Below are positions 1 through 64,000 of a stretch of 64,000 bases of DNA, piece by piece. The notes beneath the pieces were generated by a model that worked only from the letters and a program-made list of their open reading frames with translations, searched no databases and was not told the origin of the DNA. The position numbers were made by a program, and so were the translations under genes. Source of the stretch: Frigoribacterium sp. Leaf263 (lineage in GTDB: Bacteria; Actinomycetota; Actinomycetes; Actinomycetales; Microbacteriaceae); assembly GCF_001422285.1 (NCBI RefSeq), contig NZ_LMMO01000004.1:498983-562982 (forward strand), given 5' to 3'. Position 1 is the first letter of the stretch. Every line of letters begins with the position of its first letter.

Positions 1-286
<286 letters not shown>

Positions 287-290
287 CCGG

Positions 291-304
291 CCGAGGAGGC
301 GCGG
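291..304 (+). repeat. GAGGAGGCGCGG motif copy (rpsG-fusA spacer)
   Basis: The spacer starts five bases after the rpsG stop with CCGAGGAGGCGCGG, the short repeat found repeatedly in this window. It runs into a small imperfect hairpin (arms about 301-311 and 317-325) before the fusA ribosome-binding site. Confidence 0.7.
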
Positions 305-372
305 TGTGCGCACGACGCGCACCGCACCTTCTCGTCCCCCCAACTTCCCCACCTACCCCTTCGGAGGAACCC

Positions 373-2487
373 GTGGCACAGGACGTGCTCACCGACCTGA
401 ACAAGGTCCGCAACATCGGCATCATGGCTCACATCGATGCTGGCAAGACGACGACCACCGAGCGCATCCTGTACTACACGGGCATCACCCACAAGATCGG
501 TGAGGTCCACGACGGTGCGGCCACGATGGACTGGATGGCGCAGGAGCAGGAGCGCGGCATCACCATCACCTCGGCTGCGACGACGTGCTTCTGGAACAAG
601 AACCAGATCAACATCATCGACACCCCGGGCCACGTCGACTTCACGGTCGAGGTCGAGCGTTCGCTCCGCGTGCTCGACGGCGCGGTCGCCGTCTTCGACG
701 GCAAGGAGGGCGTCGAGCCCCAGTCCGAGACCGTCTGGCGTCAGGCCGACAAGTACGACGTCCCCCGCATCTGCTTCGTCAACAAGATGGACAAGCTGGG
801 CGCCGACTTCTACTTCACGGTCGACACGATCATCAACCGCCTCGGTGCGAAGCCCCTGGTCATGCAGCTCCCCATCGGAGCCGAGAGCTCCTTCGAGGGC
901 GTCGTCGACCTGGTCGAGATGCGTGCCCTCACGTGGCGCGGCGACGCCAAGGGTGACGTCGAGCTGGGTGCGAAGTACGAGATCGAGGAGATCCCGGAAG
1001 ACCTCAAGGAGAAGGCCGCGGAGTACCGCGCCAAGCTCCTCGAGACGGTCGCCGAGTCCGACGACGTGCTGCTCGAGAAGTACTTCGGCGGCGAAGAGCT
1101 GACGATCGCCGAGATCAAGGCGGCCGTCCGCAAGATGACGGTCAACTCCGAGCTCTACCCGATCTTCTGCGGTTCGGCCTTCAAGAACCGCGGTGTGCAG
1201 CCGATGCTCGACGCGGTCATCGACTACCTCCCCTCGCCGCTCGACGTGCCTCCCATGGAGGGTCACGACGTCCGCGACGCCGAGAAGATCATCATCCGCA
1301 AGCCCGAGTCGTCGGAGCCCTTCTCGGCTCTGGCCTTCAAGGTCGCGGTGCACCCCTTCTTCGGTCGACTGACCTACGTGCGCGTCTACTCGGGATCCAT
1401 CGAGTCCGGCGCCCAGGTCATCAACTCGACCAAAGACAAGAAGGAGCGCATCGGCAAGATCTTCCAGATGCACTCCAACAAGGAGAACCCGGTCGACAGC
1501 GTCACCGCCGGGCACATCTACGCGGTCATCGGTCTGAAGTTCACGACGACCGGCGACACCCTGTGCGACCCCTCCGAGCAGATCGTCCTCGAGTCGATGA
1601 CCTTCCCGGAGCCCGTCATCGAGGTCGCCATCGAGCCGAAGACGAAGGCCGACCAGGAGAAGCTCTCCCTGGCCATCCAGAAGCTCGCCGAAGAGGACCC
1701 GACGTTCCGCGTCGAGCTCAACGCCGAGACCGGTCAGACGGTCATCAAGGGCATGGGCGAGCTGCACCTCGACATCCTCGTCGACCGCATGAAGCGCGAG
1801 TTCAACGTCGAGGCCAACGTCGGCAAGCCCCAGGTGGCCTACCGCGAGACGCTCAAGAAGGGCATCGAGCGCTACGACTACACCCACAAGAAGCAGACCG
1901 GTGGGTCGGGTCAGTTCGCCAAGGTCCAGATCGCGCTCGAGCCCTTCGAGGTCACGGCGGAGTCGACCTACGAGTTCGTCAACAAGGTCACGGGTGGTCG
2001 CGTTCCGCGCGAGTACATCCCGTCGGTCGACGCCGGCATCCAGGACGCCATGCAGGTCGGTGTCCTCGCGGGCTACCCGACCGTCGGCGTCCGGGCGCTG
2101 CTGCTCGACGGTGCGGCGCACGACGTCGACTCGTCCGAGATGGCCTTCAAGATCGCTGGGTCGATCGCCTACAAAGAGGCGGCTCGCAAGGCCCAGCCCG
2201 TTCTCCTCGAGCCGCTCATGGCGGTCGAGGTCCGTACGCCCGAGGAATACATGGGCGACGTCATCGGCGACCTCAGCTCGCGACGCGGGCAGATCTCGTC
2301 GATGGAAGACGCCAGTGGTGTGAAGGTCGTTCGGGCCAGCGTGCCGCTGTCGGAGATGTTCGGATACGTCGGTGACCTGCGGTCGAAGACCTCGGGCCGC
2401 GCCGTCTACTCGATGACGTTCGAGTCCTATCAGGAGGTCCCCTCGGCTGTCGCCGAGGAGATCATCCAGAAGAACAAGGGCGAATAG
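373..2487 (+). CDS. fusA: Translation elongation factor G
   Basis: EF-G is the GTPase that drives translocation on the ribosome and, with RRF, ribosome recycling. The product has 704 residues, normal for the family. The G domain has the P-loop AHIDAGKT (residues 19-26), the switch I/II region with RGITI (61-65) and DTPGH (83-87), and the guanine-specificity motif NKMD near 137. Domains II-V follow to the C-terminus. The GTG at 373 is preferred because a GGAGGA ribosome-binding site sits just upstream and the protein then begins VAQDVLTDL; an upstream in-frame GTG at 304 would add an unconserved tail. It is the middle gene of the str operon between rpsG and tuf. Confidence 0.97.
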
Positions 2488-2553
2488 TCCCGAACCACGC
2501 GGCCGAACCTCGACCGCGTAACATGTACACACACCAATCCGCAGTGTCCGGTA

Positions 2554-2574
2554 GGCCGGGTCATCGACCCGGCC
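2554..2574 (+). promoter_or_regulatory. Hairpin in the fusA-tuf spacer
   Basis: A perfect 9-bp stem (2554-2562 with 2566-2574, 3-nt loop) lies about 30 bp before the tuf ribosome-binding site. There is no U-run. It may be an attenuator, processing site or 5' stabiliser; a weak TANNNT box (TAACAT, 2519-2524) upstream could give tuf its own promoter, but no convincing -35 was seen. Confidence 0.4.
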
Positions 2575-2613
2575 CCCGGCTCCACTGCAACCGAGTCCTG
2601 AGGAGGACCCACA

Positions 2614-3807
2614 GTGGCTAAGGCCAAGTTCGAGCGGACCAAGCCGCACGTCAACATCGGAACCATCGGTCACGTCGACCACGGCAAGACCACCCTCACC
2701 GCGGCGATCACCAAGGTGCTGCACGACAAGTACCCGACCCTCAACGAGGCGTCGGCCTTCGACCAGATCGACAACGCGCCCGAAGAGAAGCAGCGCGGCA
2801 TCACGATCAACATCTCGCACGTCGAGTACCAGACCGAGAAGCGTCACTACGCTCACGTCGACGCTCCCGGCCACGCCGACTACATCAAGAACATGATCAC
2901 CGGTGCGGCTCAGATGGACGGCGCGATCCTCGTGGTCGCCGCCACCGACGGCCCGATGCCCCAGACGCGTGAGCACGTCCTGCTCGCTCGCCAGGTCGGC
3001 GTCCCCTACATCGTCGTGGCCCTGAACAAGTCCGACATGGTCGACGACGAGGAGATCCTCGAGCTCGTCGAGATCGAGGTGCGCGAGCTCCTCTCCAGCC
3101 AGGACTTCGACGGCGACAACGCCCCCGTCGTGCAGGTCTCCGCTCTCAAGGCCCTCGAGGGCGACGAGAAGTGGGCCGCCACGGTCGCCGACCTGATGGA
3201 CCAGGTCGACGAGAACGTCCCCGAGCCCGTCCGTGCCACGGACCAGCCCTTCCTCATGCCCGTCGAGGACGTCTTCACGATCACCGGTCGTGGAACCGTC
3301 ATCACCGGTCGTGTCGAGCGCGGCATCCTGAAGCCGAACGACGAGGTCGAGATCGTCGGCATCAAGGAGAAGTCCTCCAAGACCACCGTCACCGCCATCG
3401 AGATGTTCCGCAAGACGCTCGAAGACGCACGCGCCGGTGAGAACGTCGGACTCCTCCTCCGCGGCACCAAGCGCGAGGACGTCGAGCGCGGCCAGGTCGT
3501 CGTCAAGCCCGGCTCGATCACGCCCCACACCGAGTTCGAGGCGAACGTCTACATCCTGTCCAAGGATGAGGGCGGCCGTCACAACCCGTTCTACGCGAAC
3601 TACCGCCCGCAGTTCTACTTCCGCACCACCGACGTCACGGGTGTCATCACGCTGCCCGAGGGCACCGAGATGGTCATGCCCGGCGACACGACTGAGATCA
3701 CCGTTCAGCTGATCCAGCCCATCGCCATGGAAGAGGGCCTCCGCTTCGCCATCCGTGAGGGTGGACGCACGGTGGGTGCCGGTACCGTCACCAAGATCAT
3801 CAAGTAA
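2614..3807 (+). CDS. tuf: Translation elongation factor Tu
   Basis: EF-Tu carries aminoacyl-tRNA to the ribosomal A site as a GTP ternary complex. The 397-residue length is standard. Visible motifs are the P-loop GHVDHGKT (19-26), the switch region around [18 protein letters not shown] near 81-85, and NKSD near 136-139, followed by beta-barrel domains 2 and 3 and the conserved C-terminal end [15 protein letters not shown]. Translation starts at GTG 2614, eight bases after an AGGAGGA site. A strong hairpin follows the stop codon, so tuf closes the str operon. Confidence 0.98.
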
Positions 3808-3841
3808 GTACTGGTCCTCCAGCACTTCTGATCTCGTCAGA

Positions 3842-3869
3842 GAGGTCGGACCCTCCGGGGTCCGGCCTC
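3842..3869 (+). terminator. Rho-independent-type terminator after tuf
   Basis: A 12-bp stem (3842-3853 with 3858-3869, one near-pair) with a TCCG loop begins 34 bases after the tuf stop and is followed by TTCGTCG. It fits termination of the str operon. Confidence 0.8.
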
Positions 3870-3933
3870 TTCGTCGTATCCGGGTCCACCATGGAGGCGA
3901 GCCGGACGGACCGGCACGGACAGGAGAGATCTC

Positions 3934-4146
3934 ATGGCTGGCTTCGACGACATCAGCAAGAAGGCCCAGGCGTTCCTCAAGGACGGCAAGGTCCAGGACG
4001 CCCTGAAGAGCGAGAAGGCCGAGGGTGTCAGCGACGACGTCCTCTCCGCGGTCGCGAAGGCCGCCGACAAGGCGACCGGCGGCAAGCACACCGACAAGAT
4101 CGAGCAGGCGCGCCAGCAGGCGGACAAGCGGATCGGCGATCGCTGA
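3934..4146 (+). CDS. MT0933/Rv0909-like antitoxin-family small protein
   Basis: This 70-residue, highly charged protein has a Lys-rich, mostly helical composition with the pattern F-D-D-I-S-K-K-A near the N-terminus and TDKIEQARQQADKRIG at the end. It resembles the actinobacterial small-protein family named after mycobacterial MT0933 (proposed antitoxin, Pfam PF14013). It has a good ribosome-binding site (AGGAGA, 3921-3926) before ATG 3934. No toxin-like partner is adjacent: the neighbours are the tuf terminator upstream and a topoisomerase IB gene downstream. The antitoxin label therefore rests on family resemblance alone, and the protein may have another DNA- or protein-binding role. Confidence 0.6.
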   Translation: MAGFDDISKKAQAFLKDGKVQDALKSEKAEGVSDDVLSAVAKAADKATGGKHTDKIEQARQQADKRIGDR

Positions 4147-4239
4147 CCCGACCGCTCCAGCGACGCCCTCGTCGGGCGGCCCGGTCCTCCGAGGTCGCCC
4201 GATGGCGTACCCCGGGCCGATGCCGGCCCTGTCGGTGCG

Positions 4240-5229
4240 GTGTTGACTCGACGCATGCCGCGTCTCCGCCGTACAGATGCCAGCCGACCCGGGATCACGC
4301 GCCGACGATCGGGGACGGGCTTCACCTACCGTGACGAGACGGGCCTCCTCGTCACGGATCCCGATCTGCGGGCGCGCATCCGGCATCTCGGCATCCCGCC
4401 GGCCTGGACCGACGTGTGGATCGCGCCGTATCCGAACGGACACGTGCAGGCGACGGGCGTCGATGCCGCGGGCCGCCGTCAGTACGTCTACCACCCGACG
4501 TGGCGCGAGCAGAAGGATCGGGTCAAGTTCGACCGGGCCATGTCCCTCGCGGAGTCGCTTCCGGCGGCGCGTGGCCGGGTGACGCGTGACCTCCACCTGC
4601 CCGAACCCGTCCGGGCGAGGGCGCTGGCGGCGGGGTTCCGCATGCTCGACACCGGCTCCCTCCGCGTCGGGTCCGAGCGTTACGCCGAGCAGCACGGCAG
4701 TCATGGTCTCTCCACGCTCCTCTGCGCCCATGTCACCGTGTCGGACGACACCGTGGCGCTGTCGTTCCCGGCGAAGAGCGGACAGGCGTGGGAGTCCTCC
4801 ATCCGGGACCCTGATCTCGCCGCCGTCGTGCGGGGGCTCAAGCGCCGGGGCCCGCGGGCCCGGCTCCTGGCCTGGCGCCCCGAGGCCGGCGCCGCCTGGC
4901 GCCCGTTGCACGCGGCGGAGATCAACGAGTACGTCAAGGAGCAGACCGGCGGCGACTTCACGGCCAAGGACTTCAGGACCCTCCACGGCACGGTGGCCGC
5001 CGCCGTCAGCCTCGCGAAGAGCGGGCCCCAGGAGTCCCGGACGAGGAGGCGCCGAGCCGTCTCGCAGGCGATGCAGGCGGCTTCCGAGGTGCTCGGCAAC
5101 ACCCCGACGGTCGCTCGCGGGTCGTACGTCGACCCGCGACTGGTCGACGCCTACGAGCACGGCGAGACGATCGACCCGAGGCGTCCGACCGCGGCCGAGT
5201 CCGAGGTCAGGGCCCTCCTCTACCGCTGA
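4240..5229 (+). CDS. Type IB DNA topoisomerase (poxvirus-like)
   Basis: This 329-residue protein matches the compact bacterial/poxviral topoisomerase IB family, which relaxes supercoils through a 3'-phosphotyrosyl intermediate. Visible signatures are GFTYRDETG and the D-V-W-I-A-P-Y-P-N-G-H-V-Q-A-T-G segment of the N-terminal domain, GRRQYVYHPTWR (catalytic Arg region), GSERY, KDFRTLHGT (second catalytic Arg and His region), and the C-terminal GSYVDPRLVDAYE with the likely nucleophile Tyr at about residue 296. GTG 4240 is the longest start; ATG 4255 is an equally plausible alternative and no clear ribosome-binding site decides. It sits alone between the antitoxin-like gene and the DarT-like gene. 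Confidence 0.9.
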   Translation: MLTRRMPRLRRTDASRPGITRRRSGTGFTYRDETGLLVTDPDLRARIRHLGIPPAWTDVWIAPYPNGHVQATGVDAAGRRQYVYHPTWREQKDRVKFDRAMSLAESLPAARGRVTRDLHLPEPVRARALAAGFRMLDTGSLRVGSERYAEQHGSHGLSTLLCAHVTVSDDTVALSFPAKSGQAWESSIRDPDLAAVVRGLKRRGPRARLLAWRPEAGAAWRPLHAAEINEYVKEQTGGDFTAKDFRTLHGTVAAAVSLAKSGPQESRTRRRRAVSQAMQAASEVLGNTPTVARGSYVDPRLVDAYEHGETIDPRRPTAAESEVRALLYR

Positions 5230-5325
5230 TCCGGCATCACGGCATTAGTCACTGCTCGGCTCCATGACGTACCGTTGAGGGTTGCGTCGGATCGAGTCCG
5301 ACGCCCGAGAGGAAATACTGCAGTG

Positions 5326-6153
5326 ATGGACGAGTGCATCCACGGTTTCGAGAGGGAGCTCTGCGACATCTGCGCACCTCGCCGACGCGAGCCCCAGGTC
5401 GACGCCGACGGTCAGGTCGTGACCCTGGCGCCCAAGCGACGCGCCGCTTCGCGGAAGCCCGAGTCGCTCCGCAGCACCCCGGCCCTCCCGCGGGACATGG
5501 CCGCCTCGGCCGTGGCGGCGCAGTCCGCTCTGACGCCCGTGCCGGTGTTCGCCCAGCAGCGGGTCTACCACTGGACCCACGTCTCGAACCTCCCGGGGAT
5601 CCTCGAGTCGCGTGAGATCACGGCGGGTGCCACGCCGACGCTCGACGTGAGCTCCGAGGCGACGCGGGCGCTCCGTGCCTCCGTGGCCACCGCCTCCGGT
5701 GCTCCCGTGGCGGATCACGTCCCGTTCTCGCTGTCCCCGCATGCGAGCGCCTGGGACACCCTCCGCACCGGTGCGGAGGGCTACGAGTGGTCGGACGCCG
5801 CGCGCTCGGCCAAGGCGACCGACTTCGTGATGCTCGTCGTCCCGGTCTCGGCGCTCGGTGACGACTTCGTGGTGACCGAGGGCGACGCCGCCGTGCAGGG
5901 CGTCCGCGCCGCCGTCGGCGTCGACGCGGCCTCGAGCATGGTGCGACGCTTCTCGCTCGCCGACCCCGACCTCCTCGAGCCCGAGGTCCTGGTCCCGTCA
6001 CGGGTCGCCTTCGACGCCGTGACCCTCGTCGGCGTTCCGAACGACAAGGTCCGCGACTCGGTCAAGGCCCTCGTCGCCGACGCCGGCGGACACGCTCCGC
6101 GGGTCGCCGTCTACCCGCCCTGGTTCCGGCCCTCGCCCGTCGAACAGGCCTGA
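5326..6153 (+). CDS. DarT-like ADP-ribosyltransferase with Cys-rich N-terminus
   Basis: The 275-residue product has two parts. Residues 1-20 contain His-Gly and the spacing C-x10-C-x2-C (CIHGFERELCDIC), which looks like a small zinc-binding knuckle. From about residue 85 it resembles DarT/DUF4433: YHWTHVSNLPGIL (NAD-binding start), VPFSLSPHASAW (compare the DarT 'vPFYFsPRSpM' motif), and a late LLEPEVLVPSRVAF segment whose Glu aligns with the DarT catalytic Glu. DarT enzymes modify thymidine in single-stranded DNA. No DarG macrodomain antitoxin is adjacent, so the activity may be reduced, self-limited or different. GTG 5323, one codon upstream, is nearer the GAGAGGA site and is an alternative start. 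Confidence 0.7.
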   Translation: MDECIHGFERELCDICAPRRREPQVDADGQVVTLAPKRRAASRKPESLRSTPALPRDMAASAVAAQSALTPVPVFAQQRVYHWTHVSNLPGILESREITAGATPTLDVSSEATRALRASVATASGAPVADHVPFSLSPHASAWDTLRTGAEGYEWSDAARSAKATDFVMLVVPVSALGDDFVVTEGDAAVQGVRAAVGVDAASSMVRRFSLADPDLLEPEVLVPSRVAFDAVTLVGVPNDKVRDSVKALVADAGGHAPRVAVYPPWFRPSPVEQA

Positions 6154-6160
6154 TCACGCG

Positions 6161-6195
6161 GGTGCCGCGTCCGCCCAGGAGGCGCGCGCGGCACC
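6161..6195 (+). terminator. Terminator-like hairpin after the DarT-like gene
   Basis: A perfect 9-bp stem (6161-6169 with 6187-6195) begins seven bases after the stop codon. Its loop carries a copy of the AGGAGGCGCG repeat (6178-6187, overlapping the right arm). No U-run follows. Confidence 0.55.
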
Positions 6196-6220
6196 TGCGG
6201 AAATCCGCGACACGCCCGGG

Positions 6221-6249
6221 TTGCAGCAAATGCAGGCGTGTGGCAAAAT
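6221..6249 (+). promoter_or_regulatory. Probable S10 operon promoter
   Basis: TTGCAG (6221-6226) and CAAAAT (6244-6249) are separated by exactly 17 bp. This gives a roughly 320-nt leader before rpsJ. The boxes are close to the housekeeping sigma consensus; the call is by eye. Confidence 0.55.
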
Positions 6250-6577
6250 CGTCTAGTTCAACATTCCGAGTTGCGCCACGGGCGCCGCTATGGATCACTG
6301 CCAGGCAGTGCACAGACGCCATGCGTCTGGGCCGCGGGTAGCAGGACACATCTCACAATGGAATCCCTCGCGACGTCCGCCCTCCGGGTGCGACAGGCGG
6401 GGTGATGACCGCGATGATTGCCCTCCCCGGGTCTTCGCCGCGGCCTCCGCCCGGGTTCCGAGATGTTTGACACGAGAACAGCGGTACGCGAGAGACACGT
6501 AGTGCCAGATGTTTGCCCAGCAAACAGCGTCAGGCGGCCCCCGAGGTGCGCGACGTCCGAATGAGAGAGAGTCACAC

Positions 6578-6886
6578 ATGGCGGGACAAAAGATCCGCAT
6601 CCGACTTAAGTCGTACGACCACGAGGTCATCGACACTTCCGCGCGCAAGATCGTCGACACGGTCACCCGCGCGGGCGCTACGGTGGTCGGCCCCGTGCCG
6701 CTGCCGACCGAGAAGAACGTGGTCGTCGTGATCCGTTCGCCCCACAAGTACAAGGACTCGCGCGAGCACTTCGAGAAGCGCACGCACAAGCGCCTCATCG
6801 ACATCGTCGACCCGACGCCGAAGGCCGTCGACTCGCTCATGCGTCTCGACCTGCCTGCCGACGTCAACATCGAGATCAAGCTGTAG
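6578..6886 (+). CDS. rpsJ: 30S ribosomal protein S10
   Basis: The product has 102 residues and opens [19 protein letters not shown], the classic S10/NusE start, with the [20 protein letters not shown] loop region in the middle and DVNIEIKL at the end. S10 belongs to the 30S head and, as NusE, also bridges RNA polymerase antitermination complexes. ATG 6578 is chosen because homologues begin here; an upstream in-frame ATG at 6509 would add 23 unconserved residues that read through the leader. It is the first gene of the S10 operon, 11 bp before rplC. Confidence 0.97.
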
Positions 6887-6897
6887 GGGAGGCGACC

Positions 6898-7554
6898 ATG
6901 ACCATCAGCACCACCAAGAACGTCAAGGGCCTGCTCGGCAAGAAGCTCGGCATGACCCAGGTCTGGGACGAGAACAACAAGCTCATCCCCGTGACCGTCG
7001 TGGAGATCGCGCCGAACGTCGTGACCCAGGTCCGCTCGCTCGAGAAGGACGGCTACACGGCCGTCCAGATCGCCGCCGGTCAGATCGACCCCCGCAAGGC
7101 CACCAAGCCCGCCGTCGGACACTTCGACGCAGCCGGTGTGACGCCCCGCCGCCACCTCACCGAGGTCCGCACCGCCGACGCCGCCGAGTACGCACTCGGT
7201 CAGGAGCTCACGGTCGACACCTTCGAGGCCGGCCAGAAGGTCGACGTCGTCGGAACCTCCAAGGGCAAGGGCTTCGCCGGTGTCATGAAGCGTCACAACT
7301 TCAAGGGCGTCGGCGCCTCGCACGGTGCTCACCGCAACCACCGCAAGCCCGGCTCGATCGGCGCCTCGTCGACCCCCAGCCGTGTCTTCAAGGGCATGCG
7401 CATGGCCGGTCGCATGGGTGGCGACCGCGTCACCATCCTGAACCTCACGGTGCACGCCGTCGACGCCGAGAAGGGTCTGCTGCTCGTCAAGGGCGCCGTC
7501 CCCGGTGCTCGCGGCCGCATCGTTTTCGTCCGTACCGCCGTGAAGGGGAAGTAG
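6898..7554 (+). CDS. rplC: 50S ribosomal protein L3
   Basis: The product has 218 residues. The N-terminal [15 protein letters not shown] and the central segment [13 protein letters not shown]...[15 protein letters not shown] are diagnostic of L3; the latter is the long loop that reaches toward the peptidyl-transferase centre and contains the Gln/Asn-rich modification region. L3 is one of the two assembly initiators of the 50S subunit. The start ATG lies 11 bp after rpsJ with a GGGGAGG site. Only three bases separate it from rplD, so the two are probably translationally coupled. Confidence 0.97.
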
Positions 7555-7557
7555 CTC

Positions 7558-8220
7558 ATGGCCACCACTACAGCATCGGCCACCTCGGTCGACGTCCTCG
7601 ACGCCACCGGCTCGAAGACCGGCACCGTCGAGCTCCCCGTCGAGCTCTTCGACGTCGTCACCAACGTCCCGCTGATCCACCAGGTCGTCGTGGCCCAGCA
7701 GGCCGCAGCCCGTCAGGGAACCCACAAGACCAAGCGTCGTGGCGAGGTCTCCGGCGCCGGCCGCAAGCCGTTCAAGCAGAAGGGAACCGGTCGCGCTCGT
7801 CAGGGCTCGATCCGCGCCCCTCAGATGACCGGCGGTGGCATCGTCCACGGGCCGCAGCCGCGCGACTACGCGCAGCGCACGCCCAAGAAGATGATCGCCG
7901 CAGCCCTGCTCGGAGCCCTCTCCGACCGTGCGCGCGGAGCCCGCGTCCACGTCGTCGAGAGCTTCGTCGCCGATTCGATCTCGACCAAGGTCGCGCTCGA
8001 CCTCCTCGCGTCCGTCGCGTCGAGCAAGCACGTCCTGATCGTCGTCGACCGCGACGACGAGCTGACCCGCAAGAGCGTTCGCAACGTGACCACGGTCCAC
8101 GTGATCACGTACGACCAGCTCAACGCCTACGACGTGCTCGTCAGCGACGACATCGTCTTCACGAAGAGCGCCTTCGACGGCTTCGTCGCCTCGAAGACCA
8201 AGAAGGAGGCCTCCGCATGA
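7558..8220 (+). CDS. rplD: 50S ribosomal protein L4
   Basis: The product has 220 residues and carries the L4 signatures [20 protein letters not shown] (the extended loop lining the peptide exit tunnel) and [15 protein letters not shown]4 binds 23S rRNA domain I and, in proteobacteria, represses its own operon by binding the S10 leader; the long structured leader upstream makes a similar circuit conceivable but unproven here. The N-terminal 20 residues are Ser/Thr/Ala-rich. The stop codon overlaps the rplW start by four bases. Confidence 0.97.
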
Positions 8221-8516
8221 GCGGCTACGGCAAGGACCCTCGCGACGTCATCATCTCGCCCGTCGTCTCCGAGAAGAGCTACTCCCTGATCGATCAGGGC
8301 AAGTACACCTTCATCGTCGACCCGCGGTCGAACAAGACCGAGATCAAGCTCGCCATCGAGAAGATCTTCGACGTCAAGGTCGACAGCATCAACACGCTCA
8401 ACCGGACGGGCAAGACCCGTCGCACCCGTTTCGGCACCGGCAAGCGCAAAGACACCAAGCGCGCCATCGTGACGCTCAAGTCCGGTTCCATCGACATCTT
8501 CACGGCTGTCGGCTAG
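8217..8516 (+). CDS. rplW: 50S ribosomal protein L23
   Basis: The 99-residue protein contains the L23 features [13 protein letters not shown] near the N-terminus and [18 protein letters not shown]-like beta-alpha core, then the Arg/Lys-rich [20 protein letters not shown] loop that contacts 23S rRNA. L23 lies at the polypeptide tunnel exit and docks trigger factor and SRP. The ATG overlaps the rplD stop (ATGA), which indicates translational coupling. A ribosome-binding site (AGGAGG) is inside the rplD 3' end. Confidence 0.97.
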
Positions 8517-8534
8517 GGAGCAGAGGGATAAAAC

Positions 8535-9374
<840 letters not shown>

Positions 9375-9386
9375 GAGTTGTAGAAG

Positions 9387-9668
9387 ATGCCACGCAGTCT
9401 TAAGAAGGGCCCCTTCGTTGACGACCACCTGCTCCGCAAGGTCGTCTCGCAGAACGAGGCCAGCACGAAGAACGTCATCAAGACCTGGTCGCGCCGATCG
9501 ATGATCATCCCGAACATGCTGGGACACACCATCGCCGTGCACGACGGACGCAAGCACATCCCCGTGTTCGTGACCGAGAGCATGATCGGCCACAAGCTCG
9601 GTGAGTTCGCGCCCACCCGCACCTTCCGTGGTCACGTGAAGGACGACAAGAAGGGTCGTCGCCGCTAA
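9387..9668 (+). CDS. rpsS: 30S ribosomal protein S19
   Basis: The 93-residue product starts [19 protein letters not shown] and contains the [20 protein letters not shown] and [15 protein letters not shown] signatures of S19. It sits in the 30S head, contacts 16S helix 42 and forms an intersubunit bridge to L5. It keeps the canonical place between rplB and rplV; the spacer to rplV carries a strong AAGGAGGAGA site. Confidence 0.97.
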
Positions 9669-9692
9669 CGCGGCGACGTAAGGAGGAGAGAA

Positions 9693-10085
9693 ATGGTGGA
9701 GTCGATCGCACGCGTGCGTCACATCCGCGTCACCCCCATGAAGGCCCGTCGCGTCGTCAACCTGATCCGCGGCAAGCAGGCCCTCGAGGCCCTGGCCATC
9801 CTGAAGTTCGCCCCCCAGGGTGCGAGCGAGCCCGTCTACAAGCTCGTCGCGTCGGCCATGGCCAACGCCCGTGTCAAGGCGGACAAAGACAACAGCTACC
9901 TCGACGAGCAGGACCTCTACGTGAGCCGTGCATTCGTCGATCAGGGTGCAACCCTCAAGCGGTTCCAGCCGCGAGCCCAGGGGCGCGCCTTCCAGATCCT
10001 GAAGCGCACCAGCCACATCACGATCGTCCTCGCGACGCCTGATGAGGTCGAGGCTGCCGACGCTACGAAGAAGGCGAGCAAGTAA
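9693..10085 (+). CDS. rplV: 50S ribosomal protein L22
   Basis: The 130-residue protein begins [28 protein letters not shown] (first part visible as the L22 rRNA-binding helix) and contains the long beta-hairpin region around [20 protein letters not shown], which lines the peptide tunnel and is a macrolide-sensitivity hotspot. The last dozen residues are a poorly conserved Ala/Asp/Lys tail. Its stop codon overlaps the rpsC start by one base (TAATG). Confidence 0.97.
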
Positions 10086-10864
10086 TGGGCCAGAAGGTCA
10101 ACCCGTACGGCTTCCGTCTGGGCATCACCACCGACCACGTGTCGCGGTGGTTCACCGACAGCACCAAGCCGGGACAGCGTTACAGCGACTACGTCGCCGA
10201 GGACGTCAAGATCCGCACCCTGCTCAAGACCTCGCTCGACCGCGCCGGCGTGGCCAAGATCGAGATCGAGCGCACCCGTGACCGTGTCCGCGTCGACATC
10301 CACACCGCCCGTCCGGGCATCGTGATCGGTCGTCGTGGCGCCGAGGCCGAGCGCATCCGCGGCGACCTCGAGAAGCTCACGAGCAAGCAGATCCAGCTCA
10401 ACATCCTCGAGGTGAAGAACCCCGAGGCCGAGGCTCAGCTCGTCGCGCAGGGAATCGCCGAGCAGCTCGCTGCTCGTGTCGCGTTCCGTCGTGCGATGCG
10501 CAAGGGCCTCCAGGGCGCCCAGCGCGCCGGCGCCAAGGGTGTCCGCATCCAGGTGTCGGGTCGCCTCGGCGGCGCCGAGATGAGCCGCTCGGAGTTCTAC
10601 CGCGAGGGCCGCGTGCCCCTGCACACGCTCCGCGCCAACATCGACTACGGCTTCTACGAGGCCAAGACCACCTTCGGTCGCATCGGTGTCAAGGTCTGGA
10701 TCTACAAGGGCGACATCACCAACAAGGAGCTCGCACGCGAGCAGGCGAACCAGAAGTCGTCTCGCCCCGAGCGCCGTAACGACCGTGACGGTGCCCGTCG
10801 CGGCGGGGGCGACCGCGCTCCCCGCGAGCAGAAGGCACCCGCCACCACAGGAGCTGAGGCGTAA
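10085..10864 (+). CDS. rpsC: 30S ribosomal protein S3
   Basis: The 259-residue product opens [18 protein letters not shown] and has a type II KH domain with the GXXG-like signature inside [16 protein letters not shown], followed by the C-terminal S3 domain ([27 protein letters not shown]). S3 forms part of the mRNA entry channel and its helicase function. After residue about 220 there is a disordered Arg/Asp/Gly-rich tail ([16 protein letters not shown]) common in actinobacterial S3. It overlaps rplV by one base and precedes rplP by two. Confidence 0.97.
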
Positions 10865-10866
10865 CC

Positions 10867-11286
10867 ATGCTTATCCCCCGTCGTGTCAAGCACCGCAAGC
10901 AGCACCACCCCGGTCGCAGTGGCCAGGCCACTGGTGGCACCAAGGTCAGCTTCGGTGAGTACGGCATCCAGGCACTCACGCCCGCTTACGTGACCAACCG
11001 TCAGATCGAGTCCGCTCGTATCGCCATGACGCGTCACATCAAGCGCGGCGGCAAGGTCTGGATCAACATCTACCCCGACCGTCCCCTCACGAAGAAGCCC
11101 GCCGAGACCCGCATGGGTTCCGGTAAGGGTTCGCCCGAGTGGTGGGTCGCCAACGTCAAGCCGGGTCGCGTGCTCTTCGAGCTCAGCGGCGTCAGCGACG
11201 AAATCGCGCGCGAGGCACTCACTCGTGCGATCCACAAGCTGCCCCTCAAGGCACGCATCATCAAGCGCGAGGAGGGCGACGCATAA
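10867..11286 (+). CDS. rplP: 50S ribosomal protein L16
   Basis: The 139-residue product opens [19 protein letters not shown] and contains [19 protein letters not shown] and [15 protein letters not shown], all diagnostic of L16. The protein organises the A-site finger region of 23S rRNA and helps position aminoacyl-tRNA. The ATG is two bases after rpsC, with GGAG in the rpsC end as ribosome-binding site. Its TAA overlaps the rpmC ATG by one base. Confidence 0.97.
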
Positions 11287-11615
11287 TGGCGATCGGATCC
11301 AAGGAGCTCCGTCCGACCGAGCTCGACACTTTCGAAGACGAGCGTCTGGTCGACGAACTGAAGAAGGCCAAGGAAGAGCTGTTCAACCTGCGCTTCCAGT
11401 CGGCGACCGGCCAGCTCGAGAGCCACGGCCGCCTGCGCGCCGTGAAGCGCGACATCGCTCGCATCTACACGGTCCTGCGTGAGCGCGAGCTCGGCATCCG
11501 TGCCACCCCCGTCGCCGTCGAGGCCGCCCCCAAGGCGACCAAGAAGTCGACCAAGAAGGCCGCCGCCGACGAGGCGCCCGCCGCCGAGACCGTCGAGACT
11601 GCCGAGGAGAAGTAA
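11286..11615 (+). CDS. rpmC: 50S ribosomal protein L29 with extended C-terminus
   Basis: Residues 1-70 are a normal L29 ([21 protein letters not shown]..., [20 protein letters not shown]), the two-helix protein near the tunnel exit that helps recruit SRP and trigger factor. Total length is 109 residues against about 65 in most bacteria. The surplus is a C-terminal Ala/Lys/Glu-rich tail ([19 protein letters not shown]) without predicted fold. ATG 11286 overlaps the rplP stop; an upstream in-frame start at 11139 would lie inside rplP and is rejected. Confidence 0.94.
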
Positions 11616-11911
11616 TGGCTACCGAGAACAAGACCGAGGTCGACTCGGCAGCCGTCGAGACCCGCGGCTACCGGAAGACCCGTCGCGGCTACGTGACCAG
11701 CGACAAGATGGACAAGACCATCACCGTCGAGGTCGAGGACCGCGTCAAGCACCCCCTGTACGGCAAGGTCATCCGCCGCACGTCCAAGGTCAAGGCGCAC
11801 GACGAGGCCAACGCGGCCGGTGTCGGCGACCTCGTCGTGATCAGCGAGACCCGTCCGCTCAGCGCCTCCAAGCGCTGGCGCCTGGTCGAGATCCTCGAGA
11901 AGGCGAAGTAG
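11615..11911 (+). CDS. rpsQ: 30S ribosomal protein S17
   Basis: The 98-residue product carries the S17 OB-fold signature [27 protein letters not shown] and ends in [20 protein letters not shown]17 binds the 16S 5' domain early in assembly. About 20 N-terminal residues ([17 protein letters not shown]) are an unconserved extension relative to the E. coli protein. Start and rpmC stop share one base (TAATG). Confidence 0.96.
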
Positions 11912-11945
11912 GCCTCGCGGCCTGCTTGCGTAGAAGGAGACACAA

Positions 11946-12314
11946 GTGATTCAGCAGGAATCCCGCCTCAAGATCGCCGACAACACCGGTGCGAAAGAGA
12001 TCCTCACCATCCGCGTCCTCGGAGGCTCCGGCCGTCGTTACGCCGGCCTCGGTGACGTGATCGTCGCGACGGTGAAGGACGCCATCCCCGGCGGAAACGT
12101 GAAGAAGGGTGACGTCGTCAAGGCGGTCATCGTTCGTACCAAGAAGGAAGTCCGTCGTCCGGACGGCTCCTACATCAAGTTCGACGAGAACGCCGCAGTG
12201 ATCCTGAAGGCCGATGGGGACCCTCGTGGCACCCGCATCTTCGGGCCGGTCGGTCGCGAACTTCGCGACAAGAAGTTCATGAAGATCATCTCGCTGGCGC
12301 CGGAGGTTATCTAA
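11946..12314 (+). CDS. rplN: 50S ribosomal protein L14
   Basis: The 122-residue product is highly conserved: [19 protein letters not shown] at the start, the L14 signature around [20 protein letters not shown], and [26 protein letters not shown]-type C-terminus. L14 forms intersubunit bridges with 16S h14 and binds the silencing factor RsfS. Translation begins at GTG 11946 after an AGAAGGAGA site. The preceding 34 bp contain a short inverted pair (GGCCTCGCGGCC) that might be a processing point between S10 and spc parts. Confidence 0.97.
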
Positions 12315-12317
12315 GTC

Positions 12318-12677
12318 ATGGCAAACATCAAGAAGGGTGACCTGGTTCAGGTCATCACCGGCGCGACGCAGACGCGTGGCGGCGACCGAGGCAAGCAGGG
12401 CAAGGTCCTCGAGGTCCTCGTCGAGCGCAACCGCGTCGTCGTCGAGGGTGTCAACCTCGTCACGAAGCACGTGCGCGTCGGCCAGACGCAGCGCGGCACC
12501 AAGACCGGTGGCATCGAGACGCACGAGGCTCCCATCCACGTGTCGAACGTCGCCATCGTCGACCCCAAGACCAAGAAGCCCACGCGAGTCGGCTTCCGTG
12601 AAGAGACGGTCACCAAGGACGGCGTCACCAAGACCGTCCGTGTCCGTTACGCCAAGGCGTCGGGAGAGAACCTCTGA
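12318..12677 (+). CDS. rplX: 50S ribosomal protein L24
   Basis: The 119-residue protein has an N-terminal KOW motif ([29 protein letters not shown]) and the segment [35 protein letters not shown]-like core of L24. It is an assembly initiator bound at the 5' end of 23S rRNA. The start ATG lies three bases after the rplN stop. The final base of its TGA is the first base of the rplE ATG (TGATG), a coupled arrangement. Confidence 0.96.
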
Positions 12678-13264
12678 TGACTGACACCACCACCACGACC
12701 CCGACGGCGCTCCCGCGCCTGAAGGCGAAGTACCGTGCGGAGATCCTTCCGCAGCTGAAGAGCGACTTCGGTTTCACGAACGTCCACCAGGTCCCCGGCC
12801 TGGTCAAGATCGTCGTGAACACCGGTGTCGGCGAGGCGGCCCGCGACAGCAAGATCATCGACGGTGCCATCAAGGACCTCACCGCCATCACGGGTCAGAA
12901 GCCGCAGGTCACGAAGGCCCGCAAGTCGATCGCCCAGTTCAAGCTCCGCGAGGGTCAGCCCATCGGCGCCCACGTGACGCTTCGCGGCGACCGCGCCTGG
13001 GAGTTCCTCGACCGGCTCCTGTCGCTCGCTCTTCCCCGTATCCGCGACTTCCGTGGTCTGAGCGACCGCCAGTTCGACGGCAACGGCAACTACACGTTCG
13101 GTCTCACGGAGCAGAGCATGTTCCACGAGATCGACCAGGACCGCATCGACCGTGTGCGTGGATTCGACATCACCGTCGTGACCACCGCCAAGAACGACGA
13201 CGAGGGACGCGCGCTGCTCAAGGCGCTCGGCTTCCCGTTCCGTTCGGCCGACTCGGCCAAGTAA
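12677..13264 (+). CDS. rplE: 50S ribosomal protein L5
   Basis: The 195-residue product contains [55 protein letters not shown] and the C-terminal [25 protein letters not shown], all typical of L5. L5 binds 5S rRNA and contacts P-site tRNA and S13/S19. The first dozen residues ([12 protein letters not shown]) are an unconserved Thr-rich lead. Downstream, rpsN, which many actinobacteria place between rplE and rpsH, is absent; a hairpin-bearing 141-bp spacer is there instead. Confidence 0.97.
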
Positions 13265-13271
13265 GATCGTC

Positions 13272-13304
13272 CGGTCGGCAACTCGCACGTCGAGTTGCCG
13301 ACCG
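13272..13304 (+). promoter_or_regulatory. Strong hairpin in the rplE-rpsH spacer
   Basis: A perfect 14-bp stem (13272-13285 with 13291-13304) with a 5-nt CACGT loop starts seven bases after the rplE stop and is followed by TTCCCC. The spacer is the longest inside the spc operon. It could be a partial terminator/attenuator or an mRNA processing site that tunes rplE relative to downstream genes; there is no long U-run. Confidence 0.6.
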
Positions 13305-13405
13305 TTCCCCTGAGGTCGCAGAGATTCGCTCTGCGACCACCCGATCGTCCAGGTCGGCACCCGGTGTACCGGATGTCGAAACCGGATGAGAAAGAGATCA
13401 ATCGC

Positions 13406-13804
13406 ATGACGATGACAGATCCGGTCGCAGACCTGCTGACCAGACTGCGCAACGCGAACTCGGCCTTCCACGAGACCGTGTCGCTTCCGAGCAGCAAGCT
13501 CAAGTCCCACATCGCCGAGATCCTCAAGCGCGAGGGTTTCATCGAGGCGTGGAAGGTCGAAGACGCTCGCGTCGGTCAGACCCTCACCATCGACCTCAAG
13601 TACGGCCCCGCCCGTGAGCGCTCCATCAAGGGCATCAAGCGCGTGTCGAAGCCCGGTCTCCGGGTCTACGCGAAGTCGACCGAGATCCCTCAGGTGCTCG
13701 GTGGACTCGGTGTAGCCATCCTGTCGACTTCCTCCGGTCTGCTGACCGACCGTGAGGCCCAGAAGAAGGGCGTGGGCGGAGAAGTCATCGCCTACGTGTG
13801 GTAA
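13406..13804 (+). CDS. rpsH: 30S ribosomal protein S8
   Basis: The 132-residue product starts [18 protein letters not shown] and ends with the S8 signature [27 protein letters not shown]8 binds helix 21 of 16S rRNA and is a central-domain assembly protein; in E. coli it also represses the spc operon by binding near the rplE start. ATG 13406 fits homologues and follows a purine-rich GAGAAAGAGA stretch; the alternative ATG 13412 is two codons further, and the upstream in-frame starts would run through the hairpin spacer. Confidence 0.96.
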
Positions 13805-13810
13805 CTCGTC

Positions 13811-14347
13811 ATGTCTCGAATCGGAAGACTCCCCATCTCGATCCCGTCCGGGGTCGACGTGAAGATCGACGGCCAGGCCGTCACCGTCAAGGGCCCCAAG
13901 GGTGAGCTGTCGCTCATCGTCAAGAGCCCCATCGAAGCCAAGCTCGAAGAGGGCACGGTCGTCGTGACCCGCCCCGACGACGAGCGCGAGTCGCGTTCGC
14001 TGCACGGCCTCACCCGTACCCTCATCGCCAACCAGATCATCGGTGTGACGCAGGGCTACACGAAGGGCCTCGAGGTCGTCGGAACCGGCTACCGCGTCCA
14101 GGCCAAGGGCTCGAACGTCGAGTTCGCCCTCGGTTACTCGCACCCCATCACCGTCGAGCCGCCCGCGGGCATCAGCTTCACGGTCGAAGGCAACAACAAG
14201 CTCACGGTCGTCGGCATCGACAAGCAGGCCGTCGGCGAAGTCGCCGCCAACATCCGCAAGCTGCGCAAGCCCGAGCCCTACAAGGGCAAGGGCGTGCGCT
14301 ACGCCGGCGAGGTCGTCCGCCGCAAGGCCGGAAAGTCAGGTAAGTAA
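13811..14347 (+). CDS. rplF: 50S ribosomal protein L6
   Basis: The 178-residue product opens [19 protein letters not shown] and carries VKGPKGELS and the C-terminal L6 signature [22 protein letters not shown]. Two duplicated alpha-beta domains of about 80 residues are recognisable. L6 sits beside the sarcin-ricin loop and is needed for factor binding. It follows rpsH by six bases and precedes rplR by two. Confidence 0.97.
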
Positions 14348-14349
14348 TC

Positions 14350-14721
14350 ATGGGTCTCGGTACACGAGGAAAGAGCAAGTCGGCCGCCACCAAGCGCCGT
14401 CACACCCGCCTGCGCAAGAAGGTCGTGGGCACCGAAGAGCGCCCCCGTCTCGTCGTCACCCGTTCGGCCCGGCACGTCTTCGTGCAGGTCGTCGACGACA
14501 GCAAGGGCTTCACCGTCGCCAGCGCATCGACCCTCGAGGCCGACATGCGCTCGTTCGACGGCGACAAGACCGCGAAGTCCCGCAAGGTCGGCGAGCTCGT
14601 CGCCGAGCGCGCGAAGGCAGCGGGCATCGAGGCCGTCGTGTTCGATCGCGGCGGCAACAAGTACGCCGGACGCGTCGCGGCCATCGCCGAAGGCGCCCGA
14701 GAGGCTGGTTTGAACCTGTGA
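14350..14721 (+). CDS. rplR: 50S ribosomal protein L18
   Basis: The 123-residue protein contains [22 protein letters not shown] at the basic N-terminus and the core around [24 protein letters not shown], ending [20 protein letters not shown]18 binds 5S rRNA together with L5 and delivers it to the large subunit. Its stop codon overlaps the rpsE GTG start by four bases (GTGA). Confidence 0.97.
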
Positions 14722-15458
14722 GCGACGCTACGAACACCACACCCCCCGCTGAGCCCGAGGCGACCAAGGCTCCGGCCGAGGCCGTCGTCGAGCGTCCCGT
14801 CGAGACGGCTGCCGGATCCGAGTCCAACAACCGCGAGGGTGGTCGCACCGACCGCCGTGGCGGCCAGGGCCGCGGAGACCGCAACGCCGGTGGCCGTGGC
14901 CGTGGCGACCGCGACGACAAGAGCCAGTTCCTGGAGCGCGTCGTCACGATCAACCGCGTGTCGAAGGTCGTCAAGGGCGGTCGTCGCTTCAGCTTCACCG
15001 CGCTCGTCGTCGTCGGAGACGGCAACGGACTCGTCGGCGTCGGCTACGGCAAGGCCCGCGAGGTCCCCACGGCCATCAGCAAGGGCGTCGAAGAGGCCAA
15101 GAAGAACTTCTTCCGCGTCCCGCGCATCGGCAACACCATCCCGCACCCCGTGCAGGGTGAGGCCGCTGCCGGCGTCGTCATGCTGCGTCCGGCTTCCGCC
15201 GGTACCGGTGTCATCGCCGGTGGTCCCGTCCGCGCCGTGCTCGAGTGCGCCGGTGTCCACGACGTCCTGAGCAAGTCGCTCGGTTCGTCGAACACGATCA
15301 ACATCGTCCACGCGACCGTCGAGGCGCTCAAGCAGCTCGAGGAGCCGCGCGCCGTCGCTGCTCGTCGTGGGCTCGACATCGACGCCGTCATGCCGGCCTT
15401 CATGGTCCGTGCAGAGCAGGCCGCGCGCGACGCCGCAACCGAGAAGGCAGGTGCATGA
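14718..15458 (+). CDS. rpsE: 30S ribosomal protein S5 with long N-terminal extension
   Basis: S5 lines the mRNA entry channel and influences decoding accuracy. From about residue 72 the protein is canonical: [23 protein letters not shown], then [19 protein letters not shown] (S5 signature) and the C-terminal S5 domain with [16 protein letters not shown]. Total length is 246 residues, against about 166 in E. coli. The first 70 residues are disordered: a Glu/Ala/Pro part followed by an Arg/Gly/Asp-rich part ([20 protein letters not shown]) that resembles RNA-binding RGG tracts. GTG 14718 overlaps the rplR stop, which supports this long form; no closer start gives a better fit. Confidence 0.95.
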
Positions 15459-15643
15459 TGGCCGCCAACCTCAAGGTGACCCAGATCAAGTCCGTAATCA
15501 GCGAGAAGCAGAACCAGCGTGACACGCTGCGGAGCTTGGGCCTCAAGCGCATCGGCCAGTCGGTCGTGCGCGAAGACAACAAGCAGAACCGCGGCTACGT
15601 CAACACGGTCGCTCACCTCGTGAAGGTCGAGGAGATTGACTAA
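15455..15643 (+). CDS. rpmD: 50S ribosomal protein L30
   Basis: The 62-residue product reads [20 protein letters not shown], then [19 protein letters not shown], the L30 signature, and ends [10 protein letters not shown]30 is a small protein on the 50S subunit near 5S rRNA. Two adjacent ATG codons (15455 and 15458) are possible starts; the first overlaps the rpsE stop as ATGA. Its TAA shares one base with the rplO ATG. Confidence 0.96.
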
Positions 15644-16272
15644 TGGCTGACGAGAAGAAGGAGACGGCCGAGAAGGCCGCTCCGAAGAAGGCTGCCGCCA
15701 CGAAGGCGACGACCACCAAGGCGGCTCCCAAGGCCGCCGCCAAGAAGCCGGCCGCCGACAAGGCAGCTGCTTCGACGGGTTCGACCACCAAGGCCGCTCC
15801 CGCCGCGAAGTCGTCCGACGACGTCGCCCGTCCCCAGGTGCTCAAGGTGCACCACCTTCGCCCGGCTCCCGGTGCCAAGAAGGCGAAGACCCGTGTGGGA
15901 CGCGGTGAGGGTTCGAAGGGTAAGACCGCCGGACGTGGAACCAAGGGTCAGAAGGCCCGGTACCAGGTCAAGGTCGGCTTCGAAGGTGGGCAGATGCCTC
16001 TGCACATGCGTACTCCGAAGCTGCGCGGGTTCAAGAACCCGTTCCGCGTCGAGTACCAGGTCGTGAACCTCGAGAAGCTCGGCGAGCTCTACCCGCAGGG
16101 TGGGGACGTCACCGTGAGCGACCTCGTCGCGAAGGGCGCCGTCCGCAAGAACGAGAAGGTCAAGGTCCTCGGACAGGGCGACCTCAGCGTCAAGCTGACC
16201 GTCGCGGTCGACAAGGTCTCCGGCTCCGCCGAGGACAAGATCGTCGCCGCCGGCGGGTCCGTCACCAAGTAA
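15643..16272 (+). CDS. rplO: 50S ribosomal protein L15 with Ala/Lys-rich N-terminal extension
   Basis: The conserved L15 body begins near residue 65 ([20 protein letters not shown]), with the glycine-rich [22 protein letters not shown] and the [20 protein letters not shown] loop, and ends in the L15 C-terminal fold. The first 64 residues are a low-complexity Ala/Lys/Thr tract with AAPKKAA-type repeats reminiscent of histone H1 tails. Total length is 209 residues against about 145 in E. coli. There is no internal ATG or GTG at the usual start, and ATG 15643 overlaps the rpmD stop, so the extension is probably translated. L15 is a late-assembly 50S protein; secY follows after a hairpin. Confidence 0.95.
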
Positions 16273-16280
16273 TCACCTGA

Positions 16281-16306
16281 GGGGGTGGTCCGCAAGGGCC
16301 ACCCCC
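16281..16306 (+). terminator. Terminator or attenuator between rplO and secY
   Basis: An 8-bp GC-rich stem (16281-16288 with 16299-16306) starts nine bases after the rplO stop; a short ATCAGTCGTC follows. It may reduce read-through into secY-adk-map. Confidence 0.6.
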
Positions 16307-16340
16307 ATCAGTCGTCTATCCTCGTACCGGGAGGCACCAC

Positions 16341-17663
16341 GTGTTCAGAGCTGTCGCGCGAATCATGCGCACCCCCGACCTTCGTCGCAAGATCGGGTTC
16401 ACGCTCGGCATCATCGCGCTCTTCCGGTTGGGTTCGTTCATCCCCGCACCGTTCGTGGACTACCAGAACGTGCAGCTCTGCCTGGCCGGCAACACGGGCA
16501 CCTCGGGTCTCTACGAGCTCGTCAACCTCTTCAGCGGCGGGGCGCTGCTCCAGCTCTCCGTCTTCGCGCTCGGCATCATGCCGTACATCACATCGTCGAT
16601 CATCGTGCAGCTGCTGCGCGTGGTCATCCCGCACTTCGACACCCTGTACAAAGAGGGCCAGTCGGGTCAGGCGAAGCTCACCCAGTACACGCGCTACCTC
16701 ACCATCGCCCTCGGCATCCTCCAGTCGACGACCCTGATCACCGTGGCCCGCTCCGGCGCCCTGTTCAGCGGATCCGGCGCTGCCGAGTGCAGCCAGCTGA
16801 TCACGAACGACGCCTGGTACGCCGTGATGCTCATGGTCATCACCATGACGGCCGGAACCGGCCTCATCATGTGGATGGGCGAGCTCATCACCGAGCGCGG
16901 CATCGGCAACGGCATGTCGCTGCTGATCTTCACCTCCATCGCGGCGCGTTTCCCCACGGCCCTCTGGAGCATCGCTCAGGCCCGCAGCTTCGAGATCTTC
17001 CTCATGGTCATCGCCGTCGGCCTGGTCATCATGGCCGCCGTCGTCTTCGTCGAGCAGTCCCAGCGACGCATCCCCGTGCAGTACGCCAAGCGGATGGTCG
17101 GCAGGCGGACGTACGGCGGCAACAACACGTACATCCCCATCAAGGTGAACATGGCCGGCGTCGTGCCCGTCATCTTCGCCTCGTCGCTCCTGTACCTCCC
17201 GGCTCTCGTCGCTCAGTTCAACCAACCGGCCGACGGCACGGCGCCTCCCGCGTGGGTCAGCTGGGTGCAGGCCAACCTCACCTCAGGCGACAACCCGCTC
17301 TACATGCTCGTGTACTTCGCGCTCATCGTCGGGTTCACGTACTTCTACGTCGCGATCACCTTCAACCCCGAAGAGGTCGCCGACAACATGAAGAAGTACG
17401 GCGGGTTTATCCCGGGCATCCGCGCCGGTCGACCCACGGCCGAGTACCTCGACTACGTGCTCACCCGCGTCACGCTCCCCGGTGCTCTGTACCTCGGCAT
17501 CATCGCCCTCATCCCGCTGATCGCCCTGGCGACCGTGGGGGCGAACCAGAACTTCCCCTTCGGAGGCGCGAGCATCCTGATCATCGTCGGCGTCGGTCTC
17601 GAGACGGTCAAGCAGATCGACTCGCAACTCCAGCAGCGTCACTACGAAGGGCTCCTCCGATGA
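16341..17663 (+). CDS. secY: Preprotein translocase subunit SecY
   Basis: SecY is the pore of the Sec translocon. The 440-residue product has ten strongly hydrophobic segments. It carries SecY landmarks: [19 protein letters not shown] at TM1, [13 protein letters not shown] at TM2, [44 protein letters not shown] with a conserved Arg pair in cytosolic loop C4, and [20 protein letters not shown]. The GTG start at 16341 follows GGGAGGC. Its stop overlaps the adk start by four bases (ATGA). Confidence 0.98.
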
Positions 17664-18283
17664 CCGCCGGTGTCGACGGCGCGGTCAGCCCGCGCCTCCT
17701 GATCGTCGGTCCTCCCGGCGCGGGCAAGGGCACTCAGGCCACGGCGATCGCTCAGGCCTTCAAGATCCCCGCCATCTCGACGGGCGACATCTTCCGGGCG
17801 AACGTGAAGAACGAGACCGAGCTCGGACTCAAGGTCAAGGCGATCCTGGACGCCGGAGACTACGTCCCGGACAGCCTCACCAACGAGCTCATCTCCGACC
17901 GCCTGAGCCAGGCGGACGCGGCCGAAGGGTTCCTCCTCGACGGCTACCCCCGCACGATCCCTCAGGTCGAGTTCCTCGACGCCCGTCTCGCCGCTCAGGG
18001 TCAGGCGCTCACCGCGGTCGTCCAGCTCGTCGCCGACCGCGACGCGATCGTCGAGCGGCTCCGCAAGCGGGCTCTCGAGCAGGGGCGCTCCGACGACACC
18101 GAAGACGCCATCCGCCACCGTCAGGACGTCTACCTGCGCGAGACCGCTCCTCTCATCGAGACGTACCGTGAGCGCGGACTGCTCGTCGACGTCGACGGAC
18201 TGGGCAGCGTCGACGAGGTGGCCGCACGCATCGACGCGGCCCTGAACGACCGCGGCCTGCGTCCCGTCGCGGCGGCCTCCTGA
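17660..18283 (+). CDS. adk: Adenylate kinase
   Basis: Catalyses AMP + ATP = 2 ADP. The 207-residue protein has the P-loop GPPGAGKGT at residues 17-25, [11 protein letters not shown] (AMP binding), [17 protein letters not shown], and the LID-adjacent [12 protein letters not shown]. The LID is short ([22 protein letters not shown]) and has no zinc-binding Cys, as in short-form or actinobacterial enzymes. A ten-residue unconserved N-terminal lead precedes the first strand. ATG 17660 overlaps the secY stop. map follows five bases later. Confidence 0.97.
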
Positions 18284-18288
18284 CGCGC

Positions 18289-19122
18289 GTGGGTCTGCGC
18301 CGACCCGGGATCTACAAGAGCCGGGACGAGATGCGGTCCATGATCCGTCCGGGTCTGCTGACGGCGGAGTCGCTCGACGCCGTGGCCGCGGCCATCCGAC
18401 CCGGGGTCTCGACTCTCGAGCTCGACGCCATCGCCGAGAAGGTCATCCGCGACGGTGGCGGCGTGCCCAACTTCATGCTCGTCCCCGGATACAGTCACAC
18501 GGTCTGCGCCTCCGTCAACGACGAGGTCGTTCACGGGATCCCGGGTGAGCGCGTGCTCCGCGCCGGCGACATCGTCTCGATCGACAGCGGTGCCGAGGTC
18601 GACGGGTGGAACGGCGACAGCGCCCGCACGTTCGTCCTCGACGCGGCCGATGCCACCGAGGTGGACTTCGAGCGCCGTCGTCTGAACCGGGTGACCGAAG
18701 AGGCCCTCTGGCACGGCATCGCGGCTCTGGCGACCGCCCGTCGACTCGACGAGGTCGGTGGCGCGATCGAGGACCACGTCGAGAGCCAGGGCGTGTTCGG
18801 GATCATCGAGGACTACACCGGTCACGGCATCGGCCGTTCCATGCATGAGGATCCGCCGGTCTTCAACTACCGCGTGTCCGGTCGCAGCCCAGTCGTCAAG
18901 CCGGGTCTCGTGGTGGCCATCGAGCCCATGATCACCCTCGGAACGATCGACACGGTGACGCAGGCCGACGACTGGACGGTCTCGACGACGGACGGCTCCG
19001 ACGCCGCGCACTGGGAGCACTCGGTGGCCGTCCACGACGGTGGCATCTGGGTCCTCACGGCAGCCGACGGAGGAGCCTCAGGACTCGCGCCCCTCGGCAT
19101 CCGCCCGGTGCCCATCGCCTGA
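18289..19122 (+). CDS. map: Methionine aminopeptidase, type I
   Basis: Removes N-terminal Met from nascent proteins. The 277-residue product shows the metal ligands of the pita-bread fold: DSGAEVDGWNGDSARTF (two Asp), GHGIGRSMHEDP (His), AIEPM (Glu) and HWEHSVAV (Glu). The substrate His lies in PGYSHTVCASVNDEVVHGIP. It has no N-terminal zinc-finger extension. GTG 18289 starts five bases after adk, with no strong ribosome-binding site, so translation probably depends on coupling. It converges on the LCP gene. Confidence 0.95.
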   Translation: MGLRRPGIYKSRDEMRSMIRPGLLTAESLDAVAAAIRPGVSTLELDAIAEKVIRDGGGVPNFMLVPGYSHTVCASVNDEVVHGIPGERVLRAGDIVSIDSGAEVDGWNGDSARTFVLDAADATEVDFERRRLNRVTEEALWHGIAALATARRLDEVGGAIEDHVESQGVFGIIEDYTGHGIGRSMHEDPPVFNYRVSGRSPVVKPGLVVAIEPMITLGTIDTVTQADDWTVSTTDGSDAAHWEHSVAVHDGGIWVLTAADGGASGLAPLGIRPVPIA

Positions 19123-19161
19123 CGGGCGCGACGTCGCCGCGACGTCCCCGCCGGACCCTCT

Positions 19162-19174
19162 CGCGCCTCCTCGG
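19162..19174 (-). repeat. GAGGAGGCGCGG motif copy (map/LCP convergent spacer)
   Basis: Complement of the motif (CGCGCCTCCTCGG) in the 62-bp spacer between two converging genes. Confidence 0.65.
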
Positions 19175-19184
19175 GCCGCCGGGG

Positions 19185-20450
19185 TCAGCCGTTGCCGACC
19201 GAGCAGGTCTGCTCGGCCGCCGTCTGACCGCTGATGGACGACGGGAGCGTCGAGACCGGCGCCTCCGTCGAGGCCGGATCTGGGACGGATGTCGGAGCCG
19301 GGGAGGTGCCGGTCGCCTCGGTCGGTTCGGTCGTCTCGCTGGGCGCGGGGGCATCCGAGGAGCCTTCGACGACGGAGGCGCGTCCGGTGGCCTCGTCTCC
19401 GACCGTGAACTTGGTGTCGGCGGCGAGGGCGGCGTTGAGCGTCGCGGCGTCCGCCTCGGCCGGGACGACGCGGTTGGAGTCGTACGGGTCGTCGACCACG
19501 GGGTACTGCACGAAGACGATGTCGGCGGGGGAGAGCCCGCGCGCCGCGTACGCGAGCTGGACGAGCGTGTCGGGGGAGTTGAGGGTCGACGAGAGCTCCA
19601 TGTTGCCGAGAGCCGCCGACGCCAGCTTGTAGAGGGTCGCCGGGTTCGAGAGCGTGCCCACGGAGAGGATCTGGCGCATCATGGCCGACAGGAACACCTG
19701 CTGCGAGCTGATCCGCGCGAGGTCGCTGCCATCGCCGACACCGTGACGCGTGCGCAGGAACGCCAGCGCATCGACGCCCTGGAGAGAGTGCGTCCCGGCC
19801 GCCAGGTCGAGACCGCTGTCGGTGTCGGTGATCTGCTGCGCGACGCAGACGTCGACGCCGCCGAGGGCGTTGGACATCTCGATGACTCCGTCGAAGGTGA
19901 TGGCCGAGGCGTAGGGGATGGCGAGCCCCGTGAGGGACTCCACGGTCGACACGGTGCACGACAGGCCGCCGCGTTCGAGGGTGGTGTTGAACTGCGTGCG
20001 GCTCTCCGCGGGGTAGTACGTGCCATCCGGACCGGTGCACTCGGGGACGTCGACCATCAGGTCGCGCGGGAAGCTGATGGCGCTCAGCTGCTGGTGGTCC
20101 TCCGACAGGTGGACGAGGATCGTCACGTCGTTGCGGGCGCCCTCGGTCGTCCCGGCGTCGATGGCGCTGTCGGCCACGCGGACGTCCGTCCCGACGAGCA
20201 GGATGTTCGCGCCTCCCTGGATCTCGGAGATCTTGACGTCCCGCACGGTGTCCTCGTTGCCGAGCACCACCGTCGACACCCCGGACGTCGCGGATCGCAC
20301 GGCGATGGCCGCCACGGACGCGCCGCTCACGAGGACGACGGCGAGGCCGCCGGCGACCAGGGCGAGAAGAGGGCGGAGAGGTCCGCGTCGACGGAGCCGA
20401 CCGTGACGGGCGACGCCGCGCAGCCGCGACGGGGTGGGGCGACCGGGCAT
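19185..20450 (-). CDS. LytR-CpsA-Psr (LCP) family cell-wall glycopolymer ligase
   Basis: LCP proteins attach undecaprenyl-linked glycopolymers such as arabinogalactan or teichoic-type polymers to peptidoglycan on the outer face of the membrane. The 421-residue product has an Arg-rich cytoplasmic N-terminus, one transmembrane anchor (about residues 22-50), then the LCP core: GANILLVGTDVR, GARNDVTILVHL (Arg-Asn-Asp), ISFPRDLMVDVP, GGVDVC, and LRTRHGVGDGSDLARISSQQ. The C-terminal 75 residues are a Thr/Pro/Ala/Glu-rich tail. Start at 20450 is chosen because GAAGAGGAG precedes it; the frame remains open upstream to 20600 but crosses the divergent infA promoter region. Confidence 0.9.
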   Translation of the reverse strand: MPGRPTPSRLRGVARHGRLRRRGPLRPLLALVAGGLAVVLVSGASVAAIAVRSATSGVSTVVLGNEDTVRDVKISEIQGGANILLVGTDVRVADSAIDAGTTEGARNDVTILVHLSEDHQQLSAISFPRDLMVDVPECTGPDGTYYPAESRTQFNTTLERGGLSCTVSTVESLTGLAIPYASAITFDGVIEMSNALGGVDVCVAQQITDTDSGLDLAAGTHSLQGVDALAFLRTRHGVGDGSDLARISSQQVFLSAMMRQILSVGTLSNPATLYKLASAALGNMELSSTLNSPDTLVQLAYAARGLSPADIVFVQYPVVDDPYDSNRVVPAEADAATLNAALAADTKFTVGDEATGRASVVEGSSDAPAPSETTEPTEATGTSPAPTSVPDPASTEAPVSTLPSSISGQTAAEQTCSVGNG

Positions 20451-20507
20451 GCGGGCTCCTCTTCGGCGTGTCTCGTCGGATCCGGCGTGTCGCATCGACA
20501 TCGCGGG

Positions 20508-20537
20508 TTGCTGAACTATAGCGGCATCACCTAAGCT
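20508..20537 (+). promoter_or_regulatory. Probable infA promoter
   Basis: TTGCTG (20508-20513) and TAAGCT (20532-20537) are 18 bp apart in the 176-bp spacer between the divergent LCP and infA genes. TAAGCT fits the actinobacterial TANNNT -10 pattern. By-eye call. Confidence 0.45.
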
Positions 20538-20626
20538 CGACCTTTGGTGTCTCGTGCTCGTTCTGTGCGCGGGTTCACCGCATCCCCGCACGACCAACAC
20601 CCCCGAACCTGAGCGACAGTGAGGCT

Positions 20627-20848
20627 ATGGCCAAAAAAGACGGTGTCATCGAAATCGAAGGCGCAGTGATCGAGGCTCTTCCCAACGCGATGTTCCGCGT
20701 TGAGTTGACGAACGGCCACCGAGTTCTCGCCCACATCTCCGGAAAGATGCGTCAGCACTACATCCGCATCCTCCCCGAAGACCGCGTGATCGTCGAACTC
20801 TCGCCCTACGACTTGACCCGCGGCCGGATCGTCTACCGCTACAAGTAG
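20627..20848 (+). CDS. infA: Translation initiation factor IF-1
   Basis: The 73-residue product ([20 protein letters not shown]..., [37 protein letters not shown]) is a complete IF-1 OB-fold. It binds the 30S A site during initiation together with IF-2 and IF-3. It heads the infA-rpmJ-rpsM-rpsK block, is transcribed away from the LCP gene, and follows the typical actinobacterial map-infA-rpmJ order except that the LCP gene is inserted on the opposite strand between map and infA. Confidence 0.97.
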
Positions 20849-20916
20849 GGCGTGCTGGAAAGGAACGGCCTCACGCACCCGTGAGGCACGAAGCCAGCGA
20901 GATCAAGGAATCAGCA

Positions 20917-21033
20917 ATGAAGGTCAACCCCAGCGTCAAGCCCATCTGCGAGCACTGCAAGGTGATCCGCCGCAAGGGCAACGTCATGGTCATCTGCAAG
21001 AGCAACCCGCGCCACAAGCAGCGCCAGGGCTAG
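20917..21033 (+). CDS. rpmJ: 50S ribosomal protein L36 (zinc form)
   Basis: A 38-residue protein. [20 protein letters not shown] and the end NPRHKQRQG identify L36. Cys-x2-Cys (ICEHC), a later Cys (ICKSN) and His give the four-ligand zinc site of the C+ form. L36 stabilises 23S rRNA near the GTPase centre. A GATCAAGGAATCAGCA stretch upstream contains the AAGGA ribosome-binding site. It is too short for most ORF filters. Confidence 0.95.
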
Positions 21034-21210
21034 CCCTCGGGTCGCGTGACGCGGCCTGAAGATGCCGGATCGGCTCCGCCGGTCCACTGCAACACCGACA
21101 AAGCAGCACCAGAACCACGATCGCTCCGGCGGTCGCGGGGACACCCCGGGGCGGAGGCCCGGGCACCGGTGCTGTGACAGACCTCCACCACTCTCCGAGG
21201 AGAAGCCACC

Positions 21211-21585
21211 ATGGCACGTCTAGCAGGCGTTGACATCCCGCGCGACAAGCGCGTGGAAGTCGCACTGACCTACATCTACGGAGTCGGGCGCACGCGTGCG
21301 CTCCAGACTCTCGCCGACACCGAGATCGACGGCAACATCCGCGTCAAGGACCTGACGGACGATCAGCTCGTCCTTCTCCGCGACCACATCGAGGGCAACT
21401 TCAAGGTCGAGGGTGACCTCCGTCGCGAGGTCGCCGCCGACATCCGCCGCAAGGTCGAGATCGGCAGCTACGAAGGCATCCGCCACCGCCGCGGCCTGCC
21501 TGTCCGCGGACAGCGCACCAAGACGAACGCTCGTACCCGCAAGGGCCCGAAGCGCACCGTCGCCGGCAAGAAGAAGGCTCGCTAG
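21211..21585 (+). CDS. rpsM: 30S ribosomal protein S13
   Basis: The 124-residue product opens [20 protein letters not shown] and carries [28 protein letters not shown] and [20 protein letters not shown], standard S13 motifs. S13 contacts P-site tRNA and forms bridge B1 with L5. A 177-bp spacer separates it from rpmJ and includes a strong GAGGAGAA site just before ATG 21211; no clear promoter was seen in the spacer. Confidence 0.97.
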
Positions 21586-21630
21586 GCCCCGGCGCCCGCC
21601 GTACTCGCCCTTAGGTTGTAGGAGAAAAAA

Positions 21631-22029
21631 TTGGCAGCACCGAAGTCGGCCGCGCGTAAGCCCCGCCGCAAAGAGAAGAAGAACGTCGCCGTGGGTCAGG
21701 CCCACATCAAGAGCACGTTCAACAACACCATCGTTTCGATCACCGACCCCTCGGGTGCCGTGCTGAGCTGGGCTTCGTCCGGCGCGGTCGGCTTCAAGGG
21801 TTCGCGCAAGTCGACGCCCTTCGCCGCGCAGCTCGCTGCCGAGTCGGCCGCTCGACAGGCGCAGGAGCACGGCGTCAAGAAGGTCGACGTCTTCGTCAAG
21901 GGTCCGGGTTCCGGTCGCGAGACGGCGATCCGTTCGCTTCAGGCCGCCGGCCTCGAGGTGGGCTCGATCAACGACGTCACCCCGCAGGCGCACAACGGCT
22001 GCCGCCCGCCGAAGCGTCGTCGCGTCTAA
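21631..22029 (+). CDS. rpsK: 30S ribosomal protein S11
   Basis: The 132-residue product contains [37 protein letters not shown] and the S11 signature [18 protein letters not shown]. It lies on the 30S platform beside the mRNA exit and E site. Translation is best assigned to TTG 21631, a rare start: it follows AGGAGAAAAAA and matches the [14 protein letters not shown]-terminus of actinobacterial S11. A long hairpin separates it from rpoA. Confidence 0.96.
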
Positions 22030-22039
22030 CTGAGTTCCC

Positions 22040-22090
22040 GCCCGTCGCGTCCCCCTCATCCGGTCATCGGATGGAGGGGGCGCGGCGGGC
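22040..22090 (+). terminator. Long hairpin between rpsK and rpoA
   Basis: Arms 22040-22062 and 22068-22090 pair over about 21 of 23 positions, with the GTCAT loop. It starts 11 bases after rpsK. It has no U-run and lies 128 bp before rpoA, so it may be a partial terminator that lets rpoA be expressed at a level different from the ribosomal genes. Confidence 0.65.
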
Positions 22091-22217
22091 TACACCGCGT
22101 TCACACCGCCTCCAGCGTCACCCGCCGGGGCCCCACAACTCAACAGACCCGACCGGCCCGCCACCTGTCGTACCGCCAAGAGTCATATAGCGGACTCTTC
22201 GCCGAAAGGAATCCACA

Positions 22218-23210
22218 GTGCTCATTGCACAGCGCCCCACCCTCACCGAGGAGAACATCTCGGAGTTCCGTTCACGCTTCGTGATCGAACCCCTCGAGCC
22301 CGGTTTCGGCTACACCCTCGGCAACTCGCTGCGCCGCACTCTTCTGTCGTCGATCCCCGGAGCCGCTGTCACCAGCATCCGCATCGACGGTGTGCTGCAC
22401 GAGTTCACGACCGTCCCCGGTGTGAAAGAAGACGTCACCGAGGTCATCCTCAACATCAAGCAGCTCGTCGTCTCGAGCGAGCACGACGAGCCCATCACGG
22501 CGTACCTGCGCAAGCAGGGTGCCGGTCAGGTCACGGCCGCCGACATCTCGGCCCCGGCCGGTGTCGAGATCCACAACCCCGAGCTCGTCATCGCGACCCT
22601 GAACGACAAGGCCAAGTTCGAGCTCGAACTGACCATCGAGCGTGGCCGCGGCTACGTCTCGGCCGTCCAGAACCGCAGCGAGTTCAGCGAAGCGGGCCAG
22701 ATCCCGATCGACTCGATCTACTCGCCCGTGCTCAAGGTGACCTACCGCGTCGAGGCGACTCGTGCCGGTGAGCGCACCGACTTCGACCGCCTGGTCGTCG
22801 ACGTCGAGACGAAGCCGGCGATCTCGCCGCGCGACGCCATCGCCTCGGCCGGCCGCACGCTGACGGAGCTCTTCGGCCTCGCCCGTGAGCTGAACACCGC
22901 CGCAGAGGGCATCGAGATCGGCCCCGCGCCGGTCGACGCCGTCCTGTCGAGCGAACTGCAGACCCCGATCGAGGACCTCGACCTGTCGGTCCGCAGCTAC
23001 AACTGCCTGAAGCGCGAGGGCATCAACACGGTGTCCGAGCTGGTCGCACTCTCCGAGACGCAGCTCATGAACATCCGCAACTTCGGTCAGAAGTCGGTCG
23101 ACGAGGTGAAGGACAAGCTTGTCGAGCTCGGTCTCTCGTTGAAAGACACGGTCCCCGGGTTCGACGGAGCCCACTTCTACAGCGGTTACGACGAGGAAGA
23201 GACCAACTAG
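22218..23210 (+). CDS. rpoA: RNA polymerase alpha subunit
   Basis: The 330-residue protein has the alpha-NTD ([28 protein letters not shown], the dimerisation and beta-contact motif) and an alpha-CTD beginning near residue 250 ([37 protein letters not shown]) that contacts UP elements and activators. The acidic tail EEETN ends the protein. GTG 22218 follows GAAAGGAA. The 188-bp spacer upstream with its hairpin suggests separate tuning; an AT-rich TCATATAG patch at 22183-22190 could hold a promoter. Confidence 0.98.
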
Positions 23211-23261
23211 GTCTCGTCTCCCGACGCCCTGATCATCTTCGACAGCTAGGAAACAAAGATC

Positions 23262-23828
23262 ATGCCCAAGCCCACCAAGGGTCCCCGCCTCGGAGGCGGC
23301 CCGGCTCACGAGCGTCTGATGCTCGCGAACCTCGCCGCTTCGCTCTTCGAGCACAAGAGCATCAAGACGACCGAGACCAAGGCCAAGCGCCTGCGTCCCG
23401 TCGCCGAGCGCCTCGTCACCTTCGCGAAGCGGGGCGACCTCGCGTCGCGTCGTCGTGCGATGCAGACGCTGCGCAACAACAAGGACGCCGCGCACATGCT
23501 CTTCACCGAGATCGCGCCGCTCGTCGAGAACCGTGAGGGCGGCTACACGCGCATCACGAAGCTCGGCTTCCGCAAGGGCGACAACGCCTCCATGGTGTCG
23601 ATCGAGCTCGTCCTCGAGCCCGTCACCCCCAAGGTGAAGTCGTCGTCGAGCAGCAAGTCGGCCCCGGCCGCCGCTGCTCCCGCCGAGGAGGCCCCGGTCG
23701 AGGAGACCGAGACCGTCGAGGAGTCGGCGCCCGTCGAGGCCGAGACCGAGACGGCTGCTGCCGACGAGGTCGAGGCCGATGCCGCCGAGAAGTCGGACGA
23801 CACCGCGAAGTCGGACGACACGAAGTAG
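23262..23828 (+). CDS. rplQ: 50S ribosomal protein L17 with acidic C-terminal tail
   Basis: Residues 1-120 are canonical L17 ([53 protein letters not shown]). L17 sits at the bottom of the 50S near the tunnel exit. The remaining 68 residues are low-complexity: a Ser/Lys/Ala stretch and then a strongly acidic Glu/Ala/Asp/Val region ending in repeats of [12 protein letters not shown]. It is the last gene of the alpha operon, closed by a good terminator. Confidence 0.96.
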
Positions 23829-23842
23829 TCGAGTCCCTCCGG

Positions 23843-23876
23843 AAGGACCCTGCAGCCCTCGTGCTGCGGGGTCCTT
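23843..23876 (+). terminator. Terminator after rplQ
   Basis: A 13-bp stem (23843-23855 with 23864-23876, one T-G wobble) begins 14 bases after the stop and is followed by CTTCGTCG. The next 180 bp up to the nuclease gene hold GC-rich CCCGGGGG-type repeats and an AAACATAAGG patch, with no gene. Confidence 0.8.
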
Positions 23877-24059
23877 CTTCGTCGTCCCGGGGGTCGGTCC
23901 CGGGGGCCGGTCCTGGGCGGCGACCCCCGGTCCTCCGCTTGGGGGCCACCCGTGTACCCCGCTCGGGGGGTGTTCACTCGGGCGTCACGTCCCGGAAACC
24001 TGTGGAGATGCCAAGAAACATAAGGTCGTGTCGTCCCTGCCTCTCCGACGAAGGATCGC

Positions 24060-26747
24060 ATGTCCGTTCGCCCCCGCCCCCTGACCCGGAAGCACATCGC
24101 CGTGGCGACCGGGCTCGCCCTCCTCGTGGCGCCCCTCGCGCCGCTGACCGCCGCCGACGCGGCCACCTCGGCCCCCGCCGCGGTCGCAGCCGCCGACGGC
24201 CTGATCATCGACGAGGCGTACCTCAAGGGCGGAAGCGCGAACGCGCCGTTCACCCACAAGTTCGTCGAGCTGTACAACCCGACGAGCAGCGCGATCTCGC
24301 TCGCCGGCTGGTCCCTGCAGTACCGCGCGGCGACCGCGACCGCCGTGTCCGGCGTCGGCGCCCTCGCCGGCACGGTGCCCGCCGGTGGCAGCTTCCTCGT
24401 GCAGCTCACGAGCAACGGCACCGTCGGTGAGGCGCTGCCCACCCCCGACGCGACGCTGGGGCTGAACCCCAGCGGCTCGACCGGCACCCTCGTGCTCTCG
24501 GATCGGGCGACGGCCGTGACCCTGCCGACCGGCGCCTCCTCGGTGGGTGTCGACGGAGTCGTCGACCTGCTGGGCTACGGGACCTCGAACACGTACGAGA
24601 CCCGGGTCGCGGCGACCTCGGGCGGGAACGCCGTCCCCAACTCGCTGACGCGCACCGACCACGTCGACACCGACGTCAACGGCGACGACTTCTCGGTGTC
24701 CGACGTCGTCACGCCCACCAACTCGACCGGTGGCGGTGACGTGCCCACGGATCCCGAGGAGCCCACCGAGCCCGCGCCGTCGGTCGACGTGACCATCGCC
24801 GAGCTGCAGGGCGCGACGGCCACGAGCCCGTACGACGGGCAGCGCGTGACCACGCGCGGCGTCGTCACCGCGACGTACCCGACCGGCGGGCTGAACGGCT
24901 ACGTCATCCAGACCCCGGGGACGGGAGGCGCGCTGGACTCCGCGACGCACGGCGCCTCGGACGCGGTCTTCGTCTTCTCGTCGGCGACCGCCTCGTCCGT
25001 GTCGATCGGCGACTACGTCGAGACGACCGGTCAGGCCGGCGAGTACTTCGGTCTCACGCAGGTGACCGTCGCGACGCCCGCCGACCTGACGGTGCTCGAC
25101 GCCGGATCGGTCACGGCTCCGCTGCCCGCGACGGTCGGATTCCCCGAGACCGACGCCGAGCGCGAGGCGCTCGAGAGCATGCTGATCGCGCCGCAGGGCG
25201 AGTTCACCGTCAGCGACGTCTACACGACCAACCAGTACGGCGAGGTCGTGCTGGCGGCCGGCGACGGCCCGCTGCTGCAGCCCACCGAGGTGGCCCGCCC
25301 CGGAAGCGCGGAGTACACGGCGGCGGTCGCCGAGATCGCGGCCCGCAAGGTCGTCCTCGACGACGGATCGTCCGTCAACTTCTTCACGGCCTCGAACCAG
25401 TCGATCCCCGTGCCGTACCTCTCGACGGAGACGCCGGTCACCGTGGGTGCGCCCGTCACCTTCGACGAGCCGCTCATCCTGGACTTCCGCAACTCGTCGT
25501 GGAAGCTGCAGCCCACTGAGCGGGTGACCGGCGACACGGCCACGGCCGATCTGCCGGTGTCGTTCGGGAACATCCGCGAGGCCGCTCCCCGCGACGTCGG
25601 GGGCGACCTCCGACTCGCTGGGTTCAACGTGCTGAACTACTTCCCGACCACGGGTGATCAGCTGACCGGCTGCACGTACTACACCGACCGCTTCGGCGAG
25701 CCGGTCACCGTGCAGGGCGGCTGCGACGCGCGCGGAGCCGCGAACCAGGCGAGCTTCGAGCGCCAGCAGGCGAAGATCGTCGCGGCCGTCAACGGGCTCG
25801 ACGCCGACGTGGTCTCGCTCGAGGAGATCGAGAACTCCGCCCGCTTCGGCCAGGACCGCGACGCGGCGCTGTCGACCCTGGTCGACGCTCTGAACGCCGA
25901 CCTCGGCTCCGACGAGTGGGCGTTCGTCCCCTCGCCCGCCGCCCTCCCGGCGAACGAGGACGTCATCCGCCTGGCCTTCATCTACAAGAAGGCGACGACC
26001 GAGACCGTGGGAGGGTCGCGCATCCTGACCGACGCGCCGGCCTTCAGCAATGCCCGTCAGCCGCTCGCCCAGACGTTCGCTCCGGTCGGCGCGCCCGACG
26101 ACGCGGACTTCGTCGTGATCGCGAACCACTTCAAGTCGAAGGGCAGCGGCACCGGCGTCGACGCCGACCTGGGCGACGGGCAGGGCGCCTCGAACGCCTC
26201 GCGGGTGAACCAGGCGGAGGCGCTGGCCGCGTTCTCGACGCGGGTGCAGGCGGATGCCGGCACCGACAAGGCGTTCCTGATCGGCGACTTCAACGCCTAC
26301 TCGCAGGAGGACCCGATCGAGGTGCTGCGCGACGCCGGCTACACCGACCTGGGGTCGACCGAGACCGACGAGTACAGCTACGTGTTCGGCGGCCTGAGCG
26401 GATCGCTCGACCACGTGCTCGCCAGCCCCGCCGCGGTCGAGGCCGTGTCCGGGGTCGACATCTGGAACATCAACGCGGGCGAGTCGGTCGGTCTCGAGTA
26501 CAGCCGCTACGACTACAACGCGGCGCCGCTCTTCGCCGACGGCCCGTACCGGTCCAGCGACCACGACCCGGTCGTCGTGGGGCTCGAGCTGGTCGGCGAC
26601 GTCACGCCCGAGGAGCCTGGGCAGCCCGGCGAGCCCGAGCAGCCCGGTCACGGGGGAGGCGCGCCCACCCTCGGCCAGATCGTCACGGCGATCGTCACGG
26701 CGGTCATCGACTGGTTCAAGCAGCTCTTCGGCTGGCGCTGGCGGTAG
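24060..26747 (+). CDS. Secreted ExeM/NucH-family extracellular endonuclease
   Basis: This 895-residue protein begins with a Sec signal peptide (about residues 1-35, ALA-type cleavage near ADAATS). Next comes a lamin-tail domain (LIIDEAYLKGGS...HKFVELYNPTSS...LAGWSLQY, about 45-190), a Pro/Glu linker, an OB-fold/YhcR-like region (DVTIAELQGATATSPYDGQ), and an endonuclease/exonuclease/phosphatase domain with LRLAGFNVLNYF, DVVSLEEIEN (metal Glu), VIANHFKSKGSG, LIGDFNAYSQEDP and the terminal SSDHDPVVV (catalytic Asp-His). It probably degrades extracellular DNA for phosphate or nucleosides. The C-terminus is a Pro/Gly/Glu linker plus an amphipathic hydrophobic end finishing in WRWR, possibly a membrane or wall anchor without LPxTG. 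Confidence 0.88.
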   Translation: MSVRPRPLTRKHIAVATGLALLVAPLAPLTAADAATSAPAAVAAADGLIIDEAYLKGGSANAPFTHKFVELYNPTSSAISLAGWSLQYRAATATAVSGVGALAGTVPAGGSFLVQLTSNGTVGEALPTPDATLGLNPSGSTGTLVLSDRATAVTLPTGASSVGVDGVVDLLGYGTSNTYETRVAATSGGNAVPNSLTRTDHVDTDVNGDDFSVSDVVTPTNSTGGGDVPTDPEEPTEPAPSVDVTIAELQGATATSPYDGQRVTTRGVVTATYPTGGLNGYVIQTPGTGGALDSATHGASDAVFVFSSATASSVSIGDYVETTGQAGEYFGLTQVTVATPADLTVLDAGSVTAPLPATVGFPETDAEREALESMLIAPQGEFTVSDVYTTNQYGEVVLAAGDGPLLQPTEVARPGSAEYTAAVAEIAARKVVLDDGSSVNFFTASNQSIPVPYLSTETPVTVGAPVTFDEPLILDFRNSSWKLQPTERVTGDTATADLPVSFGNIREAAPRDVGGDLRLAGFNVLNYFPTTGDQLTGCTYYTDRFGEPVTVQGGCDARGAANQASFERQQAKIVAAVNGLDADVVSLEEIENSARFGQDRDAALSTLVDALNADLGSDEWAFVPSPAALPANEDVIRLAFIYKKATTETVGGSRILTDAPAFSNARQPLAQTFAPVGAPDDADFVVIANHFKSKGSGTGVDADLGDGQGASNASRVNQAEALAAFSTRVQADAGTDKAFLIGDFNAYSQEDPIEVLRDAGYTDLGSTETDEYSYVFGGLSGSLDHVLASPAAVEAVSGVDIWNINAGESVGLEYSRYDYNAAPLFADGPYRSSDHDPVVVGLELVGDVTPEEPGQPGEPEQPGHGGGAPTLGQIVTAIVTAVIDWFKQLFGWRWR

Positions 26748-26780
26748 CCGGCGGGTCGGGTGAGCCCGGCCGGTGCTGAG

Positions 26781-26811
26781 CAGGGCCCCGCGTCGTCGAC
26801 GCGGGGCCCTG
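26781..26811 (+). terminator. Terminator after the nuclease gene
   Basis: A perfect inverted repeat of 15 bp arms (26781-26795 with 26797-26811) 33 bases after the stop codon, followed by TCCTCGTCTC. It separates the nuclease from truA. Confidence 0.8.
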
Positions 26812-26824
26812 TCCTCGTCTCTCG

Positions 26825-26830
26825 TAGAAT
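26825..26830 (+). promoter_or_regulatory. -10 box for truA (leaderless type)
   Basis: TAGAAT ends six bases before the truA GTG, so the transcript should begin at or next to the start codon. No ribosome-binding site is present. Confidence 0.55.
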
Positions 26831-26836
26831 CGCAGG

Positions 26837-27739
26837 GTGACGACGACCGACGAACAGGCCCTGACGCGGGTCCGACTGAACGTCGCGTACGACGGCACCG
26901 GCTTCTCGGGCTGGAGCGAGCAGCCCGGTCGACGCACGGTCCAGGGCGAGATCGAGCAGGCCCTCGTCACCCTGTTCCGGCGACTCGGCGACGTGCCGAC
27001 GGTCACCGTGGCCGGGCGGACCGACGCCGGAGTCCACGCTCGGGGTCAGGTCGTCCACCTCGATCTGACGGATGCGCAGATCGCGCAGCTCCAGCGGCCG
27101 CACCGGGGCATGGTCGACCGGTCGCCGCTCGATGCCCCGACGGTGCTGGCGCGTCGCCTGAACGGGCTCGCGGGCGCGTCCGACGAGATCGTCGTCTCGG
27201 GAGGGCGGGTCGCGCCTCCCGGGTTCCATGCCCGTTTCGGGGCGCTCTGGCGACGGTACGAGTACCGCATCGCCGACCGGGGTGCCGAACGCGACCCGGC
27301 GAGGCGGGGTCATACGCTCTGGTACGACCAGCGTCTCGACCTCGATCTGATGAACGCCACCGCCGCAGGTCTCCTCGGGCTGCACGACTGGGCCGCCTAC
27401 TGCCGCCACCGCGAGTACGCGACGAGCATCCGCGAGCTGCAGGAGTTCCGATGGAGGCGCGAGGCCGACGGCGTGCTGATCGCGACCGTGCAGGCGGACG
27501 CCTTCTGCCACAACCTCGTGCGGAACCTCGTCGGCGCGTGCGTCGCGGTGGGCGAGGGCGTGCTGCCCCAGCATCGGGCCGTGGGCATCCGCCGCGAGGC
27601 CGCACGCAACGGCGAGTTCCGCGTCGTCCCCGCCCACGGGCTGACGATGGTCGAGGTCGGCTATCCGCCCGACGACGAGGTCGCGGCGCGGACGCTGCTG
27701 ACGCAGGTGAAGCGGTCGGCCGCCCAGGTCGACGAGTGA
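26837..27739 (+). CDS. truA: tRNA pseudouridine(38-40) synthase
   Basis: TruA isomerises uridines 38-40 in the anticodon arm. The 300-residue product contains YDGTGFSGWSEQPGRRTVQGEIE, the catalytic AGRTDAGVHARGQVVH (Asp in GRTDAG), and the C-terminal FCHNLVRNLVGACVAVGEG. Two inserts of moderate length lengthen it compared with the E. coli enzyme (270). GTG 26837 lies directly after a -10 box. In Actinobacteria truA typically precedes rplM-rpsI, as here. Confidence 0.95.
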   Translation: MTTTDEQALTRVRLNVAYDGTGFSGWSEQPGRRTVQGEIEQALVTLFRRLGDVPTVTVAGRTDAGVHARGQVVHLDLTDAQIAQLQRPHRGMVDRSPLDAPTVLARRLNGLAGASDEIVVSGGRVAPPGFHARFGALWRRYEYRIADRGAERDPARRGHTLWYDQRLDLDLMNATAAGLLGLHDWAAYCRHREYATSIRELQEFRWRREADGVLIATVQADAFCHNLVRNLVGACVAVGEGVLPQHRAVGIRREAARNGEFRVVPAHGLTMVEVGYPPDDEVAARTLLTQVKRSAAQVDE

Positions 27740-27742
27740 CGT

Positions 27743-27771
27743 TTGACGCCCCTGAGGCCGTCGGGTATCGT
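27743..27771 (+). promoter_or_regulatory. Promoter of rplM-rpsI
   Basis: TTGACG (27743-27748) and TATCGT (27766-27771) with exactly 17 bp spacing, immediately after the truA stop. The resulting leader is about 135 nt and contains no obvious terminator hairpin. Confidence 0.65.
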
Positions 27772-27912
27772 TGCCCCTTGGTGTCTGCGCAACTGCGCGC
27801 TTTCGCCCGAAGTTGAGCCCTCCACCTGATTCGTTCTCGTCGCATCTGCCTCGAGAACGGCGCCGGAGCGGGATTCACGAACCTCTCACCTCGACAAGGA
27901 AGCAGCACTACT

Positions 27913-28359
27913 GTGACGCGCACTTTCTCCCCCAAGCCGGCTGACGTTCAGCCGAACTGGCTGATCATCGACGCCAACGACGTCGTGCTCGGCCGTCTCG
28001 CCAGCCACGTGGCAGCCCTGCTGCGCGGCAAGCACAAGCCGACCTTCGCCCCGCACATGGACATGGGCGACTTCGTCATCGTCATCAACGCCGACAAGGT
28101 GGCCCTCACCGGCTCCAAGCTGGCCGAGAAGCTCTACTACCGTCACTCGGGCTACCCGGGCGGCCTGACGGCCACCACGTACTCCGAGATGGTCGAGAAG
28201 CACCCCACGCGTGCGGTCGAGAAGGCCATCCGCGGCATGCTGCCGAAGAACTCGCTGGGCCGTGCCCAGATCAAGAAGCTGAAGGTGTACGCGGGTGCCG
28301 AGCACCCCCACGCTGCTCAGCAGCCCACGGTTTACACCCTCGACCAGGTCGCCCAGTAG
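27913..28359 (+). CDS. rplM: 50S ribosomal protein L13
   Basis: The 148-residue product contains [25 protein letters not shown], the L13 signature [17 protein letters not shown] and [21 protein letters not shown]13 is an early 50S assembly protein. GTG 27913 follows GACAAGGAAGC. It pairs with rpsI as in most bacteria. Confidence 0.97.
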
Positions 28360-28391
28360 CGTCCGCCTTCAGACTTAAGGATTCCCACACA

Positions 28392-28877
28392 GTGGCTCAG
28401 ATCGCAGATTCCATCGACCAGGCTCCCCAGAGCTTCACCACCGAGAGCACGGCCACCGAGGCCGAGGCGACGCCCCGCGCCGTCCTGAACGTTTCGGGTT
28501 CGGCCGTCGGTCGCCGCAAGGAGGCCATCGCCCGCGCTCGCCTCGTGCCCGGCACCGGCACCTTCGTCGTGAACGGCCGCACGCTCGAGGAGTACTTCCC
28601 GAACAAGCTGCACCAGCAGCTGATCAACGACCCGTTCAAGGTCCTCGACCTGCTCGGCGCGTACGACGTCACCGTCAAGGTGACCGGCGGCGGCCCCTCC
28701 GGCCAGGCCGGCGCGCTGCGCCTCGCGATCGCCCGTTCGCTCAACGAGATCGACCGCGAGAACAACCGTGCGACCCTCAAGAAGGCCGGCTTCCTGACTC
28801 GTGACGCCCGCGTCATCGAGCGCAAGAAGGCCGGTCTCAAGAAGGCCCGCAAGGCCTCGCAGTTCTCGAAGCGCTAA
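28392..28877 (+). CDS. rpsI: 30S ribosomal protein S9
   Basis: From about residue 35 this is a standard S9: [56 protein letters not shown] and the basic tail ending RKASQFSKR, whose last Arg reaches the P-site tRNA anticodon. The first 34 residues are an acidic, Thr/Glu/Ala-rich extension (common in Actinobacteria), giving 161 residues against 130 in E. coli. GTG 28392 lies 12 bases after AAGGA. Confidence 0.96.
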
Positions 28878-28903
28878 ACGCGCACTCCACGGCAGGTCTC
28901 GCG

Positions 28904-30265
28904 ATGTCGCGTCTCTTCGGTACCGACGGTGTTCGGGGCCTCGCCAACCGTGAGCTGACCGCCGCGCTCGCCCTGGGCCTCGCCCAGGCGAGCGCGGTGG
29001 TGCTCACGAAGGGGCATCACGCCGATGCCCGACGCGCCGAGGGGCGGCGACCCGTCGCCGTCGTGGCACGCGACCCCCGCATCTCGGGGGAGTTCCTGAC
29101 CGCCGCCGTCAGCGCGGGTCTGGCCAGCTCCGGTGTCGATGTGCTCGACGCCGGGGTCATCCCGACCCCCGCGGCGGCGTTCCTCGTCGACGACATCGGC
29201 GCCGACTTCGGCGTGATGATCAGCGCCTCGCACAATCCGGCGCCCGACAACGGCATCAAGTTCTTCGCGTTCGGCGGCACGAAGCTGCCCGACGAGGTCG
29301 AGGACCGCATCCAGGCCGCGATGAGCGAGCCCCAGCTGATGCCCATCGGCGCCGACGTCGGTCGGATCCGGCGCTTCGCCGACGCCGAGGACCGCTACGT
29401 GCTGCACCTCCTCGGCGCGCTGCCCAACCGCCTCGACGGCATCCACGTCGTCCTCGACTGCGCCCATGGCGCCGCGGCCGCCGTCTCGCCCGAGGTGTTC
29501 ACCGACGCCGGTGCGAAGATCACGCTGATCGGCGCCGACCCCGACGGCGTGAACATCAACGACGGCGTCGGTTCGACGCACCTTGACAACCTCGCCCGTG
29601 CCGTCCTCGAGCACGGCGCCGACGTCGGGATCGCGCACGACGGCGACGCCGACCGCTGCCTGGCCGTCGACGCCACCGGCGCCGTGGTCGACGGCGACCA
29701 GATCATGGCCATCCTCGCCGTCGCTCAGAAGGAGCGCGGCGCCCTCGCCTCCGACACCCTCGTGGCCACGGTCATGAGCAACCTCGGTCTCACCCGGGCC
29801 ATGGCCGAGAACGGCATCACCGTCCGCCAGACCCGCGTCGGCGACCGGTACGTCCTCGAGGACATGAACGAGCACGGCTTCACGCTCGGCGGTGAGCAGT
29901 CCGGTCACATCGTCTTCAGCGACTACGCGACGACGGGCGACGGGATCCTCACCGGCCTGTCGCTGGTGGCTCGCATGGCGGCGACGGGCAAGAGCCTTGC
30001 CGAGCTCGCCTCGGTCATGACGGTGTTCCCGCAGATCCTCATCAACGTCACGGGCGTCGATCGCGATCGTCTCGCCGACGACGAGGGCGTCGCCGAGGCC
30101 GTCGCCGCTTTCAGCGACGAGCTCGGAGACACGGGGCGGGTCCTCCTCCGTCCGTCGGGCACCGAGCCCGTCATCCGGGTCATGGTCGAGGCGGCCGACC
30201 AGGCGACCGCGGATCGCGTCGCCCACGCTCTGGCCGACGTCGTCCGCGAGCGGCTCGCGCTCTAG
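28904..30265 (+). CDS. glmM: Phosphoglucosamine mutase
   Basis: GlmM converts glucosamine-6-phosphate to glucosamine-1-phosphate for UDP-GlcNAc and peptidoglycan synthesis. The 453-residue product has the N-terminal [17 protein letters not shown], the active-site [14 protein letters not shown] (phosphoserine Ser109), the metal-binding [30 protein letters not shown] (sugar recognition) and the C-terminal [15 protein letters not shown] phosphate site. It follows rpsI by 26 bases, as in many Gram-positives. glmS, the preceding step of the same pathway, is encoded 2.2 kb downstream. Confidence 0.97.
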
Positions 30266-30335
30266 CGGGTCCGACCCGCGCCTGCCTCAGGCCCCGCGTC
30301 CCCGCACCCGTGCCGGCGTCGGGCACCATGGGTGC

Positions 30336-31373
30336 ATGCTCCTCCTGCTGCCCGCCGTGGTCTTCGCCGTGCTCTACGTCGTCAGCCGCGTCCGTGACGC
30401 TCGCCGTCTCCGCAACGGCGTGTTCCTCGTCGCAGCCCTCGGCTGCCTGCTCGTGGCCGGTGTCCTCGAGGTCGCCGCGACCGGGCCCGCACAGCAGAGC
30501 GCCGTCCTGCTCGGCGTCCTTTTCGTCGGACTGCTCGTGGTGGTGCTCGCGTTGTTCCTGCTCGGCAACGGAGTCACCATGCTGCGTTCCGAGGGGCGCA
30601 GCCTCGGCAACCTGCTCTCGCTGCTGGCGGGCGTCGCCATCCTGCTCGTGCCGGTCGCCGCGGCCGTGCTGGTCTTCGGGCCCGACGTCGTCGAGCTGCC
30701 GGGACCGGTCGGGGTCGTGCTCGTCGCCCTGGGCGTCCTCCTGGTCTTCGTCGCGGGGTACGCGGCCGCGACCTTCGCCGCGTTCGGGCTCTATTCGCTG
30801 GTCTACAGCCGCTACCGGCACACGCGCACTCCCGCGACGGTGGTCGTGCTCGGCTCCGGCCTAATCCGCGGCGAGGTGCCGCCGCTGCTGCGCAGCCGTC
30901 TCGACAAGGCGCTCTCGGTCTACCGCTCCGTGCCCGGCACGGTCGCGAGGCCGCTGCTGGTGCCGTCGGGCGGCCAGGGCTCCGACGAGCCGCGCGCGGA
31001 GGGCGACGCGATGGCCGAGTACCTCCTCGCGCAGGGAGCCGACCCCGCCGACGTCCGGCCGGAGACCGCCTCGACGAGCACTCGCGAGAACCTGCTCCTC
31101 TCGCGCGAGGTGCAGCGCGCCGCCGGCCGCGACGGCAGCACCCTCGTCGTGACGAACGATTACCACGTGCTGCGCGCCGCCCTGCTGGCCCGCTCGATCG
31201 GGAGCGACGCCCAGGTCGTCGGGTCGCCGACGGCCGCCTACTACGTGCCGAGCGCGTTCCTCCGCGAGTACATCGCGATCATGGTCGAGCATCGGCGGCT
31301 GAACGCCGCGGCGGTGCTGACGCTGGCGGGGCTCGTCGGGCTGGCCGTCGTCTGGTCGCTGCTGCCGATCTGA
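30336..31373 (+). CDS. YdcF/DUF218-family membrane protein
   Basis: The N-terminal 155 residues hold about five hydrophobic segments with Val/Leu-rich runs. A C-terminal DUF218 domain follows: ATVVVLGSGLIRGEVPPLL, RPLLVPSGGQGSDEPRAEGDAMAEYL, ETASTSTRENLLLS and VVTNDYHVLRAALLAR (conserved Asn-Asp-x-His). One more hydrophobic segment ends the protein. YdcF-like domains are linked to vancomycin high-temperature exclusion (SanA/ElyC) and envelope maintenance, but no reaction is established. ATG 30336 has no clear ribosome-binding site. The gene converges on coaA. Confidence 0.85.
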   Translation: MLLLLPAVVFAVLYVVSRVRDARRLRNGVFLVAALGCLLVAGVLEVAATGPAQQSAVLLGVLFVGLLVVVLALFLLGNGVTMLRSEGRSLGNLLSLLAGVAILLVPVAAAVLVFGPDVVELPGPVGVVLVALGVLLVFVAGYAAATFAAFGLYSLVYSRYRHTRTPATVVVLGSGLIRGEVPPLLRSRLDKALSVYRSVPGTVARPLLVPSGGQGSDEPRAEGDAMAEYLLAQGADPADVRPETASTSTRENLLLSREVQRAAGRDGSTLVVTNDYHVLRAALLARSIGSDAQVVGSPTAAYYVPSAFLREYIAIMVEHRRLNAAAVLTLAGLVGLAVVWSLLPI

Positions 31374-31380
31374 CCCGACC

Positions 31381-31393
31381 CGCGCCTCCTCGG
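31381..31393 (-). repeat. GAGGAGGCGCGG motif copy (ydcF/coaA convergent spacer)
   Basis: CGCGCCTCCTCGG lies eight bases after the YdcF-like stop, in a 55-bp convergent spacer. Confidence 0.65.
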
Positions 31394-31428
31394 CCCCTGG
31401 CGGCAGGGCGACGGACGGGGCGGTCCGG

Positions 31429-32382
31429 TCAGATCTTGCGGAGCAGGACCGAGTCGACCTTGTGATCGGCGGACTTCCGGAGCACCAGCGTCGCGCGGGA
31501 CCTCGTGGGCAGCACGTTCTCGAGCAGGTTGGGCTCGTTGACCCCGCGCCAGATGCCCGACGCGAAGCGCCGCGCCTCGCCCTCGTCCATGTCGGCGAAG
31601 CGGTGGAAGTACGAGCGCTCCTGCGTGAACGCGCTCTTCTGCAGGGCGAGGAACCTCTCGACGAACCAGTTCTCGATGTCGCCCGTGCGGGCGTCGACGT
31701 AGACGGTGAAGTCGAAGAGGTCGCTGAGCGCGAGGCGACCGCCGAGGGGCGGCTGCAGGACGTTCAGGCCCTCGACGATCAGGATGTCGGGTCGACGGAC
31801 GACGACCTCGGCGCTCGGCATGATGTCGTAGCTCGTGTGCGAGTAGAAGGGTGCGCGCACCTCCTCGGCGCCGCTCTTGACCTGCGAGACGAAGCGCAGC
31901 AGGTGACGCCGGTCGTACGACTCGGGGAACCCCTTGCGGTGCATGATCCCGCGGCGCTCGAGCTCGGCGTTGGGGTAGAGGAAGCCGTCCGTCGTGACGA
32001 GCTCGACGCGCGGGGTGTCGTCCCACCGCGACAGCAGCTCTCTCAGGAGGCGCGCGACGGTGGACTTGCCGACTGCGACGGACCCGGCGACGCCGATCAC
32101 GAACGGCGTCCGCTGCGCGCGTTCGCCGAGGAAGTCGCTGGTCGCCCGGTGCAGATTGCGCGCCCCGGCGGCGTACAGGTTCAGCAGGCGGCTGAGCGGG
32201 ACGTAGACGTCCTGGACCTCGCTCATGTCGAGCCGGTCGCCGAGCCCGCGGAGCTGGACGATCTCGGTCTCGGTGAGAGGGAGGCGCGTGGCCGGGGCCA
32301 GATCGGCCCACGCGGCACGGTCGATCTCGACGAACGGGGAGGCGTGCGCGGTCGCGTGCGTCGTCGGGGTCGCGTCGGCCAT
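31429..32382 (-). CDS. coaA: Type I pantothenate kinase
   Basis: CoaA catalyses the first committed step of coenzyme A synthesis (pantothenate to 4'-phosphopantothenate). The 317-residue product carries the P-loop [12 protein letters not shown] (96-107), [28 protein letters not shown] and [12 protein letters not shown], plus the late [17 protein letters not shown] region, all typical of the prokaryotic type I enzyme. Start 32382 matches homologues. An in-frame ATG at 32427 lies upstream but would overlap the divergent glmS start. Only 43 bp separate the coaA and glmS start codons. Confidence 0.95.
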
Positions 32383-32412
32383 GGGGTCGAGGCTACCCGC
32401 TGGCCGAAGCCG

Positions 32413-32418
32413 TAGGAT
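32413..32418 (+). promoter_or_regulatory. -10 box for glmS (leaderless type)
   Basis: TAGGAT ends seven bases before the glmS ATG inside the 43-bp divergent coaA/glmS spacer. No Shine-Dalgarno sequence is present. Confidence 0.55.
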
Positions 32419-32425
32419 CGTCCCC

Positions 32426-34288
<1,863 letters not shown>

Positions 34289-34325
34289 ATGCGATCCGGG
34301 CACCGATGACACACCGAGCGACAGC

Positions 34326-34775
34326 GTGATCGCCGGCATCGGGGTCGACGTGGTCGACCTCGCGCGCTTCGAGCGATCCCTCACCCGGACCCCGGCTCTG
34401 CGGGGGCGTCTGTTCGGCGACGACGAGACGCGACTGCGCGACGGCTCGCCCCGGTCGGCCTCGTCGCTCGCCGCACGGTTCGCCGCCAAGGAGGCGCTGA
34501 TCAAGGCCCTGGGCGGGTCGACGGGGGTCTCGTGGCACGACATCGTCGTCGTGTCCGACGACCAGGGCGCCCCGTCGTTGGCGCTCCGGGGCGGGGCGGC
34601 GGCCCTGGCCGACAGCCGCGGCGTCGCGCACCTGCACCTCTCGCTCAGCCACGACGGCGGGGTGGCCGTCGCCTACGTCATCGCCGAGCAGGCCGACCGG
34701 CCCGCTGGCGGCACCACCGACCGACCTCCGTCGGCGACCATCCGAGACGAACCCGAGGAGACGATCCCCGCGTGA
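34326..34775 (+). CDS. acpS: Holo-[acyl-carrier-protein] synthase
   Basis: AcpS transfers 4'-phosphopantetheine from CoA to acyl carrier protein. The product has IAGIGVDVVDLARFE (metal Asp8), LAARFAAKEALIKALG (catalytic Glu) and LHLSLSHDGGVAVAYVIAE. These 120 residues form a full AcpS. The last 30 (DRPAGGTTDRPPSATIRDEP) are an unconserved tail. GTG 34326 starts 37 bp after glmS; GAGCGACA gives a weak site. The stop overlaps the first alanine racemase by four bases. Confidence 0.93.
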   Translation: MIAGIGVDVVDLARFERSLTRTPALRGRLFGDDETRLRDGSPRSASSLAARFAAKEALIKALGGSTGVSWHDIVVVSDDQGAPSLALRGGAAALADSRGVAHLHLSLSHDGGVAVAYVIAEQADRPAGGTTDRPPSATIRDEPEETIPA

Positions 34776-35860
34776 CGCAAGACGCCATCATCACCGTCGA
34801 CACCGCGGCCCTGCGCCACAACGTGAGCGTGCTGCGCGCCGCCGTGGCCCCCCGCGCCGTCATGGTCGTCGTGAAGGCCAACGCCTACGGGCACGGTGCG
34901 GTCGAGTCCGCGAGGGCGTTCGTCGAGGCCGGTGCCGACTGGCTGGGGGTGGCCGACCTCGACGAGGCGCTCGAGCTGCGCCGGGCCGGCATCACGGCGC
35001 CGATCCTCGCCTGGCTGCACGCGCCCGGCGAGACGTTCGAGGCCGCCGCGGCCCACGACGTCACCCCCGCCGTGTCTGACGTCGCTCAGCTCGAGGCGGC
35101 GGCCGCCGCCGGCGTTCGGGCCGTCCACCTGTGCATCGACACCGGTCTGAGCCGCAACGGCGCCGTCGAGGCCGAGTGGCCCGCGCTCTTCGGCCGCGCG
35201 GCGGAGCTCGCCGACCGCCTGCCCGTCGAAGGGCTGATGAGCCACCTCTCGAACGCCTCACCCGAAGAGGACGGCAAGCAGGCCGCCGCGTTCGTCCGCG
35301 CACGCGGTCTGCTCGGCGACCTCGGCATCGACCCCGAGCTGTCGCACCTCGCCGCCTCGGCGGCCGGTCTCAGCTACTCGGGCACCCGCTTCGGACTCGT
35401 CCGGTTCGGCCTGGCCGCCTACGGCATCAGCCCCTTCGGCGGGCGCACGGCCGCCGAGTGGGGGCTGCGCCCGGCGCTGACGCTCTCCGCGCCCGTCACC
35501 ACCATCAAGCGGGTGCCCGCCGGCGAGGGCGTCTCGTACGGCTACCTGTTCCGCCCCGAGCGCGACACCACGATCGCCGTGGTCCCGGTCGGCTACGCCG
35601 ACGGCGTGGACCGCGCCGCGAGCGACCGGGCCTCCGTGACCATCGGCCGTCGCACCTACCGGGTCCGGGGGCGCATCGCGATGAACGCCCTCGTGATCGA
35701 CGTGGGCGACGATCCCGTCGAGGTGGGCGACGACGTCGTGCTCTTCGGCGATCCCGCGTCCGGGCACCAGAGCGCCGAGGACTGGGCCACCGCCTCCGGG
35801 GGGATCGCCTACGAGACCGTCGCCTGCCTGTCGGGCGCCCTGACCCGGAGATACCTGTGA
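34772..35860 (+). CDS. alr: Alanine racemase (first of two tandem copies)
   Basis: A PLP enzyme that interconverts L- and D-alanine for peptidoglycan. The 362-residue product has the PLP-lysine motif VVVKANAYGHGA (Lys35), HLCIDTGLSRNG, LSHLSNASPEEDG, RFGLAAYGISPFGG, and the C-terminal catalytic Tyr region GEGVSYGYLFRPERDT plus VPVGYADGVDR and RGRIAMNALVIDVGDD. GTG 34772 overlaps the acpS stop; a GAGGAGAC site precedes it. A second, divergent alr follows immediately. Confidence 0.92.
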   Translation: MTQDAIITVDTAALRHNVSVLRAAVAPRAVMVVVKANAYGHGAVESARAFVEAGADWLGVADLDEALELRRAGITAPILAWLHAPGETFEAAAAHDVTPAVSDVAQLEAAAAAGVRAVHLCIDTGLSRNGAVEAEWPALFGRAAELADRLPVEGLMSHLSNASPEEDGKQAAAFVRARGLLGDLGIDPELSHLAASAAGLSYSGTRFGLVRFGLAAYGISPFGGRTAAEWGLRPALTLSAPVTTIKRVPAGEGVSYGYLFRPERDTTIAVVPVGYADGVDRAASDRASVTIGRRTYRVRGRIAMNALVIDVGDDPVEVGDDVVLFGDPASGHQSAEDWATASGGIAYETVACLSGALTRRYL

Positions 35861-36990
35861 GCGCCGGCTATCTGCGACGGGCGACCGTCGACCTCGCGGC
35901 CTACCGCGCCAACCTCTCGTCGCTGGTCGAGCGTCTCGCGCCGGTCGAGGTGCTCGCCATCGTCAAGGCCGATGCGTACTCGAACGGCATCGACGTCATG
36001 GTCCCCGAGGCCGTCGCCGCCGGCGTCCGCTGGTTCGGCACGGTCGAGCTCGCCCCGGCGCTGCGACTGCGACGAGCCGGCGTGGCGCTCGAGGCGTCCT
36101 TCTTCGCCTGGCAGCTCGGACCCGACGACGACTACGCGGGGGCCGTCGAGCACCGGGTCGACCTCGGCGTGTCGACGCTCGAGCAGCTCGAGGCCTTCGC
36201 GGACGCGGCCCGCCGGGCCGGCTCCGAGGCGTTGGTGCATCTGACCATCGACACCGGCCTGCACCGCGAGGGCTGCCTCCCCGCCGACTGGGCCGAGTTC
36301 GTCTCCCGGGCGGTGGCCCTCCGCGACGAGGGCGTGGTGCGCCTCCGCGGGGCCTTCTCGCACGTCTCCGAGACCAGCGAGGCCGACGACCACGCGGCGT
36401 CGGTCGTGTTCCGCAAGGCGCTCGCCGACGCCGAGGCGCTCGGCGCGACGTTCGAGAAGCGGCACATGTCGTCGAGCTCGGCGGGCATGGAGCACCCCGA
36501 GAGGCGCTTCGACATGGTGCGCATGGGGTCGAACGGCTACGGCATCCCCGTGACGGAGGGCGTCACCGCGAGCGACCGGGGTCTGCGGCCCGTGCTGACC
36601 CTGAGCGCCTGCGTCGTGCGCGTGAAGCGGGTCCCCGCCGGCACGGGCGTCTCGTACGACTACACGTACCGGGCCGAGCGCGACACGACGCTCGCGCTCG
36701 TGCCGATCGGCTACGCCGACGGCGTCAGCAGGCGGGCCCAGCACGGGGTGGAGGTGACGGTGCGGGGTCGCCGGTACCCGATCGTCGGGCGCGTGGCGAT
36801 GGACCAGTTCCTGATCGACGTCGGCGACGACCCGATCGAGGTCGGCGACGAGGTCCTGCTCTTCGGGTCGGGCGACGGCGGCGAGCTCACCATCGGCGAA
36901 TGGGCCGAGGCCACGGGCACGATCCCCGAGGAGGTCTCGTGCCGCATCGGCGCGCGCGTGCCGCGCGTGTACCTGGGCCGCCGGGCATGA
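35857..36990 (+). CDS. Alanine racemase-like protein (second tandem copy)
   Basis: The 377-residue product has the same fold-type III layout as its neighbour: VLAIVKADAYSNG (PLP Lys37), LTIDTGLHREG, SHVSETSEADDHAA, GSNGYGIPVTEG, TGVSYDYTYRAERDT, VPIGYADGVSRR and VGRVAMDQFLIDVGDDP. Differences from copy one include SNG for the usual GHG after the lysine and an SSSSAGMEHPE loop where copy one has ASAAGLSY. The key Lys and Tyr are kept, so it is probably active, but its substrate could differ (another amino acid). It overlaps copy one by four bases and tsaE by four. Confidence 0.88.
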   Translation: MSAGYLRRATVDLAAYRANLSSLVERLAPVEVLAIVKADAYSNGIDVMVPEAVAAGVRWFGTVELAPALRLRRAGVALEASFFAWQLGPDDDYAGAVEHRVDLGVSTLEQLEAFADAARRAGSEALVHLTIDTGLHREGCLPADWAEFVSRAVALRDEGVVRLRGAFSHVSETSEADDHAASVVFRKALADAEALGATFEKRHMSSSSAGMEHPERRFDMVRMGSNGYGIPVTEGVTASDRGLRPVLTLSACVVRVKRVPAGTGVSYDYTYRAERDTTLALVPIGYADGVSRRAQHGVEVTVRGRRYPIVGRVAMDQFLIDVGDDPIEVGDEVLLFGSGDGGELTIGEWAEATGTIPEEVSCRIGARVPRVYLGRRA

Positions 36991-37511
36991 CCGACGACGC
37001 CCTCCCGCTCTTCGACGGTCCGGTGTCCGACGCCGAGACGATGGAGGCCCTGGGCCGCCGTCTCGGCGGCCTGCTGCGGGCGGGCGACCTCGTCGTCCTG
37101 ACCGGTCCGCTGGGTGCCGGCAAGACGACGCTCACCCGCGGCATCGGCGAGGGGCTGCAGGTGCGCGGGCAGGTCGCGAGTCCGACCTTCGTGCTCGCGC
37201 GGACCCACCCGAGCGCGACGGGCGCGCCCCTCGTCCACGTCGACGCCTACCGGCTGGGGGGCGCGGCCGAGCTCGACGACCTCGACCTCGACTACGAGGG
37301 ATCGGTCGTCGTGGTCGAGTGGGGAGCGGGGCTGCTCGACGGCGTCTCCGAGTCGTGGCTCGACGTCGTGATCGAGCGACCGACCGGCGCGGGAGCGGCC
37401 GCCGCCGACCCCGCGAGCGACCCCGACTCCGATGCCGACCCCGACGCCACGGTCGACGAACCGCGCCACGTGACGATCACCATGCACGGGCCCCGCTGGG
37501 CCCACCTCTAG
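36987..37511 (+). CDS. tsaE: tRNA t6A biosynthesis ATPase TsaE
   Basis: TsaE is the ATPase that works with TsaB and TsaD to make threonylcarbamoyladenosine-37 in ANN-decoding tRNAs. The 174-residue product has the P-loop TGPLGAGKTTLTRG, SPTFVLARTHP, LVHVDAYRL and VVVVEWGAGL, diagnostic of the family. After about residue 130 there is an Asp/Pro/Ala insertion (DPASDPDSDADPDAT) and a final strand. ATG 36987 overlaps the second racemase stop (ATGA). Confidence 0.93.
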   Translation: MTDDALPLFDGPVSDAETMEALGRRLGGLLRAGDLVVLTGPLGAGKTTLTRGIGEGLQVRGQVASPTFVLARTHPSATGAPLVHVDAYRLGGAAELDDLDLDYEGSVVVVEWGAGLLDGVSESWLDVVIERPTGAGAAAADPASDPDSDADPDATVDEPRHVTITMHGPRWAHL

Positions 37512-37526
37512 ACACCGCGGCGCGAG

Positions 37527-37539
37527 CCGAGGAGGCGCG
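37527..37539 (+). repeat. GAGGAGGCGCGG motif copy (tsaE-tsaB spacer)
   Basis: CCGAGGAGGCGCG lies 15 bases after the tsaE stop and 21 bases before the tsaB -10 box. Confidence 0.65.
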
Positions 37540-37560
37540 GGTCGTGTCGGACGCGTCGCC

Positions 37561-37566
37561 TACGAT
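37561..37566 (+). promoter_or_regulatory. -10 box for tsaB-rimI-tsaD (leaderless type)
   Basis: TACGAT ends six bases before the tsaB GTG. The 61-bp spacer after tsaE thus seems to restart transcription of the t6A cluster. Confidence 0.55.
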
Positions 37567-37572
37567 TGACAG

Positions 37573-38253
37573 GTGATCCTGGCCATCGACACCTCCGCGG
37601 GGACGACCGTCGCCGTCGTCGACCGCGACCGCGGCGTGCTCGCCGAGCGGACCGAGACGGACACCCGGCGTCATGCCGAGGTGGTCGGCACCCTCATCGA
37701 GTCGGCCCTCGCCGGGGCCGGCGTCGTGCCGACCGACCTCAGCGCCGTCGTCGCCGGCGTGGGGCCGGGGCCGTACACGGGGCTGCGCGTCGGCATCGTC
37801 GCCGCGCGCGCCTTCGCCTTCGGCATCGGGCGCCCGTGCCTCGCGGTCGCCAGCCACGACGCGGTCGCCTTCGAGCGCCTCTCGACGGGCGCGGGCGGCA
37901 GCGGCTCGGTGGCCACGCCGAGCGGGCGACTCGACGCGCCGCTCGTCGTGGTGACCGACGCGCGTCGTCGCGAGGTCGCGTGGACGGCCTACCGCGGGCT
38001 CGACGCCGACGGGCTGCCGGTGCCCCTCGACGGCCCGACGCTGGCCCGCCCGGCCGAGCTCGACGGCGTCCTCGGCGAGGCCGCCGCCTGGCCGCGCACC
38101 GACCCCGACGACACCGCGGTGTCGGCCGCCGCGCTCGGGATGCTCGCCGAGCGGCTCTTCGAGCACGGCCGGGAGTTCGCCGGGCCGGCGCCCCTCTACC
38201 TCCGCGAACCCGACGTCACGGTCTCGGCCGGTCCGAAGCCGGTCGGGCGATGA
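37573..38253 (+). CDS. tsaB: tRNA t6A biosynthesis protein TsaB
   Basis: TsaB is the inactive ASKHA-fold partner that activates TsaD. The 226-residue product begins [20 protein letters not shown] and has the signature [20 protein letters not shown] and [14 protein letters not shown]. The C-terminal half is less conserved, as usual for the family. GTG 37573 directly follows a -10 box. The stop overlaps the rimI ATG by four bases. Confidence 0.93.
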
Positions 38254-38792
38254 GCGCGACCCTCCGCCGTGCCTCCCTGGGCGACCTCGACCGCGTCATG
38301 GCACTCGAGACCAGCGTCTTCACGACCGACGCGTGGTCCCGCGAGGGCATGGCGCACGAGCTGGCGTCGCCCGACGGCTGGTACCTCGTGGCCGAGGACG
38401 ACGAGGACGACGATGTCGTCGGGGCGGGCGAGACCCCTCTGGCCGGTTACTGCGGTCTGCTGGTGCTGCCCGGCGCCCCGGACGCCGACGTGCAGACCAT
38501 CGCGGTGGCCCCCCGGGCTCGCCGCCGTGGACTCGGCCGCGCCCTCATGACCGAGATGATCGACGAGGCGCGCCGCCGTCGGGTCCGCAAGATGTTCCTC
38601 GAGGTCCGCGCCGACAACCCCGGCGCCCAGCACCTCTACGAGTCCCTCGGCTTCGAGCCCATCGCCGTGCGTCCGCGCTACTACATGCCCGACGGGGTCG
38701 ACGCCGTCGTGATGCGGCTCGACCTCACCCCCGCGTCGACCGGCGCGGTCGGCACGTCGGACGCCGCCTCGCAGACAGGACACTCCTCGTGA
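38250..38792 (+). CDS. rimI: Ribosomal-protein-alanine N-acetyltransferase (GNAT)
   Basis: A GNAT-fold acetyltransferase; RimI acetylates the N-terminus of S18 in E. coli and other proteins in Actinobacteria. The 180-residue product shows [19 protein letters not shown], the acetyl-CoA pyrophosphate loop [35 protein letters not shown] and the final [20 protein letters not shown] Glu/Asp-rich insert ([10 protein letters not shown]) interrupts the second strand. The last 22 residues are an unconserved Thr/Ser/Ala tail that overlaps the tsaD start. The tsaB-rimI-tsaD order is typical for Actinobacteria. Confidence 0.93.
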
Positions 38793-39877
38793 CCCCGACC
38801 CGCGCCTCCTCGGCCTCCACCGCCCCGTCGGAGCCCCTCGTGCTCGGCATCGAGACGAGCTGCGACGAGACCGGCGTCGGCATCGTCCGCGGCACGACGC
38901 TGCTCGCCAACGTCATCTCGTCGTCGATGGACGAGCACGCGCGGTACGGCGGCGTCGTGCCCGAGGTCGCCGCGCGGGCGCACCTCGACGCGATGCAGCC
39001 GGCCCTCGAGGCGGCGCTCGCCGAGGCCGGCGTCACCCTCGACGAGCTCGACGCGATCGCCGTGACGAGCGGGCCGGGGCTCGCCGGCGCCCTCATGGTC
39101 GGCGTCGGAGCGGCCAAGGCCCTCGCCCTCGCGACCGGCACCCCGCTCTACGCCGTCAACCATCTGGTCGGGCACGTCGGCGCCGACGTGCTCCGCGACG
39201 ACGACAGCGAGATCGAGCTGCCGACCATCGCCCTGCTGGTGTCGGGCGGGCACACGTCGCTGCTGCACGTCCGCGACCTCGTCGACGACGTCGAGCTGCT
39301 CGGCGAGACCATCGACGATGCGGCCGGAGAGGCCTTCGACAAGGTGGCGCGCCTCCTGGGGCTGCCCTACCCCGGCGGGCCGCAGATCGACCGCGTCGCC
39401 GTCGACGGCGACCCCGCCGCGATCCGGTTCCCCCGCGGGCTCACCCTGCCGAAGGACCTCGTCAAGCACCGTTACGACTTCTCGTTCTCGGGCCTGAAGA
39501 CCGCGGTGGCGCGCTGGGTCGAGCGTCGTCGCGACGAAGGAGGCGCGGTGCCGGTCGCCGACGTCGCCGCGTCGTTCCGCGAGGCCGTCGCCGACGTGCT
39601 GATCACCAAGGCGCTCGCGGCCTGCGCCGACCTCGGCGTGCCGCGCCTGCTGCTCGGCGGGGGAGTGGTCGCCAACGCACGCGTCCGCGAACTCGCCCAC
39701 GAGCGCTGCGCCGCGGCCGGCGTCGAGCTGCGCGTGCCGCCCCTGTCGCTCTGCACCGACAACGGCGCCATGATCGCCGCGCTCGGCGCACAGCTGGTCG
39801 CCCGCGGGCATGCTCCGTCGCCCCTCGACTTCGGAGCGGACTCGACTCTGCCCGTGACCTCGGTCTTCGTGGCCTGA
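38789..39877 (+). CDS. tsaD: tRNA N6-threonylcarbamoyltransferase TsaD
   Basis: TsaD transfers the threonylcarbamoyl group to A37. The 362-residue product has [51 protein letters not shown], the metal-binding [16 protein letters not shown] and [16 protein letters not shown] 38789 overlaps the rimI stop by four bases. The first 18 residues are unconserved and codons 5-9 (RASSA) are encoded by a copy of the intergenic repeat; a second near-copy encodes EGGAV at 39536-39548. An alternative start at the GTG near LVLGIE would remove the lead. Confidence 0.95.
38801..38813 (-). repeat. GAGGAGGCGCGG motif copy inside tsaD 5' end
   Basis: CGCGCCTCCTCGG, an exact complement copy of the repeat, forms tsaD codons 5-8 and the first base of codon 9. 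It lies in the unconserved N-terminal lead. Confidence 0.6.
39536..39548 (+). repeat. GAGGAGGCGCGG-like motif inside tsaD
   Basis: GAAGGAGGCGCGG matches the repeat except for one base and encodes part of a variable loop ([12 protein letters not shown]). Confidence 0.45.
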
Positions 39878-40017
39878 GCGCCGGGCGGCGCCCTGCGGCG
39901 ATGGACGGACCGGTCCTCCACGGGAGCGCGCATTCTCCACGGGTGGGGCGGGCTCGGGGCGGACGCGGGTCGGTTCCGCGTAGGCTCGGGGCCACTCAGA
40001 CAGAAGGAGACCTCGGC

Positions 40018-40419
40018 ATGACCGACCACGACCCGGCCCGCCAGGGCCCGCAGAACCCGCAGGGCGCCCCCGCCGCCTACCCGCAGCAGCCGTACCAGCA
40101 GAACCCGTACCAGAACCAGGGTCAGGGTCAGGGCGGCTACGGGCAGCAGAACCCGAAGACCAACGTCCTGGCCATCGTGTCGCTGGTCTCGAGCATCCTC
40201 AGCTCGTTCATCTTCAGCATCGTCGCGATCGTCACGGGCCACATCTCGCTGCGCCAGATCAAGCGCACCGGCGAGCAGGGCAAGGTCATGGCGATCATCG
40301 GCCTGGTGCTCGGCTACCTCGGCCTCCTCGGCGCCATCGCCCTCGTCGTCTTCTTCATCGCCGCCATCGCGGCGGGCGGCTTCGCGTACGACCAGAGCTA
40401 CGGCACCGACGGGTTCTGA
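40018..40419 (+). CDS. DUF4190-type small membrane protein
   Basis: The 133-residue product has a 50-residue cytoplasmic Pro/Gln/Asn/Tyr-rich head (PQQPYQQNPYQNQGQGQGGYG), then two transmembrane helices: VLAIVSLVSSILSSFIFSIV with the DUF4190 motif GHISLRQIKRTGEQGKVMAI, and IGLVLGYLGLLGAIALVVFF. DUF4190 proteins are widespread in Actinobacteria and of unknown function. An AGAAGGAGA site precedes ATG 40018, with a TAGGCT -10 box at 39982-39987. A paralogue lies downstream. Confidence 0.85.
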   Translation: MTDHDPARQGPQNPQGAPAAYPQQPYQQNPYQNQGQGQGGYGQQNPKTNVLAIVSLVSSILSSFIFSIVAIVTGHISLRQIKRTGEQGKVMAIIGLVLGYLGLLGAIALVVFFIAAIAAGGFAYDQSYGTDGF

Positions 40420-40456
40420 TCTCTCCGGGTGTCCTCATCGACGACGTCGATACCAT

Positions 40457-40490
40457 GACGGGGTCCGCGCTCACCGGCGCGGGCCCCGTC
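40457..40490 (+). terminator. Terminator between the two DUF4190 genes
   Basis: A 14-bp stem (40457-40470 with 40477-40490, one wobble pair), loop TCACCG, 37 bases after the first stop. Confidence 0.7.
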
Positions 40491-40548
40491 GTGCTCCGGG
40501 CCTCCGCGCCCGCACCACGACCGCCGCTCTGCACTCGAAAGGGTCCTC

Positions 40549-41589
40549 ATGGCCACCGACGACACGACATCCGACCCGGCCGGCCAGGGGCCGCCGGCCG
40601 ACGCCTCCGCCGACGCCTCCGCGTCCGCGCCGTCCTCGGCTCCGAGGTCGACCGGGCCTGACGGGTCCGCTCGCGACGAGGTTTCGGCGGGGTCACCGCC
40701 CCTGCCGCCGACCGCGTTCCCCGGCGCTGCCACCCAGCCCGCGCCTCCTGCGGGCTCACGGCCGACCGGCGACCCGTTCGTGGCGCCGGGGCAGCATCCC
40801 GCCCCGGGCGGCTCGGCACCGGCGCCGCAGGGGCCTCCCGGCTCGGCGCCCTACGGGCAGCCCGGCGCTAACGGTCAGCAGGGCCAGGCCGGCGCTTACG
40901 GTCAGCAGGGTCAGCCTGGTGCGTACGGTCAGCAGGGTCAGCCTGGTACGTACGGTCAGCCCGGACCCACCGGCCAGCAGGGTCAGCCTGGTGGGTACGG
41001 TCAGCAGGGTCAGCCTGGCCCGTATGGAGAGCAGGGTCAGCCCGGTGCCTACGGTCAGCCCGGCCCGTACGGTCAGCAGGGGCGGCCCGGCCAGCAGGGT
41101 CAGTACGGCGCCCCTCACGCCGCAGGTCGGCAGCAGCCCTACGGCGGACCGCAGCAGCCCTACGGCGGACCGCAGCAGCCCTACGGCGCGCCTCAGCAGC
41201 CCACCGGAGCCCCCCGGCCGCAGCAGCCGTACGGCGCTCAGCCGCAGTACGGCGCCCCGCAGCCCTACGGCGCCCAGTACGGCTCGTACCAGCAGGGCGC
41301 TGGTCGGCCGACGAGTCTGCTGAGCATCCTGTCGATGTCGGCGTCGATCCTCGGGGTGCTGGTGTCGCTCATCCTGTTCGGCACGGGCATCGTCTTCTCG
41401 ATCGCCGGCGTCGTCCTCGGTCACCTCGGTCAGAAGCGCGAGCGTCACGCCCGCGGCTTCTGGCTCACCGGTCTCATCACGGGCTACGCGGGGATCGGCA
41501 TCTCGCTGCTGATCATCGGACTGTGGGTCGTCTTCTTCCAGTGGATCGGCAACATGCCGCCGACCGGCGGGTACTACAGCGGGTCCTGA
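40549..41589 (+). CDS. DUF4190 membrane protein with collagen-like Gly-X-Y domain
   Basis: The 346-residue protein has a disordered Ala/Ser/Pro head (1-102), then 29 uninterrupted Gly-X-Y triplets at residues 103-189 (types [12 protein letters not shown]), a Gln/Pro/Tyr/Gly region with QQPYGGP repeats (to about 255), and two or three transmembrane helices. The latter include the DUF4190 core [31 protein letters not shown]. The triplet rule with Pro and Gln at X/Y is the collagen pattern; it is encoded by near-identical 18-27 nt DNA repeats. By the positive-inside rule the long head should be cytoplasmic. Function is unknown. ATG 40549 follows GAAAGGG. Confidence 0.85.
40739..40751 (-). repeat. 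Motif variant inside the collagen-like gene
   Basis: CCGCGCCTCCTGC equals the variant seen in the hairpin at 55981-56023 and encodes a Pro-rich part of the disordered head. Confidence 0.4.
40855..41115 (+). repeat. Tandem DNA repeats encoding the Gly-X-Y tract
   Basis: Units such as GGTCAGCAGGGTCAGCCTGG recur with few changes, each encoding six or nine residues of the collagen-like tract. Such near-identical direct repeats are prone to copy-number change by slippage or recombination. Confidence 0.8.
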
Positions 41590-41603
41590 TCGCCCCGACA
41601 CCC

Positions 41604-41638
41604 GACGGCCGCCGCACGTCATGGGTGCGGCGGCCGTC
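41604..41638 (+). terminator. Bidirectional terminator between DUF4190 and methyltransferase genes
   Basis: A perfect 14-bp stem (41604-41617 with 41625-41638), 7-nt loop, between converging genes. Downstream, 41701-41748 holds nested palindromes: two direct copies of ACCCGCGCGTCG around CGCGT-CGAC-ACGCG and CCACGCGTGG. Confidence 0.75.
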
Positions 41639-41751
41639 GTCGTCGGTCCGGGTGCACCGCGTCGCGGACGGCGCGGAGCCCGTTCCGACCAGGCTCCGTC
41701 ACCCGCGCGTCGACACGCGGGTCGACCCACGCGTGGACCCGCGCGTCGGGC

Positions 41752-42939
41752 TCAGGCGCGTTCGCAGAGCAGGGCCGTGTGGCGCCCCGCGACGCGGGTC
41801 AGCACCAGCGTCGCCGAGTTCGTCCCCTGCAGCGACAGGCGCTTGCGGAACGTCGCGGGGTCGACGTCGACCCCGCGCTTCTTGATCTCAAGGCGGCCGA
41901 TGCCCCGCGACCGCAGCTCGCGCTTCAGGGTCCGCTCGTCGAGGGGGAACGTCTCGAGCACCCGGAACTGCTGCGCGAACGGGGTCTCGACCCGGTGGTC
42001 GGTGCTCAGCCAGGCGATGTCGCGGCTGATCATGCGTGCATCGATCGACCGTGCGAGGTCCCCGATCAGCCGGGCGCGGATGACGGCGCCGTCGGGTTCG
42101 TGGATCCACTCGCCGATGTCGTCGACGTCGACGTCGTCCGAGTCGGCGGGCGCGGTCAGCTCCGCCGCCCCGGAGGCGCTGATCACGAGCGCCGATCGGC
42201 CCACTCCGGTCCGTGCGAGCGGCCCGAACCAGACGCCCGCCTCGACCACGTCGCGATCGACCGAGATCCACTGGCACTCGGCGTCGGTTGGGAGGAGGTC
42301 GCGGTCGATGCCGGGGCCGAGCTTGACCCCGGTGGGCAGGCGCTCGGCGAAGCCGAACGCGACGTCGAGCGACGGCGACCAGTCGGCGGGGTCGGCGATC
42401 CGCTTCGTCGCGCTGTGCCCGCCGGTCCGCCGAGCCGGATCGAGGTAGACCCCGTCGACGTCGCTCAGATCGGTCGTCTCGGCGTCCCCCTGGCGCACCC
42501 TCGACGACGGCCACGGCGAGAGGTTGTATGACGCGACGGCGGCGGTGACCTCGTCGCGGTCGACGGCGAGCACGTCGAGCTCGAGCGCGGCGAAGGCGAG
42601 GGCGTCGCCGCCGATGCCGCAGCCGAGGTCGGCGACGCTGCGGAGCCCGGCGGAACGGAAGCGGTCGGCGTGACGGGCGGCGACTCCGAGCCGCGTGGCC
42701 TGTTCGAGGCCCGCCTCGGTGAAGAGCATGCGGCTGGCGAACTCGCCGAACTTGCCCTCGGCCCGGGCTCGGAGGCGCGCTTGCGTCAGCACGGCGGACA
42801 CCCGCTCGGGCGGGTGGCCCTTCTTGCGCAGGGCGGCGACCGACGAGACGACGTCGTCGGAGGCCTTCCACGCGGGCAGAGAGTCGAGCAGCCGGAGCCC
42901 CTCGGGAGAGAGGACTTCGAGCAGCTCCGAGGCATCCAT
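41752..42939 (-). CDS. Class I SAM-dependent methyltransferase with THUMP-like C-terminus
   Basis: The 395-residue product has an N-terminal helical part (LEVLSPEGLRLLDSLPAW, ARAEGKFGEFASRMLFTEAGLEQAT), then a Rossmann methyltransferase core: VADLGCGIGGDALAFAAL (SAM motif I), VLAVDRDEVTAAVASYN (motif II acidic Asp) and VYLDPARR. The final 100 residues (SRDIAWLSTDHRVETPFAQQFRVLE...RGIGRLEIKKRG) resemble the THUMP-like domain of this actinobacterial family. Substrate is unknown, perhaps RNA. Start 42939 is chosen; the frame is open upstream to 43134 but would cross the groES promoter. Confidence 0.82.
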   Translation of the reverse strand: MDASELLEVLSPEGLRLLDSLPAWKASDDVVSSVAALRKKGHPPERVSAVLTQARLRARAEGKFGEFASRMLFTEAGLEQATRLGVAARHADRFRSAGLRSVADLGCGIGGDALAFAALELDVLAVDRDEVTAAVASYNLSPWPSSRVRQGDAETTDLSDVDGVYLDPARRTGGHSATKRIADPADWSPSLDVAFGFAERLPTGVKLGPGIDRDLLPTDAECQWISVDRDVVEAGVWFGPLARTGVGRSALVISASGAAELTAPADSDDVDVDDIGEWIHEPDGAVIRARLIGDLARSIDARMISRDIAWLSTDHRVETPFAQQFRVLETFPLDERTLKRELRSRGIGRLEIKKRGVDVDPATFRKRLSLQGTNSATLVLTRVAGRHTALLCERA

Positions 42940-43024
42940 GTCGTCCAGTCTCGTGCATCCGCGAGGGGGCGACTCCCGCCGCTCGGGCGGATCCGCGCTG
43001 CTCCGGGGCAGCGGTCCGGCTCGA

Positions 43025-43051
43025 CTGGCACTCGGATTGACCGAGTGCCAG
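43025..43051 (+). promoter_or_regulatory. CIRCE operator 1 (HrcA site)
   Basis: CTGGCACTC, nine bases, GAGTGCCAG: a perfect inverted repeat with the CIRCE layout (consensus TTAGCACTC-N9-GAGTGCTAA). It covers the -35 box of the groES promoter. Confidence 0.88.
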
Positions 43052-43065
43052 TGACGCCCTACAGT
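43037..43065 (+). promoter_or_regulatory. groES promoter
   Basis: TTGACC (43037-43042) and TACAGT (43060-43065), 17 bp apart. The -35 lies in the spacer of CIRCE 1 and the -10 lies between the two operators. Confidence 0.75.
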
Positions 43066-43070
43066 TGTTT

Positions 43071-43097
43071 CTGGCACTCGCACGTGGCAAGTGCCAA
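43071..43097 (+). promoter_or_regulatory. CIRCE operator 2 (HrcA site)
   Basis: CTGGCACTC, nine bases, AAGTGCCAA: a second CIRCE with one arm mismatch, starting at the expected transcription start. Centre-to-centre distance from CIRCE 1 is 46 bp. Confidence 0.82.
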
Positions 43098-43136
43098 CCC
43101 ACGTTTTTCGAAGTTCCGAGAAAGTAGAGGTCAACC

Positions 43137-43433
43137 GTGTCGGTCTCCATCAAGCCGCTCGAAGATCGCATCGTCATCCAGCAGGTCGAAGCCGAGCAGA
43201 CCACGGCCTCCGGCCTGGTGATCCCCGACACCGCGAAGGAGAAGCCCCAGGAGGGCGAGGTCGTCGCGGTCGGACCGGGTCGCATCGACGACAACGGCAA
43301 CCGTGTGCCCCTCGACGTCGCCGTCGGCGACAAGGTCATCTACAGCAAGTACGGCGGAACCGAGGTCAAGTACGGCGGAGAGGACTTCCTCGTCCTCTCG
43401 GCTCGCGACGTCCTCGCCGTCGTCGTCCGCTAG
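43137..43433 (+). CDS. groES: Co-chaperonin GroES
   Basis: GroES caps the GroEL folding chamber. The 98-residue product has [44 protein letters not shown], including the mobile loop ([10 protein letters not shown]), and ends [13 protein letters not shown]. groEL does not follow: a strong terminator and then rarD come next, so groES stands alone and groEL must be elsewhere, as often in Actinobacteria. GTG 43137 follows a weak AGAGG site. Heat-shock control by HrcA is indicated by two CIRCE elements. Confidence 0.97.
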
Positions 43434-43458
43434 TCGGTCGACAGAGCATCATCACGTG

Positions 43459-43480
43459 AACCCCCGCTTCGGCGGGGGTT
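43459..43480 (+). terminator. Terminator after groES
   Basis: A 9-bp stem (43459-43467 with 43472-43480) capped by a TTCG tetraloop, followed by CTCGTCGTCT. Confidence 0.88.
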
Positions 43481-43497
43481 CTCGTCGTCTCACCCCC

Positions 43498-43538
43498 CGG
43501 GAGGCGCGGCTCGGCCCCTCCGCGCACCGCGCCTCCCG
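43498..43538. repeat. Paired (inverted) GGGAGGCGCGG motif between groES and rarD
   Basis: CGGGAGGCGCGG at 43498-43509 and its perfect complement at 43527-43538 form a 12-bp stem with a 17-nt loop. It lies 17 bases after the groES terminator. Confidence 0.65.
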
Positions 43539-43602
43539 AGAACGGCAGACGAGCACTCCACCGTGGCAGAGGTGGACGTGTCGGGGTGTCGGCCGGTCCG
43601 CT

Positions 43603-43608
43603 TACAGT
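43603..43608 (+). promoter_or_regulatory. -10 box for rarD (leaderless type)
   Basis: TACAGT ends six bases before GTG 43615; no ribosome-binding site. Confidence 0.5.
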
Positions 43609-43614
43609 CGTGAC

Positions 43615-44652
43615 GTGACCAGCAGTCGTTCCCGCACCTCCTCCGCCTCCTCCGTTCCGTCAGCCGAACCGGCGGCCGGCGGCGACCCGACTGCCACGGG
43701 CCGTCCGGCAGCCGACCCGGCCGTGCGCTCGGGGCTGGCGTTCGCCGTCGGCGCCTACGGGCTCTGGGGCGTCCTGCCGGTGTTCTTCCTGCTGATGTCG
43801 CCGTCGGGGCCCTTCGAGATCGTGGCCTGGCGCATCGTCTTCTCGCTCGTCTTCTGCCTGGTGCTGCTGGCCGTGACCCGGGGCCTGCCGTCGTTCATCC
43901 GGTTGCTGCGACAGCCTCGTCTCGTCGCGACGATGGGTCTGGCCGGCGTCTTCATCGTCGTCAACTGGACGGTCTTCATCACCGCGGCGCTCGCCGGCCA
44001 CGTCGTCGAGGCCGCCCTCGGGTACTTCATCAACCCGATCGTCACGGTCCTGCTGGCCGTCGTGGTGCTGCGCGAGCGACTCCGCCCCGCTCAGTGGGCC
44101 GCCGTCGCGTTGAGCGGCGTCGCCGTGCTCGTCATCGCGGTGGGCACCGGCGACATCCCCTGGGTGTCGCTCGTGCTCGCGTTCTCATTCGGTCTGTACG
44201 GGCTCGTCAAGAAGCAGGTCGGCGGCCGGGTCGACGCCGTCGGCGGGCTGACCCTCGAGACGATGCTCATGACGCCGGTGGCCGGTGCGGCGCTGATCGT
44301 CATGGCCGCCACGGGTCTCGGCGGCGGGGTCGTGTTCGGCTCGGTCTCGGTCGTCCACACGCTGACCGTGATCAGCTCGGGCGTCGTCACCGCCGTGCCG
44401 CTGCTGTTCTTCGCGTCGGCCGCACGTCGGCTCCCGTTGGCCACGATCGGTCTGACCCAGTACCTCGCGCCGGTTCTGCAGCTCGTGGTCGGCGTGGTGC
44501 TGCTCCACGAAGAGATGCCGGTCACGAGGTGGATCGGCTTCGCCATCGTCTGGGTCGCGTTGATCGTGCTGTCGGTCGACGCGCTGCGGGCGAACCGCCG
44601 AAACCGCGGTATTGAGCGCAAGTCACGAATTGCTAACGAAACGGTCCAGTGA
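43615..44652 (+). CDS. rarD: RarD-like EamA-family transporter
   Basis: The 345-residue product has about ten transmembrane helices in two EamA repeats. RarD-type signatures are GLAFAVGAYGLWGVLPVFFL, WRIVFSLVFC, NWTVFITAALAGHVVEAALGYFINPI, LAFSFGLYGLVKKQ and SGVVTAVPLLFFASAARRLPL. RarD proteins belong to the drug/metabolite transporter superfamily (chloramphenicol-sensitive protein); the natural substrate is unknown. The first 37 residues are a Ser/Ala/Pro-rich cytoplasmic lead. GTG 43615 sits directly after a -10 box. Confidence 0.88.
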   Translation: MTSSRSRTSSASSVPSAEPAAGGDPTATGRPAADPAVRSGLAFAVGAYGLWGVLPVFFLLMSPSGPFEIVAWRIVFSLVFCLVLLAVTRGLPSFIRLLRQPRLVATMGLAGVFIVVNWTVFITAALAGHVVEAALGYFINPIVTVLLAVVVLRERLRPAQWAAVALSGVAVLVIAVGTGDIPWVSLVLAFSFGLYGLVKKQVGGRVDAVGGLTLETMLMTPVAGAALIVMAATGLGGGVVFGSVSVVHTLTVISSGVVTAVPLLFFASAARRLPLATIGLTQYLAPVLQLVVGVVLLHEEMPVTRWIGFAIVWVALIVLSVDALRANRRNRGIERKSRIANETVQ

Positions 44653-44760
44653 CGACGAGAACACACGCCAGAAACAATCCAGCCCTAGTTTCTACTCAAT
44701 CGCGAGGACCGTCTGCCTAGTGTCGGTCCGGCTCTCCGCGCTTCACGAAAGGGACTACGG

Positions 44761-46104
44761 ATGATCCGATCCACCAAAGGCCTGAAGGCTCTGGCGCTCG
44801 CAGGGGCCGCCTCCGTCCTTCTGGCCGCCTGTTCGTCGACGTCGTCGACTCCGTCGGAGGGCTCGTCGTCGTCGCCCTCGGCCTCGGCGTCGCAGAAGGC
44901 CGACCCCGCAGCATCGTGCGAGGCTCCCAGCAGCCCCGGACAGGACGCCCTCCGCATCGGCACGATCCTGCCGAACACGGGAACCCTCGCCTACCTGGCA
45001 CCGCCCGCCGAGGCCGGCATCGGCCTCGCGGTCGAGGACATCAACGCCGCCGGCGGCGTGCTCGACCAGGACGTCGTCGTCGAGCCCCGCACCGACTCCG
45101 GTGACAGCAACGACCTCACCGTCTCGAGCGCCGCAGCGACGCAGCTCATCGACGCGAAGGTCCCGGTCGCGATCGGCGCCGAGTCGTCCAGCGTCACGCT
45201 GAACGTCATCGACCAGCTGACCGCCGCCTGCATCGTCGAGATCTCGCCGGCCAACACGGCGTCCGCGCTCAGCGGCTACTCGTCGTACTACTTCCGCACC
45301 GCGCCGCCGGACTCCGTCCAGGGCTCGGCCCTCGGCACGCAGATCGTCAACGACGGTCGCGCCAACGTCGCGTTCCTCGTCTTCAACGACACCTACGGCA
45401 CCGGTCTCCGTGACGCCGTCCAGGAGTCGGTGGAGGCCTCGGGCGGCTCCGTCGTCTACGGCGGCACCGGCGAAGGCCAGGAGTTCCCTCCCGGTCAGAC
45501 GACCTTCTCGTCCGAGGTGACGGCGGCCCTGGCCACCGACCCCGACGCGATCGTCATCCTCGCGTTCGACGAGACCAAGTCGATCGTCCCCGAGCTCGTC
45601 GCCCAGGGCGCCGACATGACATCCATCTACATGTCGGACGGCAACACGGCCGACTACAGCGAGGACTTCGACCCGGGCACCCTCGAGGGCGCTCAGGGCA
45701 CGATCCCCGGTGCGTTCCCCTCGACCGACCTGCAGAAGCGCTTCAACGACTTCTACCAGGAGAGCGCGGGCTCGGCCCTCACCGACTACTCGTACGCACA
45801 GGAGTCCTACGACGCCACCATGCTCGCCGCGCTCGCCGCGGTGAAGGGCGGCGGAACCGACTCCGGCACCATCCAGGCCAACATGGCCTCGGTGTCGGGC
45901 GCCGACGGCGGCACCGAGTGCGCCACCTTCGCCGACTGCAAGACGGCGATCGAGGCCGGCGACGACATCGACTACACCGGCCCTTCGGGCATCGGACCGT
46001 TCGATGACCAGAACGACCCGTCGAGCGCCTTCATCGGCATCTACAAGTTCGACGGCGACAACAAGATCGTCTACCAGACGGCTGTCGAGGGCTCGGTCCA
46101 GTAA
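44761..46104 (+). CDS. Branched-chain amino-acid-type ABC substrate-binding lipoprotein
   Basis: The 447-residue product has a lipoprotein signal: basic start, hydrophobic core and LAAC with Cys24 as lipidation site, then a Ser/Thr linker. The Periplasmic-binding-protein type I domain follows (ALRIGTILPNTGTLAYLAPPAEAGI, INAAGGVLDQDV, VAIGAESSSVTL, FRTAPPDSVQG, DGRANVAFLVFNDTYG, YAQESYDATMLAALA). It should deliver amino acids or similar compounds to the LivHMGF proteins, which are encoded on the other strand and converge on it. An AT-rich 108-bp upstream region includes TAGTTT and TAGTGT boxes and a GAAAGGG site. Confidence 0.9.
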   Translation: MIRSTKGLKALALAGAASVLLAACSSTSSTPSEGSSSSPSASASQKADPAASCEAPSSPGQDALRIGTILPNTGTLAYLAPPAEAGIGLAVEDINAAGGVLDQDVVVEPRTDSGDSNDLTVSSAAATQLIDAKVPVAIGAESSSVTLNVIDQLTAACIVEISPANTASALSGYSSYYFRTAPPDSVQGSALGTQIVNDGRANVAFLVFNDTYGTGLRDAVQESVEASGGSVVYGGTGEGQEFPPGQTTFSSEVTAALATDPDAIVILAFDETKSIVPELVAQGADMTSIYMSDGNTADYSEDFDPGTLEGAQGTIPGAFPSTDLQKRFNDFYQESAGSALTDYSYAQESYDATMLAALAAVKGGGTDSGTIQANMASVSGADGGTECATFADCKTAIEAGDDIDYTGPSGIGPFDDQNDPSSAFIGIYKFDGDNKIVYQTAVEGSVQ

Positions 46105-46121
46105 CTCCGTCCCTTCTCCAG

Positions 46122-46155
46122 CGGAGGCCCCGGCGCGTGTGCGCCGGGGCCTCCG
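46122..46155 (+). terminator. Terminator after the binding-protein gene
   Basis: A perfect 15-bp stem (46122-46136 with 46141-46155) with a GTGT loop, 17 bases after the stop, followed by TCGTGCG. Confidence 0.85.
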
Positions 46156-46245
46156 TCGTGCGTGCGGTGCGTGTGGTGCGCGTGGTGCGCGTGGTGCAAG
46201 CGGCGCGTGCGGTCAGCGCGTCCAGCGCGTCCGTCCGGCGCGGTC

Positions 46246-46282
46246 GAGGGGTCGGAAGATGCCTTCGCGGCCCGGTTCGACG
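46246..46282. repeat. REP-like palindrome, partial copy A
   Basis: GGTCGGAAGATGCCTTCGCGG matches the left arm and loop start of copies B and C; the right arm is missing or decayed. Confidence 0.55.
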
Positions 46283-46292
46283 TTGCCCCGGA

Positions 46293-46349
46293 TGCTCGAG
46301 TGGTCAGAAGGTGTCCTTCGCGGCGTGTGGAAGGGCATCTTCTGACCAC
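46293..46349. repeat. REP-like palindrome, copy B
   Basis: After GCTCGAG comes an inverted repeat with 20-bp arms (46300-46319 with 46330-46349). The outer 11 bp (GTGGTCAGAAG / CTTCTGACCAC) are perfect and the inner part has G-T wobbles; the loop is 10 nt. Confidence 0.85.
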
Positions 46350-46402
46350 CCGGGGCTCCCGGGAGGGTGCGGGTCCGGGTCCGGGATCGGATGCGCCGCG
46401 TC

Positions 46403-46459
46403 TGCTCGAGTGGTCGGACGGTGTCGTTCGCGGCGTCTGGAAGGACATCTTCTGACCAC
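46403..46459. repeat. REP-like palindrome, copy C
   Basis: Same GCTCGAG lead and layout as copy B (arms 46410-46429 and 46440-46459), with more arm mismatches. Right-arm and loop sequence is nearly identical to copy B. Confidence 0.8.
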
Positions 46460-46489
46460 CCTGGGTCGCGGGGCGGGATGATGCCGCCC

Positions 46490-46600
46490 GCACGACGCGA
46501 GCCCGGCACGGCGCGAGCCCGCACGGCGCGAGCCAGCACTACGCGAGCCCGCACGGCGCGAGCCCCGCACGGCGCGAGCCCCCCCCACGACGCGAGCACC
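46490..46600. repeat. 15-nt tandem repeat
   Basis: About seven imperfect units of GCACGGCGCGAGCCC, some lengthened by extra C residues. No protein-coding signal; not a CRISPR array because there are no spacers. Confidence 0.8.
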
Positions 46601-46610
46601 ACGGCACGAC

Positions 46611-46643
46611 GGAGGCCCCGCACGTCGAGCGTGCGGGGCCTCC
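46611..46643 (-). terminator. Terminator of the livHMGF operon
   Basis: A perfect 13-bp stem (46611-46623 with 46631-46643), 7-nt loop, 26 bases beyond the livF stop. Confidence 0.82.
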
Positions 46644-46669
46644 GGGGCGATGCGGGTGTCGCGTCGGCG

Positions 46670-47458
46670 TCAGTGCGACTCGTCGACGTCCTTCGCGAGC
46701 GTGCCGAGGTACAGCTCGATCACCTTCGGGTCGTCCGCGAGCTCGCGTCCGGTGCCCGAGTAGGCGTTGCGGCCCTGGTCGAGCACGTAGCCGCGGTCGC
46801 AGATCTGCAGGCAGCGGCGGGCGTTCTGCTCGACCATGATGACCGAGACGCCTGCCTTGTTGATGCGACGGGTGCGGATGAACGTCTCGTCCTGGCGGAC
46901 GGGCGACAGGCCGGCCGACGGCTCGTCGAGCAGCAGCACCTTCGGGTCCATCATCAGCGCGCGCGCCATGGCGACCGACTGGCGCTCACCGCCCGAGAGG
47001 GAGCCGGCGCGCTGGCCGCGACGGTCGCCGAGCACGGGGAACAGATCGTAGATGTACTCGAGTCGCTCGGCGAACTTCTTGGGGCGGAGGAACATCCCCA
47101 TCTGCAGGTTCTCCTCGATGGTGAGCGACGGGAACACGTTGTTCGTCTGCGGCACGAACCCGACGCCGGCCTGGACGAGCTTGTTGGCCTTCAGGTTCGT
47201 GATGTCCTCGCCGCCGAGCGTGACGCCGCCCGAGTGGATCTTGACGAGGCCGAACAGGGCCTTCAGCAGCGTCGACTTGCCGGCGCCGTTCGGGCCGATG
47301 ATGCCGATGAGCTCGCCGGGGTAGCAGACGAGGTCGCAGCCGTTGAGGATGTTGACCCCGGGCAGGTAGCCCGCCACGAGGTCGCTGGCGTTCATGATCG
47401 GTTCGATGCCCGCGAACTTCTCGGTTCCCGGGTGCATCTGGGTGGTCGAGGCGCTCAT
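46670..47458 (-). CDS. livF: Branched-chain amino-acid ABC transporter ATP-binding protein LivF
   Basis: The 262-residue product is an ABC ATPase with Walker A GPNGAGKST, Q-loop FVPQTNNVFPSLTIEENL, signature SLSGGERQSVAMARAL, Walker B VLLLDEPSAGLSP and the switch His replaced in context by IMVEQNARR, typical for LivF. About 30 N-terminal residues precede the first strand. The start overlaps the livG stop by four bases (ATGA). It is the last gene of the operon. Confidence 0.92.
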   Translation of the reverse strand: MSASTTQMHPGTEKFAGIEPIMNASDLVAGYLPGVNILNGCDLVCYPGELIGIIGPNGAGKSTLLKALFGLVKIHSGGVTLGGEDITNLKANKLVQAGVGFVPQTNNVFPSLTIEENLQMGMFLRPKKFAERLEYIYDLFPVLGDRRGQRAGSLSGGERQSVAMARALMMDPKVLLLDEPSAGLSPVRQDETFIRTRRINKAGVSVIMVEQNARRCLQICDRGYVLDQGRNAYSGTGRELADDPKVIELYLGTLAKDVDESH

Positions 47459-48585
47459 GCCTTCTTGTCTCCGGTCTGCTGGTCGTCCGCCGCGTTCGTG
47501 GCGGTCGGGGTCGAGGGGTCGGGCGAACCGGGCAGGTCGCGTCCGGGGACTCCGCCGCCGGTGGCCGAGGAGGCGCCGGTCGTGTCGTCCGCGCGGGCCG
47601 CGTCCTCGGCGGCCACCTCCTGCTCGAGCTCCTCGAGCACGGCGTCGGTGAGCAGCGAGTCGTCGCCCAGGTCGGTGTCGTGGTGCGCGCCCAGGTAGGC
47701 GTCGATGACGGCCTGGTCGTCCATGACGGTGTCGGCGGGACCCTCGGCCACGACCTTGCCCTCGGCCATGACGATCACCCAGTCCGAGATGTGGCGGACC
47801 ATGTGCATGTCGTGCTCGACGAAGAGCACGGTGGTGCCCTCGTCGCGCAGGCTCTGGATGTGACCGAGCAGCGACTGCGTCAGGGCCGGGTTCACGCCGG
47901 CCATGGGCTCGTCGAGCATGATCATCTCGGGGTCGCTCATGAGGGCGCGGGCCATCTCGAGCAGCTTCCGCTGGCCGCCGGAGAGGCTGCCGGCGTAGTC
48001 GTCCTTCTTCTCGTGGAGCTTGAAGCGCTTGAGGAGGTCCTCGGCCTTCGCCGTGATCTCGCGTTCGCGGGCCTTCCAGAGCGGCGGGATGATGCCGATG
48101 AAGAAGTTCTCGCCGGGCTGGTCGCGTGCGCCGAGCAGCATGTTCTGCATCACGGTCAGACGCGACAGCGCCTTCGTCAGCTGGAACGTGCGCACCATGC
48201 CCGCCCGGGCGACCTTGGCGGCGCCGACGTTGCCCATCGGTTTGCCGTCGAAGACCCACTTGGCGGTCCCCTCGCCGCGGCTGAATGCCGTGGGGGCGGA
48301 GGAGGCCTTGTCGAAGCCGGTCAGCAGGTTGAAGAAGGTCGTCTTGCCGGCCCCGTTCGGGCCGATCAGCGCCGTGATCGCGCCGCGCTGCACCTCCACG
48401 TGTCCGACGTCGACGGCGGTCATGCCGCCGAAGCGACGCACGACGTTGTCGACGGTCAGGATGGGGTCGGGCTTCGAGGAGCCGGGCGTGCGGTCGACGC
48501 CGGTCAGCTTGCTGCGCAGGGCGTCGCGGTCGTAGTCGTAGCCGGCCTTGCGGGCCCGGCCACCGGTCGTGGTTGTCTCAGACAC
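47455..48585 (-). CDS. livG: Branched-chain amino-acid ABC transporter ATP-binding protein LivG
   Basis: The 376-residue product has Walker A GPNGAGKTTFFNLLTGF, the LivG-type insert before RTFQLTKALSRLTVMQNML, signature SLSGGQRKLLEMARAL, Walker B IMLDEPMAGVNPAL and FVEHDMHMV. LivG is normally about 255 residues; here there are about 40 extra at the N-terminus and a 75-residue disordered Asp/Ala/Gly/Thr tail. The GTG start at 48585 overlaps the livM end by eight bases. Confidence 0.92.
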   Translation of the reverse strand: MSETTTTGGRARKAGYDYDRDALRSKLTGVDRTPGSSKPDPILTVDNVVRRFGGMTAVDVGHVEVQRGAITALIGPNGAGKTTFFNLLTGFDKASSAPTAFSRGEGTAKWVFDGKPMGNVGAAKVARAGMVRTFQLTKALSRLTVMQNMLLGARDQPGENFFIGIIPPLWKAREREITAKAEDLLKRFKLHEKKDDYAGSLSGGQRKLLEMARALMSDPEMIMLDEPMAGVNPALTQSLLGHIQSLRDEGTTVLFVEHDMHMVRHISDWVIVMAEGKVVAEGPADTVMDDQAVIDAYLGAHHDTDLGDDSLLTDAVLEELEQEVAAEDAARADDTTGASSATGGGVPGRDLPGSPDPSTPTATNAADDQQTGDKKA

Positions 48586-49564
48586 TGAACGACAGCTCCT
48601 TCTTGTTACCGAGGATCCCCTGTGGCCTGAAGATGATCAGGCACATGAGGGCGACGCCGACGAGCACGTACGAGAACTGGTCGGCCTGTTGGTTGCTCAT
48701 GATGCTCGCGGGGATGAAGTCGCCGGCCAGGGTGCGGATCAGCAGCCGGACGGAGAAGAACAGCACCGCTCCGAGCACCGGTCCGAAGACCGTCGCCGCA
48801 CCACCGAGCAGCAGGGCCGTCCAGATGAAGAAGGTCGTCGAGCGGCCGAGGGCGTCGGGCTGGACCGACGAGGGCAGCACGTAGATGATCCCGGCGAGCG
48901 AGCCGATCACACCGCCGAAGACGAGCGCCTGCATCTTGTACGAGAAGACGTTCTTGCCGAGGCTGCGCACGGCGTCCTCGTCCTCGCGGATTCCCTTCAG
49001 CACGCGACCCCAGGGGCTGCGGCTGAGCAGGAACACGATGACGCAGAGCAGCGCGACGAGGCCCCAGGCGACGATGCGGATCCACCAGCCGCTGACGCCG
49101 TTGTTGTCGTAGGTGAACCACAGGATCGTGGTCTGACCGTCGGGCAGCGGCGAGAGCGCGGTGAAGGCGTCGCGGTACGACGAGCCGGTGATGCCGTTCG
49201 AGCCGCCGGTGACGTCGGTCAGGATGCTCGATCTGCCGACCATGCGGATGATCTCCGCCGCGCAGATCGTCACGATCGCCAGGTAGTCGCCGCGGAGCTT
49301 CAGCGTCGGGACGCCGAGGATCAGCGCGAAGATCACACCGCAGAGCAGACCGATCAGGACGGCGACCCCGATGGGGAGTCCGCTGGTCAGCGAGATGGCG
49401 AATCCGTAGGCGCCGACCAGGAGGAAGGCCGCCTGGCCCATGTTGATCAGCCCGGTGAAGCCGAAGTGGATGTTGAGGCCGATGGCCGCGAGGGCGAAGG
49501 CCGCCGTGGTGGGCGCGAGCGCCTCGCCGGTGAGGGCACGGAGCAGAGAGATGACGTAGTCCAT
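48578..49564 (-). CDS. livM: Branched-chain amino-acid ABC transporter permease LivM
   Basis: The 328-residue inner-membrane permease has eight or nine hydrophobic segments and LivM signatures: IGLNIHFGFTGLINMGQAAF, TLKLRGDYLAIVTICAAEIIRM, WGRVLKGIREDEDAVRSLGKN (the EAA-like cytoplasmic loop that touches the ATPases) and FRPQGILGNKKEL. Between the loop and the start a variable periplasmic segment (SSYRDAFTALSPLPDG) is present. It starts 11 bases after livH, preceded by TTAAGGGGA. Confidence 0.93.
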   Translation of the reverse strand: MDYVISLLRALTGEALAPTTAAFALAAIGLNIHFGFTGLINMGQAAFLLVGAYGFAISLTSGLPIGVAVLIGLLCGVIFALILGVPTLKLRGDYLAIVTICAAEIIRMVGRSSILTDVTGGSNGITGSSYRDAFTALSPLPDGQTTILWFTYDNNGVSGWWIRIVAWGLVALLCVIVFLLSRSPWGRVLKGIREDEDAVRSLGKNVFSYKMQALVFGGVIGSLAGIIYVLPSSVQPDALGRSTTFFIWTALLLGGAATVFGPVLGAVLFFSVRLLIRTLAGDFIPASIMSNQQADQFSYVLVGVALMCLIIFRPQGILGNKKELSFSV

Positions 49565-49575
49565 GAGTAGTCCCC

Positions 49576-52727
<3,152 letters not shown>

Positions 52728-52759
52728 CCGTCGCCGGCGCGCGGCCGGATGTTCTGCGC

Positions 52760-52807
52760 GAAGAGGGACGTGATGCCGCCGGGCCCGGCGACACCACGTC
52801 CCTCTTC
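52760..52807 (+). terminator. Terminator after guaB
   Basis: A perfect 13-bp stem (52760-52772 with 52795-52807) with a smaller GC-rich hairpin in the loop, 33 bases after the stop. Confidence 0.82.
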
Positions 52808-52854
52808 GGCTGCGTCGCGGCCGACCCGGCCGGGGGCGGGGGGCTCGCCTCCGG

Positions 52855-52860
52855 TAGGGT
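52855..52860 (+). promoter_or_regulatory. -10 box for guaB3 (leaderless type)
   Basis: TAGGGT ends six bases before GTG 52867; no ribosome-binding site. Confidence 0.5.
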
Positions 52861-52866
52861 GGCCCG

Positions 52867-53988
52867 GTGACTGAGGTAGAGATCGGCGTATCCAAGCGTG
52901 CCCGCCGCGCGTACGCGTTCGACGACATCGCGATCGTCCCGAGCCGGCGGACGCGCGACCCGCGCGACGTCTCCGTGAGCTGGTCGATCGACGCGTTCAC
53001 GTTCGAGTCGCCGATCATCGCGGCGCCCATGGACTCGGTGGTCAGCCCGGCCACGGCGATCCGCATCGGGCAGCTCGGTGGTCTCGGGGTGCTCGACCTC
53101 GAGGGCGTCTGGACCCGTTACGACGACCCGGAGGCGGTGCTCGCCGAGATCCGCGACCTCCCCGAAGCCGAGACGATCGCGCGCATGCAGCAGATCTACG
53201 CCGAGCCGATCAAGCCCGAGCTGGTCACGGCCCGTCTGGCCGAGATCCGTGCGGCCGGCGTCGCCGTCGCCGGCTCGCTGAGCCCGCAGCGCACGCAGGA
53301 CCTCTACCAGACGGTCGTCGACGCCGGTGTCGACATCTTCGTCATCCGCGGCACGACCGTGTCGGCCGAGCACGTGTCGAAGACGACCGAGCCGCTGAAC
53401 CTCAAGAAGTTCATCTACGAGCTCGACGTGCCGGTCATCGTGGGCGGCGCTTCGACGTACACGTCGGCGCTGCACCTCATGCGCACGGGGGCTGCGGGCG
53501 TGCTCGTCGGGTTCGGGGGCGGCGCCGCCTCGACGACCCGCGCCTCCCTGGGCATCCACGCGCCCATGGCGACCGCGATCGCGGACGTCGCGGGTGCGCG
53601 TCGCGACTACCTCGACGAGTCGGGAGGGCGGTACGTGCACGTCATCGCCGACGGCGGTCTCGGCACCTCGGGCGACATCGTCAAGGCCGTCGCCTGCGGC
53701 GCTGACGCCGTCATGCTCGGGGCCGCGCTGGCGCGAGCCACCGATGTCCCCGGCGGCGGGTTGCACTGGGGCGCCGAGGCGCACCACCCCGAGCTGCCCC
53801 GCGGGCGTCGAGTGGACGTGGGCCAGGTCGGCACCCTCGAGAAGATCCTCTACGGCCCGGCCGAGACGGTCGACGGCCAGGCCAACCTCATCGGGGCCCT
53901 CCGGCGGTCGATGGCCACCACCGGGTACAGCGACCTCAAGGAGTTCCAGCGCAGCGAGGTCGTCGTCGCCCCCTACCAGCCGCACTAG
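52867..53988 (+). CDS. guaB3: GuaB3 family IMP dehydrogenase-related protein
   Basis: The 373-residue product has the IMPDH/GMPR barrel without CBS domains: RAYAFDDIAIVPSRRTRDP, IIAAPMDSVVSP, VLVGFGGGAASTTRASLGI, HVIADGGLGTSGDIVKAVACGADAVMLG and the C-terminal GALRRSMATTGYSDLKEFQR. At the loop where GuaB has SICTTR this protein has AASTTR, so the catalytic Cys is a Ser; other actinobacterial members also vary here. Its reaction in this organism is not established. It may act on guanine nucleotides by a different mechanism or regulate GuaB. Confidence 0.9.
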   Translation: MTEVEIGVSKRARRAYAFDDIAIVPSRRTRDPRDVSVSWSIDAFTFESPIIAAPMDSVVSPATAIRIGQLGGLGVLDLEGVWTRYDDPEAVLAEIRDLPEAETIARMQQIYAEPIKPELVTARLAEIRAAGVAVAGSLSPQRTQDLYQTVVDAGVDIFVIRGTTVSAEHVSKTTEPLNLKKFIYELDVPVIVGGASTYTSALHLMRTGAAGVLVGFGGGAASTTRASLGIHAPMATAIADVAGARRDYLDESGGRYVHVIADGGLGTSGDIVKAVACGADAVMLGAALARATDVPGGGLHWGAEAHHPELPRGRRVDVGQVGTLEKILYGPAETVDGQANLIGALRRSMATTGYSDLKEFQRSEVVVAPYQPH

Positions 53989-54103
53989 CCGGTCGGTCGT
54001 CCCCAGCTGAGCGCCGCCTCATGGCGGGCTCGGCCGTGGGGGCGTTGGATGGACCCGTGGACGCGACGAGCGTCCCGGTTCCGATCCAACGATGGAGGCT
54101 CGC

Positions 54104-55963
54104 ATGGCCAGGTCCGCGTCCGTTTCGCTCTCGACGAAGCTCGGCCCCGACGAACGGGCGGCCGCCGTCGAGGTGATGAAGACCAGAGAGCTCGACATCC
54201 TCGTCATCGGCGGCGGCATCGTCGGCGCCGGCTCGGCCCTCGATGCCGTGACCCGCGGTCTCAGCGTCGGCATCGTCGAGGCCCGCGACTGGGGCTCGGG
54301 CACGTCGAGCCGGTCGTCGAAGCTGGTGCACGGCGGGATCCGCTACCTCGAGCAGCTCAACTTCCGGCTCGTGCGCGAGGCCCTCATCGAACGCGGGCTG
54401 CTGCTGCAGCGGCTCGCGCCGCACCTGGTCAAGCCGGTGCGGTTCCTGTACCCGCTGAGCAAGCCGGTCTACGAGCGGTTCTACATCGGCGCGGGCATGG
54501 CGCTCTACGACATCTTCAGCTGGACGGGTGGGCGCCCGCCCGGGGTGCCCCACCACCGGCACCTGAGCAAGACGCAGGTGATGCGGGCGATCCCGAGCCT
54601 GTCGAAAGACGCCGTCGTCGGTGGCCTGACGTACTACGACGCCCAGGTCGACGACGCGAGGTACGTCTCGTCGCTGGTCCGCACCGCCTCGGCCTACGGC
54701 GCTCACGCGGCGAGCCGCATCCGGGTCGAGGGCTTCGTGAAGGTGGGCGAGCGCGTGGTCGGCGTGAAGGCCCACGACTACCAGACGGGCGAGCACTTCG
54801 AGATCCGCGCCAAGCAGGTCGTCAACGCGACCGGCGTCTGGACGGACGACACGCAGGCCATGGTCGGCGAGCGGGGCCAGTTCAAGGTGCGGGCGTCGAA
54901 GGGCGTGCACCTGGTGGTGCCCCGCGATCGCATCCACTCCGATATGGGCATGATCTTCCGCACCGAGAAGAGCGTGCTGTTCGTGATCCCGTGGGGTCGT
55001 CACTGGCTGGTCGGCACGACCGACACCGACTGGGATCTCGACAAGGCCCACCCGGCGGCGACGGCCGCCGACATCGACTACATCCTCGAGCACGTGAACC
55101 GCGTCATGGCCGTGCCCCTCACCCGTGACGACGTGGAGGGCGTGTACGCGGGTCTGCGTCCCCTGCTGGCGGGCGAGTCGGACCAGACGTCGAAGCTGTC
55201 CCGTGAGCACATCGTCGCTCACACCGTGCCCGGCCTCGTCGTGGTGGCCGGCGGCAAGTGGACCACGTACCGGGTCATGGCGGAGGACGCCATCGACGAG
55301 GCGGTGGCGGCGCTCGACGGCCGCATCCCCGAGAGCACGACGATGGAGATCCCGCTGGTCGGCGCCGAGGGGTATCACGCGGCGTGGAACAAGCGGGGCA
55401 GGATCGCGAAGGCCTTCGGCGTGCACAAGGTGCGCATCGAGCACCTGCTGAACCGCTACGGCACGCTCACCGACGAGCTGCTCGACCTGATCCGCGACGA
55501 CCCGTCGCTGGCCGAGCCGCTGCCCGGGGCGGACGACTACATCCGTGCCGAGGTCGTCTACGCGGCCAGCCACGAGAGCGCCCTGCACCTCGAGGACGTC
55601 CTGGCGCGACGCACCCGCATCTCGATCGAGGCGTGGGACCGCGGCGAGTCCGCGGCGCCCGTCGCGGCCCGGCTCATGGCCGGCGTGCTCGGCTGGAGCG
55701 ACGACGAGGCCGAGGCCGAGGTCGCGAACTACCTGAAGCGCGTGGCGGCCGAGCGCGCCAGTCAGCTCGAGCCCGACGACGAGTCCGCCGACCGGGTGCG
55801 CCTCGAGGCTCCGGACATCGCCTTCGGCTTCGAAGAGGACGACATGATCGTCCCCGGCGCCGATCAGGGCGGTGCCCCGAAGGCCGACGAGGACGTCGTC
55901 GAGCCGGCCGGCACGCCAGGCGACGACACGTCCGCCGAGCGACCGGACGGCACGGCCGGCTGA
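54104..55963 (+). CDS. glpD: Aerobic glycerol-3-phosphate dehydrogenase
   Basis: FAD enzyme that oxidises sn-glycerol-3-phosphate to DHAP at the membrane and passes electrons to quinone. The 619-residue product has the FAD motif VIGGGIVGAGSALDAVTRGL, SSKLVHGGIRYLEQ, DDARYVSSLVRTA, NATGVWTDD, RASKGVHLVVPRDR and WGRHWLVGTTDTDWD, then the C-terminal domain to about residue 560. A disordered acidic tail of 60 residues follows. ATG 54104 is preferred over ATG 54092 because GGAGG lies between them. A GDPD gene that could yield its substrate is 8 kb downstream. Confidence 0.95.
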   Translation: MARSASVSLSTKLGPDERAAAVEVMKTRELDILVIGGGIVGAGSALDAVTRGLSVGIVEARDWGSGTSSRSSKLVHGGIRYLEQLNFRLVREALIERGLLLQRLAPHLVKPVRFLYPLSKPVYERFYIGAGMALYDIFSWTGGRPPGVPHHRHLSKTQVMRAIPSLSKDAVVGGLTYYDAQVDDARYVSSLVRTASAYGAHAASRIRVEGFVKVGERVVGVKAHDYQTGEHFEIRAKQVVNATGVWTDDTQAMVGERGQFKVRASKGVHLVVPRDRIHSDMGMIFRTEKSVLFVIPWGRHWLVGTTDTDWDLDKAHPAATAADIDYILEHVNRVMAVPLTRDDVEGVYAGLRPLLAGESDQTSKLSREHIVAHTVPGLVVVAGGKWTTYRVMAEDAIDEAVAALDGRIPESTTMEIPLVGAEGYHAAWNKRGRIAKAFGVHKVRIEHLLNRYGTLTDELLDLIRDDPSLAEPLPGADDYIRAEVVYAASHESALHLEDVLARRTRISIEAWDRGESAAPVAARLMAGVLGWSDDEAEAEVANYLKRVAAERASQLEPDDESADRVRLEAPDIAFGFEEDDMIVPGADQGGAPKADEDVVEPAGTPGDDTSAERPDGTAG

Positions 55964-55980
55964 GCCGCTCGAGGGGGCGT

Positions 55981-56023
55981 GCAGGAGGCGCGGTGACGGT
56001 CCGACCGGCACCGCGCCTCCTGC
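55981..56023 (+). terminator. Paired GAGGAGGCGCGG-type motif acting as terminator after glpD
   Basis: GCAGGAGGCGCGGT (55981-55994) and its perfect complement (56010-56023) form a 14-bp stem with a 15-nt loop, 17 bases after the stop. This is the best example of the intergenic repeat used as an operon-end hairpin. Confidence 0.7.
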
Positions 56024-56189
56024 CGTCCGCGGCGTCCGGCACGGCCCCGTCGGGCGCCCGCCACCGGCCGACGGGCCGGGAACAAAGCGCCGCGGGGCGC
56101 GGTTGTGACCACCATGAGCAGCCCGGTCCGGGCGTCGGCGCCCGACGCTAGGCTGAGACGACTGCCCCCGAATCCACTGGAGACGAACC

Positions 56190-56720
56190 ATGGTTGACGT
56201 GCGTCGAGTCAAGCTCCCCGGCGTCGGGGTGCTGCACACCTTCATCACCGACGACGGCGGCAAATGCGGTGTGATCACGCACCGCTCGGGTCACAGCGAT
56301 CTGATCACGTTCAGCGACGAGGCCGACGGGGCCGACGTCACGAAGGTCTCGCTGCGCCTCAGCGAAGACGAGGCGCACACGCTGGCCGAGCTGCTCGGCG
56401 GCACCCGCATCACGGAGTCGCTGTCGGCGCTCGACCAGATCCCGGGTCTCAGCATCGACTGGTTCACGGTCGACTACGACGACCACATCGCCGGGCAGCC
56501 GCTCGGCGACCTGGGTGCGCGCGGCGTGGTCGGGCTGACCGTCGTCGCCGTCGTCCGCGGCGACGCCGCCAACCCCGCCCCCTCGGGCGACTTCAAGGTC
56601 TTCCCCGGTGACACCCTCGTGGTCGCCGGGTCCCCTGAGAAGGTCGCCAAGGCCTTCTCGTTCTACCGCACCGGCGAGCTCAAGCACCGTTCGCCGGTCG
56701 ACGCTCCCCCCGGGGGCTGA
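56190..56720 (+). CDS. KhtT-like regulatory subunit of K+/H+ antiporter (RCK_C/TrkA_C)
   Basis: The 176-residue soluble protein begins VDVRRVKLPGVGVLHTFIT, followed by a small beta domain and a C-terminal TrkA_C/RCK_C domain (IAGQPLGDLGARGVVGLTVVAVVRG, FKVFPGDTLVVAGSPEKVAKAFSF). This layout matches the regulatory subunits (KhtT, CPA2 partner) that sense nucleotides or cations and gate the adjacent antiporter. ATG 56190 follows CTGGAGACG; a TAGGCT -10 box is at 56149-56154. The antiporter gene starts five bases after its stop. Confidence 0.88.
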   Translation: MVDVRRVKLPGVGVLHTFITDDGGKCGVITHRSGHSDLITFSDEADGADVTKVSLRLSEDEAHTLAELLGGTRITESLSALDQIPGLSIDWFTVDYDDHIAGQPLGDLGARGVVGLTVVAVVRGDAANPAPSGDFKVFPGDTLVVAGSPEKVAKAFSFYRTGELKHRSPVDAPPGG

Positions 56721-56725
56721 CGCCC

Positions 56726-58234
56726 GTGCACCTGGGTGAAGAGCTGATCGTCCTCGGCATCCTCCTGCTGCTCGCGTACGTGCTGGGCCGGGCCGGCAAG
56801 CTCATCGGCCTGCCGTCGATCCCCGTCTACATGCTGGTGGGGCTGCTGGCGAGCACGAACACCGGCTGGTTCCCGCTCAGCTTCGAGTCCGACAGCATCG
56901 AGCTGATCGCCATCTTCGGGTTGATCCTGCTGCTGTTCAACCTCGGTCTCGAGTTCGACCAGGACGAGTTCTTCTCGAACGCCGGGCGGCTGATCGTGTC
57001 CGGGGGCAGCTACATCCTCGTCAACATGGGCGTCGGGCTCGTCTTCGGCTTCATGCTGGGCTGGGGCACCCGCGAGGCCCTGATCATCGCCGGTATGACG
57101 GCGACGTCGTCGAGCGCGATCGTGACGAAGCTGCTGATCGAGCTCAACCGGCTTGCCAACCGCGAGACGCCGATGATCCTGGGCGTGACCGTCGTCGAGG
57201 ACATCTTCATCGCCGTCTACCTGGCCATCGTGTCGGTCGTGCTGAGCGGCGAGACCGACCCGGGGCCGGTGATCCTCAAGCTGGTCATCGCCTTCGCGTT
57301 CCTCGTCGTCATGTTCTCGATCGCCCGGTGGGGCGGCAGGGTCGTGTCGCGGCTCATGCGCACCAAGGACGACGAGCTCTTCACGGTGCTGTTCTTCGGT
57401 CTCGCCGTCCTGTTCGGCGGTCTCGGCGAGGTGCTGGGCGTCACCGACGCCATCGGCGCGTTCCTCATCGGCCTCATCGCCGGGGCGACCCGCTACCGCA
57501 ACCGCATCGAGCAGTTCGCGTTGCCCATGCGCGACGTGTTCGGCGCGTTCTTCTTCTTGAACTTCGGTCTCGGGCTGAACCCGGCGCTGTTCCCGACCGT
57601 CCTCGGCCCGGTGGCGATCGCCATCGGCATCACGGTGGGGCTCAACATCATCGCCGGGCAGTTCGTGGCGTGGCTCAACAAGCTCGGCCCTCAGGCGGGC
57701 ATCAACACGGCGGCGATCCTGCAGAACCGGGGCGAGTTCGCGCTCATCCTCGCCACGTTGTCCATGGGCGCGGGGCTCGACGAGCGGCTGCAGCCCTTCG
57801 CCGGTCTCTACGTGCTGCTCATGGCCGTCATCGGCCCCCTGCTCGCATCGAACTCCGAGCGCATCGGGGGAGTCCTGCTGCGTTCGCGCAAGCGCGCCGA
57901 GCAGGAGGCGATCGAGAGGCGCCGCCGCGAGAAGGCCGCTCGCGGCACCGACGAGATCGCCCTGATGGAGGCGGCGCTCGCCGGAGCGGACGACGACGCG
58001 ACGGGCGACGGGTCACCGGCCGACGAGGAGGAGCGCCGCCGTCGCGCGGTGCCGGTCTCGACCGCGGCGGACCGCCGTCTCGACGCGGGCGCCGCCGATG
58101 CCGCGTCCGATGCAGGCGACGACGACCTCGACGACCTCGACGAGATGGACGCCGCCGAGGCGGCCCTCTGGGCGGATCAGGCCGGGCAGCAGTCCGACCA
58201 GCGGGCCACGCGACCACGCGACCCGGAGTACTGA
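56726..58234 (+). CDS. CPA2 family K+(Na+)/H+ antiporter (KhtU-like)
   Basis: The 502-residue product has about 12 transmembrane helices of the KefB/KhtU type: GRAGKLIGLPSIPVYMLVGLL, LFNLGLEFDQDEFF (acidic membrane residues), GMTATSSSAIVTKLL, LGVTVVEDIFIAVYLA and FLNFGLGLNPALFP. No RCK domain is fused; the preceding gene supplies it. After about residue 390 there is a 110-residue hydrophilic tail, Arg/Glu-rich and then Asp-rich (DAGDDDLDDLDEMDAAE). GTG 56726 is only five bases from the upstream stop, which indicates coupling. Likely role: K+ efflux and pH homeostasis. Confidence 0.9.
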   Translation: MHLGEELIVLGILLLLAYVLGRAGKLIGLPSIPVYMLVGLLASTNTGWFPLSFESDSIELIAIFGLILLLFNLGLEFDQDEFFSNAGRLIVSGGSYILVNMGVGLVFGFMLGWGTREALIIAGMTATSSSAIVTKLLIELNRLANRETPMILGVTVVEDIFIAVYLAIVSVVLSGETDPGPVILKLVIAFAFLVVMFSIARWGGRVVSRLMRTKDDELFTVLFFGLAVLFGGLGEVLGVTDAIGAFLIGLIAGATRYRNRIEQFALPMRDVFGAFFFLNFGLGLNPALFPTVLGPVAIAIGITVGLNIIAGQFVAWLNKLGPQAGINTAAILQNRGEFALILATLSMGAGLDERLQPFAGLYVLLMAVIGPLLASNSERIGGVLLRSRKRAEQEAIERRRREKAARGTDEIALMEAALAGADDDATGDGSPADEEERRRRAVPVSTAADRRLDAGAADAASDAGDDDLDDLDEMDAAEAALWADQAGQQSDQRATRPRDPEY

Positions 58235-58240
58235 TCGACC

Positions 58241-58253
58241 CGCGCCTCCTCGG
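58241..58253 (-). repeat. GAGGAGGCGCGG motif copy (antiporter-SURF1 spacer)
   Basis: CGCGCCTCCTCGG starts six bases after the antiporter stop. Confidence 0.65.
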
Positions 58254-58288
58254 CTCGCGCACCCAGCGGGGTCACCGGCACGCGACGG

Positions 58289-58294
58289 TACGAT
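58289..58294 (+). promoter_or_regulatory. -10 box for the SURF1 gene (leaderless type)
   Basis: TACGAT ends seven bases before GTG 58302. The box overlaps the alternative ATG at 58293, which argues for the GTG start. Confidence 0.5.
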
Positions 58295-58301
58295 GCCGTT
58301 C

Positions 58302-59129
58302 GTGAGCCGCACCGACGAACGTCCCCTGACGACCGGTCCCGACGGCTCGCCGCTGCCCGAGACCATGTGGCAGGTGGCCCGCCGCGGTCGATGGATCGCG
58401 ATGCTCGCCCTGTCGCTGGTCATCTCGGGCATCTTCGCCTGGCTCGGCCACTGGCAGCTCGAGCGCAGCATCGAGAGCGGTCAGGTCGCCAACCCGGAGA
58501 CCGAGACGGTCAAGGTGCTGTCCGACGTCACCGAGCCGCAGACCCCGTTCTACGACAGGGTCGGCGGTCAGATGGTCAGCGTGACGGGCGAGTTCGCGCC
58601 CGACGACTTCCGCGTGATCTCCGATCGCGTCAACGACGGCGAGCTGGGCTACTGGCTGATCGGACGCTTCGTCGACGACTCCACCGGGGCCTCGGCGGCC
58701 GTCGCCCTCGGCTGGTCGTCCGACGAGTCCGACGCGACCGAGGCCGTCTCCGACGTGCCCGTCGGCACCGAGCTGACCCTGACGGGCCGGTACTCACCGA
58801 GCGAGGCGCCCTCCGACGGCGACTTCGAGGGCGGGCGCGAGACGGTCGTGTCGCTCGCCGCCCTCGTCAACGAGTGGAGCGGCTTCGACGGCGACGTCTA
58901 CGGCGGCTACGTGGTGGCGGCCGACAGCTGGGGCGCCCTCGAGGCCATCGACTCGCCCGCCCCCGACTCCGACGTGTCGCTGAACTGGCTGAACATCTTC
59001 TACGCCATCGAGTGGGTCGTCTTCGCCGGCTTCGCGATCTTCCTCTGGTTCCGTCTCGTGCGCGACGCCTTCGAGCGCGAGATCGACGAAGCCGAAGAGG
59101 CCCGCCTCGAGGCCGACGCGACCTCCTGA
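58302..59129 (+). CDS. SURF1 family protein
   Basis: SURF1 proteins help assemble heme-copper cytochrome c oxidase. The 275-residue product has one N-terminal transmembrane segment (RWIAMLALSLVISGIFAWLGHWQLER, the SURF1 start with the W-Q-x-x-R motif), an external beta domain (QMVSVTGEFAPDDFRVIS, GYWLIGRF, LTLTGRYSPSEAPSDGDF) and a C-terminal transmembrane helix (NWLNIFYAIEWVVFAGFAIFLWFRL). The order SURF1-DUF3817-guaA is common in Microbacteriaceae and relatives. ATG 58293 is the alternative start. Confidence 0.9.
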   Translation: MSRTDERPLTTGPDGSPLPETMWQVARRGRWIAMLALSLVISGIFAWLGHWQLERSIESGQVANPETETVKVLSDVTEPQTPFYDRVGGQMVSVTGEFAPDDFRVISDRVNDGELGYWLIGRFVDDSTGASAAVALGWSSDESDATEAVSDVPVGTELTLTGRYSPSEAPSDGDFEGGRETVVSLAALVNEWSGFDGDVYGGYVVAADSWGALEAIDSPAPDSDVSLNWLNIFYAIEWVVFAGFAIFLWFRLVRDAFEREIDEAEEARLEADATS

Positions 59130-59140
59130 CCCACCCGGCC

Positions 59141-59154
59141 CCCGCCTCCTCGGC
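59141..59154 (-). repeat. Motif variant (SURF1-DUF3817 spacer)
   Basis: CCCGCCTCCTCGGC differs from the repeat at one position and sits 12 bases after the SURF1 stop. Confidence 0.45.
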
Positions 59155-59179
59155 GACTCTCGGGCCGGTCGCCCCCGAG

Positions 59180-59185
59180 TAGAAT
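59180..59185 (+). promoter_or_regulatory. -10 box for DUF3817-guaA (leaderless type)
   Basis: TAGAAT ends seven bases before ATG 59193; no ribosome-binding site. Confidence 0.55.
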
Positions 59186-59192
59186 CGACGCC

Positions 59193-59657
59193 ATGCCTCC
59201 CAAGCCCCGGCAACGCGACATCCCGAAGATCCCGGGTGCGGTGAAGTTCTATCGCATCGCGGCGTACGTCACCGGCGTGATGCTGCTGCTGCTCATCTTC
59301 GAGATGGTGTTCAAGTACACGCCTCTGCAGCTCGAGATGCAGCTCGGCGGCGAGGGCGGGTTCCTCGTCCCGAAGGACTCCATCACCACCGGGTTCAACC
59401 TGTCGACGGCGATCCTCATCGCGCACGGCTGGCTGTACGTCGTCTACCTCTTCGCCGACTTCCGCCTCTGGAGCCTGATGCGGTGGCCGTTCTCGCGGTT
59501 CCTCATCATCGCGCTCGGCGGTGTCGTGCCCCTGCTGTCGTTCTTCGTCGAGAGCCGCATGACGAAGCTGGCGCTGCGCGAGCACGCCGCACTCGTGGCC
59601 GACGCGCCGAACAGACCCGACCAGACCACCCCGAAGCCCCAGGGAGCATCCGCGTGA
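59193..59657 (+). CDS. DUF3817 integral membrane protein
   Basis: The 154-residue protein has three transmembrane helices. The family pattern is visible: [50 protein letters not shown], and [19 protein letters not shown] short Pro/Gln tail ends it. DUF3817 proteins are actinobacterial and uncharacterised; some lie next to respiratory or nucleotide genes, as here beside SURF1 and guaA. The stop overlaps the guaA GTG by four bases, so the two are co-translated. Confidence 0.87.
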
Positions 59658-61240
59658 CAGAAGCCACCGAGACCGCCCAGAGCCCCGTGCTCGTCGTCGA
59701 CTTCGGGGCGCAGTACGCGCAGCTGATCGCCCGACGCGTGCGCGAGGCCAACGTCTACTCCGAGATCGTGCCGCACACGATCACCGCAGCCGAGATCGCG
59801 GCGAAGAACCCGGTCGGCATCGTGCTGAGCGGCGGACCGTCGAGCGTCTACGAAGAGGGCGCGCCCGGTCTCGACCCGGCGATCCTCGATCTCGACGTGC
59901 CCGTGCTGGGGATCTGCTACGGCTTCCAGGCGATGGCCAAGGCGCTCGGCGGCGAGGTCTCGCAGACCGGGCAGCGCGAATACGGCGCGACCGACGTCAC
60001 GCTGGTGCCGGGCGAGAGCACGCTGCTCTCGGGTCAGCCGCTCGAGCAGACCACCTGGATGAGCCACGGCGACTCCGTCTCGAAGGCCCCCGAGGGCTTC
60101 GACGTGCTCGCCTCGAGCGCGTCGACCCCCGTCGCGGCGTTCTCGAGCGACGCGCGCAAGCTGTACGGCGTGCAGTGGCACCCCGAGGTCAAGCACTCGT
60201 CGTTCGGCCAGGCCGTGCTCGAGAACTTCCTGCACCGTGCCGCGGGCATCCCCGCCGACTGGAACAGCGGCAACGTCATCGCCGAGCAGGTCGCGCGCAT
60301 CCGCGCCCAGGTCGGCGACTCGCGCGTCATCTGCGGTCTCTCGGGCGGGGTCGACTCGGCCGTCGCTGCGGCGATCGTGCACGAGGCCGTCGGCGATCAG
60401 CTGATCTGCGTCTTCGTCGACCACGGCCTCCTGCGTGCCGACGAGCGTCGCCAGGTCGAAGAGGACTACGTCGCCTCGACCGGTGTCCGCCTCGTGACGG
60501 TCGACGCCGAGCAGCAGTTCCTCGACGCGCTCGCCGGTGTCACCGACCCCGAGCAGAAGCGCAAGATCATCGGGCGCGAGTTCATCCGCAGCTTCGAGGG
60601 CGCCGCCGAGGCGCTCGTGCTCGAAGCCGCCGCCGACGGCGAGTCCGACGTGAAGTTCCTCGTGCAGGGCACGCTCTACCCCGACGTGGTCGAGAGCGGT
60701 GGAGGCACGGGTACGGCGAACATCAAGAGTCACCACAACGTCGGGGGGCTCCCCGAAGACCTGCAGTTCGAGCTCGTCGAGCCCCTCCGCACTCTGTTCA
60801 AAGACGAGGTCCGCGCCATCGGCCGCGAGCTCGGCCTGCCCGAGGTCATCGTCGGACGCCAGCCGTTCCCCGGCCCCGGTCTCGGCATCCGCATCGTCGG
60901 CGAGGTGACGCACGAGCGCCTCGAGCTGCTGCGCGCCGCCGACGCCATCGCTCGCGCCGAGCTGACGGCCGCCGGCCTCGACGACGAGATCTGGCAGTGC
61001 CCCGTCGTGCTGCTGGCCGACGTCCGCTCGGTCGGAGTCCAGGGCGACGGCCGCACCTACGGTCACCCGATCGTGCTGCGCCCGGTCTCGTCGGAAGACG
61101 CGATGACGGCCGACTGGACGCGCCTGCCGTACGACGTGCTCGCCCGCATCTCGAACCGCATCACGAACGAGGTCGCCGGGGTCAACCGCGTCGTGCTCGA
61201 CGTCACGTCGAAGCCGCCGGGGACGATCGAGTGGGAGTGA
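59654..61240 (+). CDS. guaA: GMP synthase (glutamine-hydrolysing)
   Basis: Converts XMP to GMP with glutamine and ATP. The 528-residue product has a class I glutaminase domain ([51 protein letters not shown] with nucleophile Cys, [10 protein letters not shown] with His/Glu), then the PP-loop ATP pyrophosphatase ([21 protein letters not shown]) and the dimerisation domain ending [15 protein letters not shown] 59654 overlaps the DUF3817 stop; an in-frame start 171 bp upstream lies inside that gene and is rejected. Confidence 0.97.
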
Positions 61241-61286
61241 CGCGCAGCGCCGCTCCCGAGATCTGACCGGTCTCCGCGACTGGTCC

Positions 61287-61322
61287 GAAGACGCCCTTCA
61301 CGGTCTCGTGAGGGGCGTCTTC
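61287..61322 (+). terminator. Terminator after guaA, related to the REP-like palindrome
   Basis: Arms 61287-61301 and 61308-61322 (10 bp perfect plus five with one wobble), loop GGTCTC, 46 bases after guaA. With its flanks (TGGTCCGAAGACGCCCTTCACGG) it looks like a diverged copy of the GTGGTCRGAAG palindrome seen at 46293-46459. Confidence 0.7.
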
Positions 61323-61347
61323 CGTCGGGCTGGGGCGCGTGCCGCTC

Positions 61348-61404
61348 TGCTCGAGTGGTCGGAACATGCTCGTCGCGGGTTCAGGAGGAGCATCTTCCGA
61401 CCAC
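61348..61404. repeat. REP-like palindrome, copy D
   Basis: After GCTCGAG, arms 61355-61374 and 61385-61404 pair with two mismatches; the outer part GTGGTCGGAA / TTCCGACCAC matches copies B and C. It lies in the convergent guaA/Bax-inhibitor spacer. Confidence 0.8.
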
Positions 61405-61465
61405 TCGATGAGCCGAGAGAGCGACGCCCGGGCTGGACTGCTCGCGCACGCCGCTCCATACGGAA

Positions 61466-61497
61466 GCGGGGCCCGCTCCTCTCGGAACGGACCCCGC
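61466..61497 (-). terminator. Terminator of the Bax-inhibitor-1 family gene
   Basis: A 10-bp stem with one wobble (61466-61475 with 61488-61497), 20 bases beyond the minus-strand stop codon. Confidence 0.65.
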
Positions 61498-61517
61498 CTC
61501 GGGTGCAGCTGTGTCGC

Positions 61518-62363
61518 CTAGTCGCTGCCTCGCAGGATCGCGAGCATGCGCAGGATCTCGACGTAGAGCCAGACGACGGTCATGACGATGCCGAAGGCCG
61601 CCGACCAGGCGTAGATGCTCGGGGCGCCGCGCTCGACGCCGGTCTTGATCTGGTCGAAGTCGAGGACGAGCGAGTACGCCGCCATCAGCACGACGAGGAT
61701 GCCCAGGATGAACCCGATCGGAATGCCGGCGATGTCGCCGCCGCGCAGACCCCACGGGTTGCTGTTCGCGCCGAAGGCCATGAGGCCGAGGTTCAGCAGC
61801 GAGAAGACGCCGTAGCCGATCATGCCGATCAGGAAGATCTTGGTGGCGCGCTTGGAGGCGCGCACCTTGCCGCTCTTGAAGAGCAGGAGCGTCACGACGA
61901 AGACGGCGGCCGTTCCGAGGAGGGCCTGCGTGACGATGCCGTCCCACTGGTTCTCGAAGATCGCCGAGATGCCGCCGACGAACAGACCCTGGGCCGCCGA
62001 GTAGGCGAGCACGAGACCGGCGGAGGGCTTCTTCTTGAAGATGTTGACCAGGGCGAGCACGAAGCCCGCGATGGCGCCGACGAAGGCGAGGGCGGGGACG
62101 AACCAGCCGATCGCGGCGCCGACGAGCACGACCGCGAAGGCGATGATCGTCTTCGTGATGGTGTCTTCGTACGTCATGCGGTCGGTCTGCGACGGGCCGG
62201 CCGAGGGCTGGGTGTAGAGGTTCTGCAGCTGCTCGGCGGTCATGCCGTTGTATTCGGCGGGCCGCTGGTTCTGAGCGGCGCCGGCCTGCTGCTGCCGGAT
62301 CACAGCAGCGCCGTTCGCCGAGAAGGCCGGCGACTGACTGAAGCCGGGATTCGAGAATGCCAT
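61518..62363 (-). CDS. Bax inhibitor-1/YccA family membrane protein
   Basis: The 281-residue product has a 70-residue hydrophilic Gln/Ala/Asn-rich N-terminus (NGAAVIRQQQAGAAQNQRPA, MTAEQLQNLYTQPSAGP), then seven hydrophobic segments with the family landmarks DTITKTIIAFAVVLVGAAIGW, NIFKKKPSAGLVLAYSAAQGLFVGGIS, and the C-terminal LVLDFDQIKTGVERGAP containing the paired Asp of the BI-1 pH sensor, ending YVEILRMLAILRGSD. BI-1 homologues are H+-gated Ca2+ leak channels (BsYetJ). ATG 62363 follows ACAAGGAT. An AACCGTAACGGTT palindrome (62419-62431) upstream may be an operator. Confidence 0.9.
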   Translation of the reverse strand: MAFSNPGFSQSPAFSANGAAVIRQQQAGAAQNQRPAEYNGMTAEQLQNLYTQPSAGPSQTDRMTYEDTITKTIIAFAVVLVGAAIGWFVPALAFVGAIAGFVLALVNIFKKKPSAGLVLAYSAAQGLFVGGISAIFENQWDGIVTQALLGTAAVFVVTLLLFKSGKVRASKRATKIFLIGMIGYGVFSLLNLGLMAFGANSNPWGLRGGDIAGIPIGFILGILVVLMAAYSLVLDFDQIKTGVERGAPSIYAWSAAFGIVMTVVWLYVEILRMLAILRGSD

Positions 62364-62418
62364 CAGGATCCTTGTCTTGGTGATCGTGTCGGTCGTCGAG
62401 ACTCGTCGACCGTTGGTC

Positions 62419-62431
62419 AACCGTAACGGTT
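62419..62431. promoter_or_regulatory. Palindrome upstream of the Bax-inhibitor-1 gene
   Basis: AACCGT-A-ACGGTT is a perfect odd palindrome 56 bp before the minus-strand start, overlapping the likely promoter; a partial repeat GTTGGTCAAC adjoins it. The binding protein is unknown. Confidence 0.35.
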
Positions 62432-62540
62432 GGTCTGTCTCGGATGGCTGGGGATTCGCCTGATGAGAGCCGTATTCGCGCCAGGCGAACATGCAGTTCG
62501 TGCACTGTTCGCGTCGAGTCGGCCGTGAACCCGTCGACGA

Positions 62541-62554
62541 GCCGAGGAGGCGCG
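62541..62554 (+). repeat. GAGGAGGCGCGG motif copy before glpQ
   Basis: GCCGAGGAGGCGCG ends one base before the TACCGT -10 box, so it occupies the spacer/-35 region of the promoter. Confidence 0.65.
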
Positions 62555-62555
62555 C

Positions 62556-62561
62556 TACCGT
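62556..62561 (+). promoter_or_regulatory. -10 box for the GDPD gene (leaderless type)
   Basis: TACCGT ends six bases before GTG 62568; no ribosome-binding site. Confidence 0.45.
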
Positions 62562-62567
62562 GGCGGC

Positions 62568-63554
62568 GTGACTCCCGTCCCACAGGTCATCGCCCACCGC
62601 GGAGCCAGCGGCCACCGCCCCGAGCACTCCGAGGCCGCGTACCGCCTCGCGATCGAGCTCGGCGCCGACGCGATCGAGCCCGACATCGTCGCCAGTCGCG
62701 ACGGCGTCCTGGTGCTGCGCCACGAGAACGAGATCTCGGGCACGACGGATGTCGCCGATCACGCCGAGTTCGCCGACCGGCGGACGACGAAGCGCATCGA
62801 GGGCGCCGACGTCACCGGCTGGTTCACCGAGGACCTCACCTGGGCCGAGCTCTCGACGCTGACAGTGCGCGAGCGGCTGCCCGAGGTCCGCCCGCGCAGC
62901 GCCGAGCACGACGGGACGGGGCGCATGCTCCGTCTGTCCGATCTGGTGCGCCTCCTCGACGCCGCCGACCGGCCCGTCGGACTCGTCGCCGAGATCAAGC
63001 ACGCGACCCACTTCGAGTCGATCGGCCTGCCGCTCGACGAGCTCGTGGCCGACGAGCTGCGGAGCGTCGGCTGGGCGGGCGACGAGCGGCTGACGATCGA
63101 GAGCTTCGAGCGGACCGTGCTCGATCGGGTGCGCGCCCGGGGGATCGGGGCGCGTTACGTCTACCTGATCGAGAAGCGCGGAGCTGCGGCCGACCTCGTG
63201 GCGCGTCTCGGGTCGGCGGCTCCGAGCTACGCGTCGCAGCTCGAGGCGCCGTCGCTCGCCCGGTTCGCCGCCGAGGGGCTGCACGGCGTCAGTCTCGACA
63301 AGTCGACGCTGATCGACGCCGCCGGGTCGACCGACGCCCGCGTCGTCGATCGCGCCCAGGCCGCGGGTCTCGCGGTCTTCGCCTGGACGCTCCGGGCCGA
63401 GAACGCGTTCCTCTCGCGGGCTCACCGCGGACCGGGAGGGCGGGGCGCGCAGGGTCACTACGTCGACGAGTTCCGCGCGCTCATGGCGCTCGGTCTCGAC
63501 GGCGTCTTCGCCGATCAGCCGGAGCTCGCGATCGCGGTCCGCGACGGACTCTGA
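62568..63554 (+). CDS. Glycerophosphodiester phosphodiesterase
   Basis: Hydrolyses glycerophosphodiesters to sn-glycerol-3-phosphate plus alcohol. The 328-residue product has the GDPD TIM-barrel signatures IAHRGASGHRPEHSEAA (catalytic His and Arg), GADAIEPDIVASRDGVLVLRHENEIS (Glu, Asp, second His) and GLVAEIKHATHF (Glu/Lys); the end has GLDGVFADQPELA. No signal peptide is visible, so it is probably cytosolic. Its product could feed glpD. Confidence 0.9.
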   Translation: MTPVPQVIAHRGASGHRPEHSEAAYRLAIELGADAIEPDIVASRDGVLVLRHENEISGTTDVADHAEFADRRTTKRIEGADVTGWFTEDLTWAELSTLTVRERLPEVRPRSAEHDGTGRMLRLSDLVRLLDAADRPVGLVAEIKHATHFESIGLPLDELVADELRSVGWAGDERLTIESFERTVLDRVRARGIGARYVYLIEKRGAAADLVARLGSAAPSYASQLEAPSLARFAAEGLHGVSLDKSTLIDAAGSTDARVVDRAQAAGLAVFAWTLRAENAFLSRAHRGPGGRGAQGHYVDEFRALMALGLDGVFADQPELAIAVRDGL

Positions 63555-63575
63555 GGCGCCGATCGGAGCCGGGGA

Positions 63576-63619
63576 GCCGAGGAGGCGCGGTGCCTGACCG
63601 CGCGACCCGCGCCTCCTCG
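63576..63619 (+). terminator. Paired GAGGAGGCGCGG motif between GDPD and helicase genes
   Basis: CGAGGAGGCGCGG (63578-63590) and its perfect complement (63607-63619) form a 13-bp stem with a 16-nt loop, 23 bases after the GDPD stop. Likely terminator; second clear case of the intergenic repeat in paired form. Confidence 0.65.
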
Positions 63620-63642
63620 ATCCCACTGTCGGTGGCCCCGTT

Positions 63643-63648
63643 TAGACT
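63643..63648 (+). promoter_or_regulatory. -10 box for the helicase gene
   Basis: TAGACT ends nine bases before ATG 63658, predicting a 5' leader of only a few bases. Confidence 0.4.
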
Positions 63649-63657
63649 CTCCCCGAC

Positions 63658-64000
63658 ATGACGATCGTGCTCGACCCCTCAGACCCCACCGGCGCGTCCG
63701 GCGATCCGTTGACGGCCGGGCTCAACCCCCAGCAGAAAGAGGCGGTCGAGTACCGCGGCCAGTCGCTGCTGATCGTGGCCGGCGCCGGGTCGGGCAAGAC
63801 GAGCGTGCTCACCCGCCGCATCGCGGGTCTCATCGCGACGCGCGAGGCCTGGCCGAGCCAGATCCTCGCGATCACGTTCACGAACAAGGCCGCGGCCGAG
63901 ATGCGCGAGCGCGTCGGGCACCTGGTGGGGCAGGCCGGCGAGGGCATGTGGATCTCGACGTTCCACTCGGCGTGCGTGCGGATCCTGCGTCGCGAGGCCG
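63658..64000 (+). CDS. pcrA: UvrD/PcrA-type superfamily 1 DNA helicase (5' part, cut by window edge)
   Basis: The first 114 residues are present. After a 20-residue lead come the Q-motif [14 protein letters not shown], Walker [21 protein letters not shown], motif Ia [15 protein letters not shown] and motif Ib-like [15 protein letters not shown]. These fit the 3'-5' repair helicases UvrD/PcrA (UvrD1 type in Actinobacteria), which act in nucleotide-excision repair and replication restart. The frame is open to the edge; full length should be about 750-850 residues. Confidence 0.93.

Follow-up and report, generated by a model that had tools for sequence, protein, structure and literature searches.

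Two intergenic spacers in a 64,000-nucleotide stretch of the Frigoribacterium sp. Leaf263 genome (C4:498983-562982, hereafter the window) carry long palindromes that resemble one another. An earlier note, made from the letters of this DNA, had likened them to REP elements, which are usually spread by RAYT transposases, and had named the lack of further copies as the outcome that would leave only local duplication. The question raised by the locus is whether these palindromes form a dispersed family and, if so, which gene accompanies them.

A dispersed palindrome family in the window, the genome and the genus

The element is a 58-bp palindrome in which two 24-bp arms, TCGAGTGGTCRGAAGATGCCCTTC and GAAGGGCATCTTCYGACCACTCGA, enclose ten free bases. 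The covariance model used for its detection (R1) was built from 19 copies of the genome and covers 58 positions and 24 pairs. Copies B, C and D are real, their model coordinates lying 3-4 bases downstream of those first given, and D has the lead and arms of B and C with a different loop. The GCTCGAG lead proposed as common to B and C was confirmed, while their loops, described as shared, are identical at 9 of 10 bases. Copy A is partial, as had been reported, and the original list of copies was incomplete, a diverged copy beside D having been overlooked. As single-stranded DNA, copy A folds no better than its shuffles (z +1.06); the folding z-scores of B, C, D and the extra copy are -5.9, -2.1, -8.6 and -5.5, respectively, with 7 of 200 shuffles folding as well as copy C. 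The window has no match to any Rfam family at gathering scores, and inspection by eye found no run of T following any of copies B, C and D, whichever strand is read. A tandem repeat with the unit GCCCGCACGGCGCGA occupies window positions 46486-46624, immediately after copy C in the liv spacer.

Table 1 Palindromes and element-bearing spacers of the window. The gene names guaA and liv are taken from the earlier note.
Feature	Position	Strand	Description
Spacer with copies A, B and C	46105-46669	.	Between converging genes 44761-46104 (+) and 46670-47458 (-)
Copy A	46244-46266 (about)	.	Lone half-site, single arm GGGTCGGAAGATGCC without partner arm
Copy B	46296-46353	.	Full 58-bp palindrome, 24-bp arms, 10-nt loop GCGGCGTGTG; 73.5 bits
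Copy C	46406-46463	.	Full palindrome, loop GCGGCGTCTG; 60.3 bits
Spacer with extra copy and copy D	61241-61517	.	Between guaA-like gene 59654-61240 (+) and minus-strand gene with stop at 61518
Extra copy adjoining D	61276-61328	.	Diverged; 35.3 bits, E 8.6e-6
Copy D	61351-61408	.	Full palindrome, TCGA at both ends; 74.6 bits

Searching the 3.24 Mb genome with the model identified 33 distinct copies in 25 spacers (E up to 0.05), none of the 33 lying inside a predicted gene. Sixteen of these spacers are convergent, seven tandem and two divergent. The earlier statement that all elements lie between converging genes thus holds for both window spacers but not genome-wide, where just 16 of 25 are of this kind. 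Within the window, convergent spacers make up 4 of the 31 spacers of at least 60 bp, and two of those four hold elements. It should be noted that genes were called with a simple codon-usage caller, so that single starts and orientations may err, and that the table of spacer contexts is limited to gene calls scoring above 18. Two sister genomes, G004 and G015, each have one element within a predicted gene (L116, L120). A genome search with the arm pattern returned 13 matches versus 0 for a reversed control and one with a 13-mer allowing at most one mismatch returned 36 versus 0; these counts show that the repeats are not a product of chance.

The element was found in 15 of 16 genomes of the genus and not in G003, this survey of relatives, the negative genome included, having been run with stricter filters. 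Named carriers are Frigoribacterium faeni NBRC 103066, in which a strict pattern finds 47 or more intact copies, and Frigoribacterium sp. CFBP 13712. The palindromes are thus a dispersed, spacer-borne family of REP size, as the earlier note had supposed, with further members in relatives. Outside the genus, weaker matches were found in 9 of 44 genomes. The 21 loci examined in these nine genomes are mostly palindromes of similar size with different arms, for example in G036, of the same family, and G041, of another family of the order; the matches in G042 and G051 are not element-like. In G036, the model gives 16 places, two of them around the gene described below, and three other places that were examined have the same arms as this pair. 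A BLAST search with the window element returned no match in plasmids.

Other repeats occur in the same kind of spacer. A second palindrome, CTATTACGCAT..ATGCGTAATAG, lies about 70 bp or less from the 58-bp element in two spacers of this genome (L006, C3 near 1086820; L018, C4 near 783240), and a degraded form of it is present in a third (L002). At L114, L118 and L121, many spacers between small genes bear the element and gene content varies by species. Integron-like attC cassettes were considered for these alternating clusters and set aside, as gene orientations are mixed and pairing with a nuclease-like gene explains more.

A nuclease-like gene between copies of its own palindrome

The Y1 transposase family PF01797 had 0 matches in the window's own genome and in all 16 genus genomes, and 6 of 14 control genomes were matched. 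RAYT, the partner suggested by the earlier note, and Y1 transposases in general were rejected on these grounds and because the palindromes track another gene. This gene is bracketed by elements on both sides at L113, in the window's own genome, and at L115, L117 and L122. A homologue in G041 lies between that genome's two best-scoring elements, and two of the 16 places in G036 likewise enclose one; in G026, the best-scoring element adjoins the homologue and a second palindrome lies on its other side. The copy in the window's own genome (G000:C4:268468-269274) is the sole match there at E<=1e-8 and is located on the same contig as the window, about 230 kb from it. Three diverged relatives of the window palindrome surround it (25.6-44 bits), and those downstream, TTGGTCAGAAGGTGCCCTTC..GAAGGGCGACTTCTGACCACC, are near copy B in sequence. 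The F. faeni protein is encoded at L107 3407-4510 on the minus strand.

The encoded protein has two recognizable parts. Across an alignment of 76 sequences (A3, comprising 72 of the 79 sites tested below and four earlier ones), the rear part matches PF18741 (REase_MTES_1575) in 66 members and PF04480 (DUF559) in 33 at E<=0.01, with the Frigoribacterium proteins scoring under the curated Pfam cut-offs. The front part is matched by AbiEi models, of which the best one hits 28 members of the alignment. Against the PDB, the A3 profile had only two hits above noise, 3hrl ('Endonuclease-Like Protein', E 0.0012) and 3r3p ('Mobile intron protein', E 0.0035); the narrower profile A2 had found no meaningful relative there. 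All 76 sequences share E170 and D230, while D203, E214 and H220 are each conserved in at least 90% of them. A conserved pattern of acidic residues and histidine is expected of an EDxHD-type active site, and we infer catalytic roles for these residues. The partner is thus a putative fusion, judged from sequence, of an AbiEi-like front to a Vsr/EDxHD-type PD-(D/E)XK nuclease-like domain, and it probably cuts DNA. A structure model computed from a single sequence without alignment reached a pLDDT of 31.9 and was unusable for assigning a fold.

Using profile A2 (E<=1e-8), the gene was found in 45 of 60 relatives. Of the 16 genus genomes, 15 carry it by this profile, compared with 7 when PF04480 alone is used, and G003 is the sole one of the 16 without gene and without element. 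With one negative genome and stricter filters in the element search, this co-occurrence is by itself weak evidence. The A2 search identified no relative in viral contigs. Homologues do occur on Arthrobacter plasmids, one annotated example being a 'hypothetical protein'. G018 has nine matches to the nuclease profile, and five of the six sites fetched (L224-L229) have their own palindrome pair by the relaxed test.

The association of gene and palindrome was examined at 79 gene sites from 34 genomes and 21 genera, chosen by protein similarity. They derive from 84 places with E below about 1e-31, of which four had been fetched earlier and one (G018:C2:1051655) was left unfetched; the test covers places of this strength. 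Palindromes were detected by a de novo scan blind to the Frigoribacterium sequence (20-bp arms, at least 17 paired, loop of 4-18). The strict test counted those within 350 bp of the gene, with other genes of the same stretches as controls. Strict palindromes flank 24 of the 79 homologues on both sides, compared with 0 of 274 other genes (Fisher p about 1e-17), and are present on either side of 51 homologues and 39 controls. Leaving out the four seed sites, which had been picked for having elements, gives 20 of 75 on both sides and 47 of 75 on either. The 24 strict loci come from 18 genomes, 12 genera and 5 families. A relaxed partner search was positive for 47 of 79 homologues versus 1 of 261 controls; two of the 47 (L189, L194) look like GC-rich artefacts, so that 45 remain. 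By neither test was a palindrome found at 23 homologues, including the main gene of G009. A GC-rich, terminator-like hairpin, CGCAGGAGGCGCGGTGC..GCACCGCGCCTCCTGCG, recurs in numerous spacers of Frigoribacterium at a distance from the nuclease gene (L180, L182, L190, L191, L192, L194, L195, L196 and others) and may explain part of the one-sided positives among control genes.

The two palindromes at one gene match each other. At the 24 strict loci, the best left-right pair agrees at 17.2 of 20 arm positions, compared with 8.8 of 20 between loci of different genomes; being nearly symmetric, the flanking repeats have no evident orientation. Twelve further gene-free copies were found in ten loci within the same 10 kb, some directly beside the flanking pair. 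Three genes on Arthrobacter plasmids provide an independent check (tblastn, at least 16 of 20 pairs): two are matched on both sides and the third on one. In Arthrobacter sp. StoSoilB13, the palindrome beside this third gene (L296 5270-5319) has a gene-free relative on another plasmid of the strain (L297 3578-3623). Palindromes change fast: when loci from different genomes are compared, 14 or more of 20 arm positions agree in 11 of the 19 pairs whose protein score ratio is at least 0.5, versus about 19 of 1028 below that ratio, and the overall correlation of palindrome with protein similarity is weak (Mantel 0.08; 157 of 2000 permutations as high).

Anatomy of the palindrome and presence or absence of a unit

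Dyad alignment of palindromes from 53 loci, from which the GC-rich artefacts L189 and L194 as well as L235 had been left out, revealed little sequence in common apart from an outer CGA tag. At 46% of loci (locus-weighted), the tag is placed precisely 28 bases away from the dyad; no other tested position has it in more than 9%. Size and outer tag are thus retained while the arms change. REPs carry a GT(A/G)G or CGTC head at one of their ends. The window copies begin with TCGAGTGG and have GTGG four bases inside the end; over the 53 loci, the GTGG positions just inside CGA are each 42-50% conserved.

The two arms of an element are coupled. In the window's own genome, arms of one element match at 10.26 of 14 positions versus 8.97 when arms are dealt among elements (0 of 2000 permutations), and in three other genomes 17, 22 and 68 of 2000 permutations were as high. 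This test involved no selection on pairing and covered four genomes, with fewer loci than a second analysis of 182 elements, which was restricted to elements matching at 11 or more of 20 arm positions, a cut that favours pairing. Among the 182, arm positions 7 and 18 pair poorly (0.59 and 0.53), and the loop bases pair at chance at its outer positions (0.29-0.30) and at 0.42 in the centre. Shuffles of the first 19-copy alignment (A1) alone gave mixed support for covariation. These pairing patterns speak for a folded form that is either recognised as such or copied through.

One whole unit is present in some genomes and absent from others at the same place. A unit with the palindrome TGTCACGACGTGCCGCTCAC lies between PEP mutase- and nitroreductase-like genes (names by eye) in G010 and G009, and in G013 and G015, where the same flanks are 94-95% identical, about 6 bases replace 1167 bp. 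G008 has the same empty sequence as G013 and G015, and G004 a slightly different empty one, with flanks at 88-93%. The empty state of these two more distant genomes makes acquisition by the G009/G010 line the simpler interpretation. This was the only empty site found. It has no clear target duplication, some 25-30 bases on the right are part of neither state, and the self-complementary TCGA ends make any reading of a target duplication ambiguous. Ten more genomes of the genus have a spacer too divergent for comparison, with another palindrome in those of G006 and G012 (by eye), and two gene-free presence/absence cases between G004 and G015 (mostly 92-97% identical) are not clean. Movement of the element is thus documented in part.

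Competing readings, proposed mechanism and known systems

We estimate at roughly two in three the probability that the palindromes of the window lack the gene and represent non-autonomous members of a selfish element with two parts, REP/RAYT-like but with an unrelated nuclease. The data show the palindrome family, its link to the gene, the likeness of left and right copies, the coupling of the arms and a complete unit that two genomes have and their relatives lack at the same site; that the protein recognises its palindrome, cleaves it and so drives its spread is what we infer. Other readings assign the palindromes a different role.

An unlikely one is that the AbiEi-like front is a repressor binding palindromes at the ends of its gene, the dispersed copies being immobile regulon or nucleoid sites. 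AbiEi proteins are known for autoregulation, which an upstream palindrome would fit; the matches of the front part to AbiEi-type models are in line with this, and the constant spacing of half-sites would suit a dimer. A matching palindrome is, however, present after the stop codon as well, and the dispersed copies of the genome lie mostly between gene ends, with only 2 of the 25 spacers being divergent promoter spacers. Moreover, the nuclease part keeps its acidic and histidine residues, the unit is present or absent as a whole, and the two arms of an element co-vary, a feature for which a plain dimer site would have no need.

The palindromes could instead be bidirectional terminators or mRNA-end hairpins selected between converging genes, with incidental spread. 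Their strong hairpins, maintained palindromy and frequency in convergent spacers (16 of 25) would be expected under this explanation. We consider it quite unlikely, since the conserved sequence is longer than a hairpin requires, no U-tract was seen by eye, 9 of 25 spacers are non-convergent, one congener was without the element in the search, and the element is tied to one gene family on both sides of the gene.

A REP, MITE or similar passenger of a known transposase (RAYT, another Y1 enzyme or an IS) that is absent or unnoticed here appears very improbable. The missing PF01797 matches across the genus and the tracking of another gene speak against such a passenger, despite a REP/REPIN-like shape and dispersal and the likeness of GTGG in the Frigoribacterium arms to the GT(A/G)G head of REPs as given in the portions of PMC2817692 and PMC3116915 cited here. 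Local duplication without a dispersed family, which the 9 of 10 loop bases shared by B and C in one spacer might have suggested, can practically be dismissed given copies throughout the genome and in relatives.

For the two-part selfish element, we propose the following mechanism. The autonomous unit would consist of palindrome, nuclease gene and palindrome, about 1.1 kb in all. Through its front domain, the protein would recognise its own palindrome, the form recognised probably being a cruciform or a single-strand hairpin, and the enzyme would cut it, with repair or rejoining placing or copying the palindrome into spacers. Gene-free palindromes would borrow the enzyme in trans. Each gene line would alter its palindrome, leading to the differences between genera. 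Copies would settle mostly between converging genes, where a hairpin would do little harm and may even serve as a bidirectional terminator.

In actinobacteria, the gene is often enclosed by a pair of its own palindromes, an arrangement that points to a type of selfish DNA not yet described. It seems to us somewhat more probable than not that this is a separate class of bacterial mobile element, with a Vsr-type endonuclease carrying an AbiEi-like recognition domain as its sole protein and 56-58 bp palindromes as ends that are recognised in folded form, gene-free copies being spread as well. Such a class would be an independent counterpart of REP/RAYT, occurring in several families of the order, with enzyme and palindrome changing together. 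Among the open-access titles and abstract beginnings listed, none dealt with palindromes paired with DUF559, MTES_1575 or Vsr-like genes. If correct, the proposal would suggest a function for actinobacterial proteins found in 45 of 60 relatives and known only as DUF559, MTES_1575 or AbiEi-like. It would also mean that palindromes of the REP kind had arisen together with a nuclease that has no relationship to HUH transposases, and would provide nucleases for which the sequence flanking each gene directly reveals the cognate site. Dozens of predicted enzyme-palindrome pairs (24 strict, 45 relaxed) make the question directly testable.

Among known systems, AbiE type IV toxin-antitoxins resemble the protein in its front part, which matches models of the antitoxin AbiEi; the protein described here differs by bearing a nuclease-like domain and being bounded by palindromes. 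EDxHD/Vsr-like homing endonucleases of group I introns are related in the sequence of the nuclease domain, as seen in the match to 3r3p, which we take to be I-Bth0305I. In contrast to these, an AbiEi-like front is fused to the nuclease-like domain, paired palindromes bound the gene and many gene-free copies exist; no introns were seen within the window. The MTES_1575 REase, a novel Vsr-family REase, is connected to the protein through PF18741. It has been described within giant HEPN/helicase proteins, and palindromes are unmentioned in the part of that source drawn on here (PMC3710099).

The closest likeness is to REP/RAYT systems. As in the portions of PMC2817692 and PMC3116915 that describe them, the gene is flanked by its own palindrome, gene-free copies are dispersed in spacers, sequences are specific to genus or species, and compensatory changes and tandem clusters occur. 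The RAYT paper reports that homologues were not found beyond its own lineages. Here, the genus is without a Y1 match and the protein belongs, by its predicted domain, to the Vsr-type PD-(D/E)XK nuclease superfamily. The outer tags also differ, with CGA at a fixed distance from the dyad over the 53 loci versus GTAG at the very end. The element would work in a REP/RAYT-like manner but is not filed as a member of that group, because its associated protein, a putative nuclease, is unrelated.
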